A stretch of DNA of 64,000 nt from Daphnia pulex (taxonomy: Eukaryota > Arthropoda > Branchiopoda > Diplostraca > Daphniidae), in assembly GCF_021134715.1 (NCBI RefSeq), contig NC_060025.1, positions 8,804,001-8,868,000 of the forward strand, written 5' to 3'. Below the pieces are notes generated by a model. The model was not told the origin of the DNA and ran no database searches. It was given only the letters and a program-made list of their open reading frames with translations. The position numbers and the translations under genes were made by a program. Below are positions 1 to 64,000 of this stretch, piece by piece. Numbering within the stretch: the stretch's first letter is position 1; every line of letters starts with the position of its first letter.

Positions 1-189
1 CTCATCAACCTCATTCCTGAAATTATTTCAATTACAAAAAAACAATTTACTTTCAACTGAATGGCATGTGCCAAGCGTCACGACTTACTCATTTAGATTC
101 GGTTCTGCCTCGAATGGTTCCACTTCCAACCTTGGACTATCCTTCTCCTTGTCTTCACGACGTCTGTTGCGGCTAATAAATCCACCCAT
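1..189 (-). CDS. 5' end of an unrecognised, probably myristoylated protein (partial)
   Basis: Two exons can be read on the minus strand. The first (189 to 89) starts MGGFISRNRRRED and ends at a GTAAGT donor. The second (16 to 1) follows a good acceptor (AATAATTTCAG) in the matching phase and runs off the left edge. The N-terminus fits the N-myristoylation consensus MGxxxS and is followed by a basic then acidic, hydrophilic stretch, so a membrane-attached cytoplasmic protein is plausible. A non-coding 5' exon is likely at 190-288, with an intron to a GTAAGT donor near 495. Only about 39 residues are visible and I do not recognise the family; Lunapark, which also starts MGG, does not match beyond the first residues. 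Confidence 0.5.
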
Positions 190-1057
190 AATTGATCTAA
201 ACAAAATTGCCGCCAACTCACAAATGTTTACAACTGAAGATAAACGAAACAATCGACGAGAAACTTGTTTTTACTCTTTTTGCGGTGACTGAAATGATGA
301 GATAAGTGAATGTTCTCCAACCGCTGATGAATCAACTTCCAACTGATGCAGAGGGCAAGATCCAACGATGACAACGGCACAGAGCACGAAGCTCAACTGT
401 GAATTGAATTTGCTATATAGCTTTAAGCAGCTAAGTCGGAGGAAGACAGCCGGTTTAAGTTACACAAGGTGTAAAAGAAAGAGAAATCAACTTACCGAAA
501 CGTACGTGGTTCTCATAACAATGCCTCAGTTGAAAACGGGTTTTTAAAATACACACACACAAATTTAGACTGGTTTTCTACTATGTTATGTACTACCAAC
601 GTTGAAATGAATCCCTGTTGACTTTTACGGGGTCATTTTTATACATATTCTTCAACGGGATATTCGACGTTTTAAATCGTATGAGTTCTAGTTAGCGATG
701 CGTATGTGTTTTGACGGTCATTTCGTTTATTGATTTCCTAGAAATAGGCGTCATGCCACTTTCCGTTTCTGGTGAATTAAGATGAGATTGCACGTACTCC
801 ATGTACTTAACATACGAATCAATAGCCAAAATAATGTGCACAGATTAATTTAGGCACGTTATCAGCATAACTGGACAAACAAGGAAATCAAGATTTGAGT
901 TTTCCCACAATTTTTTCGCTGGAAGTAAATGATATTGGCAACGTTCGAAAAATGAAATGTGTCAGTGTCGTCAGCTTCTTTTTGATTTCCTTTTTTTGAT
1001 CTTTATTTGTCTTTGCAATTTTAACCGGTGAATAATATCTCTTAGCTATTATCAAAG
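190..1057. other. Divergent upstream region, no coding gene seen
   Basis: This holds the probable 5' UTR of the minus-strand gene at the left edge (exon 190-288, then an intron to about 495) and AT-rich spacer up to the PREB start. The small open frame at 888-1070 on the minus strand is low complexity and overlaps the PREB start. I see no RNA gene or repeat. Confidence 0.4.
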
Positions 1058-2877
1058 ATGGGCTCTGCACAAGAAATAAGAGGAGATCCAGCTGCTAAAG
1101 TGAATTTTCCTCTCTATGCGGTGGAAATGTTAACCGACCGACATTTTGTTGTAGCCGGTGGAGGTGGAGCAGCCAAAACAGGAGTTTCAAATGGATTTGT
1201 ATGTTCAGAGAATGATGAAAAACTTACTAGAATGTGAATTAATTACAATATTTCAATGTATTTAGGCAACTTATCAGTTAACCTTTAATGGGGAACAGTG
1301 TGTAGCCACTCAAGTCGGGAAACATGATACTGGAAGTCGGGCAGTAATGAATTGTGCTACCTATGAGGATAACAAATCCAAAAGTAAGAAAATTTACTTT
1401 GTGGCTGGTCTTGATGATCACTCACAGCTTTACTATATCAACAAAAAATTTGAGATTGCACGAAGTTACAGTTACAGCGATCAAAATGAAAATGGTAACC
1501 TTTACATCATATCAAGCATTTTTACATGTATTTTAATATTTGTTTTTCTTGTCTTTAAAGAAAAGTCTCCTGATAACTCTGTTAGAAAAAGAAAACCTTC
1601 TGAAAATAAAGAAAATGATGTTGATTCCAGCAAATCACCAGAGTCTCTTCGTAAAGGATTACTCAGCCAGAGAAGATTAAGAATGTTAGCCCATCCAATG
1701 GATAGTGTCAAAACTGATTTAGGGTAAATCATTCTCTTTCATGTGTTTCTGAGGGTTTTCTTACTTAGTAAATTTTGAAATTTAGCCCACTAGAAGAGTC
1801 ATTCCAAAAAGTGGTTAGAATCAGTTCAAGTGGCAAGTTATTGGCCACTGGTGGATGTGATGGTTACATTCGTCTGTGGCAGTTTCCAACACTGAAACCC
1901 TTGAGGGATATAAAAGCCCATGAAAAAGAAGTGGATGATATTGATTTTAGCCCTGATAGTCAAAAGGTAAAACTATAATCGGATCTGTTCTGCAAACGGG
2001 ACTGAATTTTAATGTATTTTTTAATGTGTTGCAGATTGTAAGCGTATCCAAGGATGGTTGTGCTTTTGTTTGGAACAGTAAAGATGGTAACAAGCTTTGC
2101 CAGCTTGAATGGACACCTCCCGATAATGCCAAGTACCTTTTCAAACGATGCAGGTTAGTTTTAAACACATTTTGGTGATTGTTAGTTAAGGAAAATGTAA
2201 TAATCTTCCTTTAATTTGGTGCCAGATTTTCGGTCGGCGAAGGAGATGGCCAACGACCGCGGCTTTTTACTATCACTAACCCGATCAAATCTAAGCTACC
2301 CAGTTTTCTTCAATTATGGGACACATCCAGTTTTTTGCTGATCAAAAGTGTCGCCTATAATTCGTCACCTATTTCTGCCCTAGCGACGAGCCCGTGTGGA
2401 AAATTTGTGGCCATTGGCTCCATGTTCGGCGGATCTATTGATATTTATACTGCCTTTAACTTGCAGGTAATTGAATCAAATGACAAACTCGAAATCAGCC
2501 TAAAGTTACCTTTTTTTTGTTTAATTATTTTGTAATAGCTGGTCAAACGCGTCGAAAATGCTCATTCAAATTTTATTACGGGTGTGGCTTTTGTTCCTTG
2601 CCACACAGAAGTTGGTCAAAACATAACAGGACTTAGTGAAGGAGCTGTTATTAGCATTTCTGTCGACAACCAGGTAAAGGAATTCACTTTAATCCAATCA
2701 TTTCAGTTACTTTAAAGCACACAAAATAATATTTTATCTGACCCGTTTTTGGAAAAATAGATCCGTGTTCACCGAATACCACACCGGCGAAATTTACTTC
2801 CTCTTTGGGCAGCTTTGCTCATTATAGTTATTGTCGTTTGCCTGGCTTTCTCTGTCTGTAGCTACCTGGGTCTTTAA
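1058..2877 (+). CDS. PREB: PREB / SEC12 guanine nucleotide exchange factor for SAR1
   Basis: Eight exons (1058-1198, 1266-1494, 1561-1723, 1786-1966, 2035-2153, 2226-2466, 2539-2673, 2761-2877) join in frame to 441 residues; human PREB has 417. The family activates SAR1 at the ER to start COPII vesicle budding. Seen here: an N-terminal FPLYAVEM followed by the glycine loop AGGGGAAKTG (residues 33-42), which matches the K-loop region of SEC12 proteins; WD-repeat strands such as LLATGGCDGYIRLWQF and AFVWN; and one C-terminal membrane segment (about 415-433) with a very short lumenal tail, as expected for a type II ER protein. The start is the first ATG in frame and aligns with the human N-terminus. 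The next gene, on the same strand, starts about 290 bases downstream. Confidence 0.95.
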
Positions 2878-3166
2878 ATTAAGATAAACTCAGAAAAAAA
2901 AAATGAATAACCAAAAATCTTGAAACGAAAAAAATATTACACTCGCTATCCATCACCATAACGACTATTACCTATCTTATCGCCAACGTGGCATGACCAA
3001 CTAGGCTCTGTGTGTTCATCTAGGCTATTAGAATGATAAAGACTAATCGCACCTATGTAAGATTAAGATACAGTTGAATTTTTACGAGTAAGTGCGAAAG
3101 ACCATTACTTTTTTCATCCGTCAGCTGAAACTAATCCATTCCTCTGCAGAATACTTTGGAGGAAAC

Positions 3167-5062
3167 ATGGCAGATCAACGTCAGTCAAGAAACAACGATT
3201 ATTTAGATATCCCAGGAGAAGTTTTTATTATGAAAAACCTGTCTTCATTTCGTCAAATTTCAGGTGATGCATCGGTAGTGACCGTGTCCGGCTCCCAAGG
3301 GTTCATCCCACCACCTATTGTACTCCAGCGATCGCCACCTTCTTACAACGAAGCCTCAGATTCTCGACCGGTAGCAGTTCTGGATGGATACGTTCCAGCT
3401 GCTGGGCAAGGTGTCAAACCCAAAACACCACAACAACCTCCGGCTGTAGCTGGACCATCTACCGAACCCGAGTATGAAAGTAACATTTCGTCCAATGCAT
3501 TCGATGAATTCATCATCGAAGGTTACGAAAACGTCACGAATGAACCAAGTCAGTGTACAACTTAATTATTTTTCTATTTTATCGTTTTTGTGTTGTAATT
3601 TTTCATGATTATTTCACAATGGCAGACATGTGTTTATTCATTTGCCGTTAACACATGCCATCGTTATCTTTGGATGAAATATCTTGAACTGAAAGATTAA
3701 AAAAAAAACCGTGTTTGAATCGGGTTCAAACTTGTTCGTGGAATTTATTTTATTGCAGCCGTCATTAAGCCGCCGCCACTGGAGCTGCTCCGAGGAGATG
3801 AAAACTCTTCGTCCAGACGTGGAAATGCTTCCGTGCCCAATATCGATGACCTGGCTGCAAGGGATGCCGTCCTTTCTTATGTCTCCAATAACCACTGTTG
3901 GGGATTGGCTTGTGCCCGAGAAATGACAATTATGGACATTACAGCTTCTTCCGCATTTCACGTAAATGATTTAAATCAAATATTGACTGAAACGTCTTAA
4001 TAATAACTATCGTTTCTTTGCAGTACAACTTGGAAACTTGCACGGAAAAGAGGACTGCAGTGTGGATTCACGAGCCTTACACTGGCCAAGTGATCGATTC
4101 GGCTGATCGAGGACCTTCGCCGAAACCCTGGGATGTTCTCGTAGTTCCTCCTAATCCTTACAGGGTAAGGATTGAACCTTTTTTTTCTATTCAATCGACA
4201 ATGAATGAAAGAAATCTGATTTTTAGGAAGGCCAAGTAGTTGTAGAAGTTCCTCATTCTGCCCGGATCGTTAACTGCTACGATTGTGCCACCATGGGAAG
4301 AAGAAGGTGCTGGAGCTGCTTCGGCAATGGAGAGGTAATTTCAAACTATCGATTACTTAGAAACCACATCATACTGAACCGGTTATTGAACAGATTCGAT
4401 GCAACGCTTGCAATGGAACGGGAAAGATACTGGAACTGGAATCCGGAAGTGAAACTCAAAGAATCAACGTTCCGCCTGGACCCAAGGCTTGTTATCAATG
4501 CGGCGGAGGAGGCCAGCGTCGTTGTGTCGTTTGCTTGGGACCTGGCCAACTTCCGTGCAAGACTTGCCTAGCCCGCGGCCAGCTCAAACTTTCACTTCAG
4601 TTGACCGTGTCTTGGAAAATGTACAAGTCGGATCGCGTTGTGGAACGTACGGCTGTGCCGGAGGTCCTGATCCGCTCTGTCCAGGGCCGGGTCGCCTTTG
4701 ATGAAGAGAAAGCTGCCGTCTGGCCAATCAATTTCTTCCCGGATGAAGCAGTCAATCACGCCTCACGTGAACTGTTAGATGAACACCGGGCCCGTTTCTC
4801 AGCTGAGAAAACTATAGCTCAGGTACGTTAACACAATTACCTCATTTTCTGACTTGTAATAATTCTAACTTAGTTAAATGTTAACCGTAATGTTTAGCGT
4901 CAATCTGTGAGAATGGTTCCAGTCCATCAAGTGGCTTACGTTTGGCGCAACTACCGTGGATTCTACTACATCTACGGTCACGACAACCTCGTCTATTTCC
5001 CCGACTACCCACAGAAAACCTGTTGCGGATTGACCGAAATATTGACGTGCAGTATCCAATAG
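3167..5062 (+). CDS. SSUH2: SSUH2-like protein with DnaJ-type CxxCxGxG zinc motifs
   Basis: Six exons (3167-3548, 3759-3961, 4024-4164, 4227-4334, 4394-4822, 4898-5062) give 475 residues. The conserved body begins near TVIKPPPLELLRG and contains CYDC (259-262), CWSCFGNG (270-), CNACNGTG (281-), CYQCGGGG, CVVCLGPG and CKTC. These cysteine-glycine repeats resemble the DnaJ zinc domain and are the hallmark of the SSUH2/ssu-2 family, whose biochemical role is poorly known. The N-terminal 130 residues are disordered and carry a PPSY motif, a possible WW-domain ligand. I start at 3167 (ACATGG context). The frame is open further upstream, but a CTCTGCAG acceptor at 3149 suggests that part is a 5' UTR intron. 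The exon 1 donor (GTCAGT at 3549) is inferred from phase. Confidence 0.9.
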
Positions 5063-5522
5063 TAAGTCGATTTAACCTTAAATGGGCTATGCAGTTATTA
5101 TTTTTGGATAAGGGATTCACAGCATTGTTCTGGTCCCCTTCCAGTGAGAATTAACTTTCGTGGTTTAATTTTTCATGACCACGCTCATTTACTGTTGATA
5201 TACCCTAACCGAATGTGTGTGTGAATTAATATAAACTGAATTATCATTAATTTCTTTTTATCTTCCTCAGTATTTTTCTTCTTGTAATCTTGGGTGCGGC
5301 TAATACAATTTCTTATTTTAATCTGAAACACAAGACAACAGGGAAACTGAAGGAAATAAAAGTAAACCGAACGGAACCTGGAGGAGGAGGAGGAGAGGGT
5401 GTGGGAGGGATGTTGCATGTGAAATTAATTTTAACTTTGTTTAAACTCAATTGAATTGAAATATCGAGAGCACAACTGGAACGTTGGGCCGGCATCCGAA
5501 GAGCTCCTCCTTAAAATTGTAT
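5063..5522. other. Convergent 3' ends of SSUH2 and FAF1
   Basis: The spacer between two converging stop codons. It holds a short purine run of GGA repeats near 5381-5398 and AT-rich sequence expected of 3' UTRs. No additional gene is seen. Confidence 0.5.
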
Positions 5523-8207
5523 TCACCGCTCTTCGATGATGAGCGTTTCCTGTGGCACCAACTTGAGTTGACGCAGAGTCTCCGTCAAATCGACGGCTGT
5601 GAGCTGCAAGAAATTTACAACAAATGGAAACAGGTACGTTAATAGTCAGAAACCAAAGAAATGCAGTCAAATAATTTACATCTTTGCGCGGCCAACTGGA
5701 TAGGACTTTGTACTCGCTGTGGGGAAAACCTTCAACGAGTAGGTAATCTAGCAGGACTTGTAAAGGTTCATCGGCCAAAAACCGGCGGGTGGACGTTTTC
5801 CCTTCGGGTAGACGGAAGCGAATACATGTAGTACTTCCAGCAGGTTGGTCGGCAGGAGGCTCTGCTGGCAATCGCTTCAGGACTTCCTGTCTCAGCATTT
5901 CCTTTTGTTGCTGGGTGATTTCAATTAATCTCTTCTCTTGTTCCTGTTTCACACGTTGTTCCTCCTCTTGTCGCTGCTTAACTGCTTCTCCTTGTCGTTT
6001 CAACTCTTCTTTGGCTCTACAGGTCACAATGAATTATGTAGGAGAATGAATCAGGTTAAAAATTCAAGACATACCGATCGGCTTCTAAAGACAGCTGGTA
6101 GGCTTCATCTTGCTCTCGTTTAACCGTCTCTCTTGCCGAACGCTCTTCTTCCTCGGCTATTTCCACCCGCTGTTGTTCGCTAAACATTTCGACGGCGTGA
6201 AGTAACTGTGTCATCATTTCGTCCACGTTGAGGCTGCCTGGAATCATGGCCAGGACTTCGTTCGTGGCGCGACTACGGGTCACAATTAGCAACAGGGGCA
6301 ACTTATCCACTTCGAAATTCCTGAGCGTCCTAGAAGCCAGACTATCAAAGTGTCGGGCAATAGTATTCAATAACCTGTAGGAAAATAGCACAATGAAAAA
6401 GTAAGTTATGCAATCATTGAATAAGTTCGTCTATTGAAAAAAAGTTTACATACCGTTGTCGATTAGAGGTAGCTGTCAGATCCCAACCCCAGAGAATAAA
6501 GTTGGCCGTGAGGAAAGATGCGATAGATTCGGAACAAAGGACTTGCGTGCAAAAGACGTTGCTCGAGACGGAACCATCGTGATGCAAGTATACAGCAAGT
6601 AGCTTTCTCTGTTATTAAAAAAAAAGAGGGTTTTTAAGACGATTAGGAAATAGTTAAGCTATGTCTGGTATAAATACATCGCGGGCTGGCTGATGACAGG
6701 CTTCTTTCATGGCATCGTCTAGCGAACCGGGGAAGAACATTGGGTGACATGGTCCGTAACGATGTGCAAACCCCTCGGCGAAGAGGATAGCTGCCATCGC
6801 TTCATCCTCAATCCCTTCCGGCACTGATTTACAAAAAAGGATTTACGTAAATTTCAAAAGAATTTCGACATTGTTTTTTAAACTTTTGTCCTTACTCAGC
6901 GGCTGTGGGCGAGAGGGTGTCAATTCACGAAGAAACATGTCTTCCATCACGACGTCTGATGCGTCTTCGTACTCGTCCGCTGTGCTCCCATCATCCGAGA
7001 GAGGTTCACTGTTACTGCCTCCTGGTATAGGTACTACTTCTGGTGGGCGATTCACTTCTTTAACCAATTCCTTGACAGTTAGGTCATGAACTAAACTGAT
7101 ACCAGACGCTCCTAATATCACCTGATAAATAAGAATAGCCAACTCCGTTACTAACTGAAAATGAGAATTCCTCACAGGGTCAACTTACATCGTCTGTTAG
7201 TTGTGATGGCCAACCACTCCAAGACTGATTGCGTACAGGGATGTTGGTCAGATCCGATACATCACGCTTGACTTCTAATAATGTCTTTGTTCCAGGGAAA
7301 TTGACTATATGTGGCCGATTGTGCGTAACGTCATAAATGTTAAGACTGTAGGTTTGGGTCATTCGAGAAACACTCCTTAATGATCAAATAAAATCTAATT
7401 GTTACTTTAAATCTTAGAATTTGGATTAAGTTTAACATACTCTTCAGTAGCAGCATCTCTATCATCTGAATTTATGGACAAGTACAAGGTATTCTGTTTT
7501 GGAAGATGAAGGGTTTCCAAAATAGTAGTATCCCTGGGTTGCCTGTCTAGTTTCCAACCTGACAATTCCAGTTTACAGACTGGTATGTCAAGTTCTGAGC
7601 TCACCAAAGTCTTGATCATGCTGACAGCTTCAGTTTCTGGGATCTGGATGAGAGAGAACATTGAAAAATTATACTTCAAAAGGAAATGTTGCCAGTTTTT
7701 ACCGCAATATTGGTTGTCTTATCATTTAAAACAATAGAGAAGTTGAGTATTCTTGTTCGTCTTGGGAGAAATTCTCTGCTCATGGACGCTAAAGGTGCTG
7801 GTTGCAACAATTGAGCTAAATTGGGTGGTAAGGAGGGAGGTCTGGTAGCTTGAAATCCTGAGGATGAACTTGTTTCACCTATCACCTGGACACTATCATC
7901 CAATAGAGGCATTGACGGCAACTCTTGACTGCCCTGTGGGAGCACACGATACACAGCATCCTACAAGAAATTTTTCATTAGCCTGGGAGTTATTGCATAT
8001 TTTTAATTGATTTGTGTACCGATAAATCCCAGTTTGCATCTTCCAAGTGCATGAATGCTTCTCCCACATCTTCAATACCAGTACAAGCCTACATGTAGGT
8101 ACACAAGTTTTAATATCAGCCACCAAATAATAAAAATTCAATTTAAACCAACGAAATGTTTACAGTACCTGAAAATCGGCCAGAATTTCTTCTCGATTAA
8201 TGGACAT
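5523..8207 (-). CDS. FAF1: FAS-associated factor 1 (UBA-UBL-UAS-UBX protein)
   Basis: Eleven exons (8207-8169, 8088-8020, 7960-7703, 7643-7441, 7375-7189, 7121-6896, 6823-6678, 6608-6454, 6374-6075, 6016-5680, 5603-5523) join to 666 residues, near the human 650. FAF1 (Caspar in flies) links ubiquitinated substrates to p97/VCP and restrains NF-kB and death-receptor signalling. The domain order is intact: UBA (MSINREEILADFQACTGIED, 1-45), two ubiquitin-like domains, a thioredoxin-like UAS domain with FCTQVLCSESIASFL, a long charged coiled coil after KREQDEAYQLSLEADR, and a C-terminal UBX domain. The UBX p97-contact turn reads WPR (636-638) where many UBX proteins have FPR. The start aligns with the human N-terminus. 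It shares a short upstream region with the ZIP gene on the other strand. Confidence 0.95.
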
Positions 8208-9025
8208 CGTTTAACTCTCAACGTCAAACTTCAGAATGAAAATTACGTCGGGAATGTTTCCGACGGCAAAACGTTAGATAGCCCCAAACTCGGAGATTAA
8301 AGATATTACAATATTTCGTCGTTTCAAACGTTCAGAACGATTCGAATATTCGATAAAATCTGTGAACAAAAAAATATCAGCTGAATTTATGTTACACAAA
8401 AACCCCTAGTCACGATAGTCCGACGTATTCACTTATGTAACCGCTAGAGGGAATACTAAGCATGTTCTAAAGATCAAACAACAGATGGCGTGCAACCAGT
8501 TAGTGTTTGTTTTGTTATTGGCATTTTGACGTCCAAGGGTTAAATACTTTAGAATGGTTTAACATGGTATGGTGAAGTCGAATCGTGCTTAGCAGCCTTG
8601 AGAAACACAGCACGAGGCTCACGACTTCTTGTTGCTGGACCGGTATGATGAAGGTCATTAGTTCGTGAAATTTGTTTACAACTTGGTGCTAAAAAATTCG
8701 AAAGGTATTGACCTTGGTTCAAGACCGCTTTCGTGGCAGCTACGACGGTGTTATTCGCCTCGTCGTCAAGAACAGAAGATTACCTCACCGTCCGGTTAAC
8801 TTGACTCTGGTCTAGGACGATTTCCTCTGCCTTCGTATTACAACTCCGGTGGCGCCGATCTCAGTTTGTTTCTGGTTTCAACTTGACAAGAACCCACATA
8901 CAATACTGCCTGTGAGAATATTCATGAGAATGTAAGTATTACAATTTATAATAATATTCAAAGCAGAATTTGTATTTTTGTTCAAAAGCGAAAAGAACTA
9001 ATGTTTTTTTATGGTTGTAAATTAG
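8208..9025. other. Divergent promoter and 5' UTR between FAF1 and the ZIP gene
   Basis: A donor-like GTAAGT at about 8934 and an acceptor (GTAAATTAG) directly before the ZIP start at 9026 indicate a 5' UTR exon ending near 8933. Within 8566-8815 two stretches also look coding-like on the plus strand (about 8569-8642 reading WYGEVESCLAALR..., and about 8707-8814 reading FRGSYDGVIRLVV...), separated by a possible 64 base intron. They lack a clear ATG and I do not recognise them, so they may be UTR or a gene relic. Confidence 0.4.
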
Positions 9026-10771
9026 ATGGATACTAGAACAATAACAGCATTCCTCTTATTGATTGGATTGGTGTGGGGACTGAATGAGACGCAACTAGAT
9101 AATTCCACTCATCACTTTCTCCAAGAATCTCAGCTGGATGTTTTTACCGAAATTCTTACTCAGAAATATGCTGAAAGCAGTCAGCTTAAATTACCAGAGT
9201 TTACATCTCTCTGGGCTAATTTACTTGCAGTACACAATCAGACTTCAGCCAGTCCATCATTAGAATCTCTGTGCAACGAAACTTTGGTTCATTCACCCAT
9301 CTGCCAACTGTTCACTCGAGTAATTATGTTTTTCTAAAGAATTTGATTGCAAAAAACTTTCATTCTACTTTCTATCATTATAGTGCTCAGAACCCAAAGA
9401 GATATTTGAGCTGGTTAACAAGACACACTTGGACAAGGCTGGCCTGAAAGATGTATGCCCTTTAATACTTTATCAAATGGAATCTGGGGTTTGTCACCAG
9501 AATTCTAACAAAGTTAAATCCAACCAGCAACCAGAAATTAAATCATCAGAGGTTAACAAGAAACCCACTCCACACGAAGGTAAATAATTATGCAACCACT
9601 CAAAGAATATTTAATAATTTTTTTTTGTGTGTGCGTCTAGTGTGGGGATATGGTATCCTTTTCGTCACGCTCATTAGTTTGTGTTCATTGGTTGGCGTGT
9701 CCGTTCTGCCCTTAATGGGAAAAGCTTTCTATTCCAAACTGTTGACTGTGCTTATCGGTCTAGCCGTGGGTTCCCTATCTGGTAGCTCGGTTTTCCACCT
9801 GATCCCGCAGGCGTTCGGCCTGATGAACTCGGATCCAGATCACCATTATTTGCGGACATCAGTTTTACTCTTTTCTGGCGTCTGGCTCTTTTTCATGATC
9901 GAACGTTTCCTAAAAATTATCATGGACTGGAAAGAGAAGAAGAACCAGTTGAAACGAGTTGTCAGCAATCCAGTAGCAGCCTTGAGCCTTATTGCGGAAT
10001 CTCCCGGACCAGTTAGTGCACTCAGCGCGGATGTTGAGAAAATTTACGAGTCTCAAGAGCAAGTGATCAAAGCCTCATTTGGACATCAAGCGGTAAAATT
10101 CAAACTTTTCGAATTAAAATTTTGCGAAAATCATAATTTCACTTTTCGAAATTCAGAAACCACAACGAAGACATAGCCATGAGCGCATGATTCACTACAA
10201 ATCCGGCGAATCAGCCATCTCTTCTTTAGCATGGATGATCATCTTCGGTGATGGTTTCCACAATTTTATCGACGGACTTTCTTTGGGAGCCGCTTTCAAT
10301 GAGAGCATCCCTACTGGAATGAGTATATCATTGGCTGTCATGTGCGAAGAGTTACCACACGAATTAGGTAAATTTACACGAATTAGATAATTCCCTTATT
10401 TATTATTTGACTCATTTTGTTTCTCAATTAAAGGAGACTTTGCTGTTCTTTTGAGCGCTGGAATGACGATGCGTCAGGCATTGATCTATAATTTCCTTTC
10501 GGCCTGTACTTGCTATCTGGGCCTGGTTTGCGGTATCATTCTTGGGGAGTTCGAGGCTTCGCAGTATATTTTTGCCCTGGCCGGAGGCATGTTCCTTTAT
10601 ATAGCCCTGGTTGACATGATGCCCGAAATGAACGAAGTTGCGGAAGAAGCCAGCCGCGAATCTGTGCCCCAGGCACTCAAAGTATTGGTTTTGCAAAACA
10701 TTGGCATTTTAAGTGGCGTTGTCGCTCTTTATCTCCTGGCTAGATTCCAAGATCAGATTCGTTTCGTGTAA
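9026..10771 (+). CDS. ZIP8/ZIP14-like metal ion transporter (SLC39 family, LIV-1 subgroup)
   Basis: Five exons (9026-9319, 9384-9579, 9641-10092, 10157-10367, 10434-10771) give 496 residues; human ZIP14 has 492. The protein has a signal peptide (ITAFLLLIGLVWG), a cysteine-containing N-glycosylated ectodomain (NxS/T sites, C near the first membrane helix), then eight expected membrane helices. Helix IV carries HNFIDGLSLGA (349-) and helix V carries CEELPHELGDF (377-). Most LIV-1 members have HExPHE in helix V; the glutamate in the first position is the mark of ZIP8 and ZIP14, which move zinc, iron and manganese at the plasma membrane. The C-terminal half aligns closely with ZIP8 (ALAGGMFLYIALVDMMPEMN). 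The start is the ATG right after the 5' UTR acceptor. The cytoplasmic loop has only a short histidine cluster (RRHSHERMIH). Confidence 0.93.
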
Positions 10772-11249
10772 AGAAAACTATGTGCAAGTTAGTCACTCGT
10801 AAACTCTGACACTGCTCCCACCCTTAGCGACACCATTTGTCCTGATTGCGTTTTTTTTTAACTTAACAATCCAGGGTTTGGATAATGCTGAAAGCGAGCT
10901 AGTCACAGTACTATGATGACTTAATTATATAGGATAAAATTCTTGGGTTTTGTATCAACAAACAACTGATAGTTAATTGTTTGTTCTCACCAAAAAATAC
11001 TATTAAGTACTGCCGGGGTTAACCGGTTTTGTTAAATTAAGTAAAAACACTGTTGAACGATTTTTGAATTACGAAAGGAGACATTTATGTTCTTTATAGG
11101 CAAGGTACTGTATACAATTGCCATGATTATCTAATTCACTGCTGCCCACCATGTCACTTACAATATAGCGGGTTTTTTCTCAAAAGATATCGGTGAAGTG
11201 GCTGAAGCTAAGCCTTATGTTTACTGAGAATCATATTTGACTGTATATC

Positions 11250-11255
11250 AATAAA
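11250..11255 (+). terminator. Polyadenylation signal of the ZIP gene
   Basis: An AATAAA hexamer about 480 bases past the ZIP stop codon, in AT-rich sequence followed by a GT-rich stretch (GTGGATGTCGTGTGTTTTG). This is the first good signal after the gene. Confidence 0.55.
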
Positions 11256-13659
11256 TTAAATTCGTGGATGTCGTGTGTTTTGTACGATTCACGTAAATTT
11301 TTCTTTTTTTTATTCATTTTTCGCATTTCCGTGGAACACTGATAAACATATTAAAGCACTTAAAAGGTCTAATATGAAATTATGTATCTAAAATGTAATA
11401 TTGAATAATTAAATTTTATTTTATTTGTTTAAAATCAAGCGAAACTACAAGCGCAATCTACATTTGAAATTTGAATCGAATTTCCGCCAAAAGATTTAAC
11501 GAAGGTCGAAGCGGAAGCAGTCGAAGTCGAGATAAGAAACAGCTGATTGTCGCGGCAAAACAAAACACTATCGTCAGAGATATCAGAATCAGAAGCCACT
11601 TCATGCAGACGCTGTCTCATTTTAATCGTTAGTTGTTAAAGTTGTTTCCTTCTTCCCTCGATTCACAGGATTGGACAAGTGAGAAGAAGAAAACCTAAAA
11701 CCTGAAAGGACTTCACTCCATCTGATTTCCGGTTAATCAAGCAGCACTCGCCATCAAGACGATGTACGATCCGCGAGGTATGCCAGTTTCACATTTCAAA
11801 AATCCTTATTTTCAAAATCTGTTAGTGTCTTTACTTAAGTTTATGCAAGCATAGACATAGTAATATGTAATGCAAGAGACATTTGAAAACGATACGGTTG
11901 TGCTAGGTAGAAGAAGAAAATTTAAAAATTTTAATTGGTAATCAACTAATCAATAGCGGATTTATAAAGATTTTTTTTTTATATATATAATTTGTTGTGT
12001 TTGTATTTGCCTATTTTGGTCATCGGATGACGGCGTCATCCCAAATCGAAGCATTTCCGGTCTGATCTTTTGTCACACACAATTACATATCTCAGTATGC
12101 TAACGCGAATTGCTTGTAGATAGGCAGACAACGCCTTGTGCCTTTTTCGACATTTCGAATTATCACAAATTTTTAAGACTTGTGTCATCGTTTCCTTCAA
12201 TGAACTTTATTCGTAGTCAGATGGGGTGCATTTTTTCCAATTCAAATTTTTCAATCCAATCCAATTCAAATCAAACGTGGTAATCGTGAAGGAATCTTTT
12301 GGCTCCGTCAGTAGGTGGCTAAAATGAAGTTGTCTCCCAGCCGCCAGATGACGCGTGTGTCGCCGAGAGGACGAAATGTCGAAATTTTCGCCATTTTGTT
12401 CCGAAACGCCAAGTGAAAAGGTATTCCAAATTCGTTACGGAATTGCGGTGTCGATCTAAATTTTCAGCATTGAAATTTAAGTGGTAAATTACTAAATTCT
12501 AGTTTGGATTTGGTAAATGTAATTAATCCTAGACGTTGCTGTCTGAATTTACAGACAATCTGGCATATAATTTCCACTTGGCCAAATAATCGATCACGTG
12601 GACTGAAACTGCTTTCCATTTTGCCGAAATGTCGTCCGTTGTCAGCTGTACCTGTTCGGATGTACGTCTCATCTCACGCAGAAACACTACAGAGGTAGTA
12701 TAGCAATTTTGTTGGTCAATATCCCTGCAATGATGCTATAGATTTTAATAGTTGGTGTTCAGATTGGAGATCCCGTTGCTTAACTGTAGCAGAATGTGAC
12801 AACTCAACAAATTCTGAGCTCCATGGCTGGCATCATTCCGTGGTTTTGTTGCAGTCAGCTGGTTAAAGGCGTGATAAAGTCAAGTTTAGCTGCAGCTGCT
12901 GCATGCAGTTTTTCGAGCTGGTGTTATCCTGAAGTGTCATTGCAGGAAGACTTTTTGAAATGGTAAGTTAATTGAATTTATTGGTTGTAACTTGGGAAGT
13001 CTTGCGTCTTTTCTTTTTTAAGAACTCTGATCTGATGTAGACAATAAGTGGTGCTCTTTCTTGCTTCCAAATAATAGTTTCTGTGAAAGATATCAGGTGG
13101 CGATCCTTTAAGTTAACAACTTTCTTCTGATCAAACTAGAACAAAAATTTCTACTCTGTATTGCAAACTTTTTCTAACACTTAAGAATTAGATGAACAGA
13201 ATTCTCTTTTCCTGGGATTTAATCTTCATTTAAAATTTCATGTGCCAATAAAATCTTGGAAAAATGTCTGTCATTGGTTTTACACGATTTCTTTTGCATC
13301 TTAAGTTTGATCATGGAAAATAATATTCCTTTTTCTCCATAGGACTTGGTGATACTTAAACTATGCCTGTGCAGTTCAATGTGCAGTGGTTTTTCCGCCT
13401 ATTTCCAGTTGAGAGATGTGATTATGCAGCTGATACAGGATTGAAGAAAAAGAACTGAAGAAGCTGTGCTGGTATTCTCCTGAAATTGCTGTGCCACAGG
13501 AGTTGCAGATAGTGTTTGTTCCGCATTGAAGTTTATGTAAAGAGACTGGAGATGATCAGCCACTTCTGCCTTTTAATTATGTAAAACTTCGAAGTTATAA
13601 GAAATATACAAGTCTAGTGCTAAACATGATTTTATTATAAGTTAAGAGACACAGCAAAC
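11256..13659. other. No protein gene; possible spliced non-coding transcript on the plus strand
   Basis: The longest open frames are 60 to 64 codons and show no recognisable family. Some exon-like punctuation is present: ATGTACGATCCGCGAG followed by GTATGC at 11763, a donor TGGTAAGTT near 12960, and a polypyrimidine-AG at about 13410. This would fit a non-coding RNA or a first exon of a gene that continues elsewhere, but the evidence is thin. Confidence 0.25.
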
Positions 13660-14077
13660 AAAAAAACTTGAAAAGGAATTGCTTTATTGTCCCACCTCCA
13701 CCCACAATTCCGCCACTTTTTACAATCACACACATACATACATATATACACTTAAGTTAACCCGTTGGCTGCCACGCCATACAACCCGTAGGTTGTTCTC
13801 TACTCTCTACGCGCCATGTCTGAAGGATCCATGACCAAGGTGGGACTTGCCATTGCTGACAAGTCCGGGCTGACAGGGAAGATGGAATGCACGCATTTAG
13901 GAGGCCTCTAGGAGGCCCGTGCTAAGGAGGTAGGGGAGAACAAAGGCGTGGCAGACAACGGATTAACTAACACAAACAACAAAAATAATACCAACAACAA
14001 ATGATGATCCGCGCTGACATTTTGGAGATAACGGAGATGTTTTGGGTTCCATCTTCTCGACGTCTCCTCTGCATTAC
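13660..14077 (-). other. Candidate terminal exon of a minus-strand transcript
   Basis: On the minus strand an acceptor (TTTATTCAG) opens a stretch at 14077, and an AATAAA signal (13688 to 13683) lies near its end. A short frame beginning VMQRRRREDG runs about 36 codons from the acceptor but ends in a low-complexity CCW/CCLC tail, so coding is doubtful. No upstream exon can be tied to it with confidence; spliced-looking pieces on the same strand at 21048-21165 may belong to the same transcript. Confidence 0.25.
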
Positions 14078-14231
14078 CTGAATAAAGACAAAACAGTTGC
14101 TATTAAGTAAAATGCCAATAAAAGTTACATAATACAGATAGAAACAATAGTCAGGTTTTTTAGCTCAAAGATGTAAAGATGCAATTTTTTAAATTTAAAA
14201 TCAAGCTTGCAATATTGAGAATTGTAAACAG

Positions 14232-14609
14232 AACAAAGCTCACTTGCTAGTTTTTTGAAAATTTTCCGGAAGTAGACCGGAAGTAAGCGATAGCACCTTA
14301 ACCGTTGAGCTGCTGACAAAATAAACCAAATATTCGTGATCTCCATGAAATTTGGGGTCGATTGAGTGTAATTTGAACGAAATCCAAAATTTTGCCAAAA
14401 TCGAGAATTTTAGTTCAGGAAAATTCTCAAAACCGGAAGTACGAAAACGTACAAAAAAAACATGAACTTTACCACAAATTTGACGAGGATCACGAATTTG
14501 TGGTTCTTTTGAGCGTCGAATGAATATTTACTGAATTACTGACTGAAAACAGAAAACCGGAAGTAGAAAAAAAACACATTATTTCAAAATCTAACAAGTG
14601 AGCTTTGTT
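14232..14609 (+). repeat. Interspersed repeat copy A with ETS-like boxes and terminal inverted repeats
   Basis: About 378 bases, strongly similar to 20460-20850 in the same orientation. The ends are inverted: AACAAAGCTCACTTGCTAG at the left, and its complement with one mismatch at the right. It contains four exact CCGGAAGT octamers (14266, 14277, 14433, 14557). Similarity between the copies fades but continues past the right inverted end for about 85 bases (CTGCCGATAAATGTTT in both). No clear target-site duplication is seen, so it may be a MITE or a piece of a larger repeat. Confidence 0.7.
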
Positions 14610-14998
14610 GGTGGAATAGTTATCGTCAGTTTTCACTAAAAAATTTCAAAACAACAGCTGCCGATAAATGTTTAAAGAGATTTTAAAGTAACTGAAACTG
14701 ACTGTTTTGACAGCTGACAATTATCAAAAAGCCATCTAGCGTTAGAAAAAAAAACGTCTAAGTAACAATACGTTTGCGCGCAAGTAGGGCCTGATTTCGG
14801 AACTGATTTCGGAATTATCAGACACAAGTAAGTATACTATTAGAATAGATAATCAACAAAAATAAGTAAATTGTCGGGTACCTGGGAATAATCCCGTGGT
14901 GAGTGACTGCAGGTGTGTAACAGCAGCACGGAAGCAACCACTGAAGTGTTCCAACTCGTCAGTGAAGTAAGACAAGCTGTATTTTAGTGTACGAAGCG
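14610..14998. other. Repeat-flanking spacer
   Basis: The first 85 bases still resemble the flank of the second repeat copy. The rest is unique sequence with no gene signal. Confidence 0.4.
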
Positions 14999-15136
14999 AT
15001 GAAGCAGAAGCTGGATGAGCTTATGCCGGAAGATAAGGATGGAGCAGAACGTTGGTCATGGACAAAAGCCAGAATTGGCTCAAGAATATCCGTGCCAGGA
15101 CCACACGATTCCACAAAGAAACTGCGTGCTCTGTAA
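14999..15136 (+). other. Small open frame of 45 codons, unrecognised
   Basis: Reads MKQKLDELMPEDKDGAERW and on to a stop, with balanced, non-repetitive amino-acid use unlike the surrounding AT-rich noise. An acceptor-like TATTTTAG sits just upstream (about 14987), so it could be the end of a spliced gene or a transposon scrap. Neither a partner exon nor a family match is visible. Confidence 0.2.
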
Positions 15137-18100
15137 AAAAAAAATGTTTTACATTAATGAAAATATAAAAATGAATAAAGCATATCGACCTTTACCTTTT
15201 CTAGGAAGCACACTGAAAATTTTCTTGATGACAAAACCGTAAAAATGGAATTCACAGCAACCAACAGCATTACTCCACATGTTAAGATAAATTTCCTGAT
15301 GCTAAAGAAAGTGTGATGAAGTATTGCAGTAGTGTGGTGATAGGTAGTTCACTTCACATTCTTCATGTCACTGAAACTCTAAGTGGAAATGGGACAAGGA
15401 AATCTCTACATAATTTACAAATTTACACAAATTTACCTATAAGAAATAAAACTCTACTACCTCTTAGCTGGGTTGCCCTCTAAACCATAGTAAAAACAGC
15501 CATAACAACAAACATGCTGTTGCAGGGTACGCCACCAAAATTGCAAGATTTAGAAAAGATCCTATGGTTCATAAGCAAGAATACCTATGTTATATGAAAA
15601 TCTGAATTGTAATGTTCTGGTAATAGCAGTAATGGGGAAATACCTTATCTCGGCACATTTATATTCCACTATATGTGCTCTTCAAACATGGGTTTTAGGC
15701 TTTTGACAGCATGAGGATGTAACGGATGGAAATTGAGTATTGACTGAGCACTAAGTCATGGGCTAAGTCAACTTGTTGGAATGACTGACAGTATGCATCT
15801 AGAATTTGAAGAAATAAGTTAGTACAGTATAAAAATAAGGAAACTAGGTAAAGATAAACCTACATAAGATACGAAGTTCAATTTGGTATTTTAAATCACA
15901 GGAATAAGTATAAATTAGATACAATTTGTATCGCTCATTTCGCCTCGTTTCACCATGTTCCATGAAAGAACAACATTAGCGACACTGGCGACATCTAGTA
16001 ATGAGTTTTGAATCTTAAGTTGGTTGCACAGTCAGTCACAGACAGACATGACATTACACGTCAAAAAAGTTTTACGACGGAGATCGTATAACAAGTTAAC
16101 TGTTTTTAAGTAATAGATAAAACAAACTTTAGCTAATGATTCTTACTGCATTCTTGACTATGTTTTCAGATAATTTCAGCTGAAGTTTTCATGTACCTGG
16201 CCAACTAGGTGCCCGTGACAATAGAAATGAAATGGTCTAATCCAATTATGCAAGCTCACAACCTATGTCTTCTGAAGAAAAATCATTTCTGTTGCAGGTT
16301 AATTATTTTACCAAAAATATTTTGAATTACTGTGTTCTTTAAGACAATAATGTTCACATTCACTTCAAACATTTGTTGTTTACAACACTACGAAGGCTTA
16401 GATTGTTTTTAGCGGTAAAAACATTAGTTTCACTGTTTCAGTTACTTTAAAGTTTAACTATACACTTTTCTTGTTTGTTTGCAATACTGAAAAAAATCTT
16501 CGAAGTATTCTTCGTCAACGTAAATTTTGTTATGTCAAAAAACAGTGCAGGAAGAATTCATCCCGTTAACGCTATTTCGTGTGCCCTGACACGCAGGATA
16601 CGAATTACTTGTAATCTAAAATTGAGCGAAGATGGTGGACAAGACACAAGAGTAGCAACGCAGAAGTTGCTCATCTCTGGAAGGCGTTGAGCGAAGATGA
16701 AATCAAAGTAAATTGCAGTTGGTTCGGTGTCCTCCACTTCCAAATCAGTCGCTCTTTTCAGAGCCTGATTGAAGTGATTGACGAATTTGGTAAATTGGTC
16801 CACCCATCAAAGTGTGAAGTTCCCTTGATGGATTAAAAAAAAAAATGTTATTGTTGTTGGCACCATGTTGTTGGCTGAGACACTGAAGATGACATCTTGT
16901 GGCCAGGTTTGTCTTCAGTTGTTGGGCGTAGGCTAGCCCTTTAAGGCCCCCTACCTTCTGGTTCATCACTTCATTGTTAGTTGAATCATGAGGTTCTGAG
17001 AGAAAGAGTCGCCATTTTTAGACCTTTCTATTTTTGAGGTTTTGAATTTTAATGTTGGCTTAATTAGCTGGATTGCCACTTGTGAGGCATTTCTTAGAAT
17101 GTGATGGGTTTTAGTTGGTTCGGGTTGGCGGTTCGTGAGCTTGCTATTATTCTTGGTATAATTGATTCGATTAAATTCTATTGCATGGGCAGTGAAAGTG
17201 GCCTGAAAGTGTTTAATTTCATTTTTTATTTGTAGACTAATTTTTATGCTGAAAGACTTGGAAACCATGCTGTCGACCACGTCGAGAAGCTGAGTAACAT
17301 TCTGCTTTTACAATGGTAAAATTAATAATTAAACTGATTGAAATATATGTGGATCATAACATTTGTAATTTTTGATTGCAGGCACCTCTTAATAAAAGGA
17401 ATTTAAGCCATCCAATCTAGGGCTTCCATCAAATCGTGCAGGCTGCATGGAAGTCGGATTTACCTTTGCTGTGAACATCATGAACACACACTATTTGAAG
17501 GTGAAAATCTTATCCAGTTATAGATTTTACAATTAAATGTGATTAAGCTTTGCATTCATTGGTTAGTTTTAACATTTTGGGATTTCGTCAAGTCAACAGC
17601 TATTTCCTTCAGGGTTGTGTTCTGTTATGGATTATTTAAAGGGGAGTTTGTTTAAAGGGAGATTCTGAAAGAAGTTTTGTTTATTTGTTCCACTGTAGAG
17701 TATCCTTTAAAGTTTAAATGAATTTGTGTTTAAATCTTAAATGAGTCATCTGGTTTCATGTAAATTTATTAATTTAAGTTTCCATGATAGCTATAAGATA
17801 ATGTTGCCATATAATATTTGGGTTGAATATTTGAAGTGATATTTAGCATATTTTTTAAAATTTCATACAGCATTTCCAATGATGCTGAAGATTAATTTTA
17901 CTTTGGTTATAGGTTCATGTTTACGTAGCAGTGATGTTGCTGTCCAATGTGGCGTGTTGTTGCAGCCTATGGTGGTGAAAGATATCTGCATCAAGTTGCT
18001 GTTCCTTGTGCATCCAAGGTGCTGGGGTCGAATTCTGCTGGTTTTGTGCTACAGAAGTGACATCCAATATTGTGTTTAATTGCTATTTGTGTCTTTGCAG

Positions 18101-18556
18101 TTAACCTTTATATATTGAGAAGGAACAAAAAAAAATAGTAGATGGGGAGATTTATGTCAACCAAATAATAAACATGTCCAGGATGGGGGAATGAGGAGGA
18201 AGTTGGGGTGGGGTATTTGGTTATGATTTACTAAAAGAAGTGAGGTATATTTTTAATTAATGAATATGCAGTACTTGGTGATAAAATATGTTATTAACCT
18301 ATACATTACTGTCAACCTATACCTTCCCCACTTCCACTTACCCATTCCCCAAACCCCATAAGCACCAAAATCATATCCCACATCCACTCACATCTATTCC
18401 TAAAACCCCACAATCTCCAACATCAAATTCACACATTTGTATATCTATAATCATAATAAAAAACATATAAACAATGTGTAAACTATATTTATTCTGGAAC
18501 ACATGCAAAATAAACAATTCATTAAACAGAGCGTCCGGTTCAAGACAATTTTTTTT
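15137..18556. other. Gene-poor AT-rich region, nothing firm
   Basis: No open frame exceeds about 104 codons and none is recognisable. Minus-strand frames at 16558-16969 and 16966-17280 overlap in different frames and may be an old repeat remnant. 18300-18440 is a C/A-rich low-complexity stretch. Confidence 0.35.
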
Positions 18557-19078
18557 GTGCGAGGCTTTTTAGAAAGCAATCCGCCACCCAATTTGACAAA
18601 AAGTGATAAGTTTGTTTTCACGGAAATTGCGTCAGACGGTTAAAAAATTTCTAGTTCAAAAATCTCATATAGAAATTAGCATCTAGTCTACTGGTGCAAA
18701 TTGCGATTCTTTAAGCTTGATTAATTTAGGTGATGTGTTAAAAGCTATTGTGGGTAGCTAAAAAATTGAACTAATTCGCTTTTTCTGAATATTTTGGTTT
18801 TAGATCACTTTGTTGTTTTTAGATTTTCTTGTGATCTCTCTTCAAAATATTCTGAAAAAGCGAATTAGTTCCATTTTGTAGCTACCCACAATAGCTTTTA
18901 ACACATCAACTAAATTAATCAAGCTTAAAGTATCGCAATTTGCACCAGTAGACTAGATGCTATTTCTACATGAGATTGTTGAACTAGAAATTTTTCAACC
19001 GTCTGACACAATTTCCGTGAAAACAAACTATCACTTTTTGTCAAATTGGGTGGCGGATTGCTTGCTAAAAAAACGCAC
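18557..19078. repeat. Long near-perfect hairpin (foldback MITE-like)
   Basis: Two inverted arms of about 250 bases (18557-18808 and 18831-19078) flank a 22 base loop between GATCAC and GTGATC. The arms pair along most of their length, for example CAATCCGCCACCCAATTTG on the left with its complement near the right end. The whole unit is one palindrome with no coding capacity. This is typical of a foldback element or MITE that moves by means of another element's transposase. The right end runs into sequence resembling a tRNA-derived SINE. Confidence 0.8.
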
Positions 19079-19139
19079 ATGCAGTGTCGGCGTAGATCCA
19101 GGGAGATTACCTGGAAATGGAAGAGGAGAGAAGAGTGCG

Positions 19140-19265
19140 AGGCAAGTTTTACTGGGGAGCGATTAGTCACTACTAGGCTTCCGGGTTAGACTCATGACCC
19201 TCAGATCATGCGCCTTCCAAGTCCCCGTTCGACCAGAGCCCTCCCCTCCTCCTGGTTTCACAGCG
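19140..19265 (-). repeat. tRNA-derived SINE-like scar
   Basis: Read on the minus strand, GGCGCATGATCTGAGGGTCATGAGTC followed by TAACCC resembles the anticodon arm, variable loop and start of the T arm of a tRNA (an internal B-box-like region). The acceptor stem and A box are not convincing, so this is not a working tRNA gene. It is better read as a degraded SINE head. Confidence 0.3.
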
Positions 19266-20459
19266 GGTGAGTGACCACCGGCGGGCGTTGGTTAGTGGTT
19301 AGTTAGGGAAACGGGGCCACAGAAAAGAAGGGAGCCCAGATATGCACTTGTAATTTAGCTAACGATTAAACAATTTATCAGTCTTGGATTACAGCATTCT
19401 CTCGTCGGTTTTCACCAGTGGATGAAGTCCATGAAAAGTAGCGAAGGATTACCCTGTAAGCAGAATGAACATTTATTGGGATATCAATAACATTCAAACA
19501 AGATTGTAACGACAGAATAAGCAATACCTCAAATTAAGATGGCCCGCTTTAGAGAGTAAAAAGGGAGATTCAAGGGTAGCAGCCAACAGGTTAGTAAACA
19601 AGTGACCTTGTTGACTTACTTGAAAGGACATGAATTCTCATAAAGTCTGCCATGCAAATTTAGAAACCTGGAGTTTAGATCCTGTAAATAAAAAAAGAAA
19701 AATAAGTCACCTTGTTTATAATTTGTGTCATCAATGTGCGTCTATGATCTAAAAGAATAATAAAAAACAGTTATCAGTACACACTCAAATTGTCTCTTAA
19801 ACATTAGATAGATGTAAGTGTAGATCAATACTTTTGAAACATATACAACAGACATGACAAGTGAACTTACACATGAAACCGCCAATCAGTTATCCGAGAT
19901 TCTCTAGAAGCTGGAATGAGAGATTGGTCCATGCTGGGGTTGGTGATCTAGCAAGTCCAATAGAAACAGCCGATAATTATGATGAATCTAATAAAACATG
20001 AGAAGAATTAAGGTTTCAGCATGTTATAAAGCTAGTGTTGGTTGTCACCTGTATCATTTCGATGGCACATTCAGTAGAATACAATGAGTTTGAACAAAAT
20101 AGTTGACGGCCGGCTGCACGACATTCAGACTGTAAGTTTTCAGTTATCAGACTGTAAGTTGATGAAAAACATTAAGGTTATCCAACATATACACGGAATA
20201 GAACACATCACCGACAAGTTACAGACGAAATCACACGTATTTACCTATGAATTCATTGGTAATTTTCGAAGAAAAGATAACTTAACTTCTGACAGCAAAA
20301 CGCCATAAGCCCATAACTGACACAATGATCGACACGCCATCTATTAGACACGTCTAAAAACTCAGTATTTGAAGGGCTGGTCTTAACATACTCAGATAAC
20401 TTGAAAATCGCATTTTTGTTCGCCAAAACCTAGCAATCAATCTTGAGAGCAGTATTGAG
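19266..20459. other. Spacer without a recognisable gene
   Basis: Contains an unremarkable 74 codon frame (20084-20308) and AT-rich sequence. No family, RNA gene or further repeat is identified. Confidence 0.35.
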
Positions 20460-20850
20460 AACAAAGCTCACTTGCTAGTTTTATGCAAATTTTCCGGAAG
20501 TAGACCGGAAGTAAGCGATAGCACCTTAACCGTTGAGCTGCTGACAAAATAAACCAAATATTCGTGATCTCCATGAAATTTGGGGTCGATTAAGTGCAAT
20601 TTGAACGAAATCCAAAATTTTGTCAAAATCGAGAATTTTCCTGAACTATATAGTTCAGGAAAATTTTCGAAACCGGAAGTACGAAAACGTACAAAAAAAA
20701 ACATGAACTTTACCACAAATTTGACGAGGATCACGAAAATGTGGTTCTTTTTTTCGTGGAATGAATATTTACTGAACTACTGACTAAAATGAGAAAACCG
20801 GAAGTAGAAAAAAAATCAATTTTTCAAAAATCGAACAAGTGAGCTTTGTT
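20460..20850 (+). repeat. Interspersed repeat copy B with ETS-like boxes and terminal inverted repeats
   Basis: The second copy of the element at 14232-14609, in the same orientation 6.2 kb away. It has the same inverted ends and again four CCGGAAGT octamers (20494, 20505, 20673, 20798). A short perfect inverted repeat (TTTTCCTGAACTATATAGTT followed by CAGGAAAA) sits in the middle of this copy and is absent from copy A. Confidence 0.7.
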
Positions 20851-21047
20851 GCTGATTCAATAAATGTTAGTCATCACTAAAAATCGCATCTCAGCAACTG
20901 CCGATAAATGTTTCGGAGACGTGTAAAGTAAATCAAAATAACTGCAGAAAATAAGGCAAAGTTTAAATTATAATTGGAAATAATTCCCGCTTTAAGTAAT
21001 CGACACTCATTAGAATAACAAAGAAATACGAGAAATCGACACTTACG

Positions 21048-21165
21048 TAATATGGTCTTCACTAAATAATCATCTTCTCAGTTCTCACCATAAAAAAACC
21101 GCCATCACATCACCAACAGTCAAATAATTAACTCCAAATGGTAATCCATCCACAATGACTACATC
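21048..21165 (-). other. Exon-like pieces on the minus strand
   Basis: After an acceptor (GGGTGTTGCAG) the minus strand reads DVVIVDGLPFGVNYLTVGD and reaches either a GTGAGA donor at about 21088 or a stop just beyond. A 15 base piece follows between an ATTTAG acceptor and a GTAAGT donor (about 21062 to 21048). The punctuation is good for splicing, but the peptide is unrecognised and no long frame joins the parts. Confidence 0.25.
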
Positions 21166-22373
21166 CTGCAACACCCGAAAAGTAAAAACAAAACACAAAC
21201 TAGGCACAAGTTAATTTCAATTACACATTTATTGATTTAGTTTTATACTGCCGTATAAAAGTAAGAGTTAAAACAACCTTGACAAGCTAACACTCAGTCA
21301 AACCGATTGTCCACACGGATGACCAGAACACAAATTCGACAAACCTACTCCTCCATTGCTAACACAACACTGCAGAATAAGACTGAAAGATTCGCGTGTA
21401 CCATTTAAAACTACCAACACTACGGTGGATCAATCCTTAAACACTATGTAACGTCTCTATAATACGCAATTATAGTTACATTACTAACCAAACATTTCTA
21501 ATATGAATGGAATCATCCTGATGGATGTAAATATCCCGTTGAAAAATAAAATTGCAACTTACCACGTTTCTTTTCTTATACATTCGCATTTTACTGCATG
21601 TATTAGCACTTCTGCTTCCTACCCTCTTAGTCCTCCATTGTCCTACAAGATTCAAACACGTAACTCGTGACAATTTTTAGCTATAACCAATAGCTACCTA
21701 CTGTGTAGCCTAAATTGAAACATTTCACAGCATTCTCAGCCAGCCCTGTAACGGATCTGATAAAATTCCCGAGATTTATCAAATTAGATATTGGTCCACT
21801 GTGTCATGATTGCGGCCCCTAGTGATGATAAGAAAGGCCCCAGGTTCATTTCCTACTCCTTCCACATGTCCCCCCTCTATTACCTCCCGATGTTTCCCAT
21901 GTCTGTTCTTCTAATATATAAAACCATGCATGTACTAACCCAATACTTCCTCAATGAACTCTTACTCACAAAACTACTAACATTAATGCACTGTAGCATT
22001 TAAATGAAAAAAAAAAAAATTGATAAAAAAAATTCGCTGTACGCCGTTGACTACTGCTGTAACAGACCGGTATGAGTGATGGTGAACCCTGAATGGAAAA
22101 CCTTTTTGTTTCTGACGACGAAATGTAACTAGAGAGGCCGGAGTCATAAATCACCACTTTTACGACATTAACTACGGCAGCGTTCTCTTAATCACTAAAA
22201 CTGGCCAAGGGCACACGATCGCCGCCAATCAGACTTTATCCAGTACTTTCGACTGGGCCAATACGCAAACTATTAGACACTTACTCAGATATGGATATGC
22301 TACTCTAGGCGCTAAACAACAAGACGAATTGCAGAAAACAAACAAAAAACAAACAAACTAGTTCACGGCAATT
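21166..22373. other. Spacer without a recognisable gene
   Basis: AT-rich. A donor-like GTAAGT on the minus strand near 21559 again suggests a minus-strand transcript. There is an A-rich run near 22005-22030. Nothing else is supported. Confidence 0.3.
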
Positions 22374-23340
22374 TCAAACAATCAAAAAATCTGAAATGAA
22401 TCTTTTAAGCCAAATACGGTCCAGCAGATTGACTAGAAGCAGTGGCATCCGTTGTTGAAAAGTGGACAACGACCTCATTTGGTACGACACTGAAAAATTC
22501 AGCTGAGAAGTAAAAGTTTTCTTCGCTGGATCCCAAAATGGCGGGATTGAATAAGCGAGTTGATCCCGGACGAGATCTGTGAGTTGTTGCGCCAGGTCAT
22601 TCGAGAGAATCGAGATATTCTTCAGCCGAACGAATGATTCGATCCACGATCCAGCACTGGGCAGCAATAACATTTAATGAGAATTCAAATTTTTGAGTTT
22701 CAAGAAATAGTTCTGAAGGAATTTTACCCGATAGGATATCTTTGATAACTCCCGGCAACAAAATAGCGTCCTAGTTTTGGTTCATTGCGGTGATGTTGGA
22801 GTCGATTGCGATACAAACGACCAAACAAATAATTGGCGAATCGGCGCACCAAACGGACGAGTAAGTTCGTGGTTTCAGAATCATTCGGCAGCTGCTCCCA
22901 GTTATCGCTCCCGCTTCACTATTATAGGCAAAGGAATCATAATAACGATGACTCAATATGTGTGATTCACCGACGAAATTTTGCACCATAAAAATTAGAA
23001 CCGGAAAAATTCTTTGTCGTCGTCGAAGCGAGTGAAGATTCGGGAAGAATCCAGGTATCAACTCAGTCAAGACGGCCGACGTCAGCAACGGAGAACCGAA
23101 AACGTTTCCGAGTCTTGATGTGGCTACTGGACGTGTTGCGGGCCCATCAGCCAGCCCATGACTTCCGAATATGCATCCTGTTCTACAGTCACCGCCGTAA
23201 ATCTCATCCGATTCTGGAATTTCCGGTCCATCACCAACATATGTTCACAAAAGAAAACCAATTAGCCATTTTCTAAAAAAATTCGAAAATATCATTGATA
23301 ATGAAACTGATCTGGGTTTGTCGGAAGAGGGCCCACTGAT
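22374..23340 (-). other. Cluster of unrecognised minus-strand frames, possibly a decayed gene
   Basis: Several overlapping frames of about 100 codons lie in tandem (one at 23088-22771 with upstream open extension reading GGDCRTGCIFGSHGLADG, one at 22673-22374 reading FWDPAKKTFTSQLNFSVSYQ). GC content is higher than in the surroundings and residue use looks protein-like, but the frame changes between pieces without convincing splice sites. I cannot name a family. It may be a multi-exon gene I failed to splice or a relic. Confidence 0.25.
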
Positions 23341-25475
23341 GCACCGGGCTAGTCCGAATCGAAACCATCTGAAACGTAATACACACAAGTTGCTTATTTT
23401 GGATAGCTACTGTCAAATGCTTTAGCCTCTACCAAAGAATGGATCCCTGTATCAAACTAAGCTGCCACCATCCACCTGTCAGTTCATCACAATAAACCCT
23501 AAGAATAATCAATAACTTAAGTGAGATGTGAAAGATATGATTATTTGAATTGGGGGTTACCTTATCAAATGATGGAGCAAAAAAAAGAAGAAATAAACAG
23601 GTCATCTAATAATCAAATTGATAATAGTTGACTGCATTCTTGTGGAAACATTTTATAAGTTATAACATGTCCACCACCCAGAGTGACGATAAAATGAGCC
23701 ATGTACATCCCATTGTTTTCAGCCACTGCAGTGTGAAAAAAAGCAATTTAGTTTCAAGCTAATTGATGTGCCTCAACTTCAGACTTAACACCATCATTTG
23801 TCTCTACATAAAAAACTAAAACTTAAAAATTTTCATCTTCTTTAGGATCACCATGACTGTAAAATGAGAAACCTTTTTCAAGTCCTTAGATTCTTGGCAT
23901 CACTGATGTTACTTCTGATCCTGTTGAACACATTGGTAGAGCTGTCAAGTAGAGATGTGGGCTGTTATGCTGTGTACCCCATGTAAAAGAAAACCTGTTA
24001 AGGAAGTCAGGAAAGAAAATAGTTATAGCAAGTTTGAACCCGAAAAACAGAAAATTCTTTAAATCATTAAAAGTTTGTAAAATTGAGTAGGAATTTCTCT
24101 TCTAGTTAAACCAAAAGACAAATTACAACATGTGAAGCTGATTCAACAGGGGACAATCTTCTCAGTAAAACTCTAGAAGCAAGTTTTATTACCATATCAC
24201 TAATTTTTGTTATCAAAGTTCATCTTGTGACCTGAAAACAGTATTTCAATAAAAACTATTATAGTTACAACCAATTATTTTTTTTTGCCATTTCAAGAAC
24301 TGTTCGATTGCTGTTACATTTTAGGATAACACCAGCAGATAACAGACTGCATGCTGCAGCTCAACTTGACTAGTCACCCCTTTCACCAGCTGAAGCAAAA
24401 CCACACGCATGATAGCAACAAAGCTCCGACTTACCCCTGTTCTCAAATGCTTCCATAGATCAGCAAACTACTACCTGAACATAAACTAATAAAATTCATT
24501 GCATTATTGCAGGGAAATTGATCAACAAATTTACTTTCATTAATCCAAAGTATCTGCATGGGATGAGATTTGCAACCAATCCGTACAGGTAGCAATAGAG
24601 AATAGACGAAGTTTTGGCCAAATGGAGAGCAGTTTTGGCCCACGGTGCTCAGATTACTTCGACAAGTGAAATTTACAGGCTAGATTACGTATTGTTGAAT
24701 CTAGAGGCAGCAAGACATACAAGGACAGCCAAAAAAGGCACGACATTTCGGCAAAATGTACAGGCACTTTCAACTAGAAGTTTAGATGACTTGGCTAAGT
24801 GGTATTTACATGCTAAATCACCTGTAAATTTTACGCATCAATTTAAAGATTAAATATTCCCAAGAAACTAACAAGAAATACCTTTCTTTTTTCATCATGA
24901 GAAACGTTACGGACACTCGGCAGTAACCCACTTCGGCTGCGTCTTAAAACAAAATGGCCGAATTTTCTCCCTGAAGACACTCGCGCTCCCTGGTGAACAT
25001 CATTTTAGCCACCTAGCGACAGCCAACAGATTCCAGTTCAAATGACAGAACAGAACGGCTGGAACGCTGGATCTGTAGCTGGATTGCTTGCTTGCAGAGT
25101 GACAGCACGCAGCAGTTCAACTTGAATTCGTCACGCCTTTCACTAGCTAGCGTGAAATGAATCAAGTGAGGATAAAGACTAGATTACTCTTTCTTTATTA
25201 AATATAAGTTGTTATGTAATTACTTCCCTCTACTTCAAAAAGATTTTAATTAAATTAAGTTTTTTACAACACTCTCTTACGAACTAAATAAAAAGAAAAT
25301 GGTTAGCAAAAATTTTATCCGTGTACTTCTCAAAATAATAACAATTAAGGATTGTAACGTCAATCTAAATTGCAGCCAAGTATCATATGGCAATCAGAAA
25401 ATCGAACCAAAGAGTTTGATTATTTGTTTTTCTTATCAGGGCGAGAATAGGAAGTGAGTAGGAAGTAACCCTGAA
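23341..25475. other. Downstream region of the lola-like gene, no gene seen
   Basis: AT-rich sequence with a few frames of 60 to 80 codons and no recognisable similarity. Further alternative 3' exons of the lola-like gene were looked for (C2H2 or C2HC patterns) and not seen here. Confidence 0.35.
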
Positions 25476-28400
25476 TTAGTTAACAGAAGGGATCAACGAG
25501 AGATGAACTCGATCTACGTGACCCTTGAGATTGTCCTTTCGTTTGAAACGGGATGTGCAATCTTTGTATTCGCACGCAAAGCTCGGCTCTTTGCCACATT
25601 CAAACGTAATGTGCCTGCGTTAATAACAAAGACGATAATCAAAATTAATGAAGAAAAGGTAGTGATGGGCCAAACACTCAGTCTTTTGTACCTAATATAA
25701 TTTTTGCGCTTCGAATAGGTCCGTCCACACGTACACGTTGTAACACCCGCTTCGTCCATGGTAGCAGTAGGAACTTGTCCAGCAAGTATTTTCTGCTCAT
25801 CAGAATCGAATCCCTCATCCAATTTAGCTTTAACGCGGCGGCGATAAGGTCCTGTTCGAATAAATTGTTTGTTAAACTTCCGTAACGTTCTGTTTTTGGG
25901 AATATTTGCATAAATAAGAACATAAGTTTTACTACAGCTACTGTAACAACTACTGTCAAATCGACATACACTGCAATAAGGGTATAAGCGGAATATTCTC
26001 CATGCTCACCTTTCAAAGCACCACTATTTCTCGATGATATTACGGACACTAGTGATACAAATAACATCTTATCTGAACGAAAAAGTGACGAAAAAATGCC
26101 TGATTTCTAGTGAAATAAATAAAAAAGAAATACTCTAGCTACCAAAATAAAAATTAGAACGGAAATATGCCAACCAAAAATGAAAAAAAAAAGCTCTCTC
26201 CTTTTTATCCGACGATGACAATAAAAAGAATCAATAAAAAGAGAACGAAGGAAAAATGAATATCATTGGCGAATATAGTATCAAAGAGGTTGTTGCCTTA
26301 CACCAGGATCGCCTAACTGGAACCGCCTTCCTTGTTGATGCAAGTCCTAATAGCGCAAATGGATTTGAAATGACCAAATTTTACACCATCAAAACACTCC
26401 CAAAATCAAATCAAGAATTCAACTCAAAACACAAATTGAGAATCATTTCTGAGTTATTTTTATAAACGTCATGGAAAGTGCCGAATACAAAAAAAATAAT
26501 ATTTAATTCACACTAAGAAATTACACAAACGCTGTGCGCTTAAGCAAAAGTATAGCCGAGGAACATTAATCCACAAAATTAGATTCCAAAGGAAAAGCAA
26601 ATAGTTCGACATCTATAAAAAGATGTTCGGGTCGACGAAGGAACAACACGTAAACTTATTTGTTTTTTTACTTTGGCGCCTATTAATAGATCAATGTAGT
26701 TTACAGCATCAAACGCTCTCCGAAGGATTCAGTTTCTGGAACTCTTCATATTCGGCCGGATGTCGCCTCTGCATATGCTTTTGAATGTAACGCCGATGAG
26801 AGAACTTGTGCTGGCAAACAGGGCAGCTGAACTGCGGGTCTTGGCCACATTCGTAACGCATGTGAGCTTGTAAATTATCTTTGCGATTGTAGCGTCGTTG
26901 GCACTGCGGGCAAGAGAAAGGCTTTGTGGGATCATATTTGGTTTTGCGGACAGCCTGAGGAGTTCGCCCTCCTCGCCCTGAAAAAAGCCAACAAGAAAAC
27001 GATCCTAGTCATTTTTAGACATTCAGGTCGATCCTAAGGCACGACCTATCTTCCTAAACATCCTTGATAAGCTATTCTTGACGGAACTTGAGAATGACAT
27101 TACAGTTTACAAGCCTGGCATTTCCTGGTAGACTTTTCGAATAGAAAGCGAAAAAGACAAGCTAATCCCTCCGCACTAACTTACATCTAAAACAACGATG
27201 AACAATTTAAATCGCGCAAACTTCAGACACTTTTTTGGTTCAAGGTATTAATCTACAGATATGTTAGCGTCAAGCCGTCAACAAGCATAGCATTTGTTAT
27301 CGAACTGAAGTACTTTACCAAAAATGCCGAACGACCATTTAGTTTTGACTTCAAAATTTAGGTATAAAGGTATCAAAAAGTGTACCTCTGCTTTTTGGGG
27401 AAATCACTGTTGAAGATAAAGGATTCTTTTTGTTGTTGCGTCGTGTTCGTGAAGGTCCAGCAGCGTCATTGGGAGTAGGAGTCCATGTTTCCGAACCTTC
27501 ATTGCGTGAGGTAGCAGGAGGTAGGTAAAAATATCAGACCCTTGAAACGTGTGACAATCTTTTACCTCCATTTGAGTTGTTGTTGGCGGATGTACTGAAT
27601 TGCTCCTGAGAATTATTCCAGTATTCATCTTCGGGATCCTTGATGGACAACAGAAAGTAATTAAACAATTTATAATTGTGACTGAAATTTCATTTTAAAA
27701 ACTGACATTATAAGACCAGTTTTCAGTTGCTTCAAAATGATCATCACCGAATTCGGAGTCCATGTTCTCATCGGGCTTAGCAGACACAAAGGGGTCATCG
27801 GGTTCCATTTCAGCTACGAACACGCCAGGTTCCGTTTCTTCTTCATCTTCATCTTCTTCCTCATCCTGTGTAAGATCTCTCTCTTCTTCGCCCTGTTCAG
27901 GTTCTTCTTCTCCAGTCAACGATGCTTCTATCATCTGCATTGGAGGGGATGAAAGGGATCTAGCTTCAGCAGGGGAGTGTGCAGACTCATCAGTGTTTAC
28001 AGAACTGGGATATTTCCCTAATGAGATGTGGGAGGGCTTATTTGATCCATTCATTCTGGCCTTGGTTCTTGAGGGAAGAAAAGTTTCTGGAAGACTAGCT
28101 GTGAATTTCTTGTGTTGTGGATGATCAACCAGACCTATAGACAAAAGACAAATTGATGTTACAAACAAAGCAATTCAAGATTAAACAAAGCTATACCTTT
28201 AATTTTTAAGGCATAAGCAGTCTCTAAGAAAATATTCAGTCGATCTTGGGAAACATTCACCTCACCCCTATACATATACTAGATATGGGAAAATAAAATG
28301 GGTGTTCCGTTGTTGATGAAAATTTAAATAATAAAAACAGCTTACATCCACTAAAGCTTTGAGATCAACAAACTGGACATCTTTCAGAAAAACAACTGCC

Positions 28401-28682
28401 TGTTTATCAGGCAACTGGCTTAAAAGTTCCTAAAAAGATTAGAATTTAAAGCATAAATATTAAAATTAATTAATACAGGCCTTTGTACAATCATTTAGAA
28501 CTCACTTCAAAATACTGGCTACACGCAAACAGCACAATTCGATGGACATTAATGAACTGTCCTTCTGCCGCTAAGGTGACATCAACAAGTCTCTCTTTCG
28601 TGAGAAGGGTATCCAAGACCGATATTAAAGTGTTGTGATGATTGTTCCATCTCAGACAAAACTCTCTTAGATCAGTCCCCAT
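25476..28682 (-). CDS. lola-like BTB/POZ zinc-finger transcription factor with alternative 3' ends
   Basis: Common exons are 28682-28506, 28429-28346, 28278-28197, 28134-27707, 27638-27566 and 27496-27386. They encode a BTB domain (EFCLRWNNHHNTLISVLDTL to about residue 115) and an acidic linker (EEDEDEEETE near residue 220). The last common exon ends in phase 1 and can join either 26977-26709 (407 residues, fingers CPQCQRRYNRKDNLQAHM...C and CPVC...H...H) or 25851-25692 plus 25614-25476 (417 residues, fingers CTCGRTYSKRKNYIRH...C and CEYKDC...H...H). The C2HC-then-C2H2 pair, and the choice of last exon, are the mark of longitudinals lacking (lola), a nuclear regulator of axon guidance and other fates in flies. 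Both acceptors fit the same phase, which supports alternative splicing. It could be a lola paralogue rather than the orthologue, since only two ends are seen. Confidence 0.88.
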
Positions 28683-29286
28683 TTCTCTCTAATCTCTTTT
28701 GGGTGTTCACAATAAAAAAAAATTATCAAAAAGATGTTTCTCATCAAAACAAAGGTAAAATCTATTGCACTCCGGAGTCCGGAGCGCTCTAGTGTCAAAA
28801 GTGGCTATTGCACTCCGGAGTCCGGAGTCCTCTAGCGTCAAAAGTGGCTATTGCACTCCGGAAAGGAAACATGTAGTACTTTCATTTGGCGGCGAATGGC
28901 ATTCTGTTTCTGTGTTTTGAAATTTGAATGGTTTTTATTTGAATTCAAAATAAATAACAATCAAATATATTTGAATTTCACTAATAAATACAAATAGTCG
29001 GATAATGATAGTAGTAAGATGGAATTTATATTTAGTTATTGTTAACTTAGATAAAGTACTATGTCCAACATTGAATCAGTACCTTAAAATTCAAATTGTA
29101 AATATAGTTAAGTGTCTCGCAACAGGAATAAAGGAGAATTTATAAAACATATCAATTCAGGGTGATATTTCTTGTTAACAATTTAAACTTCTTGCTCTAT
29201 TTGCTAAGGTGTTACCACAATTCCTACTCACACAAAATTCTTCATAAGCCTCGATATCAATATCACCAAAAGGATTCATTGCAGTT

Positions 29287-29740
29287 TATATTACACAGAG
29301 ATCATTATATTCAAAGTAAGGATTTAGACAGGTTGTTAAACACGCTATAAACACACGACATAGTGAGTCACCCTCTGACACCCCCTTACTTGCCTGAAGG
29401 TCGAGCCGGAATTCTCAGAACGGGGCTTCGAGGGGTTCTTTGTGACCTTTAAACGCATTGACCAGCAACTCACTATTTCTGCTGATTGATTCACACGTAA
29501 CGTGTGATTCAGCTATATTACACAGAGATCATTCTATTCAAAGTATAAATTTAGGTTGTTAAACACGCTATAAACACACGCCATAGTGAGTCACCCTCTG
29601 TCGCCCCCTTGCTTGCCTGAAGGTCGAGCCGGAGTTCTCAGAACGGGGCTTCGAGTTCGAGGGGTTGTTTGTGACCTTGAAACGCATTGACCAGCAACTC
29701 ACTATTTCTGCTGATTGACACGTAACGTGTGATTCAGCTG
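29287..29740 (+). repeat. Tandem duplication of about 225 bases inside the foldback element
   Basis: 29287-29511 and 29514-29740 are direct repeats with small differences. Both run from TATATTACACAGAGATCATT through GTGAGTCACCCTCTG and GAAGGTCGAGCCGGA to ACGTAACGTGTGATTCAGC. The second copy has an extra GAGTTC-type repeat and lacks a few bases near the end. Confidence 0.8.
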
Positions 29741-30022
29741 ATTTCACGCTATAAACCATTCAATGTCCGTGTCCCTTATTCCAATAAACTAATAGCTAGA
29801 CACGTCTTTCATATCTTGAAACAAAACAATACAAAACTAAGTTAACATGCCGTTGCAGTTTACTTTATTATAGTGAGAATATCAAAAGACATTTTAACTG
29901 AATTGTGAGTGCGAAAAAATACTTGGTATTTTCGTGTTCAGTTTCACTCGGTGCTTTGTCATCACATGAATGAACTGACAATGAAAAAGTAATTGATTTA
30001 AGAGAGGAAAGAATTGCCACAT

Positions 30023-30175
30023 ATGGCGGCGTCAATCAAAGATCCTTTAAGAGTGGAATATGGAAGCGCCTTGTCCTTTGATGATGGGTTGCTTTGGGTT
30101 CAAACGCCGAGAAGAATAGAGCAAGAAGTTGAAATGTTTATCAAGAAACATCACCCTGAATTGATATGTTTATAA
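30023..30175 (+). other. Small open frame of 50 codons in the foldback loop
   Basis: Reads MAASIKDPLRVEYGSALSFD, continues with DDGLLWVQTPRRIEQEVEMF and ends at a stop. Composition is protein-like, and its end overlaps the inverted arm. No family is recognised; it could be a scrap of a captured gene. Confidence 0.25.
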
Positions 30176-30561
30176 ATTCTACTTTATTCCTGTTTATTTG
30201 CAATTTGAATCTAAGGTACTGATTCAATGGTGGACTCTCCGACTCTAGCTAAGTTAACAATACTAACTAAGTCCCATCTTTTATATTGGCTAATGGCTAT
30301 TTGTGTTTATTAATGAAATTCAAATATATTTGATTGTTATAAATATATTGCAAATTTATTTCTTACCCTTAATTGAATTTTTAATGAATTCAAAACCAGT
30401 CAAAACACAGAATCAGTCGTTATTTGCCATTCGTCGCCATAAATGACTTCATATTTCCTTTCCGGAGTGCAATAGCCACTTTTGACGCTAGAGGACTCCG
30501 GACTCCGGAGTGCAATAGCCACTTTTGACACTAGAGCGCTCCGGACTCCGGAGTGCAATAG

Positions 30562-31321
30562 GCGTGACCCAAAACAAACGTTGGACATCGGCGAGTTTTG
30601 CTCGTGGTCTGTATTCTTTGCTTATTATCTATCCAATTTGGCAATTTTCAACTTCTGTCAACAACAATAAAAAAGAAAGTTATATTTAATGATGGGTTTT
30701 AAGTATTCAAAATTCAAATTTTCTACTTGTGAATGATGCCTCTTTTGCTATTTGGAATTTCTCAACTTCAATGCTAACTGCTTCAATGCTTCCATGGGTG
30801 TCGACTGCCGAACACATCGAGCAACAGCGACGCCACCTATTTTTTTTTTTTAATTTTTAAAGAATCGATGGCCATTGGCTATCTCTCGTTTGCGCGGCGT
30901 TTACGATTATTGAAGGGACCCTATAAATCGAATTGCTTGATTGATCAAAACAAATTTATTTGAACAATAATACATTTTATGGAGAAGGGTTTTGACACTT
31001 TATCCTTAAACAATAGACATAAATCGACCCAGCCCCATGCAGTGTTTCCGTCTTAACAACTATTAACCGCTTACATCGATTGATTGTAAGCAATATAAAT
31101 TCTAAAATATGAGGAGACATTATTCCACATGGTTTGGGTATGTAATGCGACTGAACTGGTCGGTGAACAATGGGACAGATGAGAAACTGAAATGATTTAG
31201 CATTAATTTCTTTAAAGGACGAAGAGAGGACCAAATAACAATTAGAAAGCGAGTTGTGCTGTAAGGATCTATACAGGGCGATCCAGCCAAGCAAAAGACG
31301 CCTCATTCACCTCCAATTAAT
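30562..31321. other. 3' flank of TM9SF3 and foldback edge
   Basis: No gene. The minus-strand frame at 30977-31306 lies wholly after the TM9SF3 stop and is 3' UTR or spacer. AATAAA-like signals on the minus strand (TTTATT) occur near 30957. Confidence 0.4.
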
Positions 31322-33680
31322 TTAATCGATCTTGACGGTTGAATAAATTTTTCGGACAAAGAAACTGGAACCTATGTAGCCAACAGTTCCACACAGAACA
31401 CCCAATCCAAGGCTAAAAAGTGCCATGTAGCCGAAGTAAAAAGCAGTTTGGAACAATCCATACATTCTGTCAAAGAGACAATTAAAGTCAAAATCAAACC
31501 AATAATTCGTGAGAAATTTGAAGTAAATTCATACTTGGTTTTAAAGAAGAAGTAGTAGATGGCATACATGTAGACATAACCGGAAGTTGACGCTGCTGCC
31601 AAGAAGCTAGTCCACTGCCTAGATATGGAAAAACAAAATTATTCACCTTTAGTAAACGTTAACAGGTGAAATGATAATAAAATTACCATCGGTAGTCTTC
31701 AGCATTGAGCAAGAAATAAGTGCAGACAATAGTAACACAAACGGTGACTACAATTAGAATCAAAACGACGAGAAGCATGAAGCCGTACACGTAATAGATC
31801 TTGTAGGCCCAAAACGATGTAAAAATGAAATACCTAAAGCAATACAAGAATTTCGGTTAGCAAGATGAAAAATATATGTACATATAAAAGGAATTAATAA
31901 TTATTACATTTCAATGAAGATAGACCCGAAAGGAAGAATTCCACCGAGTGCAACAATCACTGCAGGTTCCATAAACCATTTTTTCTCTGGGATCGGACGA
32001 GGGACGGCATTGACGCGGCATGGATAATCTGGCTGACCAGATAAATTTCGACCCAACACCGTGCCCACCAACGTCAAAGGTAAAACGATAAATAAGCATA
32101 TACAGGTGATGGCAACCTGAAACAAAGTAACTCCATGAAAAACAGTCCTTATTTAAGGCGTTGCAACTGATGGGGAAACTTACCATGGATCCAAATGGAA
32201 TGGCTCTTGAGGCATGATAGTATATCGCGATAAAATTGATGAAAAATTCGGTACCACAGACAACAGCTGGGACAAGAAAGGCGGAAACAAGCATCTGTCG
32301 AATCCATCGCTTGCCGCCCATTCGCGCATACAGACTGCCGCCGAAATAACCATTGACTGGTGACGTGGCAGCATAAACAAAAATGCCTGTACTAATCAGC
32401 GAACCACGTCTACAAAAAAGAAGAATTATTAGCAAACAAAACAAAAAAAAATTGTAAACGAAATATTGAGAACGTACTCTGTGTACAATTCTCCAACGAT
32501 TGTTAAAAGGATAACGCTGATGGTAACCACAGTAATATGATAACCACTTCCAATAAGGGCGGAGAAAAATGTAGCATGAGCGGATGGACGGAAAACATCA
32601 CCATGTACTTGCTTCCAACCATACTCATCTCCTAAATCACGTTCCTATTAGGAAATCAAAACTGCTAAAAGAATTTCTTCCTCGAATGAAACATTGTTCA
32701 TGATACCATGTCGTCCATTTCTTCGTCTTTGTTGTATCTGGCGTAATCTTTCCGCAGAGTTCGCATCAAGATCATGGAGACTAGACCAACCAAAAATATG
32801 ACCATCATAAAACTGTTGAAGATACTGAACCAATGGATCTAGAGAAAGGAAAATATTAAAACAACTTTTTTTTTTAATAATTGAAACTTTGGAACATACT
32901 CTGTGTTGAAAGAAATTTGGATCAAGGTATTTGTCAAAGCGATCTTCAAATTTGACAGCAGAATTCTTCCAACTAACTTCATAGGTAAATGAAATCACAG
33001 CCCCGTTTTCAAGCTTCACTTTGTTTTCTGATGTTAGATTGACATCTACAATTTGTTTTCCATTGAATCCAATTTCAAACTTTTTGTGGGTATAGATGTA
33101 ATGTTCATTGTTTTCCCCAATTTCTCCAACAACTCCCCATATAGGAAGGTCATCAAGATACATTTGATACCAATAATGATTTTTAACTGCATACGTAAAA
33201 GCCTTTAGCTTTTCCTCAGACAACCCCACTTCACAGTATGGAGTTGTGGATATAGATCCTTTCAAAGAAATATTTAAATGATGGCATGTTATTTAATACA
33301 GAAATAAGTTTGATGGGTACCTTTAAAATCAATTGGAATGCCGCTTGGCTCAAGTTCCACCCCTTGCAATGCTTCTCCCAAAGTTTCATGGTAGTGGCTG
33401 ATAGTTTCTTTGGGGCCACTACAGAATGGTAATGAAAAGTACAAATACGTCTCTTGTCGATTATGATAGGGACCGACAGTGTTCACCCACAATACGACTT
33501 CTTCATTTTCTTCGTACTGAAAAGTAATTAGAAACAAATTATCAGAACTGCTTGTAGAAGAAAGGCCGGTTTGAAGACGTCACGCAATTTGACTCGACTT
33601 ACGATGTGATTGTGCTCATCGCCTCCTACAAAAACTGAAAGTAACAGGAGACACAATACAAATAGGTTTGAAGAAATCAT
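31322..33680 (-). CDS. TM9SF3: Transmembrane 9 superfamily member 3 (nonaspanin)
   Basis: Ten exons (33680-33603, 33516-33321, 33258-32900, 32838-32707, 32644-32478, 32409-32184, 32116-31908, 31833-31687, 31618-31535, 31466-31322) join to 580 residues; human TM9SF3 has 589 and matches almost end to end. Nonaspanins are nine-helix proteins of the Golgi and endosomes. They help sort or load glycine-rich membrane helices and affect adhesion and innate immune uptake. Seen here: a signal peptide ([16 protein letters not shown]), the lumenal [13 protein letters not shown] and [16 protein letters not shown] blocks, then multiple helices including [20 protein letters not shown] and [20 protein letters not shown], ending [13 protein letters not shown] start at the ATG in a strong GCCACCATG context; an upstream in-frame ATG is possible. 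It is divergent from the galectin gene. Confidence 0.96.
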
Positions 33681-34226
33681 GGTGGCGGTTATATCCAGCA
33701 AATAATTCCTCAAACAATATCACGTTTTCATAGACCTTTTTGATAACTTGATGCCAAACAACTTTACAGCCACGTCAACTTTTCAGCAGAGATCGAAACG
33801 TATCTTCTATCGCCAGATGGCAGTCGAGAAAGTTTGTTTTTCTTAACACTAGATGGCGAGAATTATGTAAACAACAGTTGTAAACAACGAGCAGAGTAGG
33901 AAAATTTAGTTTCAATTCGTTATTAATAACACAGTTATTAATTTCCTTTATGGTAATATGGCTTCATTGAAATGCTAAGTCATTCATTAACGTTTAGATT
34001 TACAGTTACGCAAATCTAAATAATCGTCGGTGAAAGAATTCCAATGAATGATAAGGTTCGTCACCTTATCAGTGACTTTATTAGTGAATGACACAAGGTC
34101 TCCAAAGCAAAAGTTTACTGATAACAAATGTGCTTGTAGCTATAATAACCTGTAATACATCTGAGCCCTTTTAGTTGAAAGCCAGATCTTATCCCATTTG
34201 TTTGAGAGTATCGAAACCTTTTGAAG
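33681..34226. other. Divergent promoter region between TM9SF3 and the galectin gene
   Basis: 546 AT-rich bases with no open frame of note. A short near-inverted stretch around ATTCATTAACG / AGTGAATGAC at 33984-34091 is the only structure noticed. Confidence 0.35.
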
Positions 34227-36072
34227 ATGAACACAACTATTAATAATCCGGTATGGTATAAGATTACAATGTTTTTCAGTTTAAAAAAATGAAGTTTTTT
34301 TTTGCAATATTATAGGTTATTCCATGTGTGATGAGCTTACCTGGAGGTCGTTTGCAGCAAGGGAACCTTATTGTTATTCATGGTCAACCCACTTACAACA
34401 GCAACAGGTAAGACAGTATGACTGTGTGATATCCAACTTTGAAGCGGTTCTATGCATTTCTTTAGTTAGCTCATTTCTGTAATTGTAGTGATAGATTACT
34501 AAATATAGATTTTTTATTCATATAAAACCTACATGCCTTATTCCCCTCCTGCTTCATAAAATTAGGTTTGGCATCAACTTGTTACATCAGGGAAATATGC
34601 AATGCGTCTTCCATTTCGATGCCCGTTTCGACCAGGGTCAGACTGTGCGCAATACTAATTTTCCGTCTTCATCCTGGGGGCCGGAAGAACGATCCACGTT
34701 ACCCTTTGCCAAGAATAGGCACTTTTTTATGGAAATAAGATGTTTGCCGGATCGATTTTCGGTTCGCTTTCTTTTCAGATAACACATGTCGAGTCAATCT
34801 CTTGCCGCTTTAGCTTTCATTTACATTCACCACGGTTATCTTTGCTTCGTAGCTATATGCTCTAAATACTTTGTTATCTTGGATTTACCTATTTTTTCAA
34901 AAAATGTTGCTGCTTTGTTTATCGCCGTTTGTGCTTACTTTGTCTGTCATTTGTCCAGGTTTTGTGTGAGCTTGGTTTGTGGGCAGCAACGGGAACTTGG
35001 AGATATTGCATTTCAACTGACCTCACATTTTGACACAAACTGGGTCATCCGCAATAGTAAACTCAACAAGGAATGGGGTGTCGAAGAGGGAACGACGACA
35101 CACAAGTTTCCTTTCAAACGCCTTCAGCCTTTCAAAATTGAAATTTTCACTAGTCCGTCCTCTTATCTGGTGAGTCACTGTCCAAATAACGTCGTCCACC
35201 AGCATCTGATTATTGCTATGCATGTCCGTCTTGCAATGGGCTTTTTTTTCGGTGTGTCACGTTTCCTATTCTTCGAAATAAATCATCTGTGATAATAATT
35301 TTCATTTGATTGATTCACGTCTAGATTACCGTTGATGGTAATCACCACTGTGAGTACATCCACCGAGTTTCGTATTCCGAGGCTAACACTCTTCAAATCA
35401 CTGGAGATGTTCAAGTTAGCATGATTGAATTCCGATCAGCAAATACTTTCCCGACATTTCCATCGAGTAACCGCCTCAACGTGGCATACCCGGTAATAGT
35501 AATTTAGCAAATGAAGCTATATAGATCATCAGTTTAATTATCTCTTTATACCTTTATTTCCATGTCGACATTTCCAGCCGCTTCCATTTGCGTCGTTGAT
35601 TAATGGACCTCTATCAGTGGGAAATGAAATTCAAGTCCACGGACAAGTTAAGCCGCATCCCAACAGGTATATACTACATAATCGTGATAATTCAAACTTA
35701 TATTAAGAGAAGTTAAACTTATGTTTGTTTATTTTTCTCCCAAGGTTCCACATTAACTTGCAGCAGGGATGTCAGTCCTATCCTCATCCCACTATGGTTT
35801 TCCACTTCAACCCTCGTTACGAAGGTGGGCAACGCACCATCGTCATGAATTCCTTCATTGGCAGCTGGGGGTCGGAACAACGGGTTGCGGTCCCTAGGAA
35901 TCTATTACCTGGGAATAATTTCGTGCTCGCCATCAGACGTCAACCGTCTTACTTTGAAGTTTCGGTTAATGGATCCGTCATCGCCACGTACAATCATCGT
36001 ATTGCGGCCGATATGGTCGACTCGGTGTCCATTGACGGAGATGTTATCATCCACAAAGTCGTCGCCTATTAA
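34227..36072 (+). CDS. Two-domain (tandem-repeat) galectin with alternative core exon
   Basis: Exons 34227-34250, 34316-34407, then either 34566-34761 or 34959-35169, then 35325-35492, 35578-35666 and 35745-36072. They give 298 residues (with the first version) or 303 (with the second). Galectins bind beta-galactosides with one jelly-roll domain, and two such domains are joined here. The C-terminal domain keeps the full binding set: FHFNPRYEGG (H, N, R), VMNS (N), then SWGSEQR (W, E, R). The N-terminal domain with the first exon keeps most of it (FHFDARF, VRN, SWGPEER). There is no signal peptide, as is usual for galectins, which leave cells by an unconventional route. The start MNTTINNP is the first ATG before a good donor. 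An AATAAA signal lies at 36283. Confidence 0.9.
34566..34761 (+). other. Galectin alternative core exon A (sugar-binding type)
   Basis: Enters in phase 2 after an AAATTAG acceptor, reads FGINLLHQGN to CLPDRFS and leaves in phase 0 at a weak GTTCGC donor. It carries FHFDARF, VRNT and WGPEER, the residues that touch galactose in galectins. It cannot be spliced together with exon B without breaking the frame, since both enter in phase 2 and leave in phase 0. Confidence 0.7.
34959..35169 (+). other. Galectin alternative core exon B (binding residues lost)
   Basis: Follows a good acceptor (CATTTGTCCAG) and ends at a strong GTGAGT donor, in the same phases as exon A. It reads FCVSLVCGQQRELGD, then FQLTSHF where galectins have FHFNPRF, and WGVEEG where they have WGxExR. 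It is an obvious diverged copy of exon A without the usual galactose contacts. The intervening 34762-34958 contains no other coding exon. Confidence 0.75.
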
Positions 36073-36455
36073 AAGACTGGGCCAAACGTATAATGCACAT
36101 TCCCAACGACATCAAATGTATGCCACAAAAGTACCTGTTAGAAATTCCCAAATGATTATCCCTTTGCAATCGTGGTTAAGAGCAACATGCTTCCAATCGT
36201 CGAGAATTCCCTTTAGGTGGTATGTCTGGGTGCATTTAAAAAAAAATTGATTTGTTGCTTTTATTCTGTGGGGATATAGACCAATAAAAATAAAATAACA
36301 TTGAGTTGCTCCAGCAGCTGTAAATTCTTAGTGAAATCAATTATCTGATATCTGAACGCAATACGAAAAGAAAAACTTGTAAATGATGTATTGGCCGTTG
36401 ACGAAAAAATATTTGAAGCGAAATTTAAAAAAATGAAAGATTGAATAGAATTAAA
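36073..36455. other. Convergent 3' flanks of the galectin and LGFPP gene 1
   Basis: AT-rich with a polyadenylation hexamer at 36283 for the galectin gene. No gene. Confidence 0.4.
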
Positions 36456-37536
36456 TCAGCTTGAACGATAAGCTCGACCGATTTTGGCGTTCCAGTTGAT
36501 TTCACGAAGGACATTTTCACGCGTGTTGGAGACCGGTGGGAAGCCGAGCTCCCTCGCTTTCGGCAGGATTCCGAACGGACGATTGGGGAAATGGGAACTC
36601 AACTCGGATCTGACAGGATTGCTGGATGGATACGAAGCCGGGGGAAGAGGGTCCAGCACGGGCAAATTTAGCGGCGAATAAACCGGAGCTTCACTCTCCA
36701 CTTTCTCTAGAACCGCTTCCGGCGACTCGACAGGTTCCAATGGCAACACAGAAGCGATAAAAATCGGAACAGCTGGCGAAACAGTTGGAATTACGGATAC
36801 CGGTTCATCAACCAGAGGAACATCCACTGGTTCAGAATGTACAAAAGCAGGGACTTGGGGTGCTGCTGTTGGGATGGCTACAATCAAAGGCTCCTCTGCT
36901 ACTATTCTAAGATCGACAGGGCTATCTTCCACTTGCGGCGCAATCGCTGGCACTTCTTCGATCGGCAAATGATCGTCGGAATGCTTTTCGACTTCCGGCG
37001 CTATTTCTTCTTCGACTACTGGAACAGGCTCGACGACATCCTGAAAGTCAATCAAAAGTGGAGTATCATCTACGACACTGGAATGGTCGACGTCAAATAC
37101 TGATAACAATACTGCTGGCTCATCGATCAGGTCGGATTCCGGCAAAACGGCTGGGCTAATGTCATCTTGAATTTTAGTTGACAAATGCAAAGTTTCCTGA
37201 TCGAATACAGGTGAGAAGACTTCGGTGGTTGGCGCTGAAGGTTCCAGGGTAGTCGCTACGGGATCCGCAATTCTAGTCTGCAAGTATTTCTCTGCCACAT
37301 TGGCGTCGTTGCGGGCGACTCGCTGGATGTTACCGAAGCTGCGAGGCAATACTCTAGTCATCCGGTTGGAACGGACCGGGCCGGCGGAGCCGGTAGACAG
37401 TTGCAGCAAAAGCAGACAAGCCAACAGCGCAATGCTTCCTCTCTGAAAATATCAACAAATAATGGAATCCATATTCAACTTTAAAAAGGCCAAATTTTAT
37501 AATTATAGTCCATACACTTACGTGAAGGCGATTCAT
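36456..37536 (-). CDS. Secreted LGFPP-family protein 1 (unknown function)
   Basis: Two exons (37536-37522 and 37442-36456), 333 residues. The first exon encodes only MNRLH. The second starts RGSIALLACLLLLQLSTGSA, completing a signal peptide, then GPVRSNRMTR. The mature chain is rich in Pro, Val, Glu and Ser (repeats of the type EEVPAIAPQVED and VDEPVSVIPTVSP) and has no cysteine, so it is probably disordered. It ends ARELGFPPVSNTRENV followed by LREINWNAKIGRAYRSS. The C-terminal signature, gene structure and promoter are shared with three genes downstream on the window (upstream in transcription). I do not recognise the family or its role. A cuticle, haemolymph or peptide-precursor role would be guesswork. 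Confidence 0.85.
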
Positions 37537-37613
37537 GGCGAATGAGAGGAGTCAAAGTTGTTGTTTACTCGGCAGACTGAATCTGACTGAAGAATAAAGC
37601 TGCAAACATGCTG

Positions 37614-37622
37614 ATTATATAG
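37614..37622 (-). promoter_or_regulatory. TATA box of LGFPP gene 1
   Basis: CTATATAAT on the minus strand, 78 bases upstream of the start codon, with TTCAGTCAG-type initiators at a fitting distance downstream (about 37575-37590). Confidence 0.65.
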
Positions 37623-40600
37623 TGGTCGACTTGCACATATTTTCCAGCCTTTTATTTTCGGCCGATTTCTTTCTTACTCAACTTTTACCCATTAACTAAA
37701 TAAGGAAGCCCTGAATGGTAGCATGCTGCTGAGCTCTGCGCTGTTTGTCTCGTCTAGTAGTTTTACGACACACCAAAGAAAGGGAAAACGCAACCGAGAG
37801 TAATGTATTCATTTGCCTCACAGCTTGCGGGAGGAAGCAGCAGCAGCAGGAGCAGCAGACGATTAGCGAACGTGATTTCCCATCGTCTAATTTACGACTG
37901 GCCTGCGTTCGTTCGTCTAGTTTCACTTTTTTGAGCGACGACGGCACCTGCTTCTGCTCGTGTTGCCACACAGTTAAGGATGCGAGGCACCAGTGAGAGT
38001 TAAGCGCAAACCCCAAAACGTCTGCTGCATTAAATATTCGACGCACCGCAGACTATAAACAGGAAAATGGATGGACTTTTGCCGCATGTTTGTGAGCAGA
38101 AACCCCACCTCTCTCTTACCTCGCCCTACCAGACTTGCATGTAATCATTTTTATTTCGCTCTGCTCTAATACATTTCTCAAGGGAAAAAAATAGATCTAC
38201 ACAGGATTGCAGGGGTAAGAAAAATAGTTGAAACGGTTATGCTCAGTTATGCTATTGTTCGGGTTCTTCCAGGTTTTCACTTAAATAAGGACGTACTTGT
38301 ACCATTTCAACCTGTCGTCGCTTTCCATTTCTTTCGGTAAATTCCGAACTTCTTCCAAGGGTCTAAATGACATCTGCGGATTGCGTAACCTAATGTTTGC
38401 CGTTTTTATCAAATGGCGAGGATGAAACCTTGAAGGATTTTCTACCTACATTCATTTTAACTTGCTGAGTAATAGCTTTCTATGAGATTTTTCTTTAGAT
38501 GATACAATGAGCTATTTTAATCTTCAAGACTTTCATCTTTCAGCGTCATTTTATTTTGGAAATTCTTGGATGGTCGTACGGTAATTACATATTAAGCGTG
38601 AAGCAATCATCCACGAAATTTCGAGTTCATACCCTTTATTAAGTCATTTATGTTACTTTTTAATCAGGTAAATCATACACTCTTCGTTAAATATCGTCGT
38701 CGAGCACAACCAGAAGAGGGACTTTTGTTCTCAACTGGATCGATGAGATTAAAACGTAGTGTTGATTTCTAGCAAATGTTACTGGGATAACCCCAGAATA
38801 AGAAAGACTTAGATCTGTGAAGTGTAACGATGATGTACGTGAACTTAAACTGTCTGATCTAAAACAATTAAATGGGGGGGTGATACAAATTATTGTGCAG
38901 TACGGCGCTATACTTGCTTGTTGAAACAGTTCATGATTTAGAATTAGGCAATTTGATAGTTGAAAGTACGAAAAGTACGAAAATTACGAAAATAATACTT
39001 TCGAAGGAAACAACGAACGAATTTCAAATCTCAGTCTAAAGCGCTTAAAAGATTTGAAAGTGGAACCAAGTAGACTAATTGTATCGCTATTTCTAAATGT
39101 GTGACTTTCTATTAATAAACCTTCCCAGTTCCCACTAATGTATTTATGCTTCCAGACCTCAACACTCAACAGCCAATTGCAACCTCCATCATCTTTAAAT
39201 TTCAAGGAGTTTGCTACAAAACAGAATAAGACATAATCTGTGTGATTCATAGAGTCGCTAAAGCAGCACAATTTTGACCTGAAAGGAAATCACAAGACAA
39301 ATCTATAGGCAATAAGTGGGAGTTGAAATCGTAAAAGATGTCTAACAAATTATTTGCTGAATATATAACTCGTGAGAAATTTTATGTTAGTGCCATCACG
39401 TGATGGCACTATTAGGCCTATGTCAAATAAACACGAAAATGGAACAAATGCTTTTTTGTTCAGCTCAACATGGTTAACTATGGTATGACTTCTTGTTGAA
39501 AGCAAATTTTCGAAACGGATTTGATTAGCGTAACTGCTGATGTAAGAATCATATTCTAATAGCCAATGTGTATCGATAGATGATTGGAGATTCTGTCATT
39601 ATAAGACCATTTCTACAACGGAAACTACTCATCCCAAATGTAAAATTTTGAATACAACTAATATCAGAATCAATTTTCATACACGTTAATTCCATGCAGT
39701 TGATTAAAATTATGGAATCAACGACAGTGATTTCACACCAATTATTTCTTGACATATTTTATATTTGACCAAACATATTTGACTATATTGTCATTAACCG
39801 TTACAGCGTCTAAGTATCAGTCAAGGAAAGACAATTAAATGAGGAGGTGTGCTGGGTATTTCAAAAAAATAGTTGGAGAACTTGATTGGTGTAACTGCTA
39901 GTCTTAAGCCTCTTGGAATGTTACCGCAACCTTTGGCTTTTTCAAATTAAACTGGTATCAAACACTCACGATGCTATTATAAGTCATGTTCATTGTATCA
40001 AATGTTTTATATCTTATTACATGCAGGCAATTTCAAAATAGAATGAAAATGCAAATCTACCCTGGGCGAATTGGAATGAAATACACATATACATTGAAAA
40101 CACAGCTGCAAAAAAGGAGCTCACCAGAGATTGTTTCAATTGGGAAATGACTCAAATGAGCTGGTGCTTTAGTGAACCAATAAAAATTGGTGTTTTCATT
40201 AACGAACAATAATAATGTAATTACGAAGAATGCGTTTCTTAAAGTAATTTTCCAATTACCCGTTCTCGTATTCGATTGATAATCATGATATCCGATGAAT
40301 TGTCGTCCACGTATGTTAGAACCAATACAATCTTATTAATCTTGATTATTTATGTAAATTTTAGTGAATGATGATGTAAACCATCTAAAGAGAATTAATA
40401 AGAACTAGGGCTAAGCCTGACATCTTATTAATCTAATTAGAGTAACATTATCATATATCACATCCTTGAATATAAACTAATAGAAACCATCCTATATATA
40501 TCAAGTTGTAGAATCGTGCGTCGATACAAAGTCAGGAGTGAACGTCGAAGTTTTGATATATTATTGCGAACTTCTGATACAATTCGTTCATTAAACAAAG

Positions 40601-40982
40601 CCAGACGAAGGTCTAATGATTGTTCACATACGAAAATTAAGGAGCAACCAATTAGTATACTCATATTTAACGATATTCACTTAAATTGTCTAGATTTAGT
40701 TCTGAACTGATTTAAGAACCGCCCGAGGGAAGTCTTTGTTTGGATAGATATAACTTATCGGTAACTTTTGTTTAGGCCTACATATACGGCAACCACGTAA
40801 ACTCAAAACTTTTTTACTCAGATAAATTTAAGCTTGCGGCAAACGTCACGTATACTGTATATGGTATATTTATCAATCTACCGTTTATTTATTCGAATTC
40901 AGTTGAATAGTATAAAAATGAAGAGAATTTGACACCAAATAGTTAAAAAAAGAGGGCACATGACGGACGGATTGAAGCCGAA
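37623..40982. other. Long spacer between LGFPP genes 1 and 2
   Basis: 3.4 kb, mostly AT-rich. Short frames at 37696-38046 and 38984-39271 are not recognisable. No fifth member of the family was found here: there is no LGFPP-like C-terminus and no leader exon. Confidence 0.4.
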
Positions 40983-42041
40983 TTACCTGAATTCAGCCCA
41001 ATTGACTTGAACACCAAAATTGTCTTGCGTGTTGGATATGGGAGGGAAGCCCAGCTCCCTCAAACGAGATTCGATCGGACGGCCGGAAGAGTTACTGACC
41101 TTTTCATTTGGATTGTCTGTAGTGATCAGATCGTACGAATTGTTTGGCTGATATTTGGACGGATCGACGCCAAAGGAAGACGACGCTGTTTGCGTTTTGG
41201 CATCCAACTCCAGCGGAAGAGCGCCAACGTTGTTCCCTTGTTGCGCAATGATTGCTGACTGATCGGGAGCTTCCGGTAATGAGGAACTGATTTCCTCTTT
41301 CTCTGGGAGTGCTGCCGTGGATGGTAAGATGGTCTCCAGAGGCAAATCGGCAACGGTGATGGGTATGGCTGATGGACCCTCCGGGACACGTACAATTGGA
41401 TACGTTAACGGAAGTTCCGCTGGATTAAAAGGTGCTTCCGCAGTTGGTGAATGATAGAGTTCAGATGTAGTCGGAAGCTCTTGTTCTGGAAGAAACTTGG
41501 AATAGGAAGGATCCTCCAGCTTCTGAATTGGCTCTTGAACATTAGATGACGTCACAGTTTCAACTGAATCTGAATTGCGTAATCCGCTGTCGACATCTGT
41601 TGGCAGTGCTGGAAACTCGGTCTCGTCAGACCCATCAGGTGAGATCTGACCCTCAGGTGAGTCTGGATAATTTCCGATTGGGCCAGTGTTATCAATTGCT
41701 TCCGGTTCATCTAAGGGAACGCCCTCAGCAGTCGTCGGTAGGAAGGATTGGCCAGGAGTCACTGAAACATCAGCTCCATTCTCATCATTAGGAATAAGGT
41801 GATCATCTTGATCGCTGCGAGGAACTCGTTGAATGTTGGCCAGTATGTTGCGTAATTTCAAAGCAGACGTACGAGGTGAACGAACCGGACTGGAGTAACT
41901 GCAGCCTAGCTGAAATAAAACCAGGCAAGCTACAGCCACTGCGTTATTTCTCTTCTGCATTGAAAATGGACCAAAATTATCTAAGTGGTTATAAAATGAA
42001 TATTATATAATTTGAGGCCTAATTACGTTGAGAAAATTCAT
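40983..42041 (-). CDS. Secreted LGFPP-family protein 2 (unknown function)
   Basis: Two exons (42041-42027 and 41954-40983), 328 residues. The leader exon is MNFLN. Exon 2 starts KRNNAVAVACLVLFQLGCSY and continues SSPVRSPRTSALKLRNILAN, a signal peptide followed by the same PVRS block as gene 1, and both proteins then share NIQRVxR. The mature part has no cysteine and is rich in Pro, Ser, Glu and Asp. The tail reads RELGFPPISNTQDNFGVQVN, ending in WAEFR. Intron position and phase are the same as in the three sisters. Confidence 0.85.
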
Positions 42042-42126
42042 GTTGCAAAGGCTCGGTGCGGTGCTGGTTGTGGTGTCTGTTTTAGTTTCTGACTGAATGT
42101 GAGTGAACGACTAAGATAGCGACGGA

Positions 42127-42135
42127 CTTATATAG
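42127..42135 (-). promoter_or_regulatory. TATA box of LGFPP gene 2
   Basis: CTATATAAG on the minus strand, 86 bases before the start codon. ATTCAGTCAG about 30 bases downstream fits the arthropod TCAGT initiator. Confidence 0.7.
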
Positions 42136-43318
42136 CGCTGGCATATAACTTGATTTCCATCACAGCAGCAGTCGCTTTCTCCGCAGTTTTCCTGCCATTA
42201 TATAAACCCACGTACAAAAACCCATTACCGCAAAAATCATTTTGAAAAATGTTTTGAAGTTGAAATCGTTTCTTGTATATACCGTTATCGCTGCCGGTTG
42301 CCCAGCAGAGAAACGGTTGGCCGTTTTAGATAGCTGAACGACATGCAGTCGAAAGGGAAAATGGCGAGACTGATGCGTTGCATTTGTCTGCCGCCTGTAG
42401 CCCGTGGCAAACAAAAAAATAGAAGCGACAGAAGATGATTATTAGCGCATGCGTGATTTCTATATCGACTTCTATACTATACTATCCAGCAGTTATGTTG
42501 GACTTTTTCCCGTTTTCACTTCTTTTTCAAAGAAGCACCTGCAGCTGCTCTTTCCAAACAATTAAAAAGACTTTTGTGCGGCAGACGAACTGCGCTGTTA
42601 CTCCATTATATTTAAGTGTAATAACAATTTTGATCCCCGTCATAGAGCACCGTGGATCGTTCCAGCTTTCTTTTTATTTCTTTCGTTATTTTGCTGCTTG
42701 CCAACAGCATTTGAGACGTGCACAAATGTGACGACAATTTTCACCTGTGCGTTTCTTACGCAACTTTTATTATTCATATTTAGACAGACAATCGTTTAGC
42801 GACGAAAGGTGACGGCAAACCTTCAAACCTTCCCGCCAAAGATTTCATTTTTTTTTCCCGGTTAGGTATAGAATTCAGTGTGGTCAGATCGATTCCCAGC
42901 ATATTATTTTTTATAATGTTTGTATACCCACAAATAAATACATCGTTCATTATATTTTGCGGCTTTGATTCGTAATCTTTTGTTTTGATGGCCGCGGTAT
43001 ATATAAAAGCGGTCAACGCAAAGTCGGAAATTACTGTATATATATACTTTTGGTTAGCCCTTATTACATTGATTTTGGGCTAACATTAAAGATATTTGGG
43101 GGCATATTTGATGAGTATAATAACTGTGAATATATTTCTCTATTTAACCAATAAAACGTGTGTCAAGCAGCATATATGACATGACAAAATAAAATCAGAA
43201 GCTTGAAAATCTAATCTATATTAGATTGAATGATATTATATCTGACTCAAATTATATAATATAACCGAATATAACTGAAGATTCATTGTTTGTTTTTTCG
43301 CTCCTATGTATATAATTA
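42136..43318. other. Spacer between LGFPP genes 2 and 3
   Basis: AT-rich, with unrecognised short frames on both strands. It probably carries upstream control sequence for gene 2. No gene is seen. Confidence 0.4.
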
Positions 43319-44391
43319 TTACCACCAGTCGATTTGATAACCGAAATTCTCGTCCGTGTTGGACACCGGAGGGAACTCCAATTTCTTGGGTTTGGAGTTG
43401 CCGAACGGAATCGGGGGAAAGTCGTCTTCATCCGAAGCGTCAAGATTAATAGCGACCGGGAGAGCAGCGGGGCCGGGGAAAGTCGGCGGGAGATAAATGG
43501 GTTTATCTAATTCTTCGCCAAGATAGGGATTAATGGTGTCGGGAGGATTGTAATAGGAAGTTTTAATCGGGCGATGATGTTTGGGTAGATTCTGCTTATC
43601 GCCGCCCTTCGGCACGCCATACTTCAACGACAAAATCGGAGTGGTCTTCTTCACTCCGCTTTCGGTATTATTCAAAATAAGTTCCGGCAATGTCACTGGA
43701 GCTAAAACGGGAACTTCGGTTGATGGAGGATTGTTGGTACCGGCACCCAAAGGTGCGGCGGTTATGCGAGCCGATTCCGGAGCAGTTGGGACTCGCACTG
43801 CTGGATAAAGTGGAAGATCCATCGGAGTTGTAGAAGCGGAGGCATCCGAAGAGACTTGGTCGATCGCCACAACGTCAGGTGTTACAGCCGCAGGATCGAT
43901 GGAAGGATCGGTGACATATTCAGATTGAGCATCAGCATCAGTTGACCCACTGATATCTGCCAGCAATTCTGATGGACCAACTGGACTGGACTGGAAGTTT
44001 TCGACGGGATCCTCTAAAGGCAATGAATTGTCGGTCGTGGCGATCAAATCTTCGCTGGGATTCTTCACATCTACTAAGGCCGTTTCGTGATTCTCATTGG
44101 TCAACTGCTGATTATCTTGATAATCGCTTGTTCGGGACTCGATATTGGCGTACTTCCGGGATGCAAAGGGACTCCTCACTTCACTCCTGCGGGAAGAACG
44201 AACCGGACCGGCGCAGCTGGACGACAGCAGTTGAATCAAAATCAAGTAGCTGATACACGCCGTAGCCCTACTGCATCTCAACTGAATATAGGCCTACGAA
44301 TAACAAACAAATATGGTTCAGGATTTATAAAACATATTGCAAATCAACTGCTGCTATTTGATAAAGAGAAACTCACGCTAAGAAACCTCAT
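43319..44391 (-). CDS. Secreted LGFPP-family protein 3 (unknown function)
   Basis: Two exons (44391-44377 and 44281-43319), 325 residues. The leader exon is MRFLS, then LRCSRATACISYLILIQLLS and SSCAGPVRSSRRSEV, a signal peptide and the shared GPVRS block. A second AG twelve bases upstream would add AYIQ in frame. The mature part lacks cysteine and holds Pro/Thr/Asp-rich sequence. The tail is PKKLEFPPVSNTDENFGYQI followed by DWW, with E in place of the family G in LGFPP. Signature, leader exon and promoter tie it to the sisters. Confidence 0.85.
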
Positions 44392-44478
44392 GGCGAATTA
44401 TATAGGCTACTTTGATGAAACACGTTATTTGTCAGCAGCTAAACACTTTCTGACTATAAACGATGGGCCATCGGCCAG

Positions 44479-44487
44479 CTTATATAG
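44479..44487 (-). promoter_or_regulatory. TATA box of LGFPP gene 3
   Basis: CTATATAAG within GAGCTATATAAGC, 88 bases before the start. An initiator-like ATAGTCAG lies about 30 bases downstream. The 13 base box is identical to that of gene 4. Confidence 0.7.
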
Positions 44488-45760
44488 CTCCGGATGAAGA
44501 CGCGGCCCTGTTTTTTTTCGCATCTATTTTCATTTTTCAACACTTGGCGTTCCTATTAGCCCATCCCTCCTTAACTAGTTAACCGCAAAAACCAAACAAC
44601 AACAAGGGAACAAAAAAATCATCCGGAGAGAGAGACGACAATTGGTTATTGCTCAGCATATGTATTATACATCCAGCATAGTGTACAGAGTCTACCTAGC
44701 AACACGACCGCCCGTCCTATTGTTTCACGCGTGCGAACGAGAGGGAAAATATGGCGAGTGTTCTATAATGAAGTTTGTAGTAGAAGACAGCACTGCGTGT
44801 GGTTTCTATCGGCTCAAAATTTACGACTTTTGCATTTATTTTCCTGGTTTCACTTAATAGAGCTTCCAATTTTTGTTTTTCCCTTTGGAGTATTTTTTTT
44901 GTTCTCGAACGAATTCAACTTTTTCCGGGCGAAATTCTTCTGCAATCTGCTCTTTTTTTTCTATATGAGCAGTTTATTGCTGCTCAATGAATGAAATTTA
45001 ATCTCAATTGACTTTCAATAGGTACGAATGTGTGTGTGCTGACTGCTGAGCGAAAATATAGTATAAGTGCACCAGCAGGTGGTCTATATGCTCTTTCTTG
45101 AATGTTCTCACTGCCATTATAGCGCGCTCTCCCAGCAGGCTGTATAGTATAGCCTATAATAAATAGCAGCAGCTTTCTTTATAATAATTCTCTTGCGATA
45201 TTAGAACAGCCAGGGAATAAATGTTATGAGACTTTCAGCTGCTGTCTCTATGTCACAGGTGTGTGTAGCCTTGTATTATACAAGGGTTTCACCCGAACCC
45301 AATAACATTTCCTTATGGATTGCACCCGCATGCTGGACACTTGGCTACCTTGGCTATTTCTTTTAGGAAAAGAAACTCTTATAATTGTTTCATAATTATA
45401 TTCGTCCAGACTATTTTTAGCCATGCTCTCTGTCGTTAATATTATTTGGACTAATTTCTTGATGGATCATTGAGCAGCAAATGCAATTTTAAAAATTCGG
45501 TGTTTCTAAATTATGAATTAGGCTGCCTTGTGCATTACATATCTACTAAATTAGATTTAGCTATAGAATTAACAAAACGTACGAATAATTTCTTTATGTT
45601 TGTATAATACTAGTGTATATTTCTGTGTTAACCTATATGTTTGAAAACAAAATTCAGACGAAAATATGACGCATATAATATACGCTCAATTATCAGGAAG
45701 TTTTATATAGCTTCAAAACCAGCTGAAGATTTAATCATATACATGCAGATGTGAAATGAC
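44488..45760. other. Spacer between LGFPP genes 3 and 4
   Basis: AT-rich. Overlapping plus-strand frames at 44642-44994 are rich in Phe and Leu and look like chance. No gene is seen. Confidence 0.4.
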
Positions 45761-46511
45761 TTAAACTAATATGTCCCAGTTATTTTGATTAATCACATTA
45801 TCGCGTGTGTTGGTTATCGGTGGGAATCCCAGAGCTCTCGGTTTAGGAGGAGGACCGATGTTCAAGAAAACATCACCAACATCTGATTTCTCTGGAGATG
45901 TTTGGACAGCAGCGGCAGGCTCAGCTGGATAAGACGGATTCGCTGGTGGATGCGACGATGGAACAGATGGCGATTGAGATTCTACCGCCGCTACTTCTAT
46001 CGGTGCCTGAGGAAGAACATTCTTCAAAAAGTCGTAGAGATGAGGATCGCCCACTACGGCAGTTTCCTCCTGGTTCGTTTGAACATTTTCAGCTGCTGAT
46101 GGATAGGACGGCGGATGCTGTGCATCATCAACGGCGGGATTGGATGATTCAACAGATGGGGAGTACCCCTGGGGTTCAGAGGTTTCCACCAGAGGTTGAG
46201 ACGGATTAGCGTTATTCATGAAATGATAAAAGTTATTAGCCGTCTCAGATTCCCGTTCAGCGGTAGGCCTACTGGGGTCAGCAGGATCAACTCGTTCAGA
46301 AATCCCAGATGTCTCTGTCGAATCCAACGGATTATTTGACGAGGGGAAAGGAACAGCCCAGCTGATAGACAGCAGTAGTTGGAAAACCATCATCAGGGAA
46401 CCGAACCTGCAACTTTTCGTCTAAAAAGAAAGTCACAAATTTGACTGGTCAGCATAAAAGTGGGAACATTTTAGTATCAAGATGAAACCAGCTTACGTTA
46501 AAAAAATTCAT
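45761..46511 (-). CDS. Secreted LGFPP-family protein 4 (unknown function, short form)
   Basis: Two exons (46511-46497 and 46420-45761), 224 residues, about 100 shorter than its sisters. The leader exon is MNFFN, then TKSCRFGSLMMVFQLLLSIS and WAVPFPSS. The mature part is rich in Pro, Ser, Asn and Glu and has no cysteine, with imperfect repeats such as SYPSAAENVQTN and PSYPAEPAAAVQTS. The tail is PRALGFPPITNTRDNVINQN followed by NWDILV. It lacks the GPVRS block of the other three, so it is the most diverged copy. Confidence 0.83.
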
Positions 46512-46620
46512 GCCGATGTGTGATTAGCTGTAATTTAAATGAATAGATTAGAACCTCCAAGTCTTCCAAAAGGGCTGGCTGGCAGAATGTTACTGATGAA
46601 AAACAAAGCTACCGAAAGGG

Positions 46621-46629
46621 CTTATATAG
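46621..46629 (-). promoter_or_regulatory. TATA box of LGFPP gene 4
   Basis: CTATATAAG within GAGCTATATAAGC, 110 bases before the start codon, with CATCAGTAAC about 30 bases downstream as initiator candidate. Confidence 0.68.
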
Positions 46630-47290
46630 CTCCGCGGAAAGAATAAAATTCATAACATTAGGAACACTTTCTTTCTCTTTTCTATACTTTTCTCTATTTT
46701 GTTAAAAAGCTAACCACCCCAAACCATTTTAAGAAGCTTTTCCCTTTACATTATTAAAGCGTAGGCTATATCCATTAATGTATCCTGAGGATTTTGGGTG
46801 ACGTTAATTGTTCAACGACATGCAGACGAGCCGAGGAGAATGAACTAACATGCGTGGAAAGAGTGTTGGGCTGATGTACAATGCGTTCAGCAGTTTGCCA
46901 TTTGAACGATTTACAAACGCACGGTTTCTTATAGAAATCTTGTCAGGTAAAACAACTCTTCTTCTAAATTTATGATCTTTTCTCTGTGTAATGCTGTAGT
47001 TTCACTTTTTGTATTTACCCACAGCCACACGTGTGGCACCTGAATCCCATTCCTATATTACCGTCACACCTTTCTCCAGAAAATTAATAGCTGTTACATG
47101 CTGCGATGTTGATTAAAATTTTGCTCAACGTCCCAGCGGGAAAAGTCGCATATGTTGATCTCATAAGATCTCATGTGCTGATAAGATCATTTTTCGTGTT
47201 GAATCATTGTAGAATACTGTATTTTTCAATAATTATACCAGAAAACTTTTTATATTTATATTATATGTGATAGGTTGCATAAGTCTTGAT
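46630..47290. other. Upstream spacer, no gene
   Basis: AT-rich sequence beyond the promoter of LGFPP gene 4. Contains a short palindromic TGATCTCATAAGATCTCATG-type stretch near 47156. No gene is seen. Confidence 0.35.
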
Positions 47291-47510
47291 GAAAAACCAA
47301 AAATACGTCCCAAACATCTTAGCCTGAAATATTTCCAAACCGCGGTGGAGACCTTTCTTATCTTTTATAAAGGTAATTATCACACTGAATCGGTGTATAA
47401 AACTCCATTCTACAATAAAACCACAAGATAACTAACTCTATTTTGTTTTATGACTCCACCACGATTTGGAAATATTTCAGACTAGATGTTTGGGACATAT
47501 TTTTGTTTTT
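47291..47510. repeat. Inverted repeat with about 60 base arms
   Basis: 47291-47350 (from AAAAACCAAAAATACGTCCC to CGCGGTGGAG) pairs with 47454-47510 (from CTCCACCACGATTTGGAAAT to ATATTTTTGTTTTT), with few mismatches and a 103 base loop. There is no coding potential. It may be a small MITE or a transcribed hairpin. Confidence 0.7.
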
Positions 47511-47677
47511 AGACTTTTAAAAAAGGCGCGTTTTCAAAAGTTGCCAGTTGAATCAAAATTGTGCTTCAACGTTGCCATGAATTTTCAATAAATGTCGTGT
47601 TTTCTTTTCATTATTTCTTCTGTTTTTTCACTATGAAAACATCGAAAAAACATGGCGCATTGAGTTGAAAAAGTGAA

Positions 47678-49850
47678 ATGACCCACAGCGTAGCTCCTTT
47701 CGCTTCTTTATTCAAGGCCGCCAACGATATTCTCCCGTGTTCTACTTTCCTTAACCAGATCGAAGAATCATTTGTTGAACAAGTTTACGCCGATATTTGC
47801 GCTTTTGCCGTCACCCCACAACCATTAGGTAAATGACTAAGCTTGTTGCTTGTTGTTGCACACTCATGCCTTTCACATATTTGTTTTATGTACTTTCATT
47901 GGTTACAGGTCACAAAGCTGTGTATCTCTTTCCTTCAGTTTCCCCCAGATTACGATTCTTAATCCATCAGGTTGTTGAAATAAATTTCAGCAGTTTGAAA
48001 ACCTTCTCCGTAGGAAAAGCTGATCGCAGGACTGTTGTGTGTCCTAAAGTAATCTACAAGATGGATCCTACTCAAGAAAAGTAGTTTTGTGTCATACCAA
48101 TAATTTCAACATTAAATGTGGTTTTTGCATCAATCTTGATAGATCTCCCAAAAATGATAACTGTCAGCAGCCACAATCAACAGATAACAAACAACCAAGA
48201 AAGCAGAGAGCTGTCAATGAACGAGCTATTTATCGTCCACCACCAGCCAGAAGTTCGGGAGTCCTTCAAGAAACGATCAAGCAAAATGTGGATGCAGGTG
48301 GTGTCAGTATTATCTTGGAAATTCTCTCTAAAAAGCATAACAGTATTCTTTTATTCATATTTTCCAGTTCCTGTGTCTGCTCAGTCTCCAAGCTGTAACC
48401 TGAAAAAACCATCTCAGGCTATTTATGTGCCACCCCAACGTAAATCTTCCATGCAAAACCATAATCTGAGCGATGACTGGAAAGAAAGTGAGAAAATTAA
48501 ACCCAGAGTTGAATCAGGGACCAAAGTGATTTCACCCATCAGAAAGAAGTCGACTCGTGTTGAAATGCGTTAGTTATTTTATCTTTAAGAATATCCGAGA
48601 TCTGTATAGTAATAATTTCAAGTGATGTTTAGGACTTGCCGTGGAAGAAGAAACCAATCAGACACCTATTTTTAAGAAAGAAGAAAGCAATTCTATTCAG
48701 GCTCCTCCACAGATCAGCCGTAAGATCTCTCGAACCAGTTCAACCCCTTTCGTTCAACCATCCGAACAGTCAATTTTGGACGTCGGAGATCTGATGGAGT
48801 GCTGTGAATTCGCGGAACTTTCCAACCACGTCCCTCTAGAAAAGCCCGCATCTCCAAAAGAAAGCAACCTGCAGAGAAATATCAGCTTTGAGGAGGACTC
48901 TTGGGATAAATTGTATAATGAAACTGGTGATCTCTTAAGACCTGATGCACTGGAAGAGGTATTAGTTATTTCTTATTTTTAAAATTATCTAAAGCCTATG
49001 CAAAACTGATTTTATTTTCTGAATTTAGTTGACTCTGGCCGTTGGATCGGTGCGAATTATTCAACCATCCAATGAAGTTTATTCTCAGGCATCTCACGAG
49101 GCTCATGATGAAGATTTAAATCATGTAATTGAACTGTACGATTTCCCTTCAACGTTCAAGACTGAGGACTTGTTCACCGGTAATTATCTTATCATGCTGA
49201 TTGACGAAATTCATTTTAAATTACAACTTGTTTATAATTAAGCCTTGAACGTCAGTGGAAAACCGCCAGATTTTTCCCTTAAATGGGTGGATGATACTCA
49301 TGCTTTAGCCATTTATGGAAGCGCATACGCAGGTAATCTATTATAAAAGTGGTTTTAGCGTTATCAATCCTAATTTCTGTGTTTGTTTTTCTATCAATGG
49401 ATGAATAAAGCCGTTGATGCCTTGGCTGCTACTCAAAGTCTTATTAAGATGCGTCCGCTGGCTCAAGCGACTAAAGAATCACGAAACTGTGCCCGGCGGA
49501 TATCCACGGCACTTCAGCCTTTTAAGTGAGTCATAAATCTTGCAAATTGATTTTTTTTTAAATATTGCCAACATTTTTATGGAATGTTTTTCTATCAGAC
49601 CTCGACCGGTAACATCAGCTAGTATGGCTAAGCGTTTGGTCAGCACTGCGCTTGGAATTCGAAATACCGTTAGCCCCGAGCAAAGGAAGATTGAACGCCA
49701 AATGTTGGCGGATGCTAAAGGTTTGAATTTTGAATAGTTTTTCGAAGAAAAAAGGAACCCGGAAGATAATTGTTTTCTTTTTCATTTCCAGCCAAAAAGC
49801 GATTAGCAGCCCAACAGAAGGAAGCCGCTTGGGAGGGAACAATGCCTTGA
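47678..49850 (+). CDS. R3HCC1: R3H and coiled-coil domain protein, R3HCC1/R3HCC1L family
   Basis: Ten exons (47678-47828, 47909-48080, 48143-48297, 48368-48568, 48633-48958, 49029-49179, 49243-49332, 49411-49525, 49599-49720, 49792-49850) give 513 residues. The N-terminus has an R3H domain, a single-stranded nucleic-acid binding fold (FPSVSPRLRFLIHQ, with the Arg-x3-His pair). The middle is disordered with repeated IYRPPPAR / IYVPPQR blocks, known in exon-junction-complex ligands of this family. The C-terminus has an RRM-like domain (HVIELYDFPSTFKTEDLF, then KWVDDTHALAIYGSAYAA), closely matching human R3HCC1 (HVVEIYDF, QWVDDTHALGIF), and a basic tail KRLVSTALGI. The start is the only ATG in the first exon that keeps the fold. 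The molecular role is poorly known. Confidence 0.92.
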
Positions 49851-50024
49851 AAACCAAATCGTAGCATTTAAAGAATATATATTTATAAAATGATGATAGT
49901 ATTGAGAACAATGGAGATTACCCTTTTAGGTTTTCTCAATGTTCTTTTTTTAATTTCATTTTCTGAGTGTGATTACAAATACACAGGTTTTTTTTTAAAG
50001 AGAGAGATTCGTTCAACAAATGCG

Positions 50025-51177
50025 TTAAACGTTGCGTTCCATCACTGTCCCGTCGCTCATACCAAAATAAGCTTTTCGTGCCATTCCTACAAACAAACCG
50101 TTTTCCACGACTCCGGGAATCCTGCAAAAGACGAGAAAGATATAAGACTTTTGCCCGTGTAAAGGTTTCATTGGTTTATATTACATGTTCAAGCAGTTCT
50201 CGACGTGCTTCCAATCCTTCACACTCTCAAAATTCCAGTCGAGTAAAAAATTGCCATTGTCTGTAACAACAGGGCCCTGTTTACAAAAAATGAAATGTCA
50301 ATGGGTACATACTGAGTTAATTTAATAGCCCTTCAATTTAGGATGTGACACTTACAGCTTTTGAACTGCCAGACATCCTCAGTTCTGACTTTCCTCCAAG
50401 TAATTTCTCAATTTTTTGGTAGACAACACGATAAGCACCAGGAATGACTTCAATTGGAATGCCTTTTCTCCACTGTTCACCCAGATTGGTGGATGCTTTC
50501 CTATTTGCAACACAAATGAACTATGTAAGGGGGTTCAACCAGAAAGAAAATCAATTATTTACCTGTAATCTGCAATGACTATGAATTCTTCTGCACAGCT
50601 GGCTAAAATTTTTTCCTGGTGATTATAAAAATGAAATTTAGTCAACAAACTAATAAAACACACTAGTGTAAAATCACCTGAGTCAGACACCCGCCACCTC
50701 CTTTGATGAGAGTAAGCATGGTATCAGATTCATCAGCACCATCGATTGTCACTTTCAACTGCAAGAAATTGAAATCATGTTTTTTTTTAAATAAAACGTA
50801 AATATGACTGACCATGTAAAATTCATACTTCTGGGTTCATCTCCAAATCTCCCAATTTCAATCCATACTGAATGATGAGCTGTTTGGCTTGGAAGGAGGA
50901 TGGGACACAAATAACTTCCAAACCCTCATCCTTGACTCTCTGTGCCAGACGTTCGACAGCATACACCACCGTGGACCCACTCCCAATTCCAATGACACCA
51001 TCCTAAATGGAACGCACACGAGACATTCTTTAACGCATGTAACAGCCACGCGAAGAACGCATATAAAAAAGGGGTTTCTCCCTTTTTCCTTTCAACATTT
51101 TAAAACATTACCACCACGTGATTGTCCACTGCTTTGAAGGCGGCTAGTCGTTTGGCGTTCTCCACGGGATCGTTCAT
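50025..51177 (-). CDS. RPIA: Ribose-5-phosphate isomerase A
   Basis: Seven exons (51177-51112, 51002-50829, 50758-50678, 50615-50563, 50500-50356, 50276-50185, 50121-50025) give 235 residues, the normal size. The enzyme interconverts ribose-5-phosphate and ribulose-5-phosphate in the non-oxidative pentose phosphate pathway, in the cytosol. Motifs: the phosphate loop [14 protein letters not shown] with Asp86 and Asp89, KGGGG with Lys99, and the catalytic-base position Glu108 (QEKI), matching E. coli Asp81, Asp84, Lys94 and Glu103. The end [18 protein letters not shown] fits the family. The frame is open upstream to 51348 (57 more codons) and could supply an N-terminal extension, but the internal ATG matches the usual start. 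It ends 174 bases from the R3HCC1 stop, tail to tail. Confidence 0.95.
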
Positions 51178-52431
51178 CTTCACGTCCGTCGTCCGAGAGG
51201 ATCTATAGCCAATTGCTCTGTTGAAAGCTAATGTAAGACAGCAGCGGTAAGATCGATAGCCGTACAGGAATTTTATAGAGGTATTCAACCAAAACATGCC
51301 TTTTTGACGTGCAGTCGTGCAGACAACAAACAGCTGTTCGCTAGGCAACTCTGCCAGTTTTCTTCAAACTATGGGTCCTAAAAAAATAAATATTTTTACA
51401 TGAAAATAAACTTTGCCAACAAACACATTATGGCGGCGCCAAGATTGAAAAAAAATAATAAGAAAAATATAAATATTCTTGTAAAAATGGTGTCAAACCA
51501 TAATAAGCAAGGTTTCCGCATCCATGTGGAAATGCGATGATTGCTATTTAATGGCCGATCAAACTATTATTTTTCTTTCTTTCCGTGTGTAGGAAGCCAA
51601 CATCGAGTCTCCCAACATATATGGTTGGGTGAAAACCCACCAAAGTCATTCAGTAGACTGCCGACCTTCAGGCCAGTCGTACCGAAACGTCCCTGGGTAT
51701 TTGTTCCAAAAGTTCTTACCTCCTCTTGCATCTATCGGTTGGAAACGTGTTTTTTGATTAGTAACCAGTATCCCGTGCAAAGTTTGAACGCGGTATAGAC
51801 GATATCGACAAAGACATTTTTGTTTTAATAACAATCTCGAATTGATCTTGACGGCCGGGTTGGGCAATTGTGTAGAACAAGGTCCCGCCACGTCGTGGAG
51901 GTCATTTCCATCCGAGTCACGAATTGTCTTGTTTTTCAAACACATTTTTTCGTGACTTGCCAGTCCCAATCAAGAATTATATATCGTTTGTATTGATTTG
52001 GATACATACATGAGAGAGAGAGGAGGGCTGGTCCAGCACAGTCATCTGCTTCTTCTCGTGCCAGAGGTTTTTTTTAAATACATTCCCGATTGTTTCCCCG
52101 TGTTGTGTGCCATTATATAATACGCTAAAATTTTTGTGGCTGCTGGCGGCGTCGTGTGTGCATTGTTATATTGTTTTGACGTCTATTCAAACAAGTGCTG
52201 GTGCTGTGTGGAAATCAAGAAGGCGCAGACATTTGCCCTTCGTCAACATCATCACAGTCGTTCTCCGCCGCTAGCTAAGCTGCGGCTGGCTGCTGTTCCG
52301 GCCCGAATGTATTGAATTACCTTCTCTACTTCACTCAGTCGGTTGTCCCACTTTGTGTCCGTTACACCACAAGAAAGCCAGCCAGCCAACCACAGCAGCA
52401 CGAACCAATATTGAATTTTCCAATCATCGTG
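51178..52431. other. Divergent upstream region of RPIA and the Ig gene
   Basis: Two overlapping frames (51541-51798 plus, 51646-51969 minus) have no recognisable similarity and are likely chance. The stretch 52000-52431 is more GC-balanced, with GAGAG and CTG-rich tracts, and is the probable 5' UTR and promoter of the Ig gene. Confidence 0.35.
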
Positions 52432-55400
52432 ATGCCGTCATCAATCGTCACCAGTTTCTACTTCCTCCTCTGCTGCTGCTGCTGTTGCGGTAAAATGTTT
52501 TCACATTTTCTCCTTATATTATTTCATTCATTATATTGTACGTGTCAAGCGCAGCTGCTCCCTTTTTTATTCGAGGAAGGAATTAAACAACTTTTGAATA
52601 GGCCAAGGCCCCTTCTAGATTTGTATATGTCCCTTCACCAATATAATATGTTGTAGGGGGGCATATATAACGCGTCTATATTTTTCTTATTCCTTTAAGT
52701 AGGCCTTTAGAGCTCTGCTGCTGGGCGAGAGCACAACTTCTGGCCACGGATTTCTCGGCTTTCGTAACTCATAAATCACTACTTCTTTTTTTCTTTAACC
52801 AGCAACTTACTACTATAACACAGCGGCCGCTCAAAGTGGGGCTCACACGAGCTGCCGAGGGTAGGATAGCCTATACTATACTAGACGACGTGAAATGTTT
52901 GAGAGGATCAATGTTTTGATAGGGGGAAATTTTCTTTAGTTTCTCTCTCTCCCCTCCCTTCCCTCTCCTCTTTCGTCGCTTATCGTTGGTCGAAGTGCTG
53001 AAATAAACCAGTCGGGATATTTATCAGCCGCTCCCCTCTTCGACCGATGTGTGTATAGACCCAACCAAATATAATAAGGACAGAAAAGGCCTCTGGTGAT
53101 TAAGTCGAAAACCCACCAGGTAGTATAATAGTCCCTATATACTCGGCATAACATTTCTGTCCCAAACACCCGGGAGCTTCTTATTTTATAGAATTGGAAA
53201 TCACTGATACATTAGACACACTGATAATTTTCTAATCTTTAATTCATTTCTATCGATTGTTGACTTAACAAATTGGGACAACACACAGAAGAGTCCTGCC
53301 TTTATACAGAGAGGAATAAGTGGTGGGGCCAATGATGGATCGACGGATCACACAGAATAACAAATCAGATAACATATAGGCCTCATATTATATTCCCTTA
53401 TAGACGACACTTAAGGAATTCCGTGTCTCTTTCATATTGTCCCGATGGCCAGGAGGGGGTTATATAATAATAATCGTCTAGAATTACATGGTCCATTCAT
53501 AGATATAAGAAATGAAAAAGGAGAATTTTGATGACATTAGAGGTTATCTTTCCAAATTTAATAGTGGTATCTTGTTGCTGCGTATCGTATAGTAGAGGGA
53601 GATTGTATCCCACATTTTAATATAGTAGGCCTATAAAAGAAACGACGTGTCAAAACTCGGCGGGATCAAGATTTTTTTTCTTTCTTTCTTTTTTATTTTT
53701 AAAACCCCGAAAAAATTTTTACGATCGAGCGAAGGGAAAAAAAAATATAAAAGTTCGGCGTGATCGTGAAAACAAGATTCAGTGGGAAATAATATATAAC
53801 GAAATTCAAAAAAACGGCAGAAAACTAAAATAGAATTACATTTTCTACTGGAAATGTATAAAATATAAGAAGAAGAAAAAAAAAAGTCGTAAAAGTCGAT
53901 GATGCGGGCCAAAAGGTTAGAGAACGTATACACACACACAAGCCCCCAGAAGGTGAACAACAAGGCGAGAACTTCCACAAGACTTTTTCTTTTTTAAAAT
54001 TTCTTCTTTTTTCTATCGGGAAATCTTTTTTTAAAAAAAGAAAAAGAAGAAATGTGTCGGCTGTGGATTCCTCATGTATTATTCATCAAGCACCCAGCAA
54101 AATATATAAGACCCGGTTTTTCTATATGTCTGCTGTGTTGTTGTTGTTGTTGTTGTTGCCAGAAAAAAAATAATCTTTGTGGTGGTGGGTACGTGCGCTC
54201 CTTCCGCTGCTGCTGACTCATCCCCGAAAAACGTTATTGCTTATAACGCTAGAGAAAAGGCTACTGATGAGCTGTCGGGATTGCATCAACAGTTGTGTGT
54301 GTGTGTGGCTGGAGGGGGAGAAAAAAATATTTTTCTCACCCCAACCAAAGTTATTATATATATAAACCCGGCCCAAAGCGATTCTTATATAGTATATCCC
54401 ATTTTTGGACTTGTGTGCATTTTCGGGGTGTTAATGATGCAGCACGCAAAGGAGGAAACCTTGACAAATCTTTTTCTCCCCCCCCGAAAAAATAAGATAA
54501 TTATACTATATAGGTTTAGCTGTTAATGATACGGGAAATCCATTAGCCGCAAGGAATTAAATATCCCCAGAAAAACCAGTTGCAAAAGAAAGAAATAGAA
54601 AATCGTGATAAATGATTCATTTCCTGCCAATGAATGACTATATATGGATTGTCTATTGTATATTACGCAGTCGTGTTAGCCAAGAGCGGGAGCACGCGCC
54701 GCAGCGCCAGTGTCGTGGTGGATTCGGTCGGAGGACATCACGTTGCCGTCAGGAAAGTAGTGCCGGAAGGCTCTCAGGTGAGCCTCCAGTGTCGAGTGCC
54801 TGTCAATAGTCAACTCTCACGAATGATGGATCTGATTGAGCCGTCGCTCGTCTCCAATCCCGTCATCTGGCTCAGATTCGACATGAAAGGTAATACAGCA
54901 CAATTCGCCTTTTGTTATTATTCCATTTGTTATAATTCTATTTTAATTGATTATGATTGTAGATCCGTCCAACCAGGAAGTTATCTCTCACGGTGACACT
55001 CTGTTGATCGACACCAATCCTCGACTTCGTCTGACCTTCCAGGAGGACACCCGAACCTCTACGCTCATTGTATAATAACATAAATTTGAATTTGACCTAA
55101 TTTCGCAATGGCGGGAATTTTGAAAATGATGAAATTTGTGTTTTTTTAGATTGACAAAGCTCAGGTGCAAGATGGTGGAATATTCCAATGCCAAGTGTTT
55201 GTACGAGATGAAGTGGTGCCCAGCTCACCAATCGAAGTGGTATTCAAATTTCTATAGATTTATATTTATCCCGGCCCGAATTATTTATGCATAAAGGGAC
55301 GAATATAATTGGATGACTGGAAATCTCATTTCTCGACTTATTCCCCATCAGGTGATAATCGAAGCTCGCTCAGGGTCTACAACAACATCTGGCACGCCCA

Positions 55401-55495
55401 GCAGCCATCAGAAGGCCAGCAGTCTCATCACGGCGGCCCATTATTACAGTTGCCTGATCCTCCTCTTTATGACGCTCCAGGTGATTCGTTATTAG
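52432..55495 (+). CDS. Small single immunoglobulin-domain protein, secreted or membrane anchored
   Basis: Five exons (52432-52489, 54671-54889, 54963-55069, 55150-55239, 55352-55495) give 205 residues. Exon 1 encodes most of a signal peptide, MPSSIVTSFYFLL followed by six cysteines in a row. A V-type Ig domain follows: VSLQCRV (Cys60), VIWLRFD, a TLIIDKAQVQDGGIFQCQVF block with Cys142, and a conserved acidic-Gly turn. The C-terminus has a Ser/Thr-rich stalk and a hydrophobic end (CLILLFMTLQ) before VIRY and the stop, which could be a GPI signal or a short anchor. Such proteins act in cell recognition (lachesin, DPR and similar), but I cannot place it in one subfamily. The first intron is 2.2 kb, long for this window. 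An alternative donor at the end of exon 5 (CAG/GTGATT) would allow another C-terminus. Confidence 0.8.
52490..54670 (+). other. First intron of the Ig gene
   Basis: Contains many TATATA and low-complexity stretches, a (GTT)n run at 54137-54158, and unrecognised frames on both strands. No nested gene is supported. Confidence 0.5.
54137..54158. repeat. (GTT)n microsatellite
   Basis: Seven GTT units in a row inside the long intron of the Ig gene. Confidence 0.9.
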
Positions 55496-56826
55496 ACTCT
55501 ACCTACTACTCTCTATTCTATACTCTACTCTCTCAAGATGATATTTTTCTTTCGGGGTTATTTGATGGCGATAAGAAAAAAAACAGAAATACGAAATAAC
55601 CGTATATGTAAATGTACATTTTCAGTTATTATTATTATTATTATTATTATTATTGTGTGTGTGTGTTCTCCAGCATCTCTTTTCCCTTTTAAATTATGTG
55701 TAACACGTTTAATGAGCTTTACATGAATATGGAAATCATAATAAACAAATCCCATGTGGGAAAAAAACGACACACGCGATCTCTCTCTTCCTTTTTGGTG
55801 TCGAAATAAAAATTCGGTTTTTGGTGTTTTATTATTTATTATTATTCCAGAAAAATATAAATCGCCATCATATATAATAAAAACTAGGGCGTAGAGAAAT
55901 AGAAGGGGGTATAGAAAAAAGTCTTTTGTTTATTTGTTCTTGTATACATATGTGGTCGAGTTGATTATTCATTACATTATTCACTCCGGAAACAGAAGGG
56001 GGGGAACTATACTATGCTAAATTGAGTACATAGTAGTCTCGTCGCCCTCATAAATTGTTTACGCGCAAGAGTAAATGCCCCGGCCGGGTTTGGGTATATT
56101 TTTACAAACGTTTTTAAACGGTCGGGTTATTTGTGTGATCTCGAATATCCTCTGTACTCTTTAAGCTCTGCTGTGTGCAGTCGTCATGGCTGTGTGATTT
56201 CCACCCCACCCTTTTCCTGTTGTGTGTGTTGGGGGCCGTCACAAGTTAACATGAGCAATCGTCCATCCACACAAGAGATTTCCCCACAGTTTCCACATGG
56301 GAGGGCCGCCCCTGCTCGCCTGGGTACATCATCAGAGCCCAGGGACCGCACACAGCCCCTATAGATCGATGGACCCCTGCTGACGATTCTTCGTGAGCAT
56401 ATTTCGGGTTGTACAGTGAGAAAAACATGGATAGGAAAACATAATCTTTTTTCCCTACCATTCGATACATCCATATGCATGTACACAATGCGGTCGAAAC
56501 AGCAGGTGGGCAATCCTGTATCGGGAACAAATCCTATTTTTGAAATGAAAACGGGAATGACAGTTGATGGAAGGGCCTAGCCTTGCATTTTATGTAGTCT
56601 GCTGTTATTATTATTATAAGGTCGTGATCCGATCGGATAGAAATTTCCATCACTATAGTGATTTAATAAGAAATAACGGTTGATGGTATTTCCAAGGTGA
56701 AACAACGGCATCTTGTTGTCGTCACCTGATGGAACAAGGTCGATCATCACTCGATCAAAACAAATTTGGGAAAAACATTTCTTCGTAAAAGCATCAAATC
56801 TGATGGGATTAACATTAATGGTGGAC
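55496..56826. other. Spacer between the Ig gene and SOD
   Basis: AT-rich with microsatellites. Unrecognised overlapping frames at 56131-56530 lie on both strands. No gene is supported. Confidence 0.4.
55626..55666. repeat. Compound (ATT)n(GT)n microsatellite
   Basis: About nine ATT units followed directly by about six GT units, downstream of the Ig gene. Confidence 0.9.
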
Positions 56827-56863
56827 TATTTAAGGGCGGAGAAATTTACCTTTCACTCTCAGT
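56827..56863 (+). promoter_or_regulatory. Core promoter of the SOD gene
   Basis: TATTTAAG at 56827-56834 and a TCAGT initiator at 56859-56863 are 32 bases apart, the canonical spacing, and lie 46 bases before the start codon. Confidence 0.65.
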
Positions 56864-56908
56864 TCCTTTTACGCCATCGAGTTGTATAAACATTAATTCT
56901 CCTAAATC

Positions 56909-57439
56909 ATGCAAATCGCCAGCACACCTGTCATTTTGGCAGTTCTTTTGATTGCGTTGATTCGGTTGTGCAATGCGGAGACGGGCAGAGCTCACCTGGC
57001 TGGAAATTCGCCCGTCAAAGGTGTTCTCAACTTCACCGAGTGCTCGGGTGAGTTGAGGATTGTCGGTGAGATCACGGGATTGACGCCGGGCCAGCACGGC
57101 TTTCACGTTCACGAATTCGGCGACATCTTCAGCAACGGGTGCGACTCGACTGGCAAACATTTCAACCCGACCAAGGCGCTTCACGGCGCTCCCGGAGACG
57201 CTCCTAACCGCCGTCACGCCGGCGATTACGGCAACATTTTGGCCGATGCTTCGGGAGTGGCTAAGGTTGACATGGTGGACAAGATGACGGCGCTGAGCGG
57301 GCCGAATTCCATCATCGGACGGGCCATGGTCGTTCACGCCAACGAAGACGATCTCGGCCGCCAAGACAACGAAGGCAGCCGGACGACGGGCAATTCCGGG
57401 CCCCGCATCGCTTGCGGCATCATCTTCATCGCCCCCTGA
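56909..57439 (+). CDS. Extracellular Cu/Zn superoxide dismutase
   Basis: A single exon of 176 residues. The enzyme turns superoxide into oxygen and hydrogen peroxide. The signal peptide (PVILAVLLIALIRLCNA, 1-23) sends it outside the cell. All metal ligands are in place: His66 and His68 (GFHVHEFGD), His84 (HFNP), His92, His103, Asp106 and His143. Arg166 (GPRIACG) is the channel arginine, and Cys78 and Cys169 can form the structural disulfide. It lacks introns, unlike nearly every other gene here, and its codons are GC-rich compared with the flanks. This may reflect an old retrocopy or simple intron loss in a family known to multiply. Part of its 3' flank is duplicated at 59368-60035. Confidence 0.95.
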   Translation: MQIASTPVILAVLLIALIRLCNAETGRAHLAGNSPVKGVLNFTECSGELRIVGEITGLTPGQHGFHVHEFGDIFSNGCDSTGKHFNPTKALHGAPGDAPNRRHAGDYGNILADASGVAKVDMVDKMTALSGPNSIIGRAMVVHANEDDLGRQDNEGSRTTGNSGPRIACGIIFIAP

Positions 57440-57584
57440 TCTGATCTTCCCAATTATATTTTTTTATTACAAGAGGTCTTTCACATTCGTCTGTTAACAT
57501 TGGAACAATTGATCCCCTTTATTTCCTTATTCCTTATTAGCTCAAACATTTTTTTAAGACTTACCAAGGTATTAAGAACAATCG

Positions 57585-58235
57585 GTTTGAAGATCCGATA
57601 GATATTAGAAAATTAGTGTCCTTTCTTTCAATGTGTTGGCTAAAAATCTACTCTTTTGATCAATGAACATTATTCGCTGTTGCATTTGGCATTGAATACA
57701 AATTTCATCTTTATAATCGGATATAGTAATTAACTGTTTCAACCCATAGTCAGACTTATGATTTAGTTAAAACACTTTTAGATAGATATAGTTTTATATT
57801 CGGGACTGCAGTCCGTTAAGGTTGTAAAATGGTGATATCATGTCAATGAGAAGATCACGATTGATTCACGATGAATGAGATACCATGCTTCTTGAGTTTC
57901 AAATTAGTGATCAAAACTTTTCTTTTTTTCAGAGACATTACATCTTAAGTAATCCTTGTGGAAAAATAAATCATTTATAAATCAAAAAATTGTCAAATTG
58001 CCGTTGCACAACATGCACCTCGGAATAAGTCAATGGCGACAAAAAAATTGCACACTTAGGTAGTTCAATAAAGTATTATTATAAAACGCAAACAGATAAG
58101 CAATGTTCATTGTCCGGTATTCGAATAAAACCGCCGTGATTCGATTTAATTCAATTAAATGTTACCGCCGTTACCGAAAACGCCAATGCGACGGAAAGTG
58201 GTCATTTACGTCCGCCTGTTAGCATCCCAACAAAA
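57585..58235 (+). repeat. SOD 3' flank, copy 1 of a segmental duplication
   Basis: Begins TTGAAGATCCGATAGATA and ends near TTAGCATCCCAACAA. It is similar along most of its length to 59368-60035 in the same orientation, with small insertions and deletions. Confidence 0.75.
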
Positions 58236-59367
58236 TTGCTTTGATCCCCTTTTTTTAGAATCATTTGCAAATAACATTTGTTAAATATCTTGCGTGAAGT
58301 GAGCAGCGTCAAATTTTATTTTTTGAAGGATCAATTGGACCTATTACTATGTAAAAGCTACGGTATAATCTATTATCTAACCATCAATTTCTCAGAGAAC
58401 CTGTTACTTGATGACCTTTGGGAAAATTGGGAATTTTGCTCGGCATTATTTATGAGCACATTGGCCGCATCCGGCTTTTTCGTGAATTCATCGTTACTTC
58501 ACGCTACTATGAATGAATGCACACAATGAGCAACAATGCACAACACAACACGCAGAAAATGCTGTGATTTGTACAGAAATTCTTTCATTCGCCGATCACT
58601 TTTTTATCAGTTGCGTTTGGATAAGTTTATCATTTATATAACAGTTAGAACAATGTATATATTTGGCTTTATTAATTGATAATTAAACGACATCACAACT
58701 CCTACGATATTCGTTGATCAAATCAGATAATTTTGAATTTCACGGTTCAGAACTATCTTCGTGACATCGATCACCAAGCCAAGGGTTGTGATGAAGAATC
58801 CTGAATAAAACTGGTTGGCAAACCACAATATAAATGATGCTTGACTCGTATTCATACTAACGTATCTAAACCAAATCATATTAAATTTACTAACTGATTT
58901 TACGTTGTTAGTAGAAGGAAAGGTCAACATCCCATGATTCAATCCTTGAATAAAACAGTTCATTAATTAAATCAAATAAAAAAACAACCATTTCGAGAAT
59001 GCCGCGCATTGACGGGATTCAAGTGAATTAACGTTTACCTAAACACAGGAGTTCCTTTGGCCCATAACTTGTTAACACCATTAAGAGAAAAGTTGCGTGT
59101 TGACCTAGGTCTTATTGGCTACCCATGCATAACTGTATAAAAATGCGATGCAGTTTATTCACGTTTTTTCATGAAAGCAATTTGTATCAGTAATACAATT
59201 GACTAACGTGCGGTTACAACAAGCAGCGTCGTCACTAGTCGCACTAATCTGCGCTGAAACTTGGGCTGCAAATGGTAAACCCACGAGCCACGACGGGAAT
59301 GCAACTTTGGCCCCCCCCCCCCCCCTGGCAACAGCCCGGGCCTTACCCCAACTTCGGCCCCCGCATC
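58236..59367. other. Spacer between the duplicated flanks, with a possible SOD relic
   Basis: No intact gene. Just before the second copy, a frame at 59199-59350 starts with a signal-peptide-like AASSLVALICAETWAANG. A 15 base C run (59313-59327) and GGCCCCCGCATCGG (59357-59370) follow, the latter close to the SOD sequence coding GPRIACG. This fits a SOD copy whose middle has gone, but the match is short. Confidence 0.3.
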
Positions 59368-60035
59368 GGTTGGAAGATCCGATAGATAATAGAAAATTAG
59401 GAATTCTTTTATTATGCTGGCAAAAATTTATTCTGTTGATCAATGATCATCGTTCGTTATTGCAGTTGGCATTGGATACTATTTTCATTTTTTATATAGG
59501 GCTAAGGAATTAATTGTTTCAACTAATTAGCAGAATTCTGAATTTGTTAACACATTTAATGAACTATTTATTATTTTATTCTGGGTCAAAGTGATGACTG
59601 TTATCAGAGCGGATCTGAAGTATCAATTTCTGGGAACTTAATTGCGTACTTCACTCCTGATGAGCACCTGTGATTACCAGCCGATATATGTATCCAGTAA
59701 TAAATGATTACCACCGCGACCTGATCTTCACTGTGGGCTCAGATATTTGTAACGAAAAAATCAATCTACCTTATCCCAAACTGTTGTCAAGTTGACGTTG
59801 CTCAACATGCACCTTTAAACAAGTCGCCGTCGTCATTAAAATAAGACACTTAAGTCGATCAATTAATTATTATATTAAAACGCCAACAGATAAGCAATGT
59901 TCATTGTCCAGTATCCGAATAAAACCACCGTGATTTGATTTAATTCAATTCAATGCTCCTAACCGTAGCCGAAAACGCCAATGCGACGGGAAGAGGTGAT
60001 TCACGTCCGCCTGTTAGCATCCCAACAATATAGCT
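59368..60035 (+). repeat. SOD 3' flank, copy 2 of a segmental duplication
   Basis: Shares with copy 1 blocks such as GAAGATCCGATAGATA, CAGATAAGCAATGTTCATTG, AAACGCCAATGCGACGG and CGTCCGCCTGTTAGCATCCC in the same order and at similar spacing. It ends just before the copia fossil region. Confidence 0.75.
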
Positions 60036-60305
60036 TCTTTCACGTTCCGTGTCAATAAAACTTCTCTCCATGGTTTTTTAATTGGTTACTTCCATCATTT
60101 CATTCCTCTTCTGCCCAAGTTACAACCCTCACCCCCAAGTTAACCGATTCCTCCGTTATAAGTCGGTTGGCGCTGCGAATCGCTGTATCCCGTAACGTTG
60201 CGTACAGTGTTCTGTCGAATAAGGTTTTTCGTGATTTGAGCGTAGTCGAATCACGAATAACTTTCATTTATTCGACGAATAACAAATACGAATAAAAATA
60301 AGGGT

Positions 60306-60805
60306 TGTTAAGACACAAATTATCAGAGAAGAGTTTTGTCAGTTTGAATACTCGCGTAGAGTGTATATTTAGACTCCTGATTAGCATAGGAGATAAGTTG
60401 TATATCAGTCTTACCAAATACATCAATTCAATTCACACAGTACTTCAACACACTTGTTCTTTGTCACACGATCCACACAGAAAGAGAAGGAAGTATCTTT
60501 CAACTTCTCTGAATCAACGTCGAGAGCCACAGCGTCATTCCACCGACGTTGTCTTCAATGTTTTCTCAGTAAAACACAAACACTGCCATCTAGTGCTGAA
60601 TGAGTTCAACACAAACCTCAACACTCTCTCTCATTCAGAACTCAGATAAAGTCATCATCAATATAAACACATAAAAATGATTGAAGATTAATTTTGACAT
60701 AAACGATAAATCCAAGTGTTTCATATCTCAAACAAGAACAGAAACTTTGATTTGAAAAATAGAATTCAGTTTACACAAAATTCTCAATCGGCACAGGATT
60801 CAACA
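60306..60805 (-). repeat. Long terminal repeat of the copia fossil
   Basis: 500 bases bounded by TG and CA on the minus strand. The first 54 bases on the window's left are repeated at 62803-62856. A purine-rich tract (GATGGGGAGAT) lies just inside the element near 60822-60832. Confidence 0.75.
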
Positions 60806-62856
60806 GCTTAATTTAACGTATCTCCCCATCGAAGTTTAATCCCCACGTACACCAATTTTCTTGAGCAATCACTAGCAGCAAAATATTCCGATTACATGGT
60901 AGATGTGGCGACAACGGGTTGACGTTGAGAACACCAGCTGATTGCCCTTCCGTTAAGAGCGAGAATGTATCCAGTGGTGGTCCGTTTTGAATCCGCATCC
61001 CCAGCGTGGTCTACGTCCGAAAATGCAACAACGGTGGTGTTGTCATGGCCCTTACTGCCGAACTCGAGACCATGGTAGCGTGTTGTGCCGAGGTATTGAA
61101 GAATACGTTTAGCAGCTTTCCAGTGGATTATGGTAGGATTATGAAGGTGCTGAGCAAGTTGACTTGCCATGAAGATGACGTCTGGTCGAATTTCGAGTCG
61201 AACTTTGAGAGCCGCGTACATGTTACTCCCCACGAGTTGGCAGTAAGGAATGTGGTGCATAGTAGCGACGGTAGCAGGAGATGCTGCAAGGCGGACGTCA
61301 GTGAGAGGAGCAAGAGTAGCTTCAGCACGATATAGAGTCTCCCCAAACCGGGATGCTGTTAGAATGGTCGTCTTGTTTCGTTTGATGATAGCTTGTAGGC
61401 CAGAGAAAGAAACTGTAAATCCACTCTTGGTTAAGCAACCAATAGAGATGAGATTCACGCCCAGTCCAGGAACAAACAGAACTTCTTTAACTTCACGAAA
61501 TGTAGACGAATCATCAACGTGTCGGACAAGTCGCATAGTCCCAATTCCACGGGCATAAAGGACAGTACCACCAATTCCATTCACAGCCCAGCTATTGTCA
61601 GCGATAATGCGTAGATCAGTTAACATGGGTTCATCACCACTCATGTGCTTAGTTGCACCAGAATCAAGATAAATGTCCTTCGAATTCTTAGCTGTCAAGC
61701 AACATGAAGAGATGAGGGAAAAATCGACTTTCTTCCCGGATGAATTAGTTGTGTCCCGATCATCTTTGGGCCGTTTGTAGTGAAAGGAGCTGGACTTGGT
61801 TTTCTCGTTTTCATTGGAAATACGAGTTCGACATTCGAATTCAAGATGGCGGTCTTTCCCGCAGTATGAGCAAGAGACAAGATCCCGATTGATTTCGCTA
61901 CTCATGTGCCCTCTTGACTGGCCTCTTCCACCACGAAAGTGTCCTCTTCCACGTGAATCGTTGCCAAACAGAGCAGAACTCTCAATGGAATTGTCAGGGG
62001 GTCCTGTGTCTGAATTCAAAATCAATGATCGAGCATTTGATTGTCCTTGACTGTTGTTGAATCTTCTTTCTTCCCCAACAATGCGAGCACGCAGTGCTTC
62101 CATTGTTCTATCAGCGTCAGGGAGATTGTCCCAAATGGACGTCAGATTGGCAAATCGTTCAGGAAGGCTACACAAAATGGTAGTGATGAGGTGGTGTTCT
62201 GACACCTAGATTAACCAGAAATGGAGATCAACAAAGACTGCATAAGACACAACTCAGAAAACAAAGTGATAAAGATATGTATCAGTTACCATCACTCCAA
62301 GATCATTGAGTTCAGCGGCTTTGGATTCTAATTCAGTGATGTGAATCATGATATCTTGGTTGTCGACTGGTCTCAGATTCATGAAGTCTCTGTGTAAGAG
62401 ATGTTTGTTGTCTGCAGCCCGTTGAAGATATTGGGTTTCCAACCGAGTCCACATGTCGTAGCTAGTTCTACAGTTGAGAAGTGCCAACTTTCTAGTCTCA
62501 TCACAGCAATTGAATATGAGAAATCTGCCGTAGCAATCAGTTGTCTTCCATTGATTGATCAATTCCTGGTTGGTGACTACACGAAGATCTCCTTCACCAG
62601 CAAAGATTTCTTGAGGTTCGTTGTCTTCTCCTTGAATGAATTGTCTCAGTTGTTTGAGAGTAAACAACATTTCCATGTTGTGTTTCCACGTAGTGAATTG
62701 AGTTCCATCAAACTTTCTTAAATGCTTTATAGCATCCAAAGAGTAGTTTTGAGCCATTCTGATAAGTTCGTTAACGGTATGGCGAAACCTGGGCCCATAA
62801 CCTGTTAAGACACAAATTATCAGAGAAGAGTTTTGTCAGTTTGAATACTCGCGTAG
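60306..62856 (-). mobile_element. Broken Ty1/copia-family LTR retrotransposon fossil
   Basis: An old copia element lying on the minus strand. Parts recognised: one full-length LTR at the left (60306-60805, TG...CA), a partial LTR at the right edge, a primer-binding region beside it (GGTTATGGGCCCAG, a common copia type), a gag region (about 62254-62757, UBN2-like) with a CCHC zinc knuckle, a protease region with DSGATKHM, and a stretch from the C-terminal RNase H part of pol (ADSKRTTTGY). Not all pol parts can be recognised. It is broken, with several breaks, and cannot move. The fairly readable frames suggest a moderate rather than ancient age. The right end abuts the CACTAGAAC minisatellite. 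Confidence 0.85.
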
Positions 62857-62866
62857 GCATGTAGAC

Positions 62867-63327
62867 ACTAGAACGTATTACCACTAGAACTTTAAGAATC
62901 CGACACTAGAACGCGACACTAGAACTACAAATTTTTTAACGCGTCACTAGAACGCGGCACTAGAACTTCAAGATTTTAGGGCCGACACTAGAACTTATCA
63001 ACCCCGACACTAGAACGCGACGCTAGAACGGCGACACTAGAACGGCAACAGGGCCGACACTAGAACGGCGACATTAGAACGCGACGCCAGAACGGCGACA
63101 CTAGAACGCGACACTAGAACGGCGACACTAGAACGGCGACACTAGAACGGCAGCCGGGCCGACACTAGAACGGCAGCCAGGCCGACACTAGAACGGCAGC
63201 CGGGCCGACACTAGAACGGCAGTCGGGCCGACACTAGAACGGCGACACTAGAACGGCGACGCTAGAACGGCAGTAATTTCAGGGCCGACACTAGAACGGC
63301 GATAATATTAACGGCGTCACTAGAAAA
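62867..63327 (+). repeat. Minisatellite with a CACTAGAAC core
   Basis: About 25 copies of CACTAGAAC (a few as CGCTAGAAC or CATTAGAAC) separated by spacers that fall into classes: GCGA, GGCGA, and longer GGCAGCCGGGCCGA-like units, giving periods of 13, 14 and 23 bases. The left part is more AT-rich and irregular; the middle is very regular and GC-rich. No frame stays open for long. Confidence 0.9.
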
Positions 63328-63680
63328 ACGTCACCCTAAAAGAGGATGTTGCGATCGGTTGTTAATATAAATAGAGGGAAATTTACAAAAAGAATCCAAG
63401 ATCGGATGAAATAAAAACAAAAAAAATCATCTTTCTTGAATGTGGATTAAGTAACATCAACAGTTTTTTTTTTACTCTTTTGATTGTATTTAGGCCTACA
63501 TCATTACACATCATCGTTTTTGTTGGGCAAAGTATCAGGATTAATAAAATAGAATGAAAAAGAAGTTTCGATTGTGCAGAATTGTTTCTCAGTAAATGGT
63601 CTTCTGTAGAATTGCTTTATAGCATAGTTGAGAAAATATCCGAGATACTTCGGCGCCCATTAAACTCGATTCCGGAAGCA
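63328..63680. other. Spacer before the transporter fragment
   Basis: AT-rich. The frame of the following gene fragment remains open back to about 63620 (reading VEKISEILRR), but this part does not resemble the transporter, so it may be intron or flank. Confidence 0.4.
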
Positions 63681-64000
63681 ATCATTATTTTCACTGGACT
63701 TTTGTCCACAGCTTTCCTAGGGAGGCTTTTAAAAGCGCATGAATGGCTTGGAATGTTAACCGTCATCATGGGTCTGAGTGTGGTGGGCTCTTCCGATTTC
63801 ATCTTTGGCTCTGGTAGCAGCAACAACTCAATCAACAGCATTATCACTGGTGATCTGCTGATTGTTATGGCGCAAATCGTTACAGCCAGCCAAATGGTAT
63901 GGGAAGAGAAATTTGTTACCAAACACAATGTGCCATTGTTGCAGGCCGTCGGCTGGGAGGGTAATTTTGGTTTTGTAACCCTGTCCCTCTTGCTTATTCC
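63681..64000 (+). CDS. SLC35F6: SLC35F6-like nucleotide-sugar-transporter family protein (partial)
   Basis: The frame reads IIIFTGLLSTAFLGRLLKAH, then ITGDLLIVMAQIVTASQMVW and EEKFVTKHNVPLLQAVGWEG, matching the centre of human SLC35F6 (IIFTGLFSVAFLGR, ITGDLLIIMAQI, EEKFVYKHNV). SLC35F6 is a ten-helix EamA-type membrane protein of lysosomes and mitochondria. The left border near 63678 fits an exon start (GGAAG/CA, giving the family GA before IIF), but the polypyrimidine tract is weak. The first 130 or so residues of the family are not found upstream in this window, where a copia fossil and a minisatellite lie. The gene runs off the right edge, so it may be either a real gene with distant first exons or a 5'-truncated copy. 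Confidence 0.75.
   Translation, partial: MIIFTGLLSTAFLGRLLKAHEWLGMLTVIMGLSVVGSSDFIFGSGSSNNSINSIITGDLLIVMAQIVTASQMVWEEKFVTKHNVPLLQAVGWEGNFGFVTLSLLLI

Follow-up and report, generated by a model that had tools for sequence, protein, structure and literature searches.

The window, the whole 64,000-nucleotide stretch of Daphnia pulex DNA analysed here, contains a tandem array of four two-exon genes, all on the minus strand, at 36456–46511, with the first ATG at 46511 and the last stop codon at 36456. In order along the minus strand, these are g1 (46511–45761), g2 (44391–43319), g3 (42041–40983) and g4 (37536–36456). Their form is the same throughout: the first exon codes for exactly five residues, a GT–AG phase-0 intron of 72–95 bases follows, and the remainder lies in one long second exon. 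In g1, the coding part of exon 1 specifies MNFFN (46497–46511), the GT–AG intron spans 46421–46496, and exon 2 (45761–46420) supplies the rest of the signal peptide, the body and the tail of a 224-residue protein. The corresponding segments in g2 are MRFLS (44377–44391), an intron at 44282–44376, for which an alternative acceptor is possible 12 bases upstream, and exon 2 at 43319–44281 (325 residues in total). Those in g3 are MNFLN (42027–42041), an intron at 41955–42026 and exon 2 at 40983–41954 (328 residues), and those in g4 are MNRLH (37522–37536), an intron at 37443–37521 and exon 2 at 36456–37442 (333 residues). The proposal in the initial annotation of four consecutive minus-strand genes is borne out at these positions, and g4 is residue for residue the same as isoform X2 of LOC124203147, an NCBI protein of D. 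pulex. A second NCBI isoform of LOC124203147 lacks 20 body residues of g4. The protein DAPPUDRAFT_308983 is 94% identical to g3 and has the same first five residues.

The array is adjoined at g4 by galectin exons on the opposite strand (34495–36072, plus strand; Gal-bind_lectin E-values of 2.7e-13 and 4.7e-25). Elsewhere in the window are exons of an EMP70/TM9SF-type membrane protein (31900–33600, minus strand), an exon of a ZIP zinc transporter (10391–10768, plus strand), a Cu/Zn superoxide dismutase with a hydrophobic leader (56906–57436, plus strand) and pieces of a Copia-type retrotransposon (Retrotran_gag_2 and Pol_BBD; 60895–62835, minus strand). At 28762–30561, 121-base inverted repeats that are 97% complementary lie some 1.56 kb apart with more inverted arms inside; this region resembles either a large inverted duplication or a mobile element bounded by terminal inverted repeats.

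The proteins encoded by g1–g4 consist of a signal peptide, an acidic, Pro-rich body and a C-terminal tail. With signal cleavage placed by eye, GPVRS or SPVRS follows the likely cleavage point in three of the four, as first noted, and the mature part is devoid of cysteine in every case. The mature parts carry net charges of −18 to −29 and contain 12.6–15.7% Pro and 13.0–18.3% Ser plus Thr, the latter compared against the Ser/Thr-dominated body of secreted mucins. The earlier description of the body as hardly alignable proves too strong, given two widely shared blocks, NIQRVxR[NS]D just past the signal peptide and a central one around LPLE, but it is right in that the body diverges far faster than the tail. 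Expressed as whole-region averages, dN/dS lies between 0.48 and 0.54 in three paralogue comparisons, with no sign of values above 1, and these ratios indicate that the family proteins are under constraint, though it is loose. AlphaFold2, run on the whole protein with a 29-sequence alignment, returned a mean pLDDT of 51 with confidence only in the signal-peptide helix, and predicted no fold in body or tail.

The tails of g1–g4 share the consensus LxFPP[VI][ST]NTx[DE]N and then a tryptophan which, as anticipated from the 6–7 residue spacing first proposed, occupies the seventh position past the last N in each protein. Taken through the stop codon, and all on the minus strand, they begin with LGFPPITNTRDN in g1 (45761–45832), LEFPPVSNTDEN in g2 (43319–43381), LGFPPISNTQDN in g3 (40983–41054) and LGFPPVSNTREN in g4 (36456–36548). 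Searched as a DNA pattern, FPP[VI][ST]NT gave 16 matches in 133 Mb against one for the reversed-pattern control, so the motif is not a product of chance; 10 of these matches are tails of family open reading frames and six are not. Only five columns are invariant in the 29-sequence alignment (F, P, T, N and W), and all of them fall within the tail. The fixed tail on a fast-changing body that had been described is supported by comparison of g4 with the D. magna protein P0040, in which 36 of 42 tail residues and 41 of 153 body residues are identical. The corresponding values are 36/42 and 44/153 for the D. sinensis protein P0033 and 34/42 and 39/153 for P0046, and the contrast is smaller for the closer relative P0025 (33/42 and 79/153). 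Modelled alone by AlphaFold2, the tail has a mean pLDDT of 56.9 and no fold. The absence of a predicted fold, both here and in the whole protein, is as expected for a linear motif, and the models are consistent with a tail of this kind that may fold upon binding.

Conservation of this sort might also be found in the precursor of a secreted bioactive peptide, in which the body would be a spacer and proprotein convertases would release, as a signal, either the tail or the N-terminal portion as far as an R-x-x-R site. The tail is indeed the most conserved part of the protein, basic residues precede it in all four window genes, as had been pointed out, and 14 of 22 sequences, two of the four window genes among them, have an R-x-x-R followed by N or S at the NIQRVxR site. 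This N-terminal site is, however, absent from g1 and g2 and from eight of the 22 sequences overall. A dibasic pair stands immediately before the tail in g2 alone of the four, none of which has a C-terminal Gly-Lys/Arg amidation signal, and there is a single copy of the tail per protein. Neuropeptide and hormone precursors resemble the Daphnia proteins in having a signal peptide, a variable spacer, a short conserved peptide and, in some members here, R-x-x-R sites; they differ in that, in the Daphnia family, dibasic sites do not occur consistently around the tail, an amidation signal is lacking and each protein has one tail copy. Because the processing sites are inconsistent and an amidation signal is missing, release of a C-terminal peptide, which the initial annotation had suggested, gains little support, and we consider a peptide precursor unlikely. 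A docking tail fits better, and we regard this putative role as evenly balanced between right and wrong.

The four genes are only part of a larger family, so that the array first described stands as a unit of four without being the whole. Protein searches combined with reading of the loci identified at least 15 family loci in this genome, 13 of them on C9 (the four window genes and those at 7.654, 7.661, 8.213, 8.582, 8.589, 8.603, 8.611, 8.956 and 8.958 Mb), one on C10 (6.699 Mb) and one on C1 (1.291 Mb). All four window genes possess the tail motif, the five-codon exon 1 and the TATA promoter by which we define the LGFPP family. Judged by reading frame, eight loci look intact (7.654, 7.661, the four window genes, 8.958 and C10), six are broken or partial (8.213, 8.582, 8.589, 8.603, 8.611 and C1), and the locus at 8.956 Mb, where the frame ends right after the tail W, is uncertain.

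Individual loci depart from the common form in different ways. In the member at 7.661–7.662 Mb on C9 (L002), an intron apparently lies in the 5′ untranslated region just ahead of the ATG and exon 1 is apparently non-coding, unlike in its relatives. The C1 locus (L015, approximately 1.291–1.292 Mb) is a near copy of g3 on another chromosome, with 95% DNA identity; it retains the core promoter, has no upstream element (see below) and its frame stops within the tail. At 8.213 Mb on C9, where nothing beyond an orphan tail, at 8.2087 Mb, had been recognised, a gene was newly located, at 8,213,487, by the promoter pattern alone. Its frame reads MNFLN, a hydrophobic leader, NIQRVTRND and RPFGSSPKPRQL, and is separated by about 2.7 kb of other sequence from the tail, LGFPPVASTRDNV...W. 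The insertion (C9 8,208,726–8,211,465; L073 1726–4465) splits the gene just ahead of the tail and contains perfect inverted repeats of 123 and 83 bases; Pfam found no match in two of its open reading frames.

With six of 15 loci broken or partial and the body only loosely constrained, the family might be supposed to be decaying and largely dispensable, its tails having no specific function and resembling one another through recent duplication. We think this very unlikely, since the g4 tail keeps 34–36 of its 42 residues against P0033, P0040 and P0046 while the body drops to 39–44 of 153, and the promoter element and gene form persist.

A TATA box is found 85–117 bases ahead of the ATG in each of the four window genes, and 31–38 bases past its first T is a start-like word, which is TCAGT in three genes and TCAGA in g2. 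All are on the minus strand: the g1 TATA box is at 46622–46628, with TCAGT beginning 32 bases downstream of the first T, that of g2 at 44480–44486 (TCAGA, 33 bases), that of g3 at 42128–42134 (TCAGT, 38 bases) and that of g4 at 37615–37621 (TCAGT, 31 bases). Further upstream is an element, TTTTCCCTTTC, which is exact in g3 (42351–42361) and g4 (37778–37788) and has one mismatch, as TTTTCCCTCTC, in g2 (44739–44749). It is on the coding strand in these three of the four genes; in g1 it occurs, with one mismatch, only on the non-coding strand (46738–46748, plus strand).

Allowing up to one mismatch, TTTTCCCTTTC is present on the coding strand of eight of nine family promoters, some 168–264 bases ahead of the TATA box, whereas the best word in 20 shuffled sets reached at most four of nine. 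The nine were drawn from 12 promoters by leaving out C1, as a near copy of g3, and 8.603 and 8.611, as near copies of 8.589; the element is present at 8.603 and 8.611 and absent at C1. Occurrence at 8.213 Mb is not independent support because the pattern itself found that gene. Throughout the genome, exact TTTTCCCTTTC lies 151–211 bases ahead of CTATATAA in seven places, five of which are family genes, compared with one place for the reversed control. Two matches of this element-plus-TATA search fall outside the family, and it yielded no non-family gene that we could link to cuticle. A looser bipartite pattern of the element was found in 11 places, six of them at family genes; the reversed control gave five, and for this reason the five non-family matches are taken as chance rather than as other genes under the element. 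The element is retained across genes with poorly alignable bodies, and it may be partly inherited because paralogues share ancestry. As far as can be read from the sequence, the family genes have a common promoter, comprising TATA, a TCAGT-like start, the five-codon exon 1 and upstream TTTTCCCTTTC, and this is new here.

Read on the opposite strand, the element is GAAAGGGAAAA, which we take to fit an interferon-response-like (IRF/ISRE-type) motif, GAAANNGAAA, and which presumably also resembles the sites of Blimp-1, a candidate binder. Blimp-1 sites have been linked to Drosophila cuticle genes in the available text of PMC6743789, which gives no consensus letters; the available texts of PMC6854374 and PMC7337397 were no help in this respect either. 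A genome search for an IRF gene gave no match, and its controls were likewise silent. The IRF-type resemblance would suit secreted proteins of immune or surface defence, turned over rapidly under pressure from pathogens, as would the turnover of the family, with its six broken or partial loci among 15, and the dN/dS of 0.48–0.54 in three comparisons. The proteins nevertheless have no Cys-rich, lytic or lectin features, and the whole-region averages of dN/dS nowhere exceed 1, and we judge a defence role improbable.

Public protein matches that carry an organism name are all from Daphnia (D. pulex, D. magna, D. carinata and D. sinensis), a restriction that holds for the 7,996 candidates scored in the protein search and the 19 in the tail search. 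In the tree, support of 96/96 joins g4 to proteins from D. magna, D. carinata and D. sinensis, and support of 99/98 joins g3 to one from D. carinata. No firm position is obtained for g1 and g2, whose branches are long. At least two lineages, those of the g3 and g4 types, are also present in D. carinata, and one of the two extends to D. magna. The D. carinata relatives LOC130700387 and LOC130700389 have near-consecutive identifiers and both lie on contigs of 8,392,112 bases, which suggests that the array is old.

The view that these proteins belong to no named family has stood up, there being no Pfam family or PDB sequence match and nothing in the papers listed. Pfam scans of four, 13 and 29 members gave no match above cut-off; weak matches to AUX_IAA, ELMO_CED12, DUF7162 and TMEM132_C (best E-value 0.041) were rejected as low-complexity chance. 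In a PDB sequence search, two matches to a designed protein, with E-values of 0.27–0.28, were also rejected. Literature searches, conducted outside supplementary files, found no published work on these genes among the papers listed. Two database labels call for comment. The short g4 isoform is labelled 'magnetosome-associated protein MamJ-like' by NCBI, for which no support was found and which we read as a low-complexity match. The likeness to MamJ extends to the label only, whereas g4 is an animal gene with a signal peptide, an intron and a private tail. A relative of g3 is labelled 'DUF4794 domain-containing', and yet PF16042 matched none of 29 sequences, the labelled P0006 included, at E-values up to 10, a search in which HMMER filters drop most weak matches; in the genome search for DUF4794, the controls were silent. 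The DUF4794 gene described in the available text of PMC11034644 is from a mosquito, and Plasmodium was unaffected by its knock-down. The family exposes two misleading database labels.

Closer parallels are offered by the arrays of CPR (Rebers–Riddiford) cuticular genes, which likewise combine tandem arrangement, a signal peptide, an early intron, TATA plus initiator and low-complexity sequence. In Anopheles, according to the available text of PMC2259329, the intron lies in the signal peptide in 86% of intron-bearing CPR genes, exon 1 containing 3–36 coding bases, and TATA plus initiator are present in 93%; the same source notes that the early-intron form is not unique to cuticle genes. In Drosophila, most CPR genes carry a single intron that follows the first few codons (PMC2793513, available text). 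Of these features, typical of CPR genes and not exclusive to them, the TATA box and the intron in the signal peptide are present in all four window genes and the initiator is TCAGT in three and TCAGA in g2. The Daphnia family differs from CPR proteins in having an acidic body and a private tail and in lacking the R&R chitin-binding domain; neither this domain (Pfam Chitin_bind_4) nor any other cuticle domain appeared in the scans of four, 13 and 29 sequences. In low-complexity cuticle proteins, short motifs have been proposed as interaction sites, and the GYR/YLP-motif proteins resemble the Daphnia family in that a short motif is conserved within a low-complexity secreted protein (PMC2932725, available text). 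The tyrosine motifs of the former are repeated, in contrast to the single C-terminal LxFPP tail; Pfam GYR/YLP matched none of 29 family members, and YLP-like words were found by a loose pattern in three of 29 sequences, g2 included.

An extracellular matrix location is favoured because the genes resemble CPR cuticle genes in form and in type of promoter and because short motifs of low-complexity cuticle proteins have been proposed as interaction sites; it is weakened by the absence of a cuticle domain, by the acidic composition, by a gene form that is not unique to cuticle genes and by an element-plus-TATA search that pointed to no cuticle-linked gene beyond the family. On this evidence, we assign the proteins to the cuticle or an apical matrix tentatively. 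Many reproductive proteins are secreted, disordered, lineage-restricted and encoded in tandem arrays. The Daphnia family has all of these characteristics and might provide matrix proteins of reproduction or brood, for instance of an egg covering or the ephippium, but no feature of the sequence favours eggs over other matrices, and we see little likelihood of such a role.

It is almost certain from their shared anatomy that g1–g4 are members of one multigene family, which arises and decays by duplication and has so far been seen only in Daphnia, and whose proteins are predicted to be secreted, intrinsically disordered and extracellular. The sequences show that the genes agree in form and promoter and that the proteins combine a signal peptide with a body that is acidic, rich in Pro and free of Cys, and with a strongly constrained C-terminal tail. 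The account that we prefer, though still tentatively, is one of co-expressed, disordered extracellular proteins whose tails dock on a shared partner, which probably belongs to an apical matrix such as the cuticle. The genes would be switched on together via the shared upstream element and the proteins secreted, some members being trimmed at the N-terminal R-x-x-R site. The tail would stay attached and dock on a common partner in the apical extracellular matrix, most likely that of the cuticle or a similar lining, and the body would serve as a spacer or filler, free to drift in sequence and length. A bolder alternative, which we hold to be fairly unlikely, is that the LGFPP tail is a new, Daphnia-only extracellular docking code, a short linear motif recruiting fast-diversifying, co-switched disordered proteins to a single conserved partner, either a receptor or a component of the matrix. 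If true, attachment would be held constant, and matrix or surface properties would be tuned through turnover of the bodies.

A large proportion of Daphnia genes has no known relatives elsewhere and no known role. The present family, undescribed as far as our searches extend, is lineage-specific and of a familiar arthropod gene kind, and its function is what we infer. With a defined tail and a defined promoter element, it is a compact and testable case, and, if the tail docks, it would represent a new arthropod way of anchoring disordered secreted proteins.
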